34,377 nt of DNA. It comes from a virus. This document shows positions 1 through 34,377 of this stretch, in pieces. Under the pieces are notes generated by a model. The model saw nothing but the letters and a program-made list of their open reading frames with translations, was not told the DNA's origin and searched no databases. The stretch lies in the IMG/VR virus record IMGVR_UViG_3300024344_000063, positions 1 to 34,377 of that record. One strand, 5' to 3'. A program made the position numbers and the translations under genes. Each line of letters opens with the position of its first letter. Within the stretch, counting starts at the first letter, position 1.

Positions 1-88
1 TTCTTGCAAGTTCTTTCCATCCCCCTACAGAACCTCCTCCTGAAGAAGGTTTTCCCATTAATCCTGTATTAAATAATGAAGGAATCAA
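1..88 (-). CDS. 5' end of the duplicated-domain tail protein (partial at window edge)
   Basis: The coding strand from 88 down to 1 reads a TTG start and the first 29 codons of the protein found complete at 32267-33328, with identical nucleotides. An AGGAG Shine-Dalgarno sequence lies about 9 nt upstream of the TTG. The gene runs off the left edge only because the window starts inside it. In a closed genome it is the same gene as the one at the right end. Confidence 0.7.
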   Translation of the reverse strand, partial: MIPSLFNTGLMGKPSSGGGSVGGWKELAR

Positions 89-100
89 TTAAAGGAACTC

Positions 101-865
101 CTAAGAAGAAGTTCCATCATCTAAAGTAAGTTCCATCAACAATCCGACTATTTCTACATCTACTCCAAGATCATCAGATACTACATCTCTTGCTAATTCA
201 AAATAATGTAAATCAAAATCTGTTGGAGTTCCTTGAATAGTTAGTGCTGAACTCCAAGATGTTAAATGAAGATCATCATCAGCAATCCAAGTATCAGTAA
301 TATTCTGAGTTCCTCCAAGTGCCGTTTGTAATGAATCATTATCTGAGAAAGCTCTTGCTGATAAATCAAAATCTATTGTTTGAGAAGCAGAACCACCTGT
401 ACAAGTCCATACTAATCTATATCTTACAGTTCCATTATCATAATTTGGAGGAAATAACATTGGAGGAAGTTGAGCATATTCCTGTGTTGTTGTATCAAAA
501 TTTTGTGTTGATAATTCAATATTAGATGTAGTAATAGTTCTATCAGTTAAAGCAGAACCATTTGTTGCTCTTGGTTTGAAAGATTGTGCAGGAAACCAAA
601 GAGTTTGAGTTCCTATAACAGTTGATAATGTAATATTTTTATCAGGAACTGTTAAAATTCTAGTATTTCCTGTAGTAATAGATCCTGCATCTATTCTTAC
701 TTTCTTTGTAGTATCAGTAGGATCAGTTAAGAAAAAATCATCATCAAAAATATTAGCAATTTCAGAACCTCCTCCGTTTAGAAAATCAGAAATCTTTTGA
801 GTTGCATTACCTCCAAATGTGGAAGCTGTACTAGAGGAAGGAGTAGAAATAGTATCAAAAACCAT
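101..865 (-). CDS. Tail fibre/baseplate-like structural protein, allele A
   Basis: This 254-residue protein is probably part of the distal tail. Residues about 47-80 carry a segment (DPTDTTKKVRIDAGSITTGN followed by a PDKN block) that recurs in many phage tail-fibre and baseplate proteins as 'TDPTKKxxFDxSxITTGTTRTLTxPD'. The rest looks beta-rich. The first 49 and last 8 residues are identical to the copy at 33341-34105, but the centre differs at dozens of positions with no length change, as expected for an exposed binding surface under diversifying selection. A promoter-like element sits 35 nt upstream of the ATG. It follows the LamG-like adhesin gene in transcription order. The exact role is inferred. 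Confidence 0.75.
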   Translation of the reverse strand: MVFDTISTPSSSTASTFGGNATQKISDFLNGGGSEIANIFDDDFFLTDPTDTTKKVRIDAGSITTGNTRILTVPDKNITLSTVIGTQTLWFPAQSFKPRATNGSALTDRTITTSNIELSTQNFDTTTQEYAQLPPMLFPPNYDNGTVRYRLVWTCTGGSASQTIDFDLSARAFSDNDSLQTALGGTQNITDTWIADDDLHLTSWSSALTIQGTPTDFDLHYFELARDVVSDDLGVDVEIVGLLMELTLDDGTSS

Positions 866-892
866 AAAACAATTTGAAAATTAGAAATAAAG

Positions 893-900
893 GGAAGTAA
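893..900 (-). promoter_or_regulatory. WTACTTCY promoter-like element
   Basis: The coding strand reads TTACTTCC, with its first base 35 nt upstream of the ATG at 865, followed by a T/A-rich CTTTATTT stretch. It belongs to a recurring element found at similar distance before many genes here. Confidence 0.5.
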
Positions 901-902
901 AC

Positions 903-1955
903 CTAGTACAAGTCTAGAGTATCATTTCCTGATTCCCCTTCAAAGGAAATAGCTGATAACTGATTATTACTATGAAAAATATTATTACTATGAAAATCAG
1001 TAATTTGAGAGCTTGTTTGTTCTCCTGCTTCCCAAAAGAACCAAGCTACAGAGCCATATAATTTCTGATCAAATGTTCCTCCGTTATCTCTAGCTCCAAA
1101 GTAAGCAGCTCTTGTATTAGTAATTGAAGCAGTAATTGATGTATTAGATGTAGAACCAATACTACTTCCATCAACAAATATCTCTATAGTTTCATTTGCT
1201 GTAGTAATGTAATCAGTATCATAATCTCCTGAATCATAATCAGCTCCAATATCTCCTATGTTTATCGTTATACAATGCCAACTTCCATCATCCAAAGCAG
1301 AGAAATCATGAGAAGCAGTTACAACATTAGATCCATCAGCTATTCTACAGTTTACAGTAGCAGCTACTACTGATGAAGAATAATCAGAATCATAAGCTCC
1401 TGTTCCTGATTGATAATCTGCAGTTAATCCTGATTCTATCCAGATATGAACTCCTGCGTTTGTTGATGTTGATTCATCTTTCTTACAAAATAGAGTTCTG
1501 ATTCCTGAATTAGTTTCAGTAAACTTATACCAAAATGAAAAACTTTGTGATAATCCTAAAGCTAAACCTGAATCATTTGGAATGGTTACATATTGAGATC
1601 CTGTAAATCTACCTATAGCTCCTAACTTTGTTCCATCTCTTACATCATATCCTATAGTTCCATTCTCTACATGAGTTACAGGATAAGCAGAATGAGAAGA
1701 TACTGCTGATTTGATTATCAGATTTCCATTTCTTAAATATCCACTTTCAGAAATATCAATATCGGGATCTCCTGTAGTCCATGTATCAGTTAGAATAAGT
1801 TTCTCTCTTACTTTTGTAATTCTAGCTTTTCTATCAACTCCTTTCTGTTCAGGAACTTCTTCTAAAAATGCATGTTTGATTGCATTGACTTCTGATTGTG
1901 TAGTAGTAGATGATTTTCTTAAAAGGTTTGCAATAGATCCTAAAGTATCAGCCAT
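903..1955 (-). CDS. LamG/concanavalin-like tail adhesin
   Basis: This 350-residue protein has, from about residue 115, the pattern of a laminin-G/concanavalin-like jelly roll: FTGSQYVTIPNDSG, SFSFWYKF, a DGSWHCITINIG strand, IEIFVDGSSIGS, and a YFGARDNGG ending. In phages such domains bind surface glycans, so a host-recognition fibre is likely. The N-terminal 110 residues are helical and charged at first (EVNAIKHAFLEEV) and probably attach the protein to the tail. It starts 1 nt beyond the stop of the preceding tail gene, so the two are co-transcribed. A nearly identical partial copy occurs at the right window edge. The glycan target is unknown. Confidence 0.75.
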   Translation of the reverse strand: MADTLGSIANLLRKSSTTTQSEVNAIKHAFLEEVPEQKGVDRKARITKVREKLILTDTWTTGDPDIDISESGYLRNGNLIIKSAVSSHSAYPVTHVENGTIGYDVRDGTKLGAIGRFTGSQYVTIPNDSGLALGLSQSFSFWYKFTETNSGIRTLFCKKDESTSTNAGVHIWIESGLTADYQSGTGAYDSDYSSSVVAATVNCRIADGSNVVTASHDFSALDDGSWHCITINIGDIGADYDSGDYDTDYITTANETIEIFVDGSSIGSTSNTSITASITNTRAAYFGARDNGGTFDQKLYGSVAWFFWEAGEQTSSQITDFHSNNIFHSNNQLSAISFEGESGNDTLDLY

Positions 1956-1956
1956 T

Positions 1957-3621
1957 TTAAATCGTAACCTCTTGTAAACTAATTGTAAATTTGTTTATTC
2001 CAATATTGGAAGTATCTATTACATCCATTGTAAAATCTAATCCAATGATCAAGGCTTTTCTATCAAACTTGTTTTTTATTCTAACTCTACAATACTTTCC
2101 TAAATCTATTCTAACATCAGGAGGAAAAATATTAATTGGTTGATATTCTCTTTTCTTTACACATACAATATCACTAATAGAATCCAAAGCTTCTACAACA
2201 TGATCAAATTCTGAAGCTTGAGGAAACACTAAAGTTTTTTCTCTAGTTTTAAATTTTCTTTTGGCTCTTACATCTTCATAAATAACAGTAATAGGATTAG
2301 ATGAATAACATCTGAAAGCAAAATCTCCTGTTTGTGAAGTCCATGTTAAGCCATCTGATGAATCAAAATAAGTTCCTGTAGCTGTTTGATATGACATAGC
2401 AAAAGAATCAGTAGCAGTTCCATACAGTTTAACCATTAAAAATATCTGAGTATTTGGAGTTACAGGAGTAGTTCCAAATGATATCTCTGTCCATTGTAGA
2501 GTTCCATCCAATCCTCTAAGAGTTTCTTGAGATAGTTCTGCTTCTTTGAGAATAGTATCTTCATCAGGATCTGTTCCGTTATCAGTTACTAGGAAAAATT
2601 TAGCACTCCCTGCTGAAGGGTTTCCTGTTTTACCCATCTTAATAGATACTTTAGAAACATTATCTTTTGTAGGAGTAAATGGAATAGCATACCATTTTAC
2701 ATCAGAATTTAATGTAGCATCTTCAGAAGTTTGTTCTATATCCTTTTGAATTACGTTTGAGTTTAATCCCTCTAATATTGAGTAACCTGAATCTAATGTT
2801 GTATTTCTCCATCCTATAGGCTCACGCCCAATTAATCCTACTTTAGTTACATCCCATCCTGTAACTTTAGAATGTTCATCATCATTAGTTAGCATAATTC
2901 CAGAAGATATAGTATCTCCTAATCTAAAGAAAAAATCCTTATCAGCATCTACTCCATAAACAGCTCCTGCAGAAGCAGCTAAACTAGCAATAGCAGCAGC
3001 CCATGTTTGATTATTTTGCTGAAAGTCAATTAATTGATTATTGATATTTGTAGTATCTACTCCGTTGGTAGTAATTCCTGATTCTCCTACAAGTTCAGAA
3101 TCTACTAAATGATCAGTTTCTGTAATTATTTCCTTTGCAATCTGTGAAGGATAAACATCAGTATCTGAAGCATCTGCTGTTTCTCCATCTGATTCTTTTT
3201 TCTGGAATCGTTTGATGTTTGTATTTCTATCATTAAAGATAATTCCGTAACCTCCTGCATTGATACGAATCTGTGTAAAGTTTGTATCTACTTCCCAAAC
3301 TTCAGTATCTTTTACTTTACCATAAAATAAATTATAGAGTCCTCCAACTGTTTTTCCAACTTGTAATTTGATTTCCCATTCTTCCTGAATTAGACAATTT
3401 CCATCTGAATCTACCAAATCAGAATTTGTATCATCTATTACAAATGAGAGAGATCCTGTATCATCATTGATTCCTAAATGCCCTGCTACTGTTCTTAAAT
3501 GAAAATCTCTTACAGCATTAGAATCCAATAAAGTAGATGTAAATGAGTAACGTTCTACTCCGTCTAAATCATAGATAATTAATTTAGGCATTAAAGGAGT
3601 AGGATCAAAATTTGAAAGCAT
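1957..3621 (-). CDS. Tail tip/baseplate hub-like protein
   Basis: This 554-residue protein is encoded directly after the tape measure, with a 1-nt stop/start overlap, the place where siphoviruses encode distal tail and hub proteins. The N-terminal half (about 1-260) has features of hub proteins: LIIYDLDGVERYSF, DTEVWEVDTNFTQIRINAGG, and the C-terminal block RVRIKNKFDRKALIIGLDFT. Between them, about residues 300-440, lies a beta-rich insert (VSIKMGKTGNP, TEISFGTTPVTPNTQIFLMV) resembling a carbohydrate-binding jelly roll. The most likely role is the tail tip that joins tube to fibres. The assignment rests on synteny and general pattern, not a recognised family signature. Confidence 0.65.
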   Translation of the reverse strand: MLSNFDPTPLMPKLIIYDLDGVERYSFTSTLLDSNAVRDFHLRTVAGHLGINDDTGSLSFVIDDTNSDLVDSDGNCLIQEEWEIKLQVGKTVGGLYNLFYGKVKDTEVWEVDTNFTQIRINAGGYGIIFNDRNTNIKRFQKKESDGETADASDTDVYPSQIAKEIITETDHLVDSELVGESGITTNGVDTTNINNQLIDFQQNNQTWAAAIASLAASAGAVYGVDADKDFFFRLGDTISSGIMLTNDDEHSKVTGWDVTKVGLIGREPIGWRNTTLDSGYSILEGLNSNVIQKDIEQTSEDATLNSDVKWYAIPFTPTKDNVSKVSIKMGKTGNPSAGSAKFFLVTDNGTDPDEDTILKEAELSQETLRGLDGTLQWTEISFGTTPVTPNTQIFLMVKLYGTATDSFAMSYQTATGTYFDSSDGLTWTSQTGDFAFRCYSSNPITVIYEDVRAKRKFKTREKTLVFPQASEFDHVVEALDSISDIVCVKKREYQPINIFPPDVRIDLGKYCRVRIKNKFDRKALIIGLDFTMDVIDTSNIGINKFTISLQEVTI

Positions 3622-5573
3622 TATGTAACTCCTCCTCCTATCAATCCCATTCTCTCTCTAAAGTCTAACATTCCGTTAAGCTGAATATTTCCTTGTTGAG
3701 TTGATTGTAATGATATGATCTGAGTTTGTGGAACTCCTAATAATGATGAATTAGTATTAATCTCTGCTTGTTCTTCTGCTAAAATTCCTCTCAAAAATGT
3801 AGATGAATTTCTAGGAGAAGAATCATTTCTAAAAGGATCTAATGCTCTAATCTGATTTGATAAGGAAACTCTAGCTCTTGCTTCTGATATTCTTAAACCT
3901 AAACCATGAAAATCAAATGTTCTAGCTTCTGAATATCCTGCATATTGTATTCTTGGATTTGCCTTTAATGATAAATCCATTCCTGTTAATTCGGATAATG
4001 ATTTTTGTGCATTTCTATTTCCCCCCCATAAAGCATCTTCAGCTTTTAATGCCTGATAATTATTATGACGATTAGCAGAACCTCCTCCTGAGTTTACACT
4101 CTTAGCAGTTCCAATAGAAGAAGCAGAACTTTGAGGAGAACCTCCTAATGATGAAGTAAAGTTTGATGCTCCTGTTTCTTTACCATAATTTATAAATCTA
4201 TTATTGGTTACTGCTGCTGTCAATCCTGTAGATATTGCTGAAGCTGAAGATGTGATATTTCTACCTACATTAAATTGTCTAGTGATAGCATTACCTCCTG
4301 ATAACCCTGCTTGATTCATAGCGATAATTAATGATGAAGCTGCTTGAATTCTACCTAAAGCAAGAGGAATTCCTTTCTCTCCGTTTTCGCCTCCTGTAAT
4401 GGAGGCTAACCTAAAACCTGACGAACTTGCAAATCTATTTGAAGCTGCTGTTAATTTAGTAATAGATGAAGTAGTATTATCTGCAGCTTTACCTAAACCT
4501 TCTACTGCAGGAGTTTGTTTATTATCAACTTGATCAGCAAATCTTTGTGCTGCTTCCATGTAATCTTCTAAAGAATCTGCAGCATCATCTGTTTTAGTTT
4601 CTGTTAATCCTAATGCTCCTGATAGAGTAGGTAGTGATCCTCTTTCCTGTCCTGTTAAATCTTCTATTCCATCTCTGAAACCTCCAAGATTCGATTCATA
4701 AGCTACTACTGCTGCTGTACTTGCTATCAAAGCTGCTGCTGTAACTGGATTTGATAACATGAAAGTTTTCATAGCTATAGCTGCTGCTCTTAATGATGCT
4801 GCTAAACTAAAATTAGCTCCTGTTTGTGCTACAGTAACTCCTACGCTTGATGCTTGAACAGGAACTGATGCTGCTGTAACTCCTGTTTTTGCTACTATTG
4901 ATCTAGTAACTGCATCTGTAGTTTTTTTCTGAGCAATTAAAGCTAAAATCATAATACCTGATTGAACTGCTGCTGCTGCTGTGTTGATTCCTATAGTTAC
5001 CATCTGTCCATCTAAAGCCCTAGTATCAGCAGCTAATTGTTTAGTTTCTAATTGAGCTTCCTTCATCATGAAACCTAATTCTTCAGTAGCTCTTGCTTTA
5101 TCACGTTCTGATATTGTGCCTTCTTGAATTGCTGTTGTTAAATCCTCCTGAGCTTTTCTAATGTTTACTGTCATTCTTTCTATTCCTAATCCTGTTTTTT
5201 CTAATCCAACAAGAGAAGCCTGTAATCCGAAAACTGCATCTGTAACTCCTGTAACTGCTTGACCTAATCCTAATGCTGATGTAGCTAATGTATTTAATTG
5301 ACCATCTGCAGAATTAGCAGCAGAACCCATTTTGTTTAAACCTGTAGAACCTTCGTTTCCTGCTTGAGCTACTTTAGTTCCTGTTTGTTTTGCAGTAGAT
5401 CCTAACTTGTTTAACCCTCCTGCAGCTTTAACTGATGCTTGATCAATATCTGTTCCTGCTTTCTTTCCTTTAGTTCCTGTATCTTTGAGTTCCTTTCCTA
5501 CTTTCTTGGCTGTTTGAACTGCCTTATCTCCTTCAGCAGTAATTACTACCTTAGCTTTCAAATCCTTAGCCAT
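3621..5573 (-). CDS. Tape measure protein
   Basis: This 650-residue protein sets tail length. It starts with a basic, Ala/Gly/Lys-rich helical region (residues 1-110, many KKxG and QTG repeats), continues with long predicted helices, and has hydrophobic segments near residues 195-215 (GIMILALIA) and 265-290 (AALIASTAAVVA). The C-terminal third is Ser/Asn/Gly-rich. Position after the tail chaperone and before the tail tip is canonical. At the usual ~1.5 angstrom per residue it would predict a tail of roughly 100 nm. The start is ATG, with two copies of the promoter-like element 27 and 37 nt upstream. Confidence 0.85.
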   Translation of the reverse strand: MAKDLKAKVVITAEGDKAVQTAKKVGKELKDTGTKGKKAGTDIDQASVKAAGGLNKLGSTAKQTGTKVAQAGNEGSTGLNKMGSAANSADGQLNTLATSALGLGQAVTGVTDAVFGLQASLVGLEKTGLGIERMTVNIRKAQEDLTTAIQEGTISERDKARATEELGFMMKEAQLETKQLAADTRALDGQMVTIGINTAAAAVQSGIMILALIAQKKTTDAVTRSIVAKTGVTAASVPVQASSVGVTVAQTGANFSLAASLRAAAIAMKTFMLSNPVTAAALIASTAAVVAYESNLGGFRDGIEDLTGQERGSLPTLSGALGLTETKTDDAADSLEDYMEAAQRFADQVDNKQTPAVEGLGKAADNTTSSITKLTAASNRFASSSGFRLASITGGENGEKGIPLALGRIQAASSLIIAMNQAGLSGGNAITRQFNVGRNITSSASAISTGLTAAVTNNRFINYGKETGASNFTSSLGGSPQSSASSIGTAKSVNSGGGSANRHNNYQALKAEDALWGGNRNAQKSLSELTGMDLSLKANPRIQYAGYSEARTFDFHGLGLRISEARARVSLSNQIRALDPFRNDSSPRNSSTFLRGILAEEQAEINTNSSLLGVPQTQIISLQSTQQGNIQLNGMLDFRERMGLIGGGVT

Positions 5574-5592
5574 AATCTAAAAAATAGTTTAG

Positions 5593-5610
5593 AGAAGTAA
5601 ATGGAAGTAA
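5593..5610 (-). promoter_or_regulatory. Tandem WTACTTCY promoter-like elements
   Basis: Two elements, TTACTTCC (5603-5610) and TTACTTCT (5593-5600), lie 10 bp apart, 37 and 27 nt upstream of the tape-measure ATG. A ten-base period places both on the same face of the helix. Confidence 0.5.
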
Positions 5611-5611
5611 A

Positions 5612-5692
5612 CTAACTCATGAAGAAAGCTAATGCTCCTGCTATAGGTAATCCTATAGAGAGTATTGTTAGAATTTTAATATCTCTGTCCAT
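5612..5692 (-). CDS. Tiny single-membrane-span protein
   Basis: A 26-codon ATG reading frame fills the gap between the gp10-like gene and the tape measure. It begins MDRDIKIL and continues as one hydrophobic helix (TILSIGLPIAGALAFFMS), so a membrane peptide is possible. It ends just before the tape-measure promoter elements. The upstream TCCTTATTAGGA is a small palindrome. No Shine-Dalgarno is obvious. Such short frames arise by chance, so support is only the membrane-like composition and the fit in the gap. Confidence 0.35.
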   Translation of the reverse strand: MDRDIKILTILSIGLPIAGALAFFMS

Positions 5693-5726
5693 GCTTAAGT
5701 TAAGAGGTTCATCCTAATAAGGACTA

Positions 5727-6197
5727 TCAAATACTTTTATCTGTAACTTCTTTAGCCTGACCTTCAAAAGGTTTCCAATGTTTAGATATTTTTCCTGCTA
5801 CAATATCAGGGAGTAACTTTTCAAACCTAGCTAAAGCAGGGCGAAGATGAGGTTGAGGTTTTGTAGCCTTTGATAACATTACAAAAACATCTTCTCCTGA
5901 TTTAGGATCTATCCAATGTAATACTTTCTTCTTTGTTGGTCTTACTACTCCTCTACCATATTCTAAGATGAGAAATATCTTCTCCTTTGATGATCCGATA
6001 GTAATTGATTCTGCTGAGGTTCTTTGAATAACCCATGATTTAGCATACTCTCCTGATTGTCTAGGAGCTTGTTTCTGTATTAGTTTGATTAGAATATTAG
6101 CTGCAGTAAACATGATATCCTGAGTTAGTTTGTCAATGGATTTCTCAAAGTCTAAATCTTTGATAACCTTACTCAATCCTTCAATCTTAATTACCAT
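5727..6197 (-). CDS. HK97 gp10-like head-tail/tail completion protein
   Basis: This 156-residue protein has the pattern of the HK97 gp10 family: an N-terminal helix pair (LSKVIKDLDFEKSIDKL), the block AANILIKLIQKQAPRQSGEYAKSW corresponding to the family's 'APVDTGxLRxS', a beta strand, and a QPHLRPAL motif near residue 120 matching 'PFLRPAL'. Family members join or complete the tail. Its location beside the tail chaperone is slightly unusual, since gp10-like genes commonly precede the tube gene. The ATG overlaps the end of the frameshifted chaperone extension, so translation may be coupled. Confidence 0.65.
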   Translation of the reverse strand: MVIKIEGLSKVIKDLDFEKSIDKLTQDIMFTAANILIKLIQKQAPRQSGEYAKSWVIQRTSAESITIGSSKEKIFLILEYGRGVVRPTKKKVLHWIDPKSGEDVFVMLSKATKPQPHLRPALARFEKLLPDIVAGKISKHWKPFEGQAKEVTDKSI

Positions 6198-6749
6198 TTT
6201 GTTTCTTCTCCATATCTGAACTCTGCTTCTGTTGAATTTCTACAAACATTTGTTTAATTAGAACAAATTTATCTAAACCAAAATCCTTGATATAATTTTC
6301 AATCTCTGATAAGTTACCTAGTGAATTAATCGAACTAGCTATTATCCAAGCTTCTCTGAGTTGTTTATCTTCCCAGAGTTTCTTTGCATTTCCATAGACA
6401 GCGTCTTGGATAACTCGAACTCTTTCCTGTTCGTTCCTGCTATCAGTAAAAAACTGAAAACTGCTCCTGCTGTTTTTCTTAGAACTGTGATATCAAAATT
6501 CTCTACTTCTTTATCATAGTTAAAATCAAGATAAGTTTCTAAAACATCTTTAGTCCATAAATCCCATTTATCATTATACTCTATTTGATCTGCTAATCCT
6601 ACAATATTATCTTCAGATTTTGATAATTCTGTAAATGCTTTAGAGAGTTCTTTAGGTTTTGTTCCCTTGACTTCTTTAACAGCCCATTTAGATTCTCCAA
6701 TAAAATAGAAATCTAATTCTTCTGTAAAACCTCGATAAACTTCAGACAT
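6187..6749 (-). CDS. Tail assembly chaperone G-T fusion made by -1 frameshift
   Basis: Slipping back one base at T TTT TTA (6447-6453) joins the first 101 residues of the short chaperone to 86 codons in the -1 frame, giving 187 residues. The new part reads TDSRNEQERV, then VIQDAVYGNAKKLWEDK, and is strongly helical and charged, ending at TAA 6187-6189 over the start of the gp10-like gene. This reproduces the lambda gpG/gpGT arrangement, in which a minor frameshift product recruits the tape measure to the tube protein. The open -1 frame has no start codon fitting an independent gene. The frameshift is predicted from sequence, not observed. Confidence 0.7.
6342..6749 (-). CDS. Tail assembly chaperone (G-like, unshifted product)
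   Basis: This 135-residue acidic protein starts at ATG, MSEVYRGF, and lies between the tail tube gene and the tape measure, where siphoviruses encode the G chaperone. Residues 1-100 contain a small beta-rich N-terminus and then helices (KAFTELSKSEDNIV, LWTKDVLETYLDFNYD). After the slippery site the zero frame continues only 34 residues (LIAGTNRKEF and on), with less structured composition, to a TAA. This is the expected major product. The function is inferred from position plus the frameshift. Confidence 0.7.
   Translation of the reverse strand: MSEVYRGFTEELDFYFIGESKWAVKEVKGTKPKELSKAFTELSKSEDNIVGLADQIEYNDKWDLWTKDVLETYLDFNYDKEVENFDITVLRKTAGAVFSFLLIAGTNRKEFELSKTLSMEMQRNSGKINNSEKLG
6447..6453 (-). 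other. -1 ribosomal frameshift site, T TTT TTA
   Basis: In the chaperone frame the codons are AGT TTT TTA CTG, so the heptamer is exactly X XXY YYZ in phase. This is the same heptamer as the HIV-1 gag-pol site. Its A-site Leu codon is residue 101. Slippage opens 86 further codons. Confidence 0.7.
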
Positions 6750-6791
6750 GATATTATAATTCTATAGATAGATTTAGTAGATTCGTGTAGC

Positions 6792-7688
6792 CTATGTTAA
6801 TGCTCTATTCTCTGCTTCCCATGTAATATCTTCTTTGATAATATCTGTGTTTGATGCTGAAGGGTTTGAAGCATAAGATGTTATTCTAGCATCAGTATCT
6901 GAGAAAGCAGATGTTCCGTTTTCTACATCCATAGTTAAAGCTCGTTTAGTTAATGCTGAATGATCTCCTTGTATTGTTGTATTCTTTTGATAGATAGTAG
7001 CTGAACCTGTGTTTCTTCTATGTGAAACTCTTGAATGTTCTATCATTGTTTTACCCATTACTTCAACTAATCCTAATTCAAATGTAGTTGTAGCAGAAAA
7101 TGATAATATATCATAAGCTGCTGAGTTCCATGTAAAAGGATCATCAGATGCTGAAGAGTGATCTAAAGCAGTAATTGAAGAAGCTGAAGTTAATAGAGTA
7201 GATCCTGCAGGAGCTGATGTACTCCAATCAGTAATTTCTCTACAAACAAAACTCATATCCAAAGTCCATAAACCTCTCTCTGCAGAGAGAGTAGTAGATA
7301 TTGGTCTTGCTCCTTTCATTAATCTATAATTATCAGTTCCATCAAAGTCTTTACCTACAGCCCATGATTGAGATTCCTCAATAGTTCCAGAACCTGAAGG
7401 AGCATTGAATCCAGTTTTAGCTAAAACAGTATCTGTGATATTTGCTTTAATTGTAAATGCTCCTATCTCTCCTGTTTTAACTGCATTAATGATATCATAA
7501 TTTCCTAATTCTAAAACATCTGCTTTTGTAATTGTATGATCAATAGTAAAATCTGTAATTATATTTGGTTGAATGTAAGTAGGAGAAGTAGGTGTAACTC
7601 CAAAAGTAGCAGCAGTAGTTCCCTCTACAATATATTGAGGAGGATTTGTATAATCTCTCATTGTTGCAGGAATGTATGAAGTAGGCAT
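6792..7688 (-). CDS. Major tail tube protein
   Basis: This 298-residue, largely beta protein contains patterns common in tail tube subunits: TAATFGVTPTSPTYI near the N-terminus, then TIDHTITKADVLELGNYDI, a strand-rich centre, and TTLSAERGLWTLDMSFVCRE. It lies between the terminator-like gene and the tail chaperone, as expected for the tube protein. It has its own ATG and a promoter-like element 40 nt upstream, suggesting separate strong expression. The extra ~100 C-terminal residues (two NTGSATIYQKN / TALTMDVENG-type strands) may form a decorating domain. Confidence 0.7.
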   Translation of the reverse strand: MPTSYIPATMRDYTNPPQYIVEGTTAATFGVTPTSPTYIQPNIITDFTIDHTITKADVLELGNYDIINAVKTGEIGAFTIKANITDTVLAKTGFNAPSGSGTIEESQSWAVGKDFDGTDNYRLMKGARPISTTLSAERGLWTLDMSFVCREITDWSTSAPAGSTLLTSASSITALDHSSASDDPFTWNSAAYDILSFSATTTFELGLVEVMGKTMIEHSRVSHRRNTGSATIYQKNTTIQGDHSALTKRALTMDVENGTSAFSDTDARITSYASNPSASNTDIIKEDITWEAENRALT

Positions 7689-7720
7689 TTACAAATTATA
7701 ATTCTAATTATATCATTAAT

Positions 7721-7728
7721 GGAAGTAA
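7721..7728 (-). promoter_or_regulatory. WTACTTCY promoter-like element
   Basis: The coding strand reads TTACTTCC 40 nt upstream of the tail-tube ATG, followed by an A/T-rich stretch including GATATAATT. Confidence 0.5.
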
Positions 7729-7729
7729 T

Positions 7730-8260
7730 TTATGATTTTGTTTTAAACCAATTTACAGTTAAAGTTCCTGCTGCTCTGATATTATCTTTAGAAACAGAGT
7801 TCTCTGTTTTTGGTATATTCCAATCTACAGAGTTTTCTTCAAAGGAATGAATATGTGAAGCTGTAGTATCTGATTTAGGAATTGTAGTATTTCCAGAAGG
7901 AAGTATTTCCCAAATGATTCTATCTACTTCTCTCATCATTAATTTTAATACAGTATAACTTTCTGCTTGAATATCGATATAGATTAACTGATTCATCTTC
8001 TGCCCATAATCTCCTATGAATCTTCCAGAAGGATCAGGAAATTCTGAATCTGAATTTACTACTATACCATTTACTCCAAATGATGTATTATCAAACCAAG
8101 CATGACTCACAGAAGATCCAGTAGCTGAACTAAAATCAGGAGTTAAGTTTTCTGAACCATTGTTTACATTTGTGTTAGTCCAATTAGTTTCTAAATTATA
8201 TCTAATAACTTCATCAAGTTCTTCAAAAGTTCCAACTAATCTATCATAAGAAACTGTCAT
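7730..8260 (-). CDS. Tail terminator-like protein
   Basis: This 176-residue protein immediately precedes the tube gene in transcription order. It has an N-terminal helix (YDRLVGTFEELDEVIRYNLE), a loop-rich insert, a strand QLIYIDIQAES followed by helix VLKLMMREVDRIIWEIL, and a C-terminal TLTVNWFKTKS strand. Helix-strand-helix order and position match gpU-type tail terminators, which cap the tube and bind the head. No specific motif proves this. Its start overlaps the stop of the upstream gene by one base. Confidence 0.5.
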   Translation of the reverse strand: MTVSYDRLVGTFEELDEVIRYNLETNWTNTNVNNGSENLTPDFSSATGSSVSHAWFDNTSFGVNGIVVNSDSEFPDPSGRFIGDYGQKMNQLIYIDIQAESYTVLKLMMREVDRIIWEILPSGNTTIPKSDTTASHIHSFEENSVDWNIPKTENSVSKDNIRAAGTLTVNWFKTKS

Positions 8261-8571
8261 TATCCCATCTCAACTTTTGACCAATCTCCATTATCTTGAG
8301 AGTTATCTCCTTTTAATTTCTCAAGTAAAGCCATACCTCTCTCATGATACCTTTTAGACTCTACCTCTTCTTTTGCTAACATTCCTGCAGCTATCAAATT
8401 TACTGCAGATGTTAATGAAGCAGAAGGAGAAGTAGGATCTGTTGTTAAGTTTAGTTCAGATAATGCAATACTCGTAGCATCAGTTCTTGCTTGAGTTGTA
8501 GCTGTATCTGCTGCATTATTCACACGCTTGAATACTAACGTTTGAACAGCATCATCTGTTCCTAATACCAT
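8260..8571 (-). CDS. Small helical head-tail connector candidate
   Basis: This 103-residue protein is mostly helical: a Ser/Thr/Ala-rich first half (ATTQARTDATSIALSEL), then SAVNLIAAGMLAKEEVESKRYHERGMALLEKL. Small helical proteins of this size between head and tail genes are often adaptor/connector proteins of the gp6 or gp15 type. The next gene overlaps it by one base. The ATG is preceded at 37 nt by a promoter-like element. The identification is by position and composition only. Confidence 0.45.
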   Translation of the reverse strand: MVLGTDDAVQTLVFKRVNNAADTATTQARTDATSIALSELNLTTDPTSPSASLTSAVNLIAAGMLAKEEVESKRYHERGMALLEKLKGDNSQDNGDWSKVEMG

Positions 8572-8589
8572 GATCCTTTAAATCCAGAA

Positions 8590-8802
8590 ATGATCTATAG
8601 AGAAGTAATGATGAGAATAGGAATGATAGATAATATCTATCATTTTGAAAATCAAGATATTGATCCTATAGAGTTTGAAGATTATAGAGAAGATATGATT
8701 GAATATATAATCAATTATTGTAATAATCGTTTTACACGTTTGATTTGGTTTGATTATAACGAATATGGTTTTGAAGTAGTAGGATTCAATGAACAGGATT
8801 AG
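8590..8802 (+). CDS. Small acidic protein of unknown function, opposite strand
   Basis: A 70-codon plus-strand frame fills a gap with no credible minus-strand gene. The C-terminal part is strongly acidic and aromatic (EFEDYREDMIEYIINYCNNR, then IWFDYNEYGFEVVGF), a protein-like composition. In-frame ATGs at 8608, 8611 and 8620 are alternative starts, and the later ones avoid the divergent promoter element. It ends by overlapping the 3' end of the convergent glycosyltransferase gene by 17 bases. Being one of only two plus-strand genes, it may be expressed on its own, for example during lysogeny. No homology is recognised. Confidence 0.5.
   Translation: MIYREVMMRIGMIDNIYHFENQDIDPIEFEDYREDMIEYIINYCNNRFTRLIWFDYNEYGFEVVGFNEQD
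8601..8608 (-). promoter_or_regulatory. WTACTTCY promoter-like element
   Basis: The coding strand reads TTACTTCT 37 nt upstream of the ATG at 8571, followed by CTATAGAT. It overlaps the first codons of the plus-strand gene, suggesting that gene starts at a later ATG (8608, 8611 or 8620). Confidence 0.45.
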
Positions 8803-9403
8803 ATAGATTTCTTTCTCTCATTCTCAATTCTCTCTTATCAGTTCTGAAATCCTTATTCTCTTTTATGATAATTCCCCCTACTAATTTAGACGAATCCCAT
8901 CCTAGAACTTCTTTATCCATGAAATACATTTGGTTATGTCTATCTCTATATCTTGTGAAAGCAGGATTTAGAATAATTCGTGGAGTAAAAGAATCTCCTC
9001 CTGTTTCTTTACTGTTGAATGTTACACAGAAACCTAAAGCAGTAGGATGTTTTAATATCATCCTTTCTAACTGTCTTTTAAAAAATTCAATACCTAAAGG
9101 AAATTCTAGAACTTCATCAGTATCTAAAATTATAATAACATCACAGTTCATTTTCCCTGCTGTAATCATACATTGATTTCTTGCTTGAGGTTCTAGTAAT
9201 CCTGAATTATGTATTTGAACTGTGTTAGAATAACTATCTATTATATCAGGAGTTTTATCTACTCTATCTTCTCCTTTGAAATCTTTCCATTTACCATAAG
9301 AAACTATAACTGGAAATATTCCATTTGTAGAATCTAACATTCTATCAATTTCTTCTTCACATTGAAAAGCTACAGTTCCTATAGCAAGTTTTCTATCTGC
9401 CAA
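8786..9403 (-). CDS. Family 2-like glycosyltransferase
   Basis: This 205-residue protein has a GT-A/GT2-like pattern: N-terminal strand LAIGTVAFQCEEEIDRML, then NSGLLEPQARNQCMITAG, and the metal/nucleotide-sugar motif IIILDTDEVLEF near residue 95. It likely transfers a sugar from a nucleotide donor, perhaps to a virion protein or the host surface. It is shorter than most GT2 enzymes, and the C-terminal acceptor part is small. The start is TTG, supported by an in-frame stop just upstream and an AAGGAG Shine-Dalgarno about 12 nt away. It sits among head-tail genes, suggesting virion glycosylation. Confidence 0.65.
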   Translation of the reverse strand: MADRKLAIGTVAFQCEEEIDRMLDSTNGIFPVIVSYGKWKDFKGEDRVDKTPDIIDSYSNTVQIHNSGLLEPQARNQCMITAGKMNCDVIIILDTDEVLEFPLGIEFFKRQLERMILKHPTALGFCVTFNSKETGGDSFTPRIILNPAFTRYRDRHNQMYFMDKEVLGWDSSKLVGGIIIKENKDFRTDKRELRMRERNLSNPVH

Positions 9404-9439
9404 TAAACTAAATCTTCTCCTTCAAGTTTCTGTTTCTTT

Positions 9440-9678
9440 TTATTCTTCGTGGCAATCACATCCACAAGATTGAGAAGTAGAATGAGTGATCCAACATGAG
9501 GAACATGAGAACCATTTATGAGATTCTATTTTACTAACACCTGAATTTTTTTTAAAAGTTTAGCAGCTCCATCTCTGTTTACTAATCCTGTATTCATTCC
9601 AATACCAAAGACTACAGAAACTTCTGCATATTCATCAAGAGATAGATTAGGAGATATTGTTTTAGTTTTAGCTTTCAT
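9440..9678 (-). CDS. Putative -1 frameshift fusion carrying a zinc ribbon
   Basis: If ribosomes slip back one base on the run of eight A residues (9546-9553, codons TTA AAA AAA), the 50-codon frame below continues as NSGVSKIESHKWFSCSSCWI and ends in a CGCDCHEE tail, giving 79 residues. The extension has CxxC plus CxCxC, a plausible zinc site, and has no start codon of its own. The alternative is a homopolymer error, or one base missing, in which case this is one continuous gene. Function is unknown. It starts in an ATGA overlap with the metallopeptidase-like gene. Confidence 0.45.
9526..9678 (-). CDS. Small protein of unknown function (unshifted form)
   Basis: This is a 50-codon ATG frame, MKAKTKTISPNLSLDEYAEV, then SVVFGIGMNTG and a basic end (KLLKKIQVLVK). 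The ATG overlaps the stop of the upstream HExxH gene (ATGA), which indicates translational coupling and supports it as a real gene. The gap from 9404 to 9674 has otherwise no gene apart from the zinc-ribbon frame that this one may enter by slippage. No function is recognised. Confidence 0.5.
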   Translation of the reverse strand: MKAKTKTISPNLSLDEYAEVSVVFGIGMNTGLVNRDGAAKLLKKIQVLVK

Positions 9679-10163
9679 AATAACTCTCTAATGTCTATGA
9701 TAGTAATGGGAAGTTTTAACCATGAACCAATAGTATGAAACCAAAAAGTAAATTTTCCTTTTCTATTATCTCTATCATGAACTTCAGAAACGTGCCTTCC
9801 TCCAACACTTCCAAATTTCATGTATAGAGCTTCATGAGCAAACTCATGCCCTATTCTATCAGCGTTTTCTCTGAATCTAAATCCTAAAGCATTTAATCTT
9901 GAATCATGTAAAAATAATCTAACGTGATAATGCCCTGCTACTCCTGATGTAATCTTAGAATTTAATTTAGTTCCTGATGTTGATCTTAGATGTTGAAAGT
10001 AGGAAAGATTAGTATCAGCAGTAGAATGAATCTCTATTGTAACTTTATCCAAGAACTCTAAAGTTCTCTGCATGTCAAAATTATACATTCTATACAGGAT
10101 TGAAACTATCAGCCATTTGTAACGCTGTTCAGATATTCTTTTAGTATGAAATATGATAGGCAT
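9675..10163 (-). CDS. HExxH zinc metallopeptidase-like protein
   Basis: The protein contains RIGHEFAHEALYMKFG, a clear HExxH zinc-binding/catalytic motif (HEFAH), followed 12-20 residues later by H and E residues (GGRHVSEVHD) that could supply the third ligand. I place the start at ATG 10163 (162 residues), because a promoter-like element lies exactly 35 nt upstream and the longer TTG form (10238) would overlap the previous gene by 41 nt. It follows two membrane proteins, so a role in opening the host S-layer at egress is possible. A virion or housekeeping protease is equally compatible. Confidence 0.6.
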   Translation of the reverse strand: MPIIFHTKRISEQRYKWLIVSILYRMYNFDMQRTLEFLDKVTIEIHSTADTNLSYFQHLRSTSGTKLNSKITSGVAGHYHVRLFLHDSRLNALGFRFRENADRIGHEFAHEALYMKFGSVGGRHVSEVHDRDNRKGKFTFWFHTIGSWLKLPITIIDIRELL

Positions 10164-10190
10164 AAATGAAAATAAAAATAAAAAAGAAAG

Positions 10191-10198
10191 AGAAGTAT
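10191..10198 (-). promoter_or_regulatory. WTACTTCY promoter-like element
   Basis: The coding strand reads ATACTTCT 35 nt upstream of the ATG at 10163, followed by a T-rich tract. It supports the shorter start of the HExxH gene. Confidence 0.45.
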
Positions 10199-10407
10199 TA
10201 GTTATTCTTAACAGTTCTTCCCAATCCAAAAATAGCAAGAGCAGCTCCTACTCCCATTACTAGGAGAGTTTTAGCTTCTTTCACTATTTCGATTACAAGA
10301 TCATCTTCAAACCCTGCAGTTACTACATAAGATCCAACAATTCCAATAGTTCCAACAATTAACGAAACTGCTAGAATCAACTGAATGGATTCTCTATCGA
10401 ACTTCAT
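10198..10407 (-). CDS. Two-span small membrane protein, holin-like
   Basis: This 69-residue protein has two hydrophobic helices, about residues 9-30 (IQLILAVSLIVGTIGIVGSY) and 46-64 (LLVMGVGAALAIFGLG), separated by an acidic loop and ending in a short basic tail. Size and two-helix layout are those of class II holins, but many unrelated viral membrane proteins look the same. It sits between another small membrane protein and the HExxH peptidase-like gene, which together could form an egress cassette. ATG start, no clear Shine-Dalgarno. Confidence 0.45.
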   Translation of the reverse strand: MKFDRESIQLILAVSLIVGTIGIVGSYVVTAGFEDDLVIEIVKEAKTLLVMGVGAALAIFGLGRTVKNN

Positions 10408-10439
10408 AAATCTATCAGTAGAATTTAGATAATAGAGAA

Positions 10440-10691
10440 CTAATCCTCTGATAGAATTTCATCAATAACTGTTTCAATCTCTTCAGTATCAGTTTCAGGA
10501 TGATCTCTTTTTGTTTGATTTAATTCCATTTTAACAAACAAAGTGAAAGCTTTTTCTAATCTCCATAAACGTTTACACGCATTATCTTGAGTAGATTTAA
10601 TTTTCTTTAACCATGTAGCAAATCCTCCTACTGCTCCTAATACAATAAGAATTAAAATTTCAGTAACCAAAGTATCAAAGATTGTTTCCAT
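10440..10691 (-). CDS. Single-span membrane protein with cytoplasmic tail
   Basis: This 83-residue protein has an N-terminal hydrophobic helix (residues about 8-27, TEILILIVLGAVGGFATWL), a basic stretch KKIKSTQ, then a charged helical tail ending in acidic residues (TEEIETVIDEILSED). The layout resembles one-span phage holins of the phage_holin_4/HP1 kind and some tail-associated membrane proteins. A promoter-like element lies 37 nt upstream of the ATG. Function is inferred only from its neighbours. Confidence 0.45.
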   Translation of the reverse strand: METIFDTLVTEILILIVLGAVGGFATWLKKIKSTQDNACKRLWRLEKAFTLFVKMELNQTKRDHPETDTEEIETVIDEILSED

Positions 10692-10720
10692 GTTTAAAAT
10701 AATAAAAAAAGGGAATGATT

Positions 10721-10728
10721 AGAAGTAT
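10721..10728 (-). promoter_or_regulatory. WTACTTCY promoter-like element
   Basis: The coding strand reads ATACTTCT 37 nt upstream of the ATG at 10691. It lies between the capsid gene stop side and the membrane protein pair, which would give those genes their own transcript. Confidence 0.45.
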
Positions 10729-10749
10729 TTACTAATACTATGTTATTTC

Positions 10750-12657
10750 CTAATCAGATGAGGAACTAATCCAAATGATAGAGTTATCATCATAAGATGA
10801 TGCTCCTGTTCTATGAGAGAAACCTACTTTCTTTGCAAATTCATCTGCATCTGAAGTGATTTCAATTTTCATTTTTCTCTTAGAACCAACTGCAAATGAA
10901 TGATTCTTTACACAAACAATTCCACGATATTGAGTGTTTGTTTGAGTTGTAGTTTCATTAACAGCATTACATTCTACTAGCTGAACACCATACAATCTTT
11001 CAATCTTTCCAGATTTAGCGATTGTTGCATCTCCTTGCTGAACAAGTGTACTAAGATCAGAATCTGTTAAGAGTTCTTTGTATTGTCTTGGATGCAAAAA
11101 TGCCACTAATCTATCTACAGGGAAACCTCTAGTAGTTAGTTGTTCTCTTGCATAAGCAATACTTTTATGATCAAATACGATTGCATCAACATCATCAGAA
11201 GTAATAACTACTTGAGTATCGCCTCTAATCCATTTCAAAGGAGTTGCTGCTTGTGCTGCAGTATCTAATACGAGTGTAGCAATATCATCAAGGTATCTAG
11301 TTCTTGCTGTTGCTGTAATGTAAGCAAATAAATCAGCAGGAGTATCTTCCATATCTGAATAATCTACAACTTGTACGAAACCTTTCACAGTATCTGCTGT
11401 AACACTAAAAGGAGTTACAGTATGAGTAGTAGCTGATGTAGCTGCTCCTTCTGTGATTGTTGCACTTGCAGGAGTGTCACCTTTAAGCCATTTAGCAGCA
11501 TCAGAACCATTTTTGATATCCTTATATTTTACAAATGGGATAACATTAACATCAGTAAGTCCTTCAGGAATTATATCGATTCCATTAACTACGTCTAAAT
11601 CAGATTGACCTGATGCGTAAGATAATGCTTCGGTAATTTTCGTAGAAGCTTTTCCTAATGCTTTAGCTCCAGTATTAACCTCATATTTGAAGAATCCATA
11701 TTTCTCCATAGCGTTCCAACCTTTTTTAGTTAAGGCGAGGATATCGTCATTAGTGAATGAATCTCCTTCAGGGCTAATCTGTGCTATTCTATAGTTCTCT
11801 TCTGCTTTTTCTTTCTTTGAAAGTTCTGAAATTGCTTCGCCTACAGTAGATTTTACTGAGGAAAGAATATCAGTTTTAAAAGAAGCTGCATCAAAGGTAG
11901 CTTTCTCTTGTGGTGTATTTTCAACGGGTTTGACTACTTGAACATTTTGAGGAGCTTCTTGAGGAGCTGTATCTTGTGGAACACATTTTCCATCAACATC
12001 TTTCTGTCCTTCAGGACATTCAACTTCTTTTGCTGCAGGAGTTTGCACTTCAGGAGCATCAGTTGTTTCTTCTCTCTTTGTTGTAGTAGTTGTAACTGTA
12101 GATTCCTCTACGTTACTTTCGTTTTCGATAGTCATAGAGGAACTTGTAGAGTTTTCATTAACGGAAGTAATTTCTATATCATCAGGACAGGACTCTTCTA
12201 TCTGAGTAACCTTAACTCCCAATGATTCAATTACATTAACTGTAGATTCAGGAATCCCTGCTACTTCTACAATAGATAATTCTTCAAAGTTTAATTCTTG
12301 TGGAGCGATATAACAGTTCTTTGATTGATCGCAAACTTCTTGCTGAACTCCTACCTTTGCTCCAATACTTACAAACAGTTTTCTATTTCTAACATGAGCT
12401 GCTGCTTCTTGATTTGTAATTACAGCCTTGTAGTTTAATTGCATTAAATCCTTATCATAACTAAATACAGCTTCTCCAATATTGGTAGATGCTCCTCCAT
12501 GCTCCCATCTAAGAGGAACTACTTTTCCATCTGCTCTTTCTAATTGAGAAGGAAAGTAAAAATTATTATTTCTTGAAATTCTAGGAGTTAAAGCTAAACC
12601 TCCTATCTTAGTTCCTGATTCATTTGCTTGAGCAAAAGATTCGAGGATTAGCTTCAT
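10750..12657 (-). CDS. Prohead protease-scaffold-major capsid protein fusion
   Basis: This 635-residue polyprotein has three parts. Residues 1-160 match a prohead serine protease: His53 in LRWEHGG and Ser97 in LFVSIGAKV give an HK97-like His/Ser pair, followed by FEELSIVEVAGIPEST. Residues about 165-295 are low-complexity, Thr/Glu/Gln/Pro-rich and then helical, like a scaffold (delta) domain. Residues about 300-635 have an HK97-fold capsid pattern (VIPFVKYKDIKNG, TVKGFVQVVDYSDMEDTP, LVAFLHPRQYKEL). Fusion implies self-cleavage during maturation. It has its own promoter-like element 35 nt upstream and follows the Mu-F-like gene. Confidence 0.85.
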   Translation of the reverse strand: MKLILESFAQANESGTKIGGLALTPRISRNNNFYFPSQLERADGKVVPLRWEHGGASTNIGEAVFSYDKDLMQLNYKAVITNQEAAAHVRNRKLFVSIGAKVGVQQEVCDQSKNCYIAPQELNFEELSIVEVAGIPESTVNVIESLGVKVTQIEESCPDDIEITSVNENSTSSSMTIENESNVEESTVTTTTTKREETTDAPEVQTPAAKEVECPEGQKDVDGKCVPQDTAPQEAPQNVQVVKPVENTPQEKATFDAASFKTDILSSVKSTVGEAISELSKKEKAEENYRIAQISPEGDSFTNDDILALTKKGWNAMEKYGFFKYEVNTGAKALGKASTKITEALSYASGQSDLDVVNGIDIIPEGLTDVNVIPFVKYKDIKNGSDAAKWLKGDTPASATITEGAATSATTHTVTPFSVTADTVKGFVQVVDYSDMEDTPADLFAYITATARTRYLDDIATLVLDTAAQAATPLKWIRGDTQVVITSDDVDAIVFDHKSIAYAREQLTTRGFPVDRLVAFLHPRQYKELLTDSDLSTLVQQGDATIAKSGKIERLYGVQLVECNAVNETTTQTNTQYRGIVCVKNHSFAVGSKRKMKIEITSDADEFAKKVGFSHRTGASSYDDNSIIWISSSSD

Positions 12658-12684
12658 GAACCTTTTAAGTTCAAGAGTATCAAA

Positions 12685-12692
12685 GGAAGTAA
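12685..12692 (-). promoter_or_regulatory. WTACTTCY promoter-like element of the capsid gene
   Basis: The coding strand reads TTACTTCC 35 nt upstream of the capsid-fusion ATG, which would give this abundant protein a separate transcript. Confidence 0.5.
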
Positions 12693-12693
12693 T

Positions 12694-12797
12694 GGCAGTA
12701 TCAGGAAAGAGTAATGCCTTTTCTCTGATTCCTACTCAGATACCCGTACTCTGATGAGTTAAAGCCTTGAAACTTTCACTCGGCATTATCAGGAAAG
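12694..12797 (-). repeat. Structured spacer with a 16-bp direct repeat before the capsid gene
   Basis: Bases 12694-12709 and 12782-12797 are the same 16-mer (ggcaKtatcaggaaag) with one mismatch. In addition taatgcc (12712-12718) and ggcatta (12782-12788) are inverted and could close a stem around an inner ACTCAGA/TCTGATGAG partial hairpin. The spacer 12658-12815 holds no reading frame worth naming and is richer in G+C than its surroundings. It could be the 3' end/terminator of the Mu-F-like transcript, a regulatory leader, or a small RNA. Confidence 0.45.
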
Positions 12798-12815
12798 GGG
12801 GTAACTGCTATTTTT

Positions 12816-13544
12816 TTATCCTGAAATTGCTTTACCTTTCTTGACTTCTAAATATCTACATCTGCAGTTATGATGAACGGGAATTTCAGGCTTTGAAGGA
12901 TCATCAAAAGCAAACTGTTTTCCATCTAAAGGAGAACAGATAGGACATACCCTTTCATCCTTGCGTGTAGTAAACTCTAGTCTAATTTCTTCCAAATCAG
13001 TTAAAGTTCCTTTAATTTTATTTGTAGATAATACTGATTGAGCTAATCTACTCTGTTGATTCATTGTGTTTAGTGCTGCATTGTTTGTAGATTTTGTAAC
13101 CAAATCAGAAACCATAGATTTGATAAAGTTACCCAATAAACTAATTCCAAATTCTCTAACTTCAGCAGCATTAACAGTTCCCCAAAATCTATCTTTAAAT
13201 TCAGTTCTCAGTTCTTCCATCTTTGAGATATCTTCTGTAGATAATGGAGTATGTAGTTTATTCACTTTGAAAGCGTAATCTCTGCCATTTAGGTAGGTAG
13301 ATTCAACATAACTATCTATCAATTCATTAACTGAAAACTCAAACTCATCTTTGATATCAATATCTTGAACTCCTTTCTTCTTCATTGTTTTGATTCTACT
13401 AGCAATCCTTCCAAGTTTAGATTCTAATTCTGATTGTTTTAAATCAGAGAATTTAGTAGTTCTAGTTCTTGCTAAATCTGCTTTCTCTGTAATTAAAAAC
13501 TCTAGAACTTTGTTAAGATTGTTTTTAGTTCTATAAGGTTTCAT
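12816..13544 (-). CDS. Mu gpF/SPP1 gp7-like head morphogenesis protein
   Basis: This 242-residue protein ends with the hallmark of the Mu-F family: RVCPICSPLDGKQFAFDDP and then IPVHHNCRCRYLEV, near residues 198-235. The first 190 residues are helical and basic. Members of this family are encoded next to the portal and are minor head proteins needed for assembly or DNA ejection. The cysteine/histidine cluster probably binds a metal. The ATG overlaps the stop of a tiny zinc-ribbon frame (ATGA). No C-terminal toxin or nuclease domain is fused, as sometimes occurs in this family. Confidence 0.85.
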   Translation of the reverse strand: MKPYRTKNNLNKVLEFLITEKADLARTRTTKFSDLKQSELESKLGRIASRIKTMKKKGVQDIDIKDEFEFSVNELIDSYVESTYLNGRDYAFKVNKLHTPLSTEDISKMEELRTEFKDRFWGTVNAAEVREFGISLLGNFIKSMVSDLVTKSTNNAALNTMNQQSRLAQSVLSTNKIKGTLTDLEEIRLEFTTRKDERVCPICSPLDGKQFAFDDPSKPEIPVHHNCRCRYLEVKKGKAISG

Positions 13545-13627
13545 TTCTTAGAACATTCTCCATTTTTCTGATGTTTTGTAATAATATACCATTGACCTTT
13601 TAATCCACAATATCCACAAGAGGACAT
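13541..13627 (-). CDS. Tiny zinc-ribbon protein between portal and Mu-F-like genes
   Basis: This 28-codon frame starts at ATG, MSSCGYCGLKGQWYIITK, and ends HQKNGECSKK. The CGYC pair followed by H and C is a plausible CCHC zinc site. Its stop overlaps the Mu-F ATG (ATGA), indicating coupling. The same frame is open upstream to the portal's final AAA AAA codons, so a -1 slip there could instead append it to the portal. The size is below the range of gene finders, but the composition and overlap favour a real product. Confidence 0.45.
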   Translation of the reverse strand: MSSCGYCGLKGQWYIITKHQKNGECSKK

Positions 13628-13653
13628 AAATTGTTGATCCCCTCTAACTTTCT

Positions 13654-14898
13654 TTATTTTTTGGTAAGCCATTCAGAAATATTCCTATAAGCTTCAGTTT
13701 GTGGATTATCTGTATCTTCTGTTAAATCTGCTCCTCTCTTCTTTAGAATATTTCTATAATCATCTCTTGAAATTACTCCTGCTAGATAAGCATCCTTTGC
13801 ATCTACAATAGATACAGCATTTACTTCAGGCTCTTCAATGGTAATTTCTAATTCTAATTTGTTTAAAGCATCTGCAGATTCATATCCGTTAAGTTGTAAC
13901 AATGGGAAGCATAATTCCATTTTATATTTCCATAAAACATATCTTCTCAAAGCCTTAACCTTTCTAGCAATTACACTATCAGTAGTTTCTGATGATGCTC
14001 TTGCAGTAAACTCAGCAGAGAATATTTGAGGAGAAAATTGTGTAGATAAATCAGCCATCATATCAAGATGTTCTGTAAAGTCTTTGAATTTGGCTTGAGG
14101 ATTTACTTCATGAATATCCTTAGTAAAGGCTCTATCAGTAAATATTTTCTCTCCTCTTTTACGTTCCTTGAATTTCTGTTTCATCTTCTTTAAGAAATCC
14201 TTAGATGCTCCTTCAAAGGTATAGACTTCTTGAGGTTCTGCATAATTGTTAAAGATAGATTTCATATTATCTTCAATCTCCCACATGGCTTCAATAGGAG
14301 CTTGTAACACTCTATCATATCCTGTGTTTAATTCTCTAGGAGCTAACAAAGGATAAGCAAGAGGTTTAGCCCATTTCTCTCTAGTAACTGGATTTAATTG
14401 TAGATTGATTACTTTACCTGTTCGTAAATCAATAGGATCATGTCCTTCTATTTTTTGAACATATTTCAAAACATTACCAAACTTATCTCTATCTTTATCA
14501 GCTACAGTTCTCACATCTATTTCATCAATTCCTGCAAGAGGATTATCTGATTCTGAATACTTTTCCATAAAAGATTCTCCACATGATAACATTGTAGTAA
14601 CTGCTCCTTTGAATTTCATGTGAGAGTTTGTATTCTCATTAAAATCTTCAATTAGTTTAGTAGCGTTTTCATCTTTACAATTAATTACAAAGTCTAAACC
14701 CATGATTAATTCAGAGTAAGAATCTACTGCTAATTTGATTCTAGGATCATGTTGATAATAGTAAATACATTTCTCAAAAGAAACTACAGGCTCTTCTATA
14801 TTCCATTCAGAGTTTCCTCCTACCTCTACTTTCCCTTCCTCTACTTTGAAGATTCTACTTAGAGATTCTCTGATTTTCAATCTTTCTCTCCATGACAT
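13654..14898 (-). CDS. Portal protein
   Basis: This 414-residue protein has portal features: an N-terminal region with RLKIRESLSRIF, the YYQHDPRIKLAVDSYSELI segment (the usual 'VxxavdxiaxxvxxL' helix), the PLAYPLLAPRELNTGYDRVL block, a DNMKSIFNNYAEP linker, and the C-terminal EFTARASSETTDSVIARKVKALRRYVL helix. It forms the ring through which DNA is packaged and ejected. It lies between the terminase block and the Mu-F-like gene as expected. Its ATG lies inside the end of a tiny zinc-ribbon frame. Length is typical or slightly short. Confidence 0.85.
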   Translation of the reverse strand: MSWRERLKIRESLSRIFKVEEGKVEVGGNSEWNIEEPVVSFEKCIYYYQHDPRIKLAVDSYSELIMGLDFVINCKDENATKLIEDFNENTNSHMKFKGAVTTMLSCGESFMEKYSESDNPLAGIDEIDVRTVADKDRDKFGNVLKYVQKIEGHDPIDLRTGKVINLQLNPVTREKWAKPLAYPLLAPRELNTGYDRVLQAPIEAMWEIEDNMKSIFNNYAEPQEVYTFEGASKDFLKKMKQKFKERKRGEKIFTDRAFTKDIHEVNPQAKFKDFTEHLDMMADLSTQFSPQIFSAEFTARASSETTDSVIARKVKALRRYVLWKYKMELCFPLLQLNGYESADALNKLELEITIEEPEVNAVSIVDAKDAYLAGVISRDDYRNILKKRGADLTEDTDNPQTEAYRNISEWLTKK

Positions 14899-14966
14899 TC
14901 ACATTTACAAGTGAAAATATTACATCCTGCTCTGATGAATTTAATTGGAGTACAATACTTACACAT
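14877..14966 (-). CDS. Tiny zinc-ribbon protein overlapping the portal start
   Basis: This 29-codon ATG frame reads MCKYCTPIKFIRAGCNIFTC and then KCECHGEKD, with seven zinc-ligand-like residues (CxxC, C, CxCxCH). It starts within the last codons of the upstream 90-residue gene and ends 22 bases into the portal gene in another frame, so it is doubly overlapped. This resembles the other short cysteine-rich frames of this genome. The ligand density is unlikely by chance in A+T-rich DNA, but expression is unproven. Confidence 0.45.
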   Translation of the reverse strand: MCKYCTPIKFIRAGCNIFTCKCECHGEKD

Positions 14967-15231
14967 CAGGATCAGTTCTCCCCATTAATCCTTCAGCTTC
15001 TGCTTGTGTTAGTTTTACAAGATGTTCTTCATAGACTTGAAAAGTATAAGTTCTGATTGCTACTTTTCCTGCTTGATAAGTTGATGTAACTGAATGAGCT
15101 GCAATAATTCCTAATCTCATAGCAGCCTGAATTTCTGCAAATGAAACTTCTACATTATCTGCTTCATAAGCTACAGGATCAAATTTAATATTCTGAACCT
15201 TTTCATCTTTTTTTTTAGAGAAATCAAACAT
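14959..15231 (-). CDS. Hypothetical protein with MFD-K-KDEK start
   Basis: This 90-residue protein begins MFDFSKKKDEKVQN, has a central helix (SFAEIQAAMRLGIIAAHS) and a strand-rich region AGKVAIRTYTFQVYEEH, then LTQAEAEGLMGRTDPDV. The first eleven residues resemble those of the 82-residue protein encoded two genes upstream (MFDLRKSKDEK), suggesting a shared docking peptide. It lies between an Ig-like gene and the portal. The start overlaps the previous stop. Role unknown; a minor head component is plausible. Confidence 0.5.
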   Translation of the reverse strand: MFDFSKKKDEKVQNIKFDPVAYEADNVEVSFAEIQAAMRLGIIAAHSVTSTYQAGKVAIRTYTFQVYEEHLVKLTQAEAEGLMGRTDPDV

Positions 15232-15581
15232 TAGGAAGTAGGACTCCTGCTAACTAGAATTTCTTCAGGGAAGGTAGATATTCTCTGTCCTGATTGGGAT
15301 AGTTCAACTTCAACATTATAGATACCAACTGCAGGAAGTTCTCCTTCAGCTACTGCATAAGAGAAAGTTCCATCAGCAGCAGTTACAATACTTGCAGTTT
15401 TATCAAAGGCTGCAGAACCTCCTTCTTTGAAAAGTATAATATCTAAAGTATATCCTGTTAAATTCTTAGCAGAAGATTTAGCTTCATCTGTGTAAATAGT
15501 GCCTGTTATCTTATCAGTATCAGAAAAATCTCCATGAACTAATTTATCCTGATCCAATTTTAAATAAAGTCCTAAAGTCAT
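15231..15581 (-). CDS. Ig-like/BppU-N-type virion protein
   Basis: This 116-residue protein looks like a single beta-sandwich: LYLKLDQDKLVHGDF, KITGTIYTDEAKSSAKNLTG, YTLDIILFKEGG, GTFSYAVAEGELPAVGIYNVEVEL and a final ISTFPEEILV. The order (a modifier strand, a charge- and Gly-containing loop, then 'aGxYxvevel') is that of Ig-like domains found as N-terminal domains of baseplate upper proteins and as head decoration proteins. Its place among head genes favours head decoration. The promoter-like element is 42 nt upstream. Confidence 0.55.
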   Translation of the reverse strand: MTLGLYLKLDQDKLVHGDFSDTDKITGTIYTDEAKSSAKNLTGYTLDIILFKEGGSAAFDKTASIVTAADGTFSYAVAEGELPAVGIYNVEVELSQSGQRISTFPEEILVSRSPTS

Positions 15582-15609
15582 GATGAATAAGATAATTTAC
15601 GAATTTGGA

Positions 15610-15858
15610 TTAAATGGAAGTAAGTGCATGAAATAGAATATCATGTTTAGTTTTCCAATTATTCAATTCTGTTTCATTAAATGTTTCTTGGAAATTCTGA
15701 AGATGAGATTGCAGTTCCTGAACTAATACCTCTTTAGATTTCTTTTGTATCTGTATAATTCCATCATCTTCCATATCTTCTCTAGGATTCAGAACAGATT
15801 TCTCTATACTCTCTAATGAGGTAGCCTTCTCATCTTTAGATTTCCGTAGGTCGAACAT
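15610..15858 (-). CDS. Hypothetical protein with MFD-K-KDEK start
   Basis: This 82-residue acidic helical protein begins MFDLRKSKDEKATSLESIEK and continues with likely coiled-coil helices (VLVQELQSHLQNFQETF, NELNNWKTKHDIL). The N-terminal peptide parallels the 90-residue protein at 14959-15231. It is preceded at 45 nt by a promoter-like element and is divergent from the plus-strand gene at 15946. Unknown function; scaffold-like or minor head roles are possible. Confidence 0.45.
   Translation of the reverse strand: MFDLRKSKDEKATSLESIEKSVLNPREDMEDDGIIQIQKKSKEVLVQELQSHLQNFQETFNETELNNWKTKHDILFHALTSI
15616..15623 (-). promoter_or_regulatory. WTACTTCY promoter-like element
   Basis: The coding strand reads TTACTTCC 42 nt upstream of the ATG of the Ig-like gene (15581), followed by ATTTAATC. 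Confidence 0.45.
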
Positions 15859-15895
15859 GAATAATCTGATTAAATATAGATGTAGAAAACTGAAA

Positions 15896-15903
15896 GGAAG
15901 TAA
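15896..15903 (-). promoter_or_regulatory. WTACTTCY promoter-like element
   Basis: The coding strand reads TTACTTCC 45 nt upstream of the ATG at 15858. It lies in the divergent intergenic region shared with the plus-strand gene at 15946. Confidence 0.45.
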
Positions 15904-15945
15904 TCATAGAGATAGGATTAGTTCAAGAGAATATTATTCTGAGTT

Positions 15946-16242
15946 ATGCAAACATCTACAACGTTAGCTCTCACATCTTTAGCCTTAATTCTAGGCTTGA
16001 GTTTTGGAATGGCTTTGTCTAATCCTGCTGTCGCATTTGTTTTTGAAAATGCTGCAGATGATGAGAATAGAACACATGGTTTGTTAAACTACTTTGAAGA
16101 AGGCACTCTACAAAACGAATGTATCTTTGATGTAGTTTTTAGAGAATCATGTGAAAGAGGGATTCTGTTCGAGAATCAAAAATCAATGAATGAAAAATTG
16201 AATTGGTTATTAATCGAACATGGATATAATTTCGAGGATTAA
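15946..16242 (+). CDS. Secreted or membrane-anchored small protein, opposite strand
   Basis: This 98-residue protein has a convincing signal peptide or membrane anchor (residues 6-30, TLALTSLALILGLSFGMALS, with a possible cleavage near NPAVA-FVF). The exported part is acidic with two cysteines (NECIFD and RESCERG) that could form a disulphide outside the cell. It is one of only two plus-strand genes and interrupts the late cluster, so it may be a moron expressed from the integrated genome, for example altering the host surface or excluding other viruses. No homology is recognised. Confidence 0.65.
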   Translation: MQTSTTLALTSLALILGLSFGMALSNPAVAFVFENAADDENRTHGLLNYFEEGTLQNECIFDVVFRESCERGILFENQKSMNEKLNWLLIEHGYNFED

Positions 16243-16246
16243 TCCT

Positions 16247-16330
16247 CTATTCTTTCTTTTTTTTACAAATCCCACAAAACCTGAATCCTTCTTTATGTAG
16301 AATCCAGTAATGGAGTTTATGATTTTTCAT
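16247..16330 (-). CDS. Tiny zinc-ribbon-like reading frame after the terminase
   Basis: This 27-codon ATG frame, MKNHKLHYWILHKEGFRFCG and then ICKKKKE, contains HKLH and CGIC, a possible HHCC zinc site. The same frame is open upstream (VATFSKEVSERIR and on) for 19 more codons without a usable start, so it might be the remnant or the shifted end of something longer. It is convergent with the plus-strand gene. Low confidence because of its size. Confidence 0.35.
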   Translation of the reverse strand: MKNHKLHYWILHKEGFRFCGICKKKKE

Positions 16331-16425
16331 TGTAAGTCTATCTTCAGCCCTTATTCTCTCACTAACTTCCTTAGAGAATGTCGCTACAGGATATAGTTAG
16401 TATTGCTAGCATCATCAGATAGTAA

Positions 16426-17808
16426 TTATACTACTTCTCCTTCTCCTGATTGGAAGTAATCAAATCCCATTATCAAAGCATCAGCTAAATCTAAACTCTT
16501 CTTAGTCTTATCTAACAATCCATTCTCTTTTCTCTTTGCTGCTCTCATCTCTTTGATTAGTTCTGAGAATCTTGGATGAATCCTAAATCTATCTTCAGAA
16601 ACTCTTTGAGAACTTTTGTCTATTGCTACTTCTCCCTGTTTCTTAGGATCAAATCCTCTAGTGTTTACCTCTTCAGAAAATTCAGAAATCATTCCTGAGT
16701 AATGTCCATCAATGATTAAGTTCCTGTAACCTTTTGCAAGTTTAGAACGAACCTTTGCATTTGCTCCTGATGATGATTCTCTTTCCCATCCTTCAGCATC
16801 TGTTACATAGACTATTCCATCTGATTCTACCATTCCAACACATCCGAATTTAGAAGAGCCATAAGCAGGATCTAAAACTAAAACTGAAGGAAGCTGTCCT
16901 AATTCAAATGATAAATGATATTCTTGAACACAATGATTTAAAGCATCAAGATCATAGATATCTCCTGAACCATATCCTACCATTCCTAAGTAATTTCTAT
17001 TGAAGGAAGGTTTCCCTCTGATTAAATCAATAGCCTCTTTATCATAGATGCAAGTATTAGAACGAGGATCTACTTTCAATCCCCATCTCTCAGGATTTGT
17101 AAATCTGAATTTTGTGTAAATTGATTCTTCCTCTAAATCAATATCATACATGAAGCCTTGAGGTTTCTTTCCTGCTGTTGAGATATAGACAATGATTAAA
17201 TCAGCTCCTCCTACATAATGTTCACAGGCTTCTCTTACAACTGTGCTATCTGTCATTGTGAAAAAATAACCCTCATCTATCAGAATGAATTTCATGTTAG
17301 GCTGTGATCTTATGGAGTCAATGTTGTTAGCAGGATGAGCAGCAAACAATACTCCATTAATGAAAAATTCTGTTTTGGTATTGTATTTATCCTGCTCTTT
17401 GTATTTGATTCCTGCATTTTTACAAATTTCTTTACAGCGTGTAATCATGTGTTCTGCTTCTTTGCCTCTAGTTCCTACAACGATAGCTACCTGTCCTCCT
17501 TTCCAATCAGGATTTACTTCTGCTTGGTGTATTGCATAAGATAACCATAATTCAGTAAATCCCATCTTAGGAGCTTTGAGAATCCAAAAGTATTTTTTAC
17601 CTGAATCTAATGCATCAAGAACTTCTTCCTGATAATCATAGAGAGGATGTTTTACTCCGAATCTCTCAGGTAATCCTCTCTTATGCATGAAACAGCAATC
17701 AGAGTTTTCATACTCTTTACACCAAAACAGAGGAGGACTATCCTCTGAGATCGTTAGGTGTGAGTTCCTCTTTTCTAGTTCTTTCTTCAGTTGTTTTCTC
17801 GCTGTCAT
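16426..17808 (-). CDS. terL: Terminase large subunit (packaging ATPase-nuclease)
   Basis: This 460-residue protein packages DNA into the prohead. It shows an ATPase domain with a Walker A-like loop KAPKMGFTE at residues 78-86 (in place of the common GxxGxGKT/S), Walker B ILIDEG with Asp178-Glu179, and an RNase-H-like nuclease domain with acidic residues in VLVLDPAYGSSKFG (about 312), NLIIDGHYSG (about 367) and SLDLADALIMGFDYF (about 443). The start overlaps the putative small terminase gene by 71 nt. Relationship to a specific packaging type (cos or headful) cannot be told from this. Confidence 0.88.
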   Translation of the reverse strand: MTARKQLKKELEKRNSHLTISEDSPPLFWCKEYENSDCCFMHKRGLPERFGVKHPLYDYQEEVLDALDSGKKYFWILKAPKMGFTELWLSYAIHQAEVNPDWKGGQVAIVVGTRGKEAEHMITRCKEICKNAGIKYKEQDKYNTKTEFFINGVLFAAHPANNIDSIRSQPNMKFILIDEGYFFTMTDSTVVREACEHYVGGADLIIVYISTAGKKPQGFMYDIDLEEESIYTKFRFTNPERWGLKVDPRSNTCIYDKEAIDLIRGKPSFNRNYLGMVGYGSGDIYDLDALNHCVQEYHLSFELGQLPSVLVLDPAYGSSKFGCVGMVESDGIVYVTDAEGWERESSSGANAKVRSKLAKGYRNLIIDGHYSGMISEFSEEVNTRGFDPKKQGEVAIDKSSQRVSEDRFRIHPRFSELIKEMRAAKRKENGLLDKTKKSLDLADALIMGFDYFQSGEGEVV

Positions 17809-18061
17809 TTTTGATCTTCTTTAATTCTTCAATGGCTTCCTGCTCTTCTATTGCAGAAAGATTTTGTAGAGCAATTTGAATAAGATAACCAATTTTAGCA
17901 GCTAATGAATTTAATTTATCAATATCAACGGTCTTTACTTTATCTCCATGTTTCTTTTCGTTATCAAGATTGTTTTCCTTTTGGAATCTTCTCTCAAGTT
18001 TTAGAATCTTATTGTATAGAGATTTACCATAAGTAGAACGCTCTCTCCATTTTTCAACCAT
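17738..18061 (-). CDS. Putative terminase small subunit
   Basis: This 107-residue, highly charged helical protein directly precedes and overlaps the large terminase gene, the typical position of TerS. It has a basic N-terminal part (WRERSTYGKSLYNKILKLER) and a helix DIDKLNSLAAKIGYLIQIAL similar to oligomerisation helices of small terminases. No helix-turn-helix is certain. A promoter-like element lies 41 nt upstream of the ATG. The name rests on synteny. Confidence 0.45.
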   Translation of the reverse strand: MVEKWRERSTYGKSLYNKILKLERRFQKENNLDNEKKHGDKVKTVDIDKLNSLAAKIGYLIQIALQNLSAIEEQEAIEELKKIKNDSEKTTEERTRKEELTPNDLRG

Positions 18062-18094
18062 GTTTACGAGGGAATTAGGAGTGATGGGGGTATG

Positions 18095-18102
18095 AGAAGT
18101 AT
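18095..18102 (-). promoter_or_regulatory. WTACTTCY promoter-like element
   Basis: The coding strand reads ATACTTCT 41 nt upstream of the ATG at 18061, overlapping the stop codon of the gene at 18102-18329. This is the element furthest upstream in the packaging/head cluster. Confidence 0.4.
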
Positions 18103-18329
18103 TAATCTAAAATTAACTTTAATTCTTGATAAACCCAAGAGTTCCAATACTTTCTTCCTGTTGAATCTCCGAAGTTTTTAATATGATCTTTTCTTCGTTT
18201 TAATTCATCTACAATTTTCTGATTCTCTAGGATTTGTTGTTTTAATTTAGAGTATTCTTTTGGTGTACAATTAATTATCATTCCTACCTCACAGGAATTA
18301 TTTTTAAAATCATCTTCTGTTAGTTTCAT
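18102..18329 (-). CDS. Small hypothetical protein
   Basis: This 75-residue protein begins MKLTEDDFKNNSCEVGMI and then has a basic helical part (EYSKLKQQILENQKIVDELK) and YWNSWVYQELKLILD. It has no recognisable motif. Its ATG overlaps the stop of the zinc-finger gene upstream (ATGA). It may be a DNA- or protein-binding accessory to packaging given its place before the terminase genes. Confidence 0.5.
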   Translation of the reverse strand: MKLTEDDFKNNSCEVGMIINCTPKEYSKLKQQILENQKIVDELKRRKDHIKNFGDSTGRKYWNSWVYQELKLILD

Positions 18330-18487
18330 CTCTGTAATCTCCTCCTAAAATTATCAATCCCTAACTTTGCAGCCTCAAAAATTCTCTTAGGATAATTAGC
18401 CCTGCAAACATCACAGAGATATTTATCACAAATAGGACAGAATTTAGTTTCTGATGATTCGCAGAAATAACAATTAGTGTTAGTCAT
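18326..18487 (-). CDS. Small zinc-finger protein (B-box/RING-like spacing)
   Basis: This 53-residue frame fills a gap between two overlapping genes. It reads MTNTNCYFCESSETKFCPIC, then DKYLCDVCRANYPKRIF and a basic helical tail. Three CxxC pairs (residues 6/9, 17/20, 25/28) make one or two zinc sites likely. Both ends overlap neighbours by a few bases, supporting it as coding. It might be a DNA-binding or protein-interaction module; no function is known. Confidence 0.6.
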   Translation of the reverse strand: MTNTNCYFCESSETKFCPICDKYLCDVCRANYPKRIFEAAKLGIDNFRRRLQR

Positions 18488-18713
18488 TGTATTTTTTAAT
18501 CAACTCTAATAATTCAGGATTTTCCATATTGAATAATATACCTGATACATTAACATCATCTATTTCATTACCATATTTTTTGTATATAGAATTAACAAGA
18601 TACTGACCAAATCTTAAATCATGTGATTTTGCTCTTTGTTCTCCATGATAAAATATCCTATCAATCTGTTCCATTAACTCATCACTAACAAAAGGGATTT
18701 CTCTATTCTTCAT
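18480..18713 (-). CDS. Small hypothetical helical protein
   Basis: This protein is 77 residues from the ATG at 18713 (MKNREIPFVSDELMEQIDRI), which overlaps the previous stop by 11 bases. A longer GTG version starting at 18767 would overlap by 65 and is less likely. It has RAKSHDLRFGQYLVNSIYKK and an acidic end. No motif is recognised. Confidence 0.55.
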   Translation of the reverse strand: MKNREIPFVSDELMEQIDRIFYHGEQRAKSHDLRFGQYLVNSIYKKYGNEIDDVNVSGILFNMENPELLELIKKYND

Positions 18714-18972
18714 TCTTAAACAACTCTCCATACTCAGCCCATGAAGTAGCACAAGTTCCACACTCACATCTATTCAAAAATAACAAAGCAGTAAATCTTG
18801 ATTTGAAAAATTCCATACCTTTCATAAAATTCTGTGCTTCTTTGCTGAAGATGTAACAGATTCTGATTAAATCCTTCTTACTTGTTTCTCCATAAGTTTG
18901 AGATTTACCATTACTCTTTTTGAAGATAGGCTGTAACATTCTGCTAAGTTGAGTAACTGAAGGGATATTCAT
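18703..18972 (-). CDS. Small hypothetical protein with a C-terminal cysteine cluster
   Basis: This 89-residue protein begins MNIPSVTQLSRMLQPIFKKS and contains a helix KKDLIRICYIFSKEAQNFM, then FLNRCECGTCATSWAEY, a CxCxxC cluster that could bind zinc together with the following residues. It overlaps both neighbours. Unknown function, in the cluster preceding the terminase. Confidence 0.5.
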   Translation of the reverse strand: MNIPSVTQLSRMLQPIFKKSNGKSQTYGETSKKDLIRICYIFSKEAQNFMKGMEFFKSRFTALLFLNRCECGTCATSWAEYGELFKNEE

Positions 18973-20054
18973 TAAATTCCCTCCTTGAAGAAATCAGGAT
19001 AGTTTTCTAGAAACGTTTCACATCTCAAACATTTAGTATCTTTAATATGATCTGAAATTACTCTGAGTTTATCTGAAGAGTTTGTATTTCTTGGATTGCC
19101 TAGAATAATTTTACCTAGTTCGCAGAAATCATCTGTAATATCTTCAATAGCTTTTAGTTTCTGTAAATTATCTGAAAACTCTTTTAGATTTTCTTTTGTA
19201 TCTCTAGCATATTTCATTCCTTTTGTAGTTCCTACTTTATGTGTAGCATGACAAACACAGGAACATTTTTCCTTGCTACATCTTACTGTATCATTATTAC
19301 ATTCTTTACAGTTACCTTCATTCCTTTCTACTTCCCATCTATTCAAAGGGTATGATGTTCCTTCTACAACATTCTTTAAACTTGATCCGTATTCTGCCAA
19401 TAAGATTAAAGCCTCCATTTGAGGCTCTGATGCAATATGTCTATCATCAACTGCTGATTTTAATTTCTTTTCAGATTTCTTTTCTAAATTCTTATCATGA
19501 TGTTCATCATGTTCTTTATCTAATTTCTCTGCTGCTTCTCTAAATATAGCAGCTAACTTACATCCATATTCTCCATGCTCATCAGTTTCTTTTTTTACTG
19601 TTTCAAGATGTTTGTCTAAACTTCTTCTCTTCTTAACATTCTCTGCTGTTTCTTTTGCTAAATCAAAAATAATCTCTACTTCCTCTTCACTCTTTTGAGA
19701 TAGATATGATGCAGCCTTTGCTTTCTTTTCTGTTAGATTATCATTCTTTTTGTATTCGGTTTTACATTCTTCAGGTAGAATTTTGTATAGCCATGCTGTA
19801 GAAATGTTTAATCCTTGTGCTTCTTTCCATGCTTTAAGAAATGCTGCTACATCTGATTTCTTTACTTTCTCTTTTTTTAATAGAGTTCTAATCTCTTGTA
19901 AGATATCCCCTCTAATTGGTTCTTCAAATGCTGAAGAATACATTTTTGCTAACTCGATAACAGTTTCTTTCTTTAGTGCCTTGCTAGCTTCAATGATTTC
20001 ATTTTTTAATTCAACTATTCTATTATGATAGTTTTCTGTATTTTCAGCACTCAA
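18972..20054 (-). CDS. Charged helical protein with a zinc-ribbon region
   Basis: This 360-residue protein is very rich in Lys and Glu and mostly helical. Residues about 75-110 (KKSDVAAFLKAWKEAQGLNI, STAWLYKIL) look like a helix-turn-helix. The middle has a long coiled-coil with a His-rich segment (HDEHHDKN). Near residue 250 comes NCKECNNDTVRCSKEKCSCV then CHATH, a cysteine/histidine cluster, and there is a second CLRC near the C-terminus. The start is TTG without a clear Shine-Dalgarno. A DNA-binding regulator or packaging accessory is possible. I do not recognise the family. Confidence 0.55.
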   Translation of the reverse strand: MSAENTENYHNRIVELKNEIIEASKALKKETVIELAKMYSSAFEEPIRGDILQEIRTLLKKEKVKKSDVAAFLKAWKEAQGLNISTAWLYKILPEECKTEYKKNDNLTEKKAKAASYLSQKSEEEVEIIFDLAKETAENVKKRRSLDKHLETVKKETDEHGEYGCKLAAIFREAAEKLDKEHDEHHDKNLEKKSEKKLKSAVDDRHIASEPQMEALILLAEYGSSLKNVVEGTSYPLNRWEVERNEGNCKECNNDTVRCSKEKCSCVCHATHKVGTTKGMKYARDTKENLKEFSDNLQKLKAIEDITDDFCELGKIILGNPRNTNSSDKLRVISDHIKDTKCLRCETFLENYPDFFKEGI

Positions 20055-20104
20055 TGATAACTAAAAATCATATCTTGGAATAATCTGATTTGTGTAATGT
20101 AATG

Positions 20105-20797
20105 TTATACGCTACATGGATCATTGTTGATAAAAAAAACAAATGATTGTTTGTTTTTTGGGTTCTCTTTAGCTTCTTTATTCTGTGTGTTTCTCAAATG
20201 TTTTAACATTACATTAGGATTAACTAAATGAGAATAACCTTCTTCCTTAATATCCTGTGAGAATTGCCAATCAAAATTCCCTTCCAAGAAATTATTAATC
20301 TTAGTTGAACCTCTCCATGAAACATTCTCCATTAAGTAACGAGTAATAATAGTACATGAAAAGCCTACATGATCTACAGGAAAAACCTCTGTAGGTAAAT
20401 CATGGAGATACATCCAATCTCTAGGGAATCTTTTCTCATCTCCTGATTCTTTTGTTTGTTTTGGTATTATTTTCTGAATTGCTAGAGGTATTCCTTTAGG
20501 TCTTGTTTCATCTTCATCTACAGGACAAACTCCACTAAGAGGACATATTAATTCGTGTTTTATTGTCATATTCCATAAACTTTCTAATTGTTCAGATGTA
20601 ACTACTAAATCATCAGGCATTATACAGAAATGACTATACTCTTCATGTTCTAAGAAATATTCTCTAAGATATTGATAGGCTGCTTTTTGCTGAGAATATT
20701 TTACTACTACTACATCATGTTCGTAAGTAGTCCAGTTATCAGTTACTTCAGGAATATCTCTTGGAGAAGGGATTCCAATTAATAATTTAGGAGTCAA
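20105..20797 (-). CDS. Glycosyltransferase-like protein (GT-A fold)
   Basis: This 230-residue protein has GT-A-like features: strand KLLIGIPSPRD, helix QQKAAYQYLREYFLEHEEYSHF, then CIMPDDLVVTSEQLESLWNM with a DD motif where the metal-binding DxD is expected (near residue 62), and DHVGFSCTIITRYLMENV. The C-terminal NVMLKHLRNTQ resembles the final His-containing motif of such enzymes. It would transfer a sugar to DNA bases, virion protein or a cell-surface acceptor. The TTG start overlaps the previous stop (TTGA). It is the last gene of the early operon. Confidence 0.6.
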   Translation of the reverse strand: MTPKLLIGIPSPRDIPEVTDNWTTYEHDVVVVKYSQQKAAYQYLREYFLEHEEYSHFCIMPDDLVVTSEQLESLWNMTIKHELICPLSGVCPVDEDETRPKGIPLAIQKIIPKQTKESGDEKRFPRDWMYLHDLPTEVFPVDHVGFSCTIITRYLMENVSWRGSTKINNFLEGNFDWQFSQDIKEEGYSHLVNPNVMLKHLRNTQNKEAKENPKNKQSFVFFINNDPCSV

Positions 20798-21024
20798 AAG
20801 TAAAAATCACAATAATCTATAATATCTATAGCAAAATGATCCTGATCTGTTGTAGTTCCTAATTCATCTGAAAGTATCTGATGAATTTGTTCATGTTGAA
20901 TCGTATTAATTAAATCATTAAACCCTGTGCATTTTGCAGGATTAACATATCCTCTTCTTACATCAGTACGCCATTCTCCTGAATCTTCTAATCCTAGATA
21001 GAAATCAATGATAGGAGTATTCAA
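20794..21024 (-). CDS. Small HExxH metallopeptidase-like protein
   Basis: This 76-residue protein contains TIQHEQIHQILSDELG, an HExxH motif (HEQIH, about residues 44-48), followed by DHFAIDIIDY, where His or Asp could be the third ligand. The N-terminus is short and includes GYVNPAKCTGF. Such minimal single-domain zinc peptidases occur in viruses, but the substrate is unknown. TTG start in a TTGA overlap, translationally coupled between the exonuclease and glycosyltransferase genes. Confidence 0.55.
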   Translation of the reverse strand: MNTPIIDFYLGLEDSGEWRTDVRRGYVNPAKCTGFNDLINTIQHEQIHQILSDELGTTTDQDHFAIDIIDYCDFYF

Positions 21025-21779
21025 GTTAATTGCATCCCTATCGAATTGTATTTCTCTGCTACTTTCAATCCTGCTAAAGTCATTCTAACATCCTTGACAC
21101 AATGATCAGATATGTAATTCATAGAAGGCTGCCATCTCTTAGAATCAGGAAAATAGATTGAATACCAATACTTTAACTCTACAAAGGTTTTCTCATTATT
21201 CCCTGTAGTTTGTGATATGAAATTTACTAGAGTATTTCTCTTTGCTTTCATGGATGTTTTCATCATTCTCCATGTATCTCCAAATCTGATACTACCATAT
21301 TCAGGGATAAGATCAGGTTGTCTAGTTAGTAAACATCTACTTCTAAAGTATGGTATATCAAATTTACTAGAGAAATGCCCTACTACGTGATCACATTGTT
21401 TTAGATTCCATGATAGAGTTTGTAGTAATCTATGATCAAAATGGAATGTTTGTTTACTAACTGCTTTCTTAATATCTGCTTTAGTAATTTTATCTCCTAC
21501 GTGTTCTTCCTTTCCTGTTAGGATATCTCTAATTATCATATCATAACAAATAATGAATCTTTCATTAGGATCAAAATCAGAAGTTTCAATATCAAAGACT
21601 CCCTGATATCTAATACCTTTCTCAAGATATCTGACTTGCATAGGAGTTAGTGATTTTACTTTGTATTCTTTACATAAATTATCATATACTTTTTTAGCTC
21701 GTAATTGTTTCTTTTGTAATAATGTTAAATGTGTAAGAGGTTTAGGTTGCTTTCTTGTTTCTAGAACTTGTTTAGACAT
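21021..21779 (-). CDS. DEDD-family 3'-5' exonuclease (PolB exonuclease-like)
   Basis: This roughly 252-residue protein carries the ribonuclease-H-like exonuclease motifs: Exo I FDIETSD (near residue 59, Asp and Glu ligands), Exo II VGHFSSKFDIPYF (near 135) and Exo III ending HCVKDVRMTL (near 230). In DEDDy proofreading exonucleases the last motif is Y-x3-D; here His occupies the Tyr place. It probably degrades or trims DNA in viral replication or recombination, alongside the RecB-like nuclease. I prefer ATG 21779 to TTG 21785 because the ATG overlaps the upstream stop by 8 bases. Confidence 0.7.
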   Translation of the reverse strand: MSKQVLETRKQPKPLTHLTLLQKKQLRAKKVYDNLCKEYKVKSLTPMQVRYLEKGIRYQGVFDIETSDFDPNERFIICYDMIIRDILTGKEEHVGDKITKADIKKAVSKQTFHFDHRLLQTLSWNLKQCDHVVGHFSSKFDIPYFRSRCLLTRQPDLIPEYGSIRFGDTWRMMKTSMKAKRNTLVNFISQTTGNNEKTFVELKYWYSIYFPDSKRWQPSMNYISDHCVKDVRMTLAGLKVAEKYNSIGMQLT

Positions 21780-21954
21780 TTTCAAAATTTACCTCCATTC
21801 CTTTGAATTGATACAGTTCTACATAGATAGCCAATTTCTTTTCCTCTACCATAATTTTTTTCAATATACCTTCTGAATTGTGCCAACACATCCAATAAAA
21901 TACAGTTGTAGTCTTATCTGATTCCTGTAATTGATCTTCTATAACTTGTTCCAT
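21772..21954 (-). CDS. Small hypothetical protein
   Basis: This 60-residue protein begins MEQVIEDQLQESDKTTTVFY, then WMCWHNSEGILKKIMVEEKK and a short LAIYVELYQFKG strand. It has no motif. It starts 4 nt after the stop of the membrane protein gene and overlaps the exonuclease start, so it belongs to the early operon. Unknown function. Confidence 0.5.
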   Translation of the reverse strand: MEQVIEDQLQESDKTTTVFYWMCWHNSEGILKKIMVEEKKLAIYVELYQFKGMEVNFENV

Positions 21955-21957
21955 TGT

Positions 21958-22287
21958 TTATAACCACTTTCTTTTCCCTGTCATTTTGTTGAACAATCTT
22001 CTAAATACAAAGCTCCGTATCATAGAAGTAATCGTGTAAACTAATCCTATCATAGCTGCTATGAGTATTGATTGCTCTACAATCCCATCAATAAAATGAG
22101 GAAGGAAGAACAAGTTCAAAGCCATAGCGATAAAATAACCACTTCCTACATTTAGGATTGTTTCAACTGCAGAACCTTTTGATGATTGTTTATTTCCTCT
22201 AAGTTCTTTATTTTCTTTTATTAATTTAAAATTACGTTCAGATAATTCTATACATAATTTCTTATACTCTTCATTACTATTTCTCAA
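21958..22287 (-). CDS. Membrane protein with N-terminal coiled coil
   Basis: This 109-residue protein begins with a charged coiled coil (NEEYKKLCIELSERNFKLIK), then two transmembrane helices, GYFIAMALNLFFLPHFI and ILIAAMIGLVYTITSMI, and a basic C-terminus (RRLFNKMTGKRKWL). The layout of a helical head and two spans is unlike the holin-like proteins of the late region. It could tether replication proteins to the membrane. TTG start, overlapping the previous stop by 11 bases. Confidence 0.5.
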   Translation of the reverse strand: MRNSNEEYKKLCIELSERNFKLIKENKELRGNKQSSKGSAVETILNVGSGYFIAMALNLFFLPHFIDGIVEQSILIAAMIGLVYTITSMIRSFVFRRLFNKMTGKRKWL

Positions 22288-22579
22288 TTTTATTCTCCTC
22301 TATTGCAAAGTGTAAAGCAAATAAATTACTACAAACTGCATGAGCTAGATGAAATAATTTAGATTCAGGATCAAATGTTTCTCCATCAACTTCACTAAAT
22401 TCATGCCTTAATGCTGCCTTGTTGTATCTGTTACGAGCATCTGAAACTTTTTTCCAATTATCTCTTTCAGGGTATTTCTTTGCTCCATACATTAGAACTT
22501 TAACTACTTCATCTAATGCTGATTTTGGAAGAAGTGTATAGTCTAGTTTATCATCATCATATTTTACGCCTTCTACCAA
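22277..22579 (-). CDS. DUF5664-type dATP/dGTP diphosphohydrolase-like protein
   Basis: This 100-residue protein resembles DUF5664: KYDDDKLDYTLLPKSALDEV, VLMYGAKKYPERDNWKKV, YNKAALRHEFSEVDGETFDP and SKLFHLAHAVCSNLFALHF. The conserved Lys/Asp start, the YGAKKY and NW pair, the RHxxxxxxGE and DPES-LxHLAHA segments agree with phage family members predicted to hydrolyse (d)NTPs. It may adjust the nucleotide pool. No PurZ is present, so a diaminopurine genome is not indicated. The TTG start overlaps the methyltransferase stop. Confidence 0.7.
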   Translation of the reverse strand: MVEGVKYDDDKLDYTLLPKSALDEVVKVLMYGAKKYPERDNWKKVSDARNRYNKAALRHEFSEVDGETFDPESKLFHLAHAVCSNLFALHFAIEENKIEK

Positions 22580-23142
22580 TCTATAACTAACTCCTCTTTG
22601 ATTTCATTACCCCAAGCATCCCATCCTTTAGCTCTTTCTCTAGCAAAGAGTTCTATTCTAGGTAAATCTCCCATGAGTGAAACTATTCTATCTCTAATTT
22701 CATCAGGTTTCTTTGAATGTCTTTCAGGAATAGATTCAATAATTTGTCTAACTCCTGCATCTATTCGTTTAGGTTTTCCTTTAGTAGCCAATAAACAAAT
22801 CTCAGCATTAGCTCTAGTCCATCTTCCCATTCCAAGAAATGAATTACCATTTGAATAATTCTTAACCCATGTAAAAGCTACAGTTTTGAAAGTAAAACCC
22901 CATGCCTTAACACAATCTAATCCTTCTTGTAATTTTGGAAATGTAACCCACATAAACAAAACACAATTATCTGCAGCTAAATCTTCTACATTTAATCGTG
23001 TTACATCATAATTTGATAATACTTGATACTTACATCCTGCTCCTCTATTTCCTGCAAGAGCTTTATCTTCATAACTCCATGCAGGATCAGCAAGGATAAT
23101 TTCATATTTTTTTCCGTTATCACACTTTAGCATAACATCCAC
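22573..23142 (-). CDS. MT-A70 family DNA N6-adenine methyltransferase
   Basis: This 189-residue enzyme would methylate adenine in DNA with S-adenosylmethionine. The catalytic motif IV is DPAW in IILADPAWSYEDKAL (Asp18-Trp21), and FMWVTFPKLQEGLDCVKAWG, NAEICLLATKGKPK, SIPERHSKKPDEIRDRI and ELFARERAKGWDAWGNE are typical of MT-A70 enzymes in phages. No restriction gene accompanies it, so it is probably an orphan used to evade host restriction or mark viral DNA. The GTG start (or ATG at 23133) lies within the end of a small cysteine-rich frame, with a GGAG upstream. Confidence 0.85.
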   Translation of the reverse strand: MDVMLKCDNGKKYEIILADPAWSYEDKALAGNRGAGCKYQVLSNYDVTRLNVEDLAADNCVLFMWVTFPKLQEGLDCVKAWGFTFKTVAFTWVKNYSNGNSFLGMGRWTRANAEICLLATKGKPKRIDAGVRQIIESIPERHSKKPDEIRDRIVSLMGDLPRIELFARERAKGWDAWGNEIKEELVIDW

Positions 23143-23278
23143 ATTCTCCTATTTTAGCTCCACATTTTCCCCTACCTCTACTCCAAGCTTCACAAAACTC
23201 TTTTTGTAATCCACACTTCATACAAACTATTTGACCTCCTTTAACAAAATCAGTACATTGACAGAACTCTTCACTCAT
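23120..23278 (-). CDS. Small cysteine-rich (zinc-binding) protein
   Basis: This 52-codon ATG frame contains FCQCTDF, VCMKCGLQKEFC, GKCGAKIGECGCY, nine cysteines arranged as CxC, CxxC and CxC. It fills the gap between the RecB-like nuclease and the methyltransferase and overlaps both, the former by an ATGA. That coupling and the cysteine pattern support a real small zinc protein. Function is unknown. Confidence 0.55.
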   Translation of the reverse strand: MSEEFCQCTDFVKGGQIVCMKCGLQKEFCEAWSRGRGKCGAKIGECGCYAKV

Positions 23279-23943
23279 TTCTTATTGAACTTTGTAATCC
23301 TTGAATGAAGAGCTTCTGTATAGTTTGAAGGATTCTCTATATACTCCTGTATATATCCATCCTCTGTAGAAATCATAACTACAATTCTTTCTATTCTTTC
23401 TTGTGTTAGTTCTTCCCACATCAAAGCATAGCAAGTAGCTTGAATGAAATAACCTTGTAATTGTTCCATTGATTTGTATTTTCTTTTCCTACTTGTTTTG
23501 AAATCAATAATACTTAGCACTCCTTGATGTTCTGCAATACAATCAGAAGTTCCTCCTAACTTCATATTATCAGAATACAATCCAATTTCACAAGCTCTGA
23601 TATTATCAATCTTTTCTAATAATGGTTTTAATTGATTGAAATGTCCGTTTAACAATAATCCTTTTCCAATGGATAAATCATTTCTCAGATAAGATTCAGC
23701 AGCCTCATGTACTAGAGTGCCTAATTTACCTGATTCTTTGAAAATATGATTTGCTACTTGTTCTCCAATGTTTTTCTTCCAAATCTCCAATCCGGTTTTA
23801 TCTGAAGTTTTTGATATCATTCCAGTTACAGAAGGATATTCAATACCTTGAGGATTCTGATAGAAGTGTTTTCCCTCTTTTGCGATCATTTTTGAAGGAT
23901 CTTTATCTGAATAGGTATGAGTTACCCAAGTGAAATGTTTCAT
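23275..23943 (-). CDS. PD-(D/E)XK exonuclease, RecB/Cas4-like
   Basis: This 222-residue protein has the nuclease core: SVTGMISKTSDKTGLEIW near the N-terminus, then GTLVHEAAESYL with the His of the RecB-type motif, KLGGTSDCIAEHQG and LSIIDFKTSRKRKY (the D and the D-x-K), and QLQGYFIQATCYALM as motif with Gln and Tyr. This combination is that of the RecB exonuclease family. It would resect DNA ends during viral recombination or replication. The ATG is preceded by AGGAGAT. No Cys cluster for an iron-sulphur site is seen, unlike Cas4. A 24-bp inverted repeat lies just upstream. Confidence 0.8.
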   Translation of the reverse strand: MKHFTWVTHTYSDKDPSKMIAKEGKHFYQNPQGIEYPSVTGMISKTSDKTGLEIWKKNIGEQVANHIFKESGKLGTLVHEAAESYLRNDLSIGKGLLLNGHFNQLKPLLEKIDNIRACEIGLYSDNMKLGGTSDCIAEHQGVLSIIDFKTSRKRKYKSMEQLQGYFIQATCYALMWEELTQERIERIVVMISTEDGYIQEYIENPSNYTEALHSRITKFNKK

Positions 23944-23988
23944 TAGAAAAATCTCCTTTCTGTTAAGTTAGGCGTAAACTGTAAATCG

Positions 23989-24092
23989 ATAGCTAACGTA
24001 GCTAACGTTTTTGAACTACTAACTAACACAAATGAAGAATATAGAGTAAAAGTTCTAAGAAGTATTTGAAAAACGTTAGCTACGTTAGCTAT
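23989..24092. repeat. Perfect 24-bp inverted repeat with tandem AGCTAACGT 9-mers
   Basis: Left arm 23989-24012 and right arm 24069-24092 are perfect inverted copies. Each contains AGCTAACGT (or its complement) twice in tandem. The arms extend inwards for about eight more bases with two mismatches, leaving a loop near 40 nt. The segment is non-coding, between the 44-residue gene and the RecB-like gene. Candidates are a replication origin with initiator-binding iterons, a regulator-binding operator for the nuclease-methyltransferase operon, or a hairpin terminator. A WTACTTCY element (24058-24065) lies in it, but with no start at the usual distance. Confidence 0.7.
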
Positions 24093-24097
24093 AGCGA

Positions 24098-24232
24098 TCA
24101 AGAATTTACCTCTATTTCATCTGATGTTTTATACTGTTTTGACCATACACAAGAATATTTTTCTCCGTCTTTTAGATAGAATTGAAAATATCTTTGAGTT
24201 CCGTAATCACTATGAAGAACTATTAGTTTCAA
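24098..24232 (-). CDS. Small hypothetical protein downstream of the primase-helicase
   Basis: This 44-codon frame starts at TTG in a TTGA overlap with the primase-helicase stop. It reads KLIVLHSDYGTQRYFQFYL then KDGEKYSCVWSKQYKTSDEI, with alternating strand-like hydrophobics, and stops just outside the inverted repeat. The overlap and protein-like composition support it. No family is recognised. Confidence 0.5.
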   Translation of the reverse strand: MKLIVLHSDYGTQRYFQFYLKDGEKYSCVWSKQYKTSDEIEVNS

Positions 24233-26274
24233 GAAATAGCCTCTTGTTTCCCATCTCTAAGGAATTTTGGTAGGGTAATTCCTTTCCATATCCATAATTG
24301 ACTTCCTGCTTCTCCTCTTCTCCCATCAGTTACACCTGTTAATTCCTTGATGTATTTTCCAAAAGTAGTTTTAGATTCCTTTCCTACTTTGTTAATTTTA
24401 CAATATCTGAAATATTCATTGAATAAAACCTCCTTCTCTATCTCATGTTCTGCTCCATACACTAGTTCCTCATTACAATATTTTTGAAGAGGTTCTGCAT
24501 ACTCTTCCCATTTCTTCCTCAAATCATCAAGATTAGGAGGATGTCTAAAGTTTCCTCTAGTTTTCAAATCTGCAGCCACTTTGATTAATTGATTAAAGAA
24601 TCCTGAAATCTCTGATGATTCAATTAGTTTCTCTTTTAATCCCACATCAGGTTTATCTGCAAATGATTCGAGCCATTCTATAATTATGAATCTTCTAAAA
24701 AATGCTAATGACTCATCATTAATTCTAGGAAATCTATTAGCAGAGAATAACAGTTTAGCTATACAGTTCATTTTGAAAGGAGCTTGGTTCTTTCTATCTA
24801 CTGTAATAGGATCTCCTGAAATAATCATCTTGATAATTCCAAGATTAACTAATTCATTACTCTCAATATCTGCATAGATGTTTGATAACTTTCCATCTAA
24901 CTCAGCCCTTGCAAAACGATTAGTAGCAATCTCATGAATAGAAACATTTGATACGTTTAACTTTCCTAGCATTGTATCAATGATATTAAGGAATGTACTC
25001 TTTCCGTTTGCTCCATCTCCAATAAACATAAAGGCTTTCTCTAGACTTGCATCTTTGAGCAAACAATAAGCAGCAGCTTCTAAGGCTGTCAATCTTTGAT
25101 CATCATCAGGTAAACACTCATTGAGAAATTTGTCAATCAATGGACACTTTGCTAAAGGATCATAATTGATATTGAGTTTAATTCTACTCATATATTCAGG
25201 AGTGTGATCTTTAAATTCTCCTGTCTTAATGTTGAACAATCCATTTTGTAGATTCAAAACATCTACATCATTATCAAAGACTTCTCTATCTATCATTGTT
25301 CTTCTTCTAATTAGATTAACAACTTCTCTAACTGCAGAGAGTCTAGGTTTTTCTAAGCGTTTCTCTGCTTCTTCTTCAATTAACTGCTCTCCATAAATTA
25401 CATAGATTCCTTCTTGATAGACTAGAATTTCTCTAGTATCTTTCAAAGTCCTAAAGAAATATTCATTCATTAAATCATCAGCTACTCCATCAACTGAACC
25501 CTCCTTGATTTCCCCTTTCTGTCCTCCATCTTCTTTAGGAAGCCATCTAGAATAAGCATCCTGACAAATCTTTATTAGTTCACTTTGAGGTAAATTAACT
25601 CCTGTCGATTTATTCCAATCATTCATTACATATTCTAGAGTTTCAATACTGTCTGCCTTGTCAGAAAATAGAAAATGATTTGCTAACTTTACTGCTGTAA
25701 CATGGCGAGATCCCTCCTTTGCTCCCTCCTTTGCTACTTTGTTGTAATCAGTATCTTGTAGTTTTAACCCTCCTTCTTGATTGTCAAAGAAATAGGATAG
25801 TTTAGATTTGAAATATTCTGAAGTTACTGATTTTATGAATTTAGTATCTGAAATTATCTCGTATTGGTTTCCGTTCTCATGTGTACTTCCTGCTCCAATT
25901 ACATATTTTCCTTCAGCTTGAATATCAAAGTGAACTCCATTACTATCAAAGTTAAAGGACTTACAATGTTTATCAGCGAATAAATAAATGTGAAATCCCC
26001 CTCTACCTGTTCTAACTACTAGAGTTTCCTTTAGTGCATTAGGAATTACTTTATCAATAAACGCAGGATCAGTTACATGATCCAAATCAATTATAATCAA
26101 ATCTTTTGAAATATCCCCTCCTAATACTGCATAGTTATACCCATCAGGAATTTCTCCTGTGAATTTTTCACTCTGATATTTCTTCCATTCTACAGAAGGC
26201 TTTTTTGATTTCGGTAAAACTGGAATAATGTTTACTCCTTGTTTTTTTAAAACTTCAACAATATCAGAAATCAA
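24229..26274 (-). CDS. Prim-pol/SF3 helicase replication protein
   Basis: This 681-residue protein combines a primase-polymerase and a helicase. The N-terminal 200 residues match archaeal/phage prim-pol (DKDLIIIDLDHVTDPAF with the Asp pair near residue 60, then LVVRTGRGGFHIYLF). A linker of helices is followed by a D5-like and superfamily 3 helicase: Walker A IGDGANGKSTF near residue 418, KLSNIYADIES for Walker B, and AKLLFSANRFPRINDESLAF with the sensor Asn. It probably initiates genome replication. The TTG start is set by a strong AGGAGGAG at 8-14 nt upstream, within the preceding gene. Confidence 0.85.
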   Translation of the reverse strand: MISDIVEVLKKQGVNIIPVLPKSKKPSVEWKKYQSEKFTGEIPDGYNYAVLGGDISKDLIIIDLDHVTDPAFIDKVIPNALKETLVVRTGRGGFHIYLFADKHCKSFNFDSNGVHFDIQAEGKYVIGAGSTHENGNQYEIISDTKFIKSVTSEYFKSKLSYFFDNQEGGLKLQDTDYNKVAKEGAKEGSRHVTAVKLANHFLFSDKADSIETLEYVMNDWNKSTGVNLPQSELIKICQDAYSRWLPKEDGGQKGEIKEGSVDGVADDLMNEYFFRTLKDTREILVYQEGIYVIYGEQLIEEEAEKRLEKPRLSAVREVVNLIRRRTMIDREVFDNDVDVLNLQNGLFNIKTGEFKDHTPEYMSRIKLNINYDPLAKCPLIDKFLNECLPDDDQRLTALEAAAYCLLKDASLEKAFMFIGDGANGKSTFLNIIDTMLGKLNVSNVSIHEIATNRFARAELDGKLSNIYADIESNELVNLGIIKMIISGDPITVDRKNQAPFKMNCIAKLLFSANRFPRINDESLAFFRRFIIIEWLESFADKPDVGLKEKLIESSEISGFFNQLIKVAADLKTRGNFRHPPNLDDLRKKWEEYAEPLQKYCNEELVYGAEHEIEKEVLFNEYFRYCKINKVGKESKTTFGKYIKELTGVTDGRRGEAGSQLWIWKGITLPKFLRDGKQEAIS

Positions 26275-26438
26275 TTATTATTATCCTCCTCCTTTTTGTT
26301 AAGGAAGTATCGCAAGTCTTTCTCATCTTCTTCAATTTCAATTTCTAAATCAAGAGCTTGTTTGTAGAGATACCATTTCTGATATTTTTTAACTACGAGT
26401 TTCCTTTGACGTTCTTCAATGATTGAATCATAAGTCAT
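26271..26438 (-). CDS. Small charged helical protein
   Basis: This 55-codon ATG frame, MTYDSIIEERQRKLVVKKYQ, then YLYKQALDLEIEIEEDEKDL, ends KKEEDNN. It fits exactly between its neighbours with overlaps (ATGACT at one end, TTGA at the other), so it is probably a translated small protein of the early operon. Its 3' end carries the Shine-Dalgarno of the primase-helicase gene. No function is recognised. Confidence 0.55.
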   Translation of the reverse strand: MTYDSIIEERQRKLVVKKYQKWYLYKQALDLEIEIEEDEKDLRYFLNKKEEDNNN

Positions 26439-26611
26439 TTTAATAATTTCCTTAAATCTTTAATGACTTTAGCTTCTTTCTCAAGTCTAACTACATGATC
26501 ATTCCAATCAACAGAATATAGTAATTCATCATTCTGATAAACAGATACAGAATAACCTATTACCTTTACAGTAACATCATGTCCTACCCATGACATAATT
26601 TCTTCACTCAT
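26435..26611 (-). CDS. Small hypothetical protein
   Basis: This 58-codon ATG frame reads MSEEIMSWVGHDVTVKVIGY, then SVYQNDELLYSVDW and a basic helix (LEKEAKVIKDLRKLLK). It overlaps the stop upstream (ATGA) and the start downstream. It looks like a strand-rich domain followed by a helix. Unknown function, early operon. Confidence 0.55.
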   Translation of the reverse strand: MSEEIMSWVGHDVTVKVIGYSVSVYQNDELLYSVDWNDHVVRLEKEAKVIKDLRKLLK

Positions 26612-26949
26612 CCCCTCTCTCTCCTTGCTTTCAATATCCTAACAAACTCATCCAAGTCAAAATTCTTGTAAGCTTCAATCTTTGTTATTAATTGATGAAC
26701 TGGACTTGTCACATAGGCAAAATCTTCAGGAGTATTTTCAACTCTGATTTTTAAAAATTTAAAATATTTTAAATCGCCTTTAGCTCCTTTAGGATGATCT
26801 CTCCTTCTATCTCCAAAGAATTTATAATTAAAATGATGAAACACCATTCCCATTTTGTGTTTGGTAACTCCTGTAACTTGGCATTTACCTAAGAAGAATT
26901 TATCAGCTAAATCTTGTTTGATTCCTCTGATGATATCTCTAGTAGTCAT
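26608..26949 (-). CDS. Degenerate HNH-like protein
   Basis: This 113-residue basic protein contains GKCQVTGVTKHKMGMVFHHFNY near residues 21-42 and TSPVHQLITKIEAY near 80-95. The C...HH...H arrangement recalls the His-Me (HNH) nuclease fold, where MVFHH is the 'xxHH' core and VHQLI the 'C-H-xLI' helix, but the second Cys pair is missing. A structural relative or inactive HNH protein is possible. It overlaps both neighbours in the early operon. Confidence 0.4.
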   Translation of the reverse strand: MTTRDIIRGIKQDLADKFFLGKCQVTGVTKHKMGMVFHHFNYKFFGDRRRDHPKGAKGDLKYFKFLKIRVENTPEDFAYVTSPVHQLITKIEAYKNFDLDEFVRILKARRERG

Positions 26950-27497
26950 GAGTAAAAACCCTCTACTCGTGTTCTTTTGAAATTACAATTAAAACAAAGA
27001 ACTTCTAAATCGTCTACTTTTCTTTCTCCTGAAATAATATCTTTATAGATATTATCATGCACAGTATATTTTTTCCTATCAATCGAGCCATTTTTTTTAC
27101 TATGTTCTAAAGTAAGAATATCTAAATCTGTTATTTTACAATGAATTTTTTCTTTTTGCCAACCATTACAGAATACATAAGTGAATCCTTTACTTTCCTG
27201 AATAATCATATATGCTTGTTTTTTATTTTCTACTCGTGATTGTCTACGTTTTCGATTAGATCTTTGTCGCTGTTTGCTTAATAAATTAGGATTTTTTTTA
27301 CACCATTTTGCAAGGGTTTTTCGTGTTTTACATCTATTATTTTTTCCCCATTCTTTAGAACAATCATTAAGTTTTATTCTGTTTTTTTTATAATAGTTTT
27401 TAATATAATATTTATTGTTATAACGGAATACTCTATTAATAATAAATTGATATTTTTTAGTATGAGAAGGATAGTAAGGCAACATCAACTGACTCAT
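26946..27497 (-). CDS. HNH endonuclease-like protein
   Basis: This 183-residue protein is very basic in its first 100 residues (Asn/Lys/Arg/Tyr-rich, e.g. CKTRKTLAKWCKKNPNLLSK), followed by an HNH module: ITDLDILTLEHSKKNGSIDRK, YKDIISGERKVDDLEVLCFN and CNFKRT. The LEH, NG and LCFNCN pieces match HNH families with 'DHxxGxGxxHR...LLCANCN'. The first Cys pair is replaced, so zinc binding may differ. It could be a homing nuclease or a nicking enzyme. A free-standing insertion within the operon is plausible, given its stronger A+T bias. Confidence 0.6.
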   Translation of the reverse strand: MSQLMLPYYPSHTKKYQFIINRVFRYNNKYYIKNYYKKNRIKLNDCSKEWGKNNRCKTRKTLAKWCKKNPNLLSKQRQRSNRKRRQSRVENKKQAYMIIQESKGFTYVFCNGWQKEKIHCKITDLDILTLEHSKKNGSIDRKKYTVHDNIYKDIISGERKVDDLEVLCFNCNFKRTRVEGFYS

Positions 27498-27643
27498 TAG
27501 ATTTCGACTCCATTCTCATCATACTCTTTAAAATCAGGATGCAACGCAGTAACTTTCTTAGGCGATTTTTTGTAATTGTAAAAAGGTTCAAAGTCTAATC
27601 TTTCTTCGTATGCTGTTTGCTCTGCTTCTTCTTCAGGAGTCAT
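27497..27643 (-). CDS. Small acidic protein
   Basis: This 48-codon ATG frame, MTPEEEAEQTAYEERLDFEP, then FYNYKKSPKKVTALHPDF and an acidic end, overlaps its neighbours at both ends (ATGA upstream, ATG downstream), which supports it. It has no recognised motif. Early operon. Confidence 0.5.
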   Translation of the reverse strand: MTPEEEAEQTAYEERLDFEPFYNYKKSPKKVTALHPDFKEYDENGVEI

Positions 27644-27879
27644 TCTAACCCCTTCCTCCATTCTGCAAAGTCTTTACAATCAATCAAAACAAAATGAGAT
27701 TTGATAGAACGAAATAGATTAAACTCCTCGTTCTCAATCATTTGTTTTACAAGTCGTCTTTCAGACTCACCTGAAACATTAAACAATCCTAAGAGAGATT
27801 CTAACTTTCTCTCATACTCTTGAAATTCTGGGTTTATCAAAAATGAAGAAAAAGATGGAGCTGAACTATGCTTGTTCAT
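27640..27879 (-). CDS. Small hypothetical protein
   Basis: This protein is 79 residues from ATG 27879, which has an AAGGAG Shine-Dalgarno 10 nt upstream. The alternative TTG at 27885 would leave too short a spacing. It contains INPEFQEYERKLESLLGLFN and ESERRLVKQMIENEEFN, both helical, and DCKDFAEWRKGLE. No motif is recognised. Early operon. Confidence 0.5.
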   Translation of the reverse strand: MNKHSSAPSFSSFLINPEFQEYERKLESLLGLFNVSGESERRLVKQMIENEEFNLFRSIKSHFVLIDCKDFAEWRKGLE

Positions 27880-28351
27880 AAACAAAATACTCCTTCTTTG
27901 ACTTTTGGGATGTTTTCGACACTTGTTTGACTTTGAGTTCTCCTCCTTGATTTACAGCCATACAAAGAGCTGTTGGAGTTACTAAACCCGAATCGTCTTT
28001 TGTGTAGAATTTTTCTACTAAGTAAGTTCTTGTAGTGTAGAACTTGTTTACTTGTTCTCCATCTATTTCGAAACTCTCTTTCGTAGTTACTAATGTGCCA
28101 AGATGCTCCTCGTAATCCTTTCGAACTACTTCAGTAATTGTATGAGGTCTATCTCCTAATCTTGCGATAGATACTCCTACTCCACTTGAAGCAAACTCAG
28201 CGAGTTTGATTTCTGCTATTTCTTTTACACCTCCTACTGAAATTGTGCTACGATAGCACTCTACAAGATCCTTCTCAATACATTCAGGACACTTGCAGTA
28301 ATAGGTAGAACATTCATCATGCTCTGCCATTTGACATTCTACACAGGACAT
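27866..28351 (-). CDS. Zinc-binding N-terminus protein of unknown function
   Basis: This 161-residue protein begins MSCVECQMAEHDECSTYYCK, followed by CPECIEKDLVEC, with CxxC, H, C, CxCxxC cysteine spacing suggesting two zinc ions. The rest is strand-rich (LGTLVTTKESFEIDGEQVN, FYTTRTYLVEKFYT). It overlaps the next gene and starts with a one-base stop/start overlap. It may bind nucleic acid or a protein partner in early infection. The family is not recognised. Confidence 0.5.
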   Translation of the reverse strand: MSCVECQMAEHDECSTYYCKCPECIEKDLVECYRSTISVGGVKEIAEIKLAEFASSGVGVSIARLGDRPHTITEVVRKDYEEHLGTLVTTKESFEIDGEQVNKFYTTRTYLVEKFYTKDDSGLVTPTALCMAVNQGGELKVKQVSKTSQKSKKEYFVYEQA

Positions 28352-28755
28352 TAGACTACAATCTCCATTTCTTTTGGAAGTCTGCCCTGCTTCTGTAATC
28401 GTCTAATCTTTGCCTTGTAGTTTTTCTTTGCTACGAAAGATTTGTTTTTTGATAATTCGTAATACTGTGAGAGTGAACGAGCCTTGTTATTTTTGTGAGT
28501 ACACTCTTGACAGAATACTTTGTAAATAGAACCTGATGAATTGCCTAACTCTCCTCTAATAATTGGATCAAATACTTCAGTACATCCTAAACATCTAACT
28601 TTAGAAACTAGATGAGCATCATGTCTGCATTGTTTACAGAACTTGTATTTGGAACCCTTTACGGTTCCTGTTTTGTTGTAAGTCAATCTATTCAACTCAA
28701 AATCAGTTAAGAGTTTTTTACAATCAGCATTAGTACAAAAGAAAAAGTTAGGCAA
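28351..28755 (-). CDS. Zinc-finger protein, paralogue A
   Basis: This 134-residue protein has three CxxC/CxxxxC units: FFCTNADCKKLLTDFELNRL, then KFCKQCRHDAH, VRCLGCTEVFD and VFCQECTHKNNK, with basic helices between. The first segment is almost the same as that of the gene immediately upstream (LCANAHCKNLLTDFELKRL), so the two are tandem duplicates. A TTG start is backed by an AAGGAGGT Shine-Dalgarno. It may be an early transcription regulator acting in the host; not proven. Confidence 0.55.
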   Translation of the reverse strand: MPNFFFCTNADCKKLLTDFELNRLTYNKTGTVKGSKYKFCKQCRHDAHLVSKVRCLGCTEVFDPIIRGELGNSSGSIYKVFCQECTHKNNKARSLSQYYELSKNKSFVAKKNYKAKIRRLQKQGRLPKEMEIVV

Positions 28756-28999
28756 TAGGAACTACCTCCTTCTTCTGAGTTACTCTACAATTATCACAAA
28801 CATTTTGAAAGATAGATTTGAAATTAGAAAATCCATTCTCACAGGTTAAGCATCTAAGTTTTTGAATATTCTTTAGATGATATCTTTTACAAGTAATACA
28901 GAATTTGTCTTTTGTTCTTTGAAATGGAACTACTCCTAATCTTTTTAATTCAAAATCTGTAAGAAGATTCTTACAATGAGCATTAGCACAGAGTAACAA
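28748..28999 (-). CDS. Zinc-finger protein, paralogue B
   Basis: This is an 83-residue shorter paralogue of the next gene: LCANAHCKNLLTDFELKRL, KFCITCKRYH, LRCLTCENGFSNF and VCDNCRV. Four CxxC-type pairs predict two zinc sites. It is the first gene of the early operon. The start is TTG with GGGGAGG about 9 nt upstream. Confidence 0.55.
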   Translation of the reverse strand: MLLCANAHCKNLLTDFELKRLGVVPFQRTKDKFCITCKRYHLKNIQKLRCLTCENGFSNFKSIFQNVCDNCRVTQKKEVVPIA

Positions 29000-29000
29000 T

Positions 29001-29141
29001 CTAGATATCCTCCCCTTGATAACATTCTAGATTCTTACAATCTGGACAGAGCCAAATTTCAGCTCCTAATAGTTCAGATGTTCTTTTGACTACTACTGGA
29101 TCGTGTTCACAAGAATAAACAGGAAGAGAACCTATTCTGAT
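29001..29141 (-). pseudogene. Zinc-ribbon reading frame lacking a start codon
   Basis: An open frame of 46 codons ends at 29001 and reads PVYSCEHDPVVVKRTSELLG, then EIWLCPDCKNLECYQGEDI, with C, H and a CPDC/C zinc pattern like that of its neighbours. No ATG, GTG or TTG fits upstream before a stop. An ATG at 29145 opens a different frame that would need a +1 shift. It may be a broken early gene, a frameshift or sequence error, or use a rare start. Confidence 0.35.
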
Positions 29142-29505
29142 TCATCTTCCTGCGAACTTGCAGGATTTACCAATTTACAGTTTTTCCAATTCCTAAACAT
29201 ATCTTTCGCAATTAATAGAGATTAACCTATCCTAATAAGTAATGCGATTGAATGAAGTTACTAACTTAGTGTAAATTAAATTAACAAGATAGCAGTTAAT
29301 CATTCCATAATGGAATTTATTTTTCTTAATTTATGCGTAAATCTTAGATATTAAAGAAAGGGAAGATCAAGCAAGGAAAACATAAATCGCGAAAGATATG
29401 CTAGCTGCCCGATCCTCCCATTATATTAGACTAATCTCTTATTTAAACTCAGTATATAAAATCCCAAAGTTAGCACTATGATATTTAAGCTAAGATCATA
29501 AGGTA
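29142..29505. other. Non-coding integrase-flanking region with repeats
   Basis: These 364 bases hold no plausible gene. They contain a 12-bp perfect inverted repeat (catatctttcgc at 29198-29209 and gcgaaagatatg at 29389-29400), a palindrome attccataatggaat (29302-29316), a TTTATATA TATA-like box on the minus strand (29453-29460) and a long hairpin (29360-29419). The nonamer atcgcgaaa (29386-29394) recurs on the other side of the integrase at 30693-30701. Position beside the integrase makes it a candidate attP and control region. I could not identify a tRNA fragment that would mark the attachment core. Confidence 0.55.
29360..29419 (-). ncRNA. Candidate structured RNA/leader hairpin
   Basis: As minus-strand RNA the ends GGGAGGAUC and GAUCUUCCC pair completely (one G-U), enclosing 42 nt that contain a second hairpin (CAUAUC/GAUUUAUG with a bulge), and the 3' end runs into UUUCUUU. 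A TTTATATA box with a GGGATTT upstream lies 34-41 nt before the 5' end. Together these would fit a short, promoter-driven RNA with a terminator, or an integrase/recombination site. No known RNA family is recognised. Confidence 0.4.
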
Positions 29506-30567
29506 TTAACTTATTTTTTTCATCTTACCTAGAATAGCTTCTCTAAGTAATGCAATAGTTTGAGATTGTTCTAACTGTGTTTCTTTCATTTCAGCAATCT
29601 CTGTGTTTGCAATTCTTAATTTTTTAATTTCTTCATCCTTTCTAACTAGATCAAATATCAGTAAATCTTTTTCAAAGTCCATATAGTTTTCTAGTTTTTC
29701 TTCATCTGACATTCTGTCATATTGGAGAAGATATCCTTTCTCTCCTGCTAATAGTTTAGCAAGATTCTCATCATGCCTTGAAATCTTTGTAATGAAATAA
29801 GCTCTGAATGAGTGAGTAGTGATTTGATTATTTCCAGAATCCTCATACTTTTGATTCAATCCTAGAGGTTCTAAATGCCTTGCTAGAGTTTGACCTTTGC
29901 ATGATTCAACTGATTTTACATTAGTATTCTTTGTAAATATTAAATCATCATCATCTAGTTTTTTGAGTATTGGTTTTAAAACAGATGCAGTTTCTTTACT
30001 GAAAAATGTAGTTCTTGCTTTGTGGAATTTTGCTATAGTAGTAGGAATTTTTACCATGATTCTCTCAGTATCAAGTATCAAGTGTTTCTTTCTAAGTTGA
30101 ACAATTTCCCCGATTCTCATACCTGATGAAATCTGACACATGAAGAGAACCTTATCAGGATATGTAAGAGAATTTAGAATAGTTTGAATCTCATCAATTT
30201 TTAAACCTCTCAAATCTTTCTCTGCTTTTCTAGGCATTTCAATATGTTCCTGAACATCATCCTTTGTTAAGGGCGATCCTCTGTAGAATAGATATTTTCT
30301 AACAGAAGCAGCAGCTCCTATTACTGAATTAGGATGATGCCCTTTCTTCTTTGTTCTATGATTGACAGCTTCTAATGAATACCAATTAATGAATAATTGG
30401 AAAATATCTATAGAATCCTCCTTTGTTTTAGGAATATAGCCTGATTTACCTACCCTTTTTTCTGCAAACTCTTCCCATAATTTGATCCTTTTACGATAAG
30501 CTTCTACAGTTTTGAAATCCTTAATGGCAATTTTATTAAAAAAATCCTCTTTTGTTTTCTTCAACAT
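29506..30567 (-). CDS. int: Tyrosine recombinase/integrase, thaumarchaeal type
   Basis: This 353-residue protein should integrate and excise the viral genome. Catalytic residues: Arg in QISSGMRIGEIVQLRKKHL (near 149), HSFR in TTHSFRAYFITKIS (near 250) and the nucleophile Tyr in GYLLQYDRMSDEEK (near 282). The N-terminal 100 residues form a core-binding domain (EAYRKRIKLWEEFAEK), and the C-terminus ends in a coiled coil. The SGMRIGEIVQLRKK and GYLLQYDRMSDEEKLENYMD blocks look like thaumarchaeal integrases I recall, the chief reason for assigning the host. The promoter-like element is 34 nt upstream of the ATG. Confidence 0.85.
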   Translation of the reverse strand: MLKKTKEDFFNKIAIKDFKTVEAYRKRIKLWEEFAEKRVGKSGYIPKTKEDSIDIFQLFINWYSLEAVNHRTKKKGHHPNSVIGAAASVRKYLFYRGSPLTKDDVQEHIEMPRKAEKDLRGLKIDEIQTILNSLTYPDKVLFMCQISSGMRIGEIVQLRKKHLILDTERIMVKIPTTIAKFHKARTTFFSKETASVLKPILKKLDDDDLIFTKNTNVKSVESCKGQTLARHLEPLGLNQKYEDSGNNQITTHSFRAYFITKISRHDENLAKLLAGEKGYLLQYDRMSDEEKLENYMDFEKDLLIFDLVRKDEEIKKLRIANTEIAEMKETQLEQSQTIALLREAILGKMKKIS

Positions 30568-30593
30568 GGCTATTCTATTACAAGAATGGTAAT

Positions 30594-30601
30594 AGAAGTA
30601 T
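30594..30601 (-). promoter_or_regulatory. WTACTTCY promoter-like element of the integrase
   Basis: The coding strand reads ATACTTCT 34 nt upstream of the integrase ATG, placing this gene in the same control group as the structural genes. The rest of the gap to 30725 has CCCAC/GTGGG inverted pentamers at about 30607 and 30651 and the atcgcgaaa nonamer (30693-30701), no gene. Confidence 0.45.
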
Positions 30602-30725
30602 TATAATCCCACTATTCTAAGGGAAGATATCTTGATAATCCTTTGAAATTGTGGGAATATATAGAATATTATACACTTTGTTAAGATGTTATATCGCGAA
30701 AATTAAAGATATTCTCGATTTATGA

Positions 30726-31322
30726 TCATAATACTGCATTTGCCATAGAAATATTCAATCTTGTAACGTAAATATCTCCTGAATCAAATGTAAATGCTGT
30801 AGGTTTTGATCTTGCTAATGCTGTATTAGAATCTGATAAATGCCAATGATATCCTACTTCTCCAACTACTATACCTGTAGCTGAAATATTAGTATCAAGC
30901 CATTGAACTCCTGCCTTGAAAGTTTGATTGACAACTTTACGCTGTCCTGCTACTGAACTCTGTAATCTAGCATAACTTCCTCCTGTATCTTCTGTTACTA
31001 AATCCTGATGAGTTTCATCTTCATCTGATGTTCCTGTTCCAAGAGAAAAATAATCAGGAGTAGCCGATTCTTCTGCTGACCATAATTTCAAACCATGAGT
31101 CATTCCTGTTAAATGAACAATATTTTCAGTAACATCAAAATATTTAGGAATTACAGTTTTTCCTGCTACTGCTCCACAATCAAATATTTCTTTCATAAGT
31201 CCATCAAATTCATCTACAATATGATTAGGATTAAATGAAATCTCATCTTCTCTAAATCCTGCTGTAAACCATGTATCTTTCCACATTGTAACATGAGGAG
31301 GGATATCTGCAAAAACTTCCAA
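30726..31322 (-). CDS. Tail/baseplate-associated virion protein candidate
   Basis: This 198-residue protein, at the end of the tail-fibre cluster, contains TMWKDTWFTAGFREDEIS, a helical EFDGLMKEIFDCGAVAGKTV and then strand-rich sections (DYFSLGTGTSDEDETHQDL, KAGVQWLDTNISATGIVVGE, VGYHWHL). The 'lGtGtsxedextdL' and 'vGEvGy' pieces resemble phage tail proteins with beta-sandwich domains. TTG start, just after the previous stop. The role is inferred from position. Confidence 0.5.
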   Translation of the reverse strand: MEVFADIPPHVTMWKDTWFTAGFREDEISFNPNHIVDEFDGLMKEIFDCGAVAGKTVIPKYFDVTENIVHLTGMTHGLKLWSAEESATPDYFSLGTGTSDEDETHQDLVTEDTGGSYARLQSSVAGQRKVVNQTFKAGVQWLDTNISATGIVVGEVGYHWHLSDSNTALARSKPTAFTFDSGDIYVTRLNISMANAVL

Positions 31323-31325
31323 ATT

Positions 31326-31526
31326 CTATCCCTTGATTGTTGTAGTTCCTTCTTTGTTTTGTAATAATTTAATATTATTCCAAGTAGTAGATTTTATCTT
31401 TGTTTCCATAGCATCAACTTCCCATACAGGAACGTTAATCTCTGTAGCTTCTTTTCCATTATCTGAAATTAATCTTAAAGTTGTCATAAATGATCCTTTT
31501 GTATCTATTCTTTCTATTTTTGCCAT
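31326..31526 (-). CDS. Small strand-rich tail-cluster protein
   Basis: This protein is 66 residues from the ATG at 31526 (MAKIERIDTKGSFMTTLRLI), which overlaps the upstream stop. The longer form from 31544 would read 24 bases into that gene in another frame and is less likely. A TTACTTCC element (31557-31564) lies 38 nt upstream. It has alternating strands (TEINVPVWEVDAMETKIKST) as in small beta-barrel adaptor proteins. Unknown role. Confidence 0.5.
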   Translation of the reverse strand: MAKIERIDTKGSFMTTLRLISDNGKEATEINVPVWEVDAMETKIKSTTWNNIKLLQNKEGTTTIKG

Positions 31527-31786
31527 ACTACAAGCCCTCCACATTCACATTTGATAGGAAGTAATCTTTCACTTCTTCTAGTCCAACTATTCCAACAATA
31601 AACACAAGTATATTTTTGAAGTTTCATGAAACATCTACATTCATCACAATATCTAAAACCATTCATCATGAAATTATTGATGTATTCTCTTTCTGTTAAT
31701 GGTTGAACTTTACATTTATCACAGCAATAACCTGAAATATTAACTTCAGGATGATTAATTCCTTCATAAAATTCTTGTCGTAACAT
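31514..31786 (-). CDS. Zinc-ribbon protein in the tail-fibre cluster
   Basis: This 90-residue protein has four zinc-type pairs: GYCCDKCKVQPLT, RYCDECRCFMKL, YTCVYCWNSWTRRSE and IKCECGGLVVWQK. The last two resemble rubredoxin-like/ribosomal-type ribbons. It sits among tail genes, an odd place for a nucleic-acid-binding protein; a structural role or a regulator of late expression are both possible. Starts 1 nt after the preceding stop. Confidence 0.55.
   Translation of the reverse strand: MLRQEFYEGINHPEVNISGYCCDKCKVQPLTEREYINNFMMNGFRYCDECRCFMKLQKYTCVYCWNSWTRRSERLLPIKCECGGLVVWQK
31557..31564 (-). promoter_or_regulatory. WTACTTCY element inside a coding region
   Basis: TTACTTCC lies 38 nt upstream of the ATG at 31526 but within the zinc-ribbon gene. 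It may be chance. Confidence 0.3.
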
Positions 31787-31787
31787 T

Positions 31788-32267
31788 TTAATCAGTTCCT
31801 AACATTGAAATATTTGAATCTGTATCATAACTTCCTCCTGCTGAATTATTACAATCTACTCTATCTAATGTATTTGTTGTATCTACCCATTTTGCTACAA
31901 GTTCCATTCTTTCAGGAGCATTTCCAGATCCTGCAGTATTAGGAGAAATATTCCAAAATATTAATAATTTTTCTTCTGAAGAAATTGAACAAACAAAACA
32001 ATTAATGAAACTATCTAATGCTCCTGATTGATCCATTCTTAGATTTGAAAGACTTGTTCCTGTTGAATCTGCTCCTCCCTCCAAACTAAATCTTCTTGCA
32101 TAAACACTTGTAGCATCGTTATTTAATGTCATTTCAACTTGTGATGTTCCAGAAGTAATTTTATGAATAAGAATTTGATTAAATATTTTACCTCCTAAAT
32201 CAGTAATATCCATATCATCTGCTGCACTTCCTAAAGTGACAGGTGTTCCATTCTTACTCCAAGCCAT
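31788..32267 (-). CDS. Single-copy version of the repeated tail beta domain
   Basis: This 159-residue protein has the same pattern as each half of the 353-residue protein upstream: VYARRFSLEGGADSTGTSLS, INCFVCSISSEEKLLIFWNI, SGNAPERMELVAKWVDTTNT and the ending SNISMLGTD. The shared pieces (xxxRxSxxGGADxT, NxSxxEKL, GNxPxRxExVxKWxxTxxxxxxV, final G-x-D) show three copies of one beta-rich domain encoded in a row. In tails such domains usually bind the host surface. It overlaps the upstream stop by one base. Confidence 0.6.
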   Translation of the reverse strand: MAWSKNGTPVTLGSAADDMDITDLGGKIFNQILIHKITSGTSQVEMTLNNDATSVYARRFSLEGGADSTGTSLSNLRMDQSGALDSFINCFVCSISSEEKLLIFWNISPNTAGSGNAPERMELVAKWVDTTNTLDRVDCNNSAGGSYDTDSNISMLGTD

Positions 32268-33328
32268 TAGTCAGAACCCCATACTCTTATTTTACTTCCA
32301 GATAATAATCCTGAACCAAAAGCCCATTTATCCATAACTACTTTAGTAATTTGTGAACTCGTATTTGCCCATTTGAAAACTCTTTCTTCTCTATGTGGTT
32401 CATTTCCTGCTCCTGATGCATCATTCATTGTAGTATTCATGATTCCTAATTTTTCATTTGCAGAATTATTAACTATAAATATATTAACAAATTGTGGTAA
32501 TGTTGCCTGATTTAGATTTCCTTCAATATCTATTCTATTACCACTTGTTAATGTTCCATCTGCTCCTCCGTTATAGGATTGTCTTGTAGCATAATTAGAA
32601 CCTGAATCTGAATTAAATCTCATTACAGAAGATACTGCAGCATCATGTCCTTTAATGAAAGCCTGAATCCATAGATATTTTTTTGCTGTGAATGTTCCTG
32701 AATCTAAATTTCCTGTTGATGAAATATCTACACTTGCTAATTCCTCCCAGAAATTAGTAGTATGTGTATCTGCTGCATCCCAACCTAAAATTATAATTTC
32801 AGAGTTAGTAGAGAATGAACCACTTGAATTTAATGTTGCTTTGAATGTGTCTAATGGATTAGATGTGTTTACCCACTTTCCTACATTCTCAATTCTTTTT
32901 GGAGCGTTTGTTGCTCCTGTTAATCCAAACACTCTCCAAGATTGGAATAGTTTTTCTTTACTGGATATGTTTGAACAATATCCTATATGATATTCTATTG
33001 TTGTACTATATCCACCTATTCCATCTATTCCAGCGTTACTACTTGTAAGTGTAGTATCTGCTGCTCCATCTGTTGATGAACGTCTTGCATTATTTGAACC
33101 TGTATCTTCGCTACCATTTCCAACTCTGAAAGTATTACCACTTCCTGCATTAGCATAAATCGGAGAAAATAGAAACATATAATATCGTTTGTCGTTAAAT
33201 CCTGTAACTTCAATACTACTACCTGCACTTCCTAAAGTAGTTCTTGCAAGTTCTTTCCATCCCCCTACAGAACCTCCTCCTGAAGAAGGTTTTCCCATTA
33301 ATCCTGTATTAAATAATGAAGGAATCAA
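32267..33328 (-). CDS. Two-domain tail fibre protein (duplicated beta domain)
   Basis: This 353-residue protein contains a short N-terminal linker (MIPSLFNTGLMGKPSSGGGS) then two related domains, residues about 22-170 and 175-353. Domain 1 shows ARRSSTDGAADTTLTSS, NISSKEKLFQSWRVFG, TNAPKRIENVGKWVNTSNPL and IIILGWD; domain 2 shows ATRQSYNGGADGTLTSG, NSANEKLGIMN, GNEPHREERVFKWANTSSQI and RVWGSD. These align with the 159-residue protein downstream. A host-binding fibre is likely. The TTG start has AGGAG at 9 nt. Confidence 0.65.
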   Translation of the reverse strand: MIPSLFNTGLMGKPSSGGGSVGGWKELARTTLGSAGSSIEVTGFNDKRYYMFLFSPIYANAGSGNTFRVGNGSEDTGSNNARRSSTDGAADTTLTSSNAGIDGIGGYSTTIEYHIGYCSNISSKEKLFQSWRVFGLTGATNAPKRIENVGKWVNTSNPLDTFKATLNSSGSFSTNSEIIILGWDAADTHTTNFWEELASVDISSTGNLDSGTFTAKKYLWIQAFIKGHDAAVSSVMRFNSDSGSNYATRQSYNGGADGTLTSGNRIDIEGNLNQATLPQFVNIFIVNNSANEKLGIMNTTMNDASGAGNEPHREERVFKWANTSSQITKVVMDKWAFGSGLLSGSKIRVWGSD

Positions 33329-33340
33329 TTAAAGGAACTC

Positions 33341-34105
33341 CTAAGAAGAAGTTCCATCATCTAAAGTTAATTCGATTTGAATACCTATAAGTTCAGCATC
33401 AACTCCTAAATTATCAGCAGTTACATCTCTAGTTAATTCTAAAATTAATAAATCAGAATCAGCAGGAGTTCCCCCTATTGTAATTGCAGAACTCCAATCT
33501 GTAGTATGGTTATCATTATCTGCAATCCAAATATCAGTTACATTTTGAGTTCCTGAAAAAGCAGTTGTTAAAGCATCATCATTGGAATAAGCATAACCTG
33601 ATAAATCAAAATCAATAGTTTGAGCTGATGAACCTCCTGAACATGTCCATACTAATCTAAACTTTATAGTTCCGTTATTCCAATTTCTAGGAAGCATAAT
33701 AGGAGGAAGTTGTGCATATTCCTGAGTAGTTGTATCAAAATTCATAGTAGATTGTTCATAGTTTGAAGTAGCTTGTGTTCTATCAGTTAGAGCAGCTCCA
33801 TTAGTAGCTCTAGGTTTTAGAGCTTGAGCTGGAATCCATATATCCTGAGTGCCAATAACTGAAGATAATGTTAAATTCTTATCTGGAAAAGTAAAAACTC
33901 TAGTAGTCGCTGTAGTAATAGATCCTGCATCAAAACGAACTTTCTTTGTAGCATCAGCAGGATCAGTTAAGAAAAAATCATCATCAAAAATATTAGCAAT
34001 CTCAGAACCTCCTCCGTTTAGAAAATCAGAAATCTTCTGAGTAGCATTACCTCCGAATGTAGAAGCTGTACTAGAGGAAGGAGTAGAAATAGTATCAAAA
34101 ACCAT
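33341..34105 (-). CDS. Tail fibre/baseplate-like structural protein, allele B
   Basis: This 254-residue counterpart of 101-865 has the same length. The N-terminal 49 residues and last 8 are identical, while the middle changes at dozens of positions (e.g. FDAGSITTATTRVFTFPDKN, DIWIPAQALKPRATNGAAL, ALTTAFSGTQNVTDIWIADN). Shared parts include FDTTTQEYAQLPP and RLVWTC. The pattern, conserved ends and variable centre, is what recombination between strains at an adhesin gene would produce. If the genome is circular, A and B are two population variants of one locus. Confidence 0.75.
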   Translation of the reverse strand: MVFDTISTPSSSTASTFGGNATQKISDFLNGGGSEIANIFDDDFFLTDPADATKKVRFDAGSITTATTRVFTFPDKNLTLSSVIGTQDIWIPAQALKPRATNGAALTDRTQATSNYEQSTMNFDTTTQEYAQLPPIMLPRNWNNGTIKFRLVWTCSGGSSAQTIDFDLSGYAYSNDDALTTAFSGTQNVTDIWIADNDNHTTDWSSAITIGGTPADSDLLILELTRDVTADNLGVDAELIGIQIELTLDDGTSS

Positions 34106-34132
34106 AAAACAATTTGAAAATTAGAAATAAAG

Positions 34133-34140
34133 GGAAGTAA
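34133..34140 (-). promoter_or_regulatory. WTACTTCY promoter-like element
   Basis: Identical to the one at 893-900, 35 nt upstream of the ATG at 34105. Confidence 0.45.
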
Positions 34141-34142
34141 AC

Positions 34143-34377
34143 CTAGTACAAGTCTAGAGTATCATTTCCTGATTCCCCTTCAAATGATATAGCTGATAAC
34201 TGATTATTACTATGAAAAATATTGTTACTGTGAAAATCAGTAATTTGAGAACTTGTTTGTTCTCCTGCTTCCCAAAAGAACCAAGCTACAGAGCCATATA
34301 ATTTCTGATCAAATGTTCCTCCGTTATCTCTAGCTCCAAAGTAAGCAGCTCTTGTATTAGTAATTGAAGCAGTAATT
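34143..34377 (-). CDS. C-terminal part of the LamG-like adhesin (partial at window edge)
   Basis: This matches 903-1137 with a handful of substitutions clustered near the stop and in the last helix (FEGESGN region). It is cut by the window end and would continue into the gene at 903-1955 in a closed genome. Encodes the C-terminal strands of the jelly roll. Confidence 0.65.
   Translation of the reverse strand, partial: ITASITNTRAAYFGARDNGGTFDQKLYGSVAWFFWEAGEQTSSQITDFHSNNIFHSNNQLSAISFEGESGNDTLDLY

Follow-up and report, generated by a model that had tools for sequence, protein, structure and literature searches.

The two ends of one viral contig carry different versions of the same tail gene, and the question is whether both versions belong to a single genome or come from different strains. 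The window analysed here is the whole 34,377-nt stretch of DNA. Its ends, positions 1–1137 and 33241–34377, align without gaps, shifted throughout by 33,240 nt, with 170 mismatches. This 1,137-nt overlap is the sole long repeat in the window and is far above chance. No mismatch falls in the 127 nt at 1–127 or the 126 nt at 1012–1137, whereas there are 160 in the 591 nt at 128–718 and 10 in the 293 nt at 719–1011.

Structure and probable assembly origin of the end overlap

Each end copy holds the start of g353, one allele of the distal-tail gene g254 and the end of g350, all on the minus strand. Allele A lies at 101–865 and allele B at 33341–34105; these assignments rest on the open reading frames and the comparison of the alleles, and the distal-tail label also on the position of the gene within the tail cassette. 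Both frames encode 254 residues, of which 65 differ, all of them within residues 50–244, while residues 1–49 are constant. The earlier note's description of ends that overlap by 1,137 bp with differing alleles of a tail gene, altered in its middle without change of length, was thus confirmed. The outer contig ends cut g353 and g350 mid-gene. The left end holds the first 29 residues of g353, the next cassette gene, whose full copy (32267–33328) extends into the identical left arm. At the right end the last 77 residues of g350 are repeated, with the same protein sequence as in the full copy (903–1955).

The left arm of 127 nt (1–127) is identical to 33241–33367, and the right arm of 126 nt (1012–1137) is identical to 34252–34377. 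Between the two arms, the longest identical run is 123 nt. A k-mer model was built of two 33,240-bp circles, one for each allele, and k-mers were counted at several values of k. At k = 127 the alleles make one bubble, and for a contig that reads allele A, backbone and allele B the predicted overlap of the two ends is 1136 nt (node-centred) to 1138 nt (edge-centred), compared with the observed 1137. At k of 123 or less, the same model breaks the bubble into two. The predicted overlap is 1115–1117 nt at k = 119 and 1164–1166 nt at k = 141, neither of which matches. The identical arms therefore agree with the assembler k within one base, as for an end overlap made by an assembler, and the left arm is what a shared k-mer node would give at k = 127. 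One arm is a single base short of the strict edge model at this k, an asymmetry for which we have no explanation. A k of 127 is a common assembler setting, and we know of no biological process that halts at such arm lengths.

In the proposed mechanism, the reads of two or more strains that occurred together would form a bubble at g254 in a de Bruijn graph with k = 127, and the assembler would follow a path from allele A through the common backbone to allele B. Such a path would place both alleles in the contig, one at each end. We are highly confident that the genome maps as a circle of 33,240 bp and holds g254 once, and that the contig is a linear reading of it in which the assembler joined two co-occurring strain alleles; the particular assembler behind the overlap is one that we infer. 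On this view the genome in the window is complete or nearly so, and the map is that of either a physically circular molecule or a linear one with circular permutation and terminal redundancy. When the two flanks were searched for by DNA words, no further record of this virus turned up in the set covered, in which near records may be lacking, and neither allele was seen alone.

A circular map also agrees with headful packaging, and classical phage genetics offers examples of terminal-redundancy heterozygotes. Headful packaging of concatemers from mixed infections could have left a different allele at each end of the virion DNA. A population assembly cannot show single particles, however, and headful ends are expected to be spread round the genome, not placed within one base of k about one gene. 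We consider it very improbable that such heterozygotes account for the overlap.

Gene order, copy number and contig breaks in relatives

If the two contig ends are joined, the cassette order g554-g350-g254-g353-g159-g90-g72-g198 crosses the junction, and in the related locus L008 this order is unbroken, with g350, g254 and g353 contiguous and the g353 homologue directly after g254. A single g254 homologue, with 43–50% identity to allele A, follows the g554 and g350 homologues in L008 (genome G006), L009 (G011) and L003 (G001), and the presence of a g350 homologue in the same place supports its assignment as a tail-cassette protein upstream of g254. Across the whole 37,422-bp G006 record there is one g254 match. 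In L009 a glycine-rich gene takes the position of g353, and the L003 record terminates just past g254. The two ends of G006 itself contain residues 25–104 and 108–185 of one gene, and so G006 also maps as a circle. Within the window, g353 and its neighbour (31788–33328) show a further feature: g353 resembles two copies of the g159 domain, and relatives such as G005 have several in a row.

These relatives bear on the possibility of a true duplication, that is, a linear genome with two diverged adhesin copies in long terminal repeats and two receptor specificities. Both g254 open reading frames are intact and under purifying selection, and in some relatives a different gene carries a further C-terminal domain of weak similarity, as could be expected of a virus that keeps two adhesins. 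Nevertheless, both repeat arms stop within one base of k = 127, relatives carry one copy in the cassette, the truncation of g353 and g350 falls mid-gene, and terminal repeats made by packaging should be identical copies. Overall, nothing favours the two-adhesin genome that the earlier note had offered as its alternative, the k-length arms and the single copy in relatives oppose it, and its probability is slight, if marginally above that of the heterozygotes. The note's main proposal, in which a genome of about 33.24 kb, circular or with terminal redundancy, was joined through two strains, has good support from the k = 127 signature and from the gene order and copy number of the relatives.

Related records with g554 also tend to break near this cassette. 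Nine of 15 end 1.1–3.8 kb downstream of the g554 start, where 3.2 would be expected at random (p = 0.0004); this interval was picked post hoc, and G004 and G016, which are the same virus (99.98%), were both counted. None of the 15 ends that near on the upstream side, and downstream arms are shorter overall than upstream arms (Wilcoxon p = 0.003). The 33.7-kb record G009 opens inside its g350 homologue and runs to the g353/g159 region, with only the intervening part of the cassette missing from the record. Near its tail cassette (L039:1786–3456), G009 has an open reading frame resembling an MCM-type helicase; the window instead has a D5/DUF5906-type primase. Short-read assemblies are known to fragment at microdiverse islands (PMC6487183), and the clustering of breaks near g554 fits such fragmentation. 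The breaks may be an indirect sign of island-type under-recruitment of reads, although the repeated domains of g353-like genes could be an alternative cause.

Nature of the variation in g254

Between alleles A and B, dS is 0.64 and dN 0.17 (Nei-Gojobori), with dS above 1 in windows covering codons 65–136. The first 49 codons have synonymous changes only, and the ten differences at 719–1011 are likewise all synonymous. The two alleles are old orthologues, long kept apart under purifying selection. Since such divergent alleles lie within near-identical flanks, recombination is indicated, not recent point mutation, and the alleles have probably moved between strains in this way. Homologous recombination in the conserved flanks would swap g254 alleles from strain to strain.

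Because the changes are restricted to the 3' portion of a tail gene, programmed variation could also be suspected, whether through a diversity-generating retroelement or through an invertible cassette. The substitutions, however, are of all types (78 A/T, 31 A/G, 20 C/T, 17 A/C, 13 G/T and 6 C/G) and half are at third codon positions. A scan of the 20 larger proteins showed no reverse transcriptase, neither a template repeat nor adenine-directed change of the kind that marks a retroelement target was found in the window, and the search around g254 gave no convincing invertible arms. Of the explanations considered for the overlap, programmed variation is the one we hold least probable.

The locus had been described in the earlier note as hypervariable and receptor-binding, for which the support is partial. 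Its position in the distal-tail cassette is in keeping with this, as is the swap of the C-terminal domain in some relatives: in G004, G005, G016 and G017 the g254 homologue is about 60% identical over the first 78 residues and then has an unrelated C-terminus. In G004 (1575–1976), G005 (26326–26601) and G017 (26981–27253), all of them relatives with a swapped C-terminus, a gene at another place in the genome weakly matches the C-terminal domain of g254. The other results do not bear out hypervariability. Only two alleles were seen, they diverge over a whole domain, the dN/dS along the gene is about 0.26, as under purifying selection, and changed residues are as frequent in predicted strands as elsewhere, with no concentration in predicted loops (p = 0.87). 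Moreover, the 43–49% identity of g254 across relatives is above that of its neighbours g554 (31–36%) and g350 (28–37%), and 'hypervariable' therefore exceeds the evidence. The variation is real biology, mostly ordinary and of a known kind.

Likely role, host and relation to known systems

The g254 gene lies downstream of g554 (1957–3621, minus strand), a homologue of the putative baseplate protein of the Nitrososphaera provirus Pro-Nvie1, with 22% identity to a region annotated as baseplate. Residues 85–251 of g254 are homologous to gp74 of EBPR siphovirus 2 (32.5%) and g26 of Synechococcus phage S-CRM01 (28%), both of which lie near tail or collagen-repeat genes. These two proteins belong to bacterial phages and share the C-terminal domain of g254, but their N-termini are unlike that of g254. 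The presence of the domain in these phage genes implies that it moves independently of the N-terminus. No g254 homologue was found in bacterial and archaeal genomes, and there was no close DNA match among phage records. The full-length structural model was poor (pLDDT 58), and its fold search was set aside. The model of the C-terminal part (pLDDT 76) is a beta-sandwich whose top viral fold matches have TM scores of 0.71–0.75; it has weak matches to lectins, carbohydrate-binding modules and TNF-type ligands, and a general jelly-roll likeness in the PDB. A function in virion attachment would be the likeliest for g254 and is, on these predictions, probable; from the cassette position and the jelly-roll-like model we infer that the protein may serve receptor binding or host recognition.

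The host is likely to be in Nitrososphaeria, and the virus is probably one of ammonia-oxidising archaea. The core genes are nearest to those of Nitrososphaeria viruses and proviruses, as for the Caudoviricetes of this class. In the phage collection, the sole match of the large terminase TerL is Pro-Nvie1 (32% identity over 96%). TerL alone gave no matches in viral contigs, and of the seven TerL loci in genome contigs, six belong to records of Nitrososphaerales or Nitrososphaeraceae (26–37% identity), three of which share one assembly.

Several other features of the window were recorded. An MT-A70-type methyltransferase is encoded at 22573–23142 and a tyrosine integrase at 29506–30567, and these genes raise the possibility of a temperate virus that modifies DNA. 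At 23989–24092, immediately downstream of the primase gene, lies an inverted repeat whose arms of 32 nt are 94% complementary, with a 40-nt loop and tandem GCTAACGTAGCTAACGT units; it folds much better than shuffled sequences (z −9.4) and is a possible replication origin. The window gave no match to tRNA genes or Rfam families.

Our reading of the contig has two consequences. When the two ends of a record differ, the genome can still be complete and the mismatch due to strain variation, a case that exact end-repeat tests overlook. In addition, a strain-variable tail cassette is a candidate for host recognition in probable Nitrososphaeria viruses, which are hardly cultured. A more speculative idea, rather unlikely in our judgement, is that archaeal tailed viruses keep discrete old adhesin alleles by repeatedly swapping the module that lies between the conserved N-terminal part and a conserved 3' flank, with two alleles per genome as the extreme. 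If true, such exchange would let one viral backbone circulate in several receptor types.

Three known systems are comparable. Pro-Nvie1 (FR725450.1) has portal, capsid, tail and baseplate genes homologous to those of the window and in similar order, but it is a provirus, is distant in sequence and has no detected homologue of g254 or g350. For contigs from circular templates, end repeats of the length of the assembler k have been described (CheckV, PMC8116208). The arms of about 127 nt in this contig are alike, but the ordinary case is an exact repeat of length k, whereas here two alleles stand between two k-length arms, and for this reason exact end-repeat tests miss the contig. Finally, marine phages have metaviromic islands at host-recognition genes, shown by read recruitment (Mizuno et al. 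2014, PMC3909814). The g254 locus shares with these islands the variation of a tail gene among co-occurring near-identical viruses, a conserved N-terminus with a variable C-terminus, exchanged in some relatives, and adhesin-like head domains. Unlike the marine islands, it is known through a pair of alleles within a single contig and through the clustered breaks of its relatives, and the virus is probably archaeal. Our verdict is that the locus is metaviromic-island-like, in a probable Nitrososphaeria virus.

Follow-up and report, generated by a model that had tools for sequence, protein, structure and literature searches.

A probable −1 frameshift site in the tail-assembly-chaperone gene of a virus related to those of ammonia-oxidising archaea

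The G/G-T tail assembly chaperone of phage lambda is made by −1 frameshifting, as reviewed in PMC5009743. Among viruses of archaea, −1 frameshifting has been predicted in the haloviruses HVTV-1, HCTV-1, -2, -5 and Hardycor1, and the haloviral sites named are G GGA AAC/AAG/AAT and A AAA AAC (PMC5009743, PMC8211752, PMC7911831). For Archaea in general, the review PMC8211752 mentions only one reported −1 case, the fucosidase gene of Saccharolobus solfataricus, and the viral cases are inferred there. This agrees with the first-pass annotation of the DNA described here, which held demonstrated frameshifting to be rare in archaeal viruses: in the reviews PMC8211752 and PMC5009743 it is given as a prediction in haloviruses. 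In the open-licence literature (subscription papers were mostly outside the scope of the search) we recognised no report of a chaperone frameshift site in viruses of Nitrososphaeria. The stretch of DNA that we analysed, called the window, has 34,377 nt and comprises positions 1 to 34,377 of the IMG/VR virus record IMGVR_UViG_3300024344_000063.

The tail module of the window lies on the minus strand throughout and has the order tube, G, T, HK97-gp10-like protein, tape measure. The tail tube protein (7688..6792, minus) matches Pfam Phage_tube_2 at 0.0026, under the Pfam cut-off, and in a single comparison matches the major tail protein of the Nitrososphaera provirus Pro-Nvie1 at 2e-23. G, the 0-frame ORF of the putative tail-assembly chaperone (6749..6342, minus; 135 aa), is located between the tube and the genes for the HK97-gp10-like tail completion protein (6197..5727, minus; Pfam PF04883 1e-7, PHROG 5 2e-11) and the tape measure protein (5573..3621, minus; 650 aa). 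The latter is assigned by its position and by phmmer matches in relatives (L094 1e-28, L090 2e-14, L099 4e-7); it has no match in Pfam or PHROG. Gene order in Pro-Nvie1 is identical, with the gp10-like gene between T and the tape measure, and most other relatives, judged by their ORFs, have this order too. The window also encodes an integrase, an MT-A70 methyltransferase and a Prim-Pol/D5 primase-helicase, and the virus may therefore be temperate.

Within G, the codons AGT TTT TTA set the heptamer T TTT TTA in phase at 6453..6447 on the minus strand. This is the sole in-phase X XXY YYZ of the gene, G residues 1-101 extend up to its end, and the first-pass annotation had placed it correctly at 6447-6453. 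The −1 open frame (6492..6187 including the stop, minus) opens 39 nt 5' of the heptamer and ends at the TAA 6189-6187; the portion from 6453 on is T. Counted from the heptamer T has 88 codons, 86 of them new, and it overlaps the downstream gp10-like gene, whose start is the ATG 6197-6195. The earlier description of a −1 frame open for 86 codons up to a TAA overlapping the next gene is thus right. From the heptamer to the 0-frame stop of G there are 102 nt. Between the opening of the −1 frame and a point 90 nt beyond the 0-frame stop, T has no ATG, GTG or TTG. Independent expression of T in the window seems unlikely, because its frame has no start codon near the beginning.

It is important to note that the window sequence by itself is no proof of frameshifting. 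Its G+C content is 33%, and its long ORFs have 47 heptamers in 8,271 codon positions; at this density the probability of an in-phase heptamer in the overlap of G and the −1 frame is 0.24, and at the pooled density 0.19. Since the chance of a heptamer in that overlap is about 0.2, the window alone is not compelling, and the significance of the site comes from the relatives. The minus-strand ORFs of the window (n=47) contain 57 in-phase heptamers, two of which enter a −1 frame that passes the stop of their own gene by at least 40 codons. The site in G is one of the two. The other is G GGT TTT in the gene at 26946-27497 of the window, minus strand, where the −1 frame has 112 codons. As the following gene starts with an overlap of 4 nt, coupling is a simpler reading at that place.

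The terminase and the capsid protein of the window each match one of 50,697 phage records, in both cases Pro-Nvie1 (about 32% and about 31%, respectively). Relatives of the terminase are found in 42 of 400 genomes of the same class, and relatives of the tube in 8 of 400 genomes of the class, 12 of 400 of the order and 24 of 398 of the phylum. These draws of genomes overlap; they are centred on G001 (L003, Nitrososphaeraceae) and on G132, a genome whose terminase match scores equal to that of Pro-Nvie1. The window terminase is 47% identical to that of L038, a locus in a genome of the class, and the tube only about 23%, which looks like a mosaic relationship. By sequence similarity the virus is related to viruses that infect ammonia-oxidising soil archaea (Nitrososphaeria), its structural genes being nearest to those of Nitrososphaeria proviruses. 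No relative was returned when IMG/VR was searched with the chaperone, tube, gp10-like protein, terminase and capsid protein of the window, or with alignments of two terminases and of four tubes; an alignment of 11 terminases gave 15 loci. A search of phage DNA with positions 5000-8300 of the window gave no match.

Loci for comparison were picked by tube or terminase homology, and the heptamer was not a criterion. Those counted are non-redundant, have a homologous tube and allow the following gene to be assessed (n=17, window included). We left out L097 and L098 as duplicates of L095 and L093, respectively, L177, in which the tube is followed by no G on its own strand, L179 and L180, which end inside or at the tube, and L091, L096 and L100-L105, which have no tube match. 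L183 stands in for L092, a locus of the same record that breaks off within the tube.

All 17 assessable non-redundant loci have an in-phase X XXY YYZ inside a −1 overlap. The heptamer is T TTT TTA in nine of them (the window, L038, L086, L087, L090, L094, L095, L099, L178), C CCT TTG in L002 (Pro-Nvie1), L036 and L089, C CCT TTC in L093, A AAA AAC in L085, T TTA AAA in L088, A AAA AAG in L183 and A AAT TTT / T TTT TTC in L140. Among the relatives, the slip site is thus conserved in place and not in letters. Given a background of 160 heptamers per 37,188 codon positions, chance would put a heptamer into 1.7 of the first 16 loci; taking the loci as independent, all 16 would have one with a probability of about 8e-18, a figure that overstates the case as some of the 16 are mutually related. 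The same genes have 4 heptamers in 1,799 codon positions outside the overlaps. Some heptamer-bearing loci sit in sequence of 52-56% G+C, and in five loci (L087, L099, L140, L178, L183) the −1 frame begins exactly at the heptamer. An ATG, GTG or TTG follows shortly after the 0-frame stop in several relatives. In L178 there is an additional ORF between tube and G. In L094, an IMG/VR contig, a block of G, T, the gp10-like gene and one small ORF (13254-14602) has the opposite orientation to the tube and tape measure on either side of it, and still holds the slip site; no long inverted repeat flanks it (longest shared word 9 bases), and the inversion is either genuine or an assembly error.

A more distant set of 36 loci (L141-L176) was tallied separately, and 33 were assessable, L155, L157 and L166 being too short. 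The heptamer is present in 21 of the 33 and absent in 12. Conservation of a heptamer in homologues, which the first-pass annotation had suggested as a check, is complete in the 17 loci above but not in the distant ones. All 12 distant loci with T TTT TTA were used for a frame-switch test; they are mutually related and their 66 pairs are not independent. Upstream of the heptamer, differences at the 0-frame codon positions 1/2/3 number 879/566/1607, and downstream of it those at the −1-frame positions number 705/502/1325. Upstream, amino-acid identity is 0.66 in the 0 frame and 0.30 in the other one; downstream, the −1 frame reaches 0.68 and the 0 frame 0.43. Judged by these differences, the constrained reading frame changes at the heptamer in the 12 loci.

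Homologous T domains of the distant group are reached via different sites, T TTT TTA in some loci and either A AAA AAC or A AAA AAA elsewhere. They match PHROG 9001 'tail assembly chaperone' (7e-13) and also annotated tail assembly chaperones of Bacillus phages, one of which is gp23 of Bacillus phage Eoghan, encoded just 5' of the tape measure gene. The T domain of L141, a locus from the archaeal phylum, is 53% identical over 36 residues to Eoghan NC_020477 13551-13658, a similarity that is close for hosts so distant. Elsewhere in the distant group (L150, L158, L159, L162, L173, L174, L175) the short ORF after the tube overlaps a +1 ORF, not a −1 ORF, by 23-29 nt, which is possibly a +1 shift or some other arrangement. 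Because several loci show such a +1 overlap after the tube, the −1 overlap rule is not universal within this group. Genomes of this phylum can have several tail modules: there are four tube matches in G557 (L143, L148, L153, L160) and six in G681 (L155, L158, L159, L173, L174, L175).

T is conserved both among Pro-Nvie1, L036 and L038 (phmmer 1e-13 to 4e-11) and in the pair L086/L087 (phmmer 3e-24). The conserved T products of relatives have pN below pS, with pS near saturation. In the relatives the −1 product is thus under purifying selection; for the window, what is seen is a frame that stays open over 86 new codons. Neither G nor T of the window has a match in Pfam or PHROG, and comparison with the relatives by phmmer or by hhalign profiles gives nothing significant apart from the G-T fusion against L090 (E 5.6e-4, from a set of just 28 sequences). 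They are near-orphans, with neighbouring genes clearly homologous to those of the relatives. G of the relatives has weak matches to PF10109 (0.0088) and PHROG 1442 (0.017). An AlphaFold2 model of G residues 1-101 built from five sequences is of fair quality (pLDDT 82, pTM 0.71); a fold from the single sequence had a pLDDT of 36 and was discarded. The top predicted viral structure for the model is a mycobacteriophage tail assembly chaperone at a non-significant E of 0.088, and the HK97 chaperone 2ob9 (Z 3.7, rmsd 3.5, 74 aligned) is tied with unrelated entries. In the PDB, the model had no fold match at E 0.001 or better. A chaperone role is assigned to the window gene mainly by position, complemented by the frameshift architecture and the relatives.

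An RNA structure past the slip site, for which the first-pass annotation had proposed to look, was not found. Specifically, folding of the 80 nt past the slip site in 10 loci gave z from −2.87 (L086) to +2.17, i.e. no general stimulator; in the window z is −0.32 and nothing stable is present downstream. Rfam has no match at E 1 or better over window positions 6100-6800. On the upstream side, an AGGAG at 6464..6468 (minus), 10 nt 5' of the heptamer, is a possible but weak internal Shine-Dalgarno-like stimulator: the 9-base site has an energy of −6.3 kcal/mol, and 11% of the stretches scanned in G are equally good. Such an upstream site is seen in some loci (L002, L038, the window), but 6.5 to 57% of the stretches in the respective gene do as well. 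As a stimulator the AGGAG is unconvincing, suggestive at most.

Our results suggest that the window carries a G/G-T tail-assembly-chaperone locus with −1 ribosomal frameshifting at T TTT TTA, a reading to which we assign a probability of roughly 0.91. That the tail-assembly chaperone of an archaeal virus might be expressed through a −1 frameshift had been proposed before, and the comparison of 17 out of 17 loci lends this strong support. Points that speak against it are the near-orphan sequences of G and T, structure matches that stay below significance, the missing RNA structure, the weak Shine-Dalgarno-like site, the gp10-like gene ahead of the tape measure, and the 12 of 33 distant loci that have no heptamer. 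The majority of ribosomes would read G alone, yielding the 135-aa protein, and a minority would slip by −1 on T TTT TTA with TTT in the P site and TTA in the A site. The slipped tRNAs would re-pair on TTT TTT and reading would continue into T, giving a G-T fusion of 187 aa. By analogy with lambda, as reviewed in PMC5009743, G would coat the tape measure and the T part of G-T would recruit tube subunits; the G:G-T ratio would matter, and neither protein would be present in the finished virion.

The −1 frame could in principle also be entered during transcription, if RNA polymerase slipped on the T6 and produced mRNAs with an altered U count from which a normal ribosome reads T. The window site is indeed T6 followed by A, nine of the 17 loci have T TTT TTA, and the site in L183 is a run of A. 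However, the homopolymers in C CCT TTG (L002, L036, L089), C CCT TTC (L093) and T TTA AAA (L088) are not longer than four, and all sites keep the X XXY YYZ pattern in the 0 frame; tandem tRNA slippage needs this, slippage of the polymerase does not. Since this 0-frame pattern is common to all loci and some of its forms are without a long homopolymer, the varied letters favour tandem tRNA slippage over polymerase slippage, and we consider the latter quite improbable.

We give still less weight to T as a separate gene, expressed by re-initiation or coupling next to an incidental heptamer. Gene 19 of Pro-Nvie1 was deposited as a CDS of its own, and start codons do occur soon past the 0-frame stop in several relatives. 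The absence of any ATG, GTG or TTG in the window from the opening of the −1 frame to 90 nt past the 0-frame stop is hard to reconcile with this, as are the conservation of the −1 frame directly from the heptamer in the 12 distant loci and the heptamer in 17 of 17 loci. The smallest probability goes to pure chance, by which an AT-rich genome would yield T TTT TTA together with an open −1 frame and G would be the sole product. For a genome of 33% G+C the chance of a heptamer in the overlap is appreciable (P about 0.19-0.24), but it would not account for 17 of 17 loci, some of them at 52-56% G+C, or for a constrained frame that switches at the heptamer in the 12 distant loci.

Slippage of the ribosome by −1 in the tail chaperone gene may well be the general rule among tailed viruses of Nitrososphaeria and also common beyond them, across Thermoproteota; we lean towards this generalisation with somewhat better than even confidence. 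It would be a bare tandem slippage without downstream structure, in which the letters change freely (T TTT TTA, A AAA AAC, C CCT TTG) and position and product persist. The frameshift reading of the window and its relatives adds a new archaeal lineage, that of the ammonia-oxidisers, to those whose viruses would have a lambda-type chaperone frameshift, and two hypothetical genes of the published provirus Pro-Nvie1 would become one frameshift gene. The loci also offer defined slip sites at which −1 frameshifting by archaeal ribosomes can be tested.

As compared to phage lambda, the window is alike in having a small gene after the tube, an in-phase heptamer and a −1 T-domain extension ahead of the tape measure. 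It differs in that no family match links the sequences and in that its heptamer lies 102 nt ahead of the 0-frame stop. The first-pass annotation had equated the gene order with that of lambda, which holds for tube, G and T before the tape measure, but the window has a gp10-like gene between T and the tape measure. With the G/G-T genes of haloarchaeal viruses, as presented in the sources cited above, it shares a predicted −1 shift at X XXY YYZ in tailed viruses of archaea; the host lineage is another one, and the sites are T TTT TTA in the window and C CCT TTG in relatives. Genes 18 and 19 of Pro-Nvie1 (FR725450), deposited as two separate hypothetical proteins, have a G and T that are not significantly alignable with those of the window. 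The gene order is the same, gene 19 lies in the −1 frame of gene 18, and an in-phase C CCT TTG stands immediately before the gene 18 stop, to be compared with the T TTT TTA of the window, from which it differs in letters.
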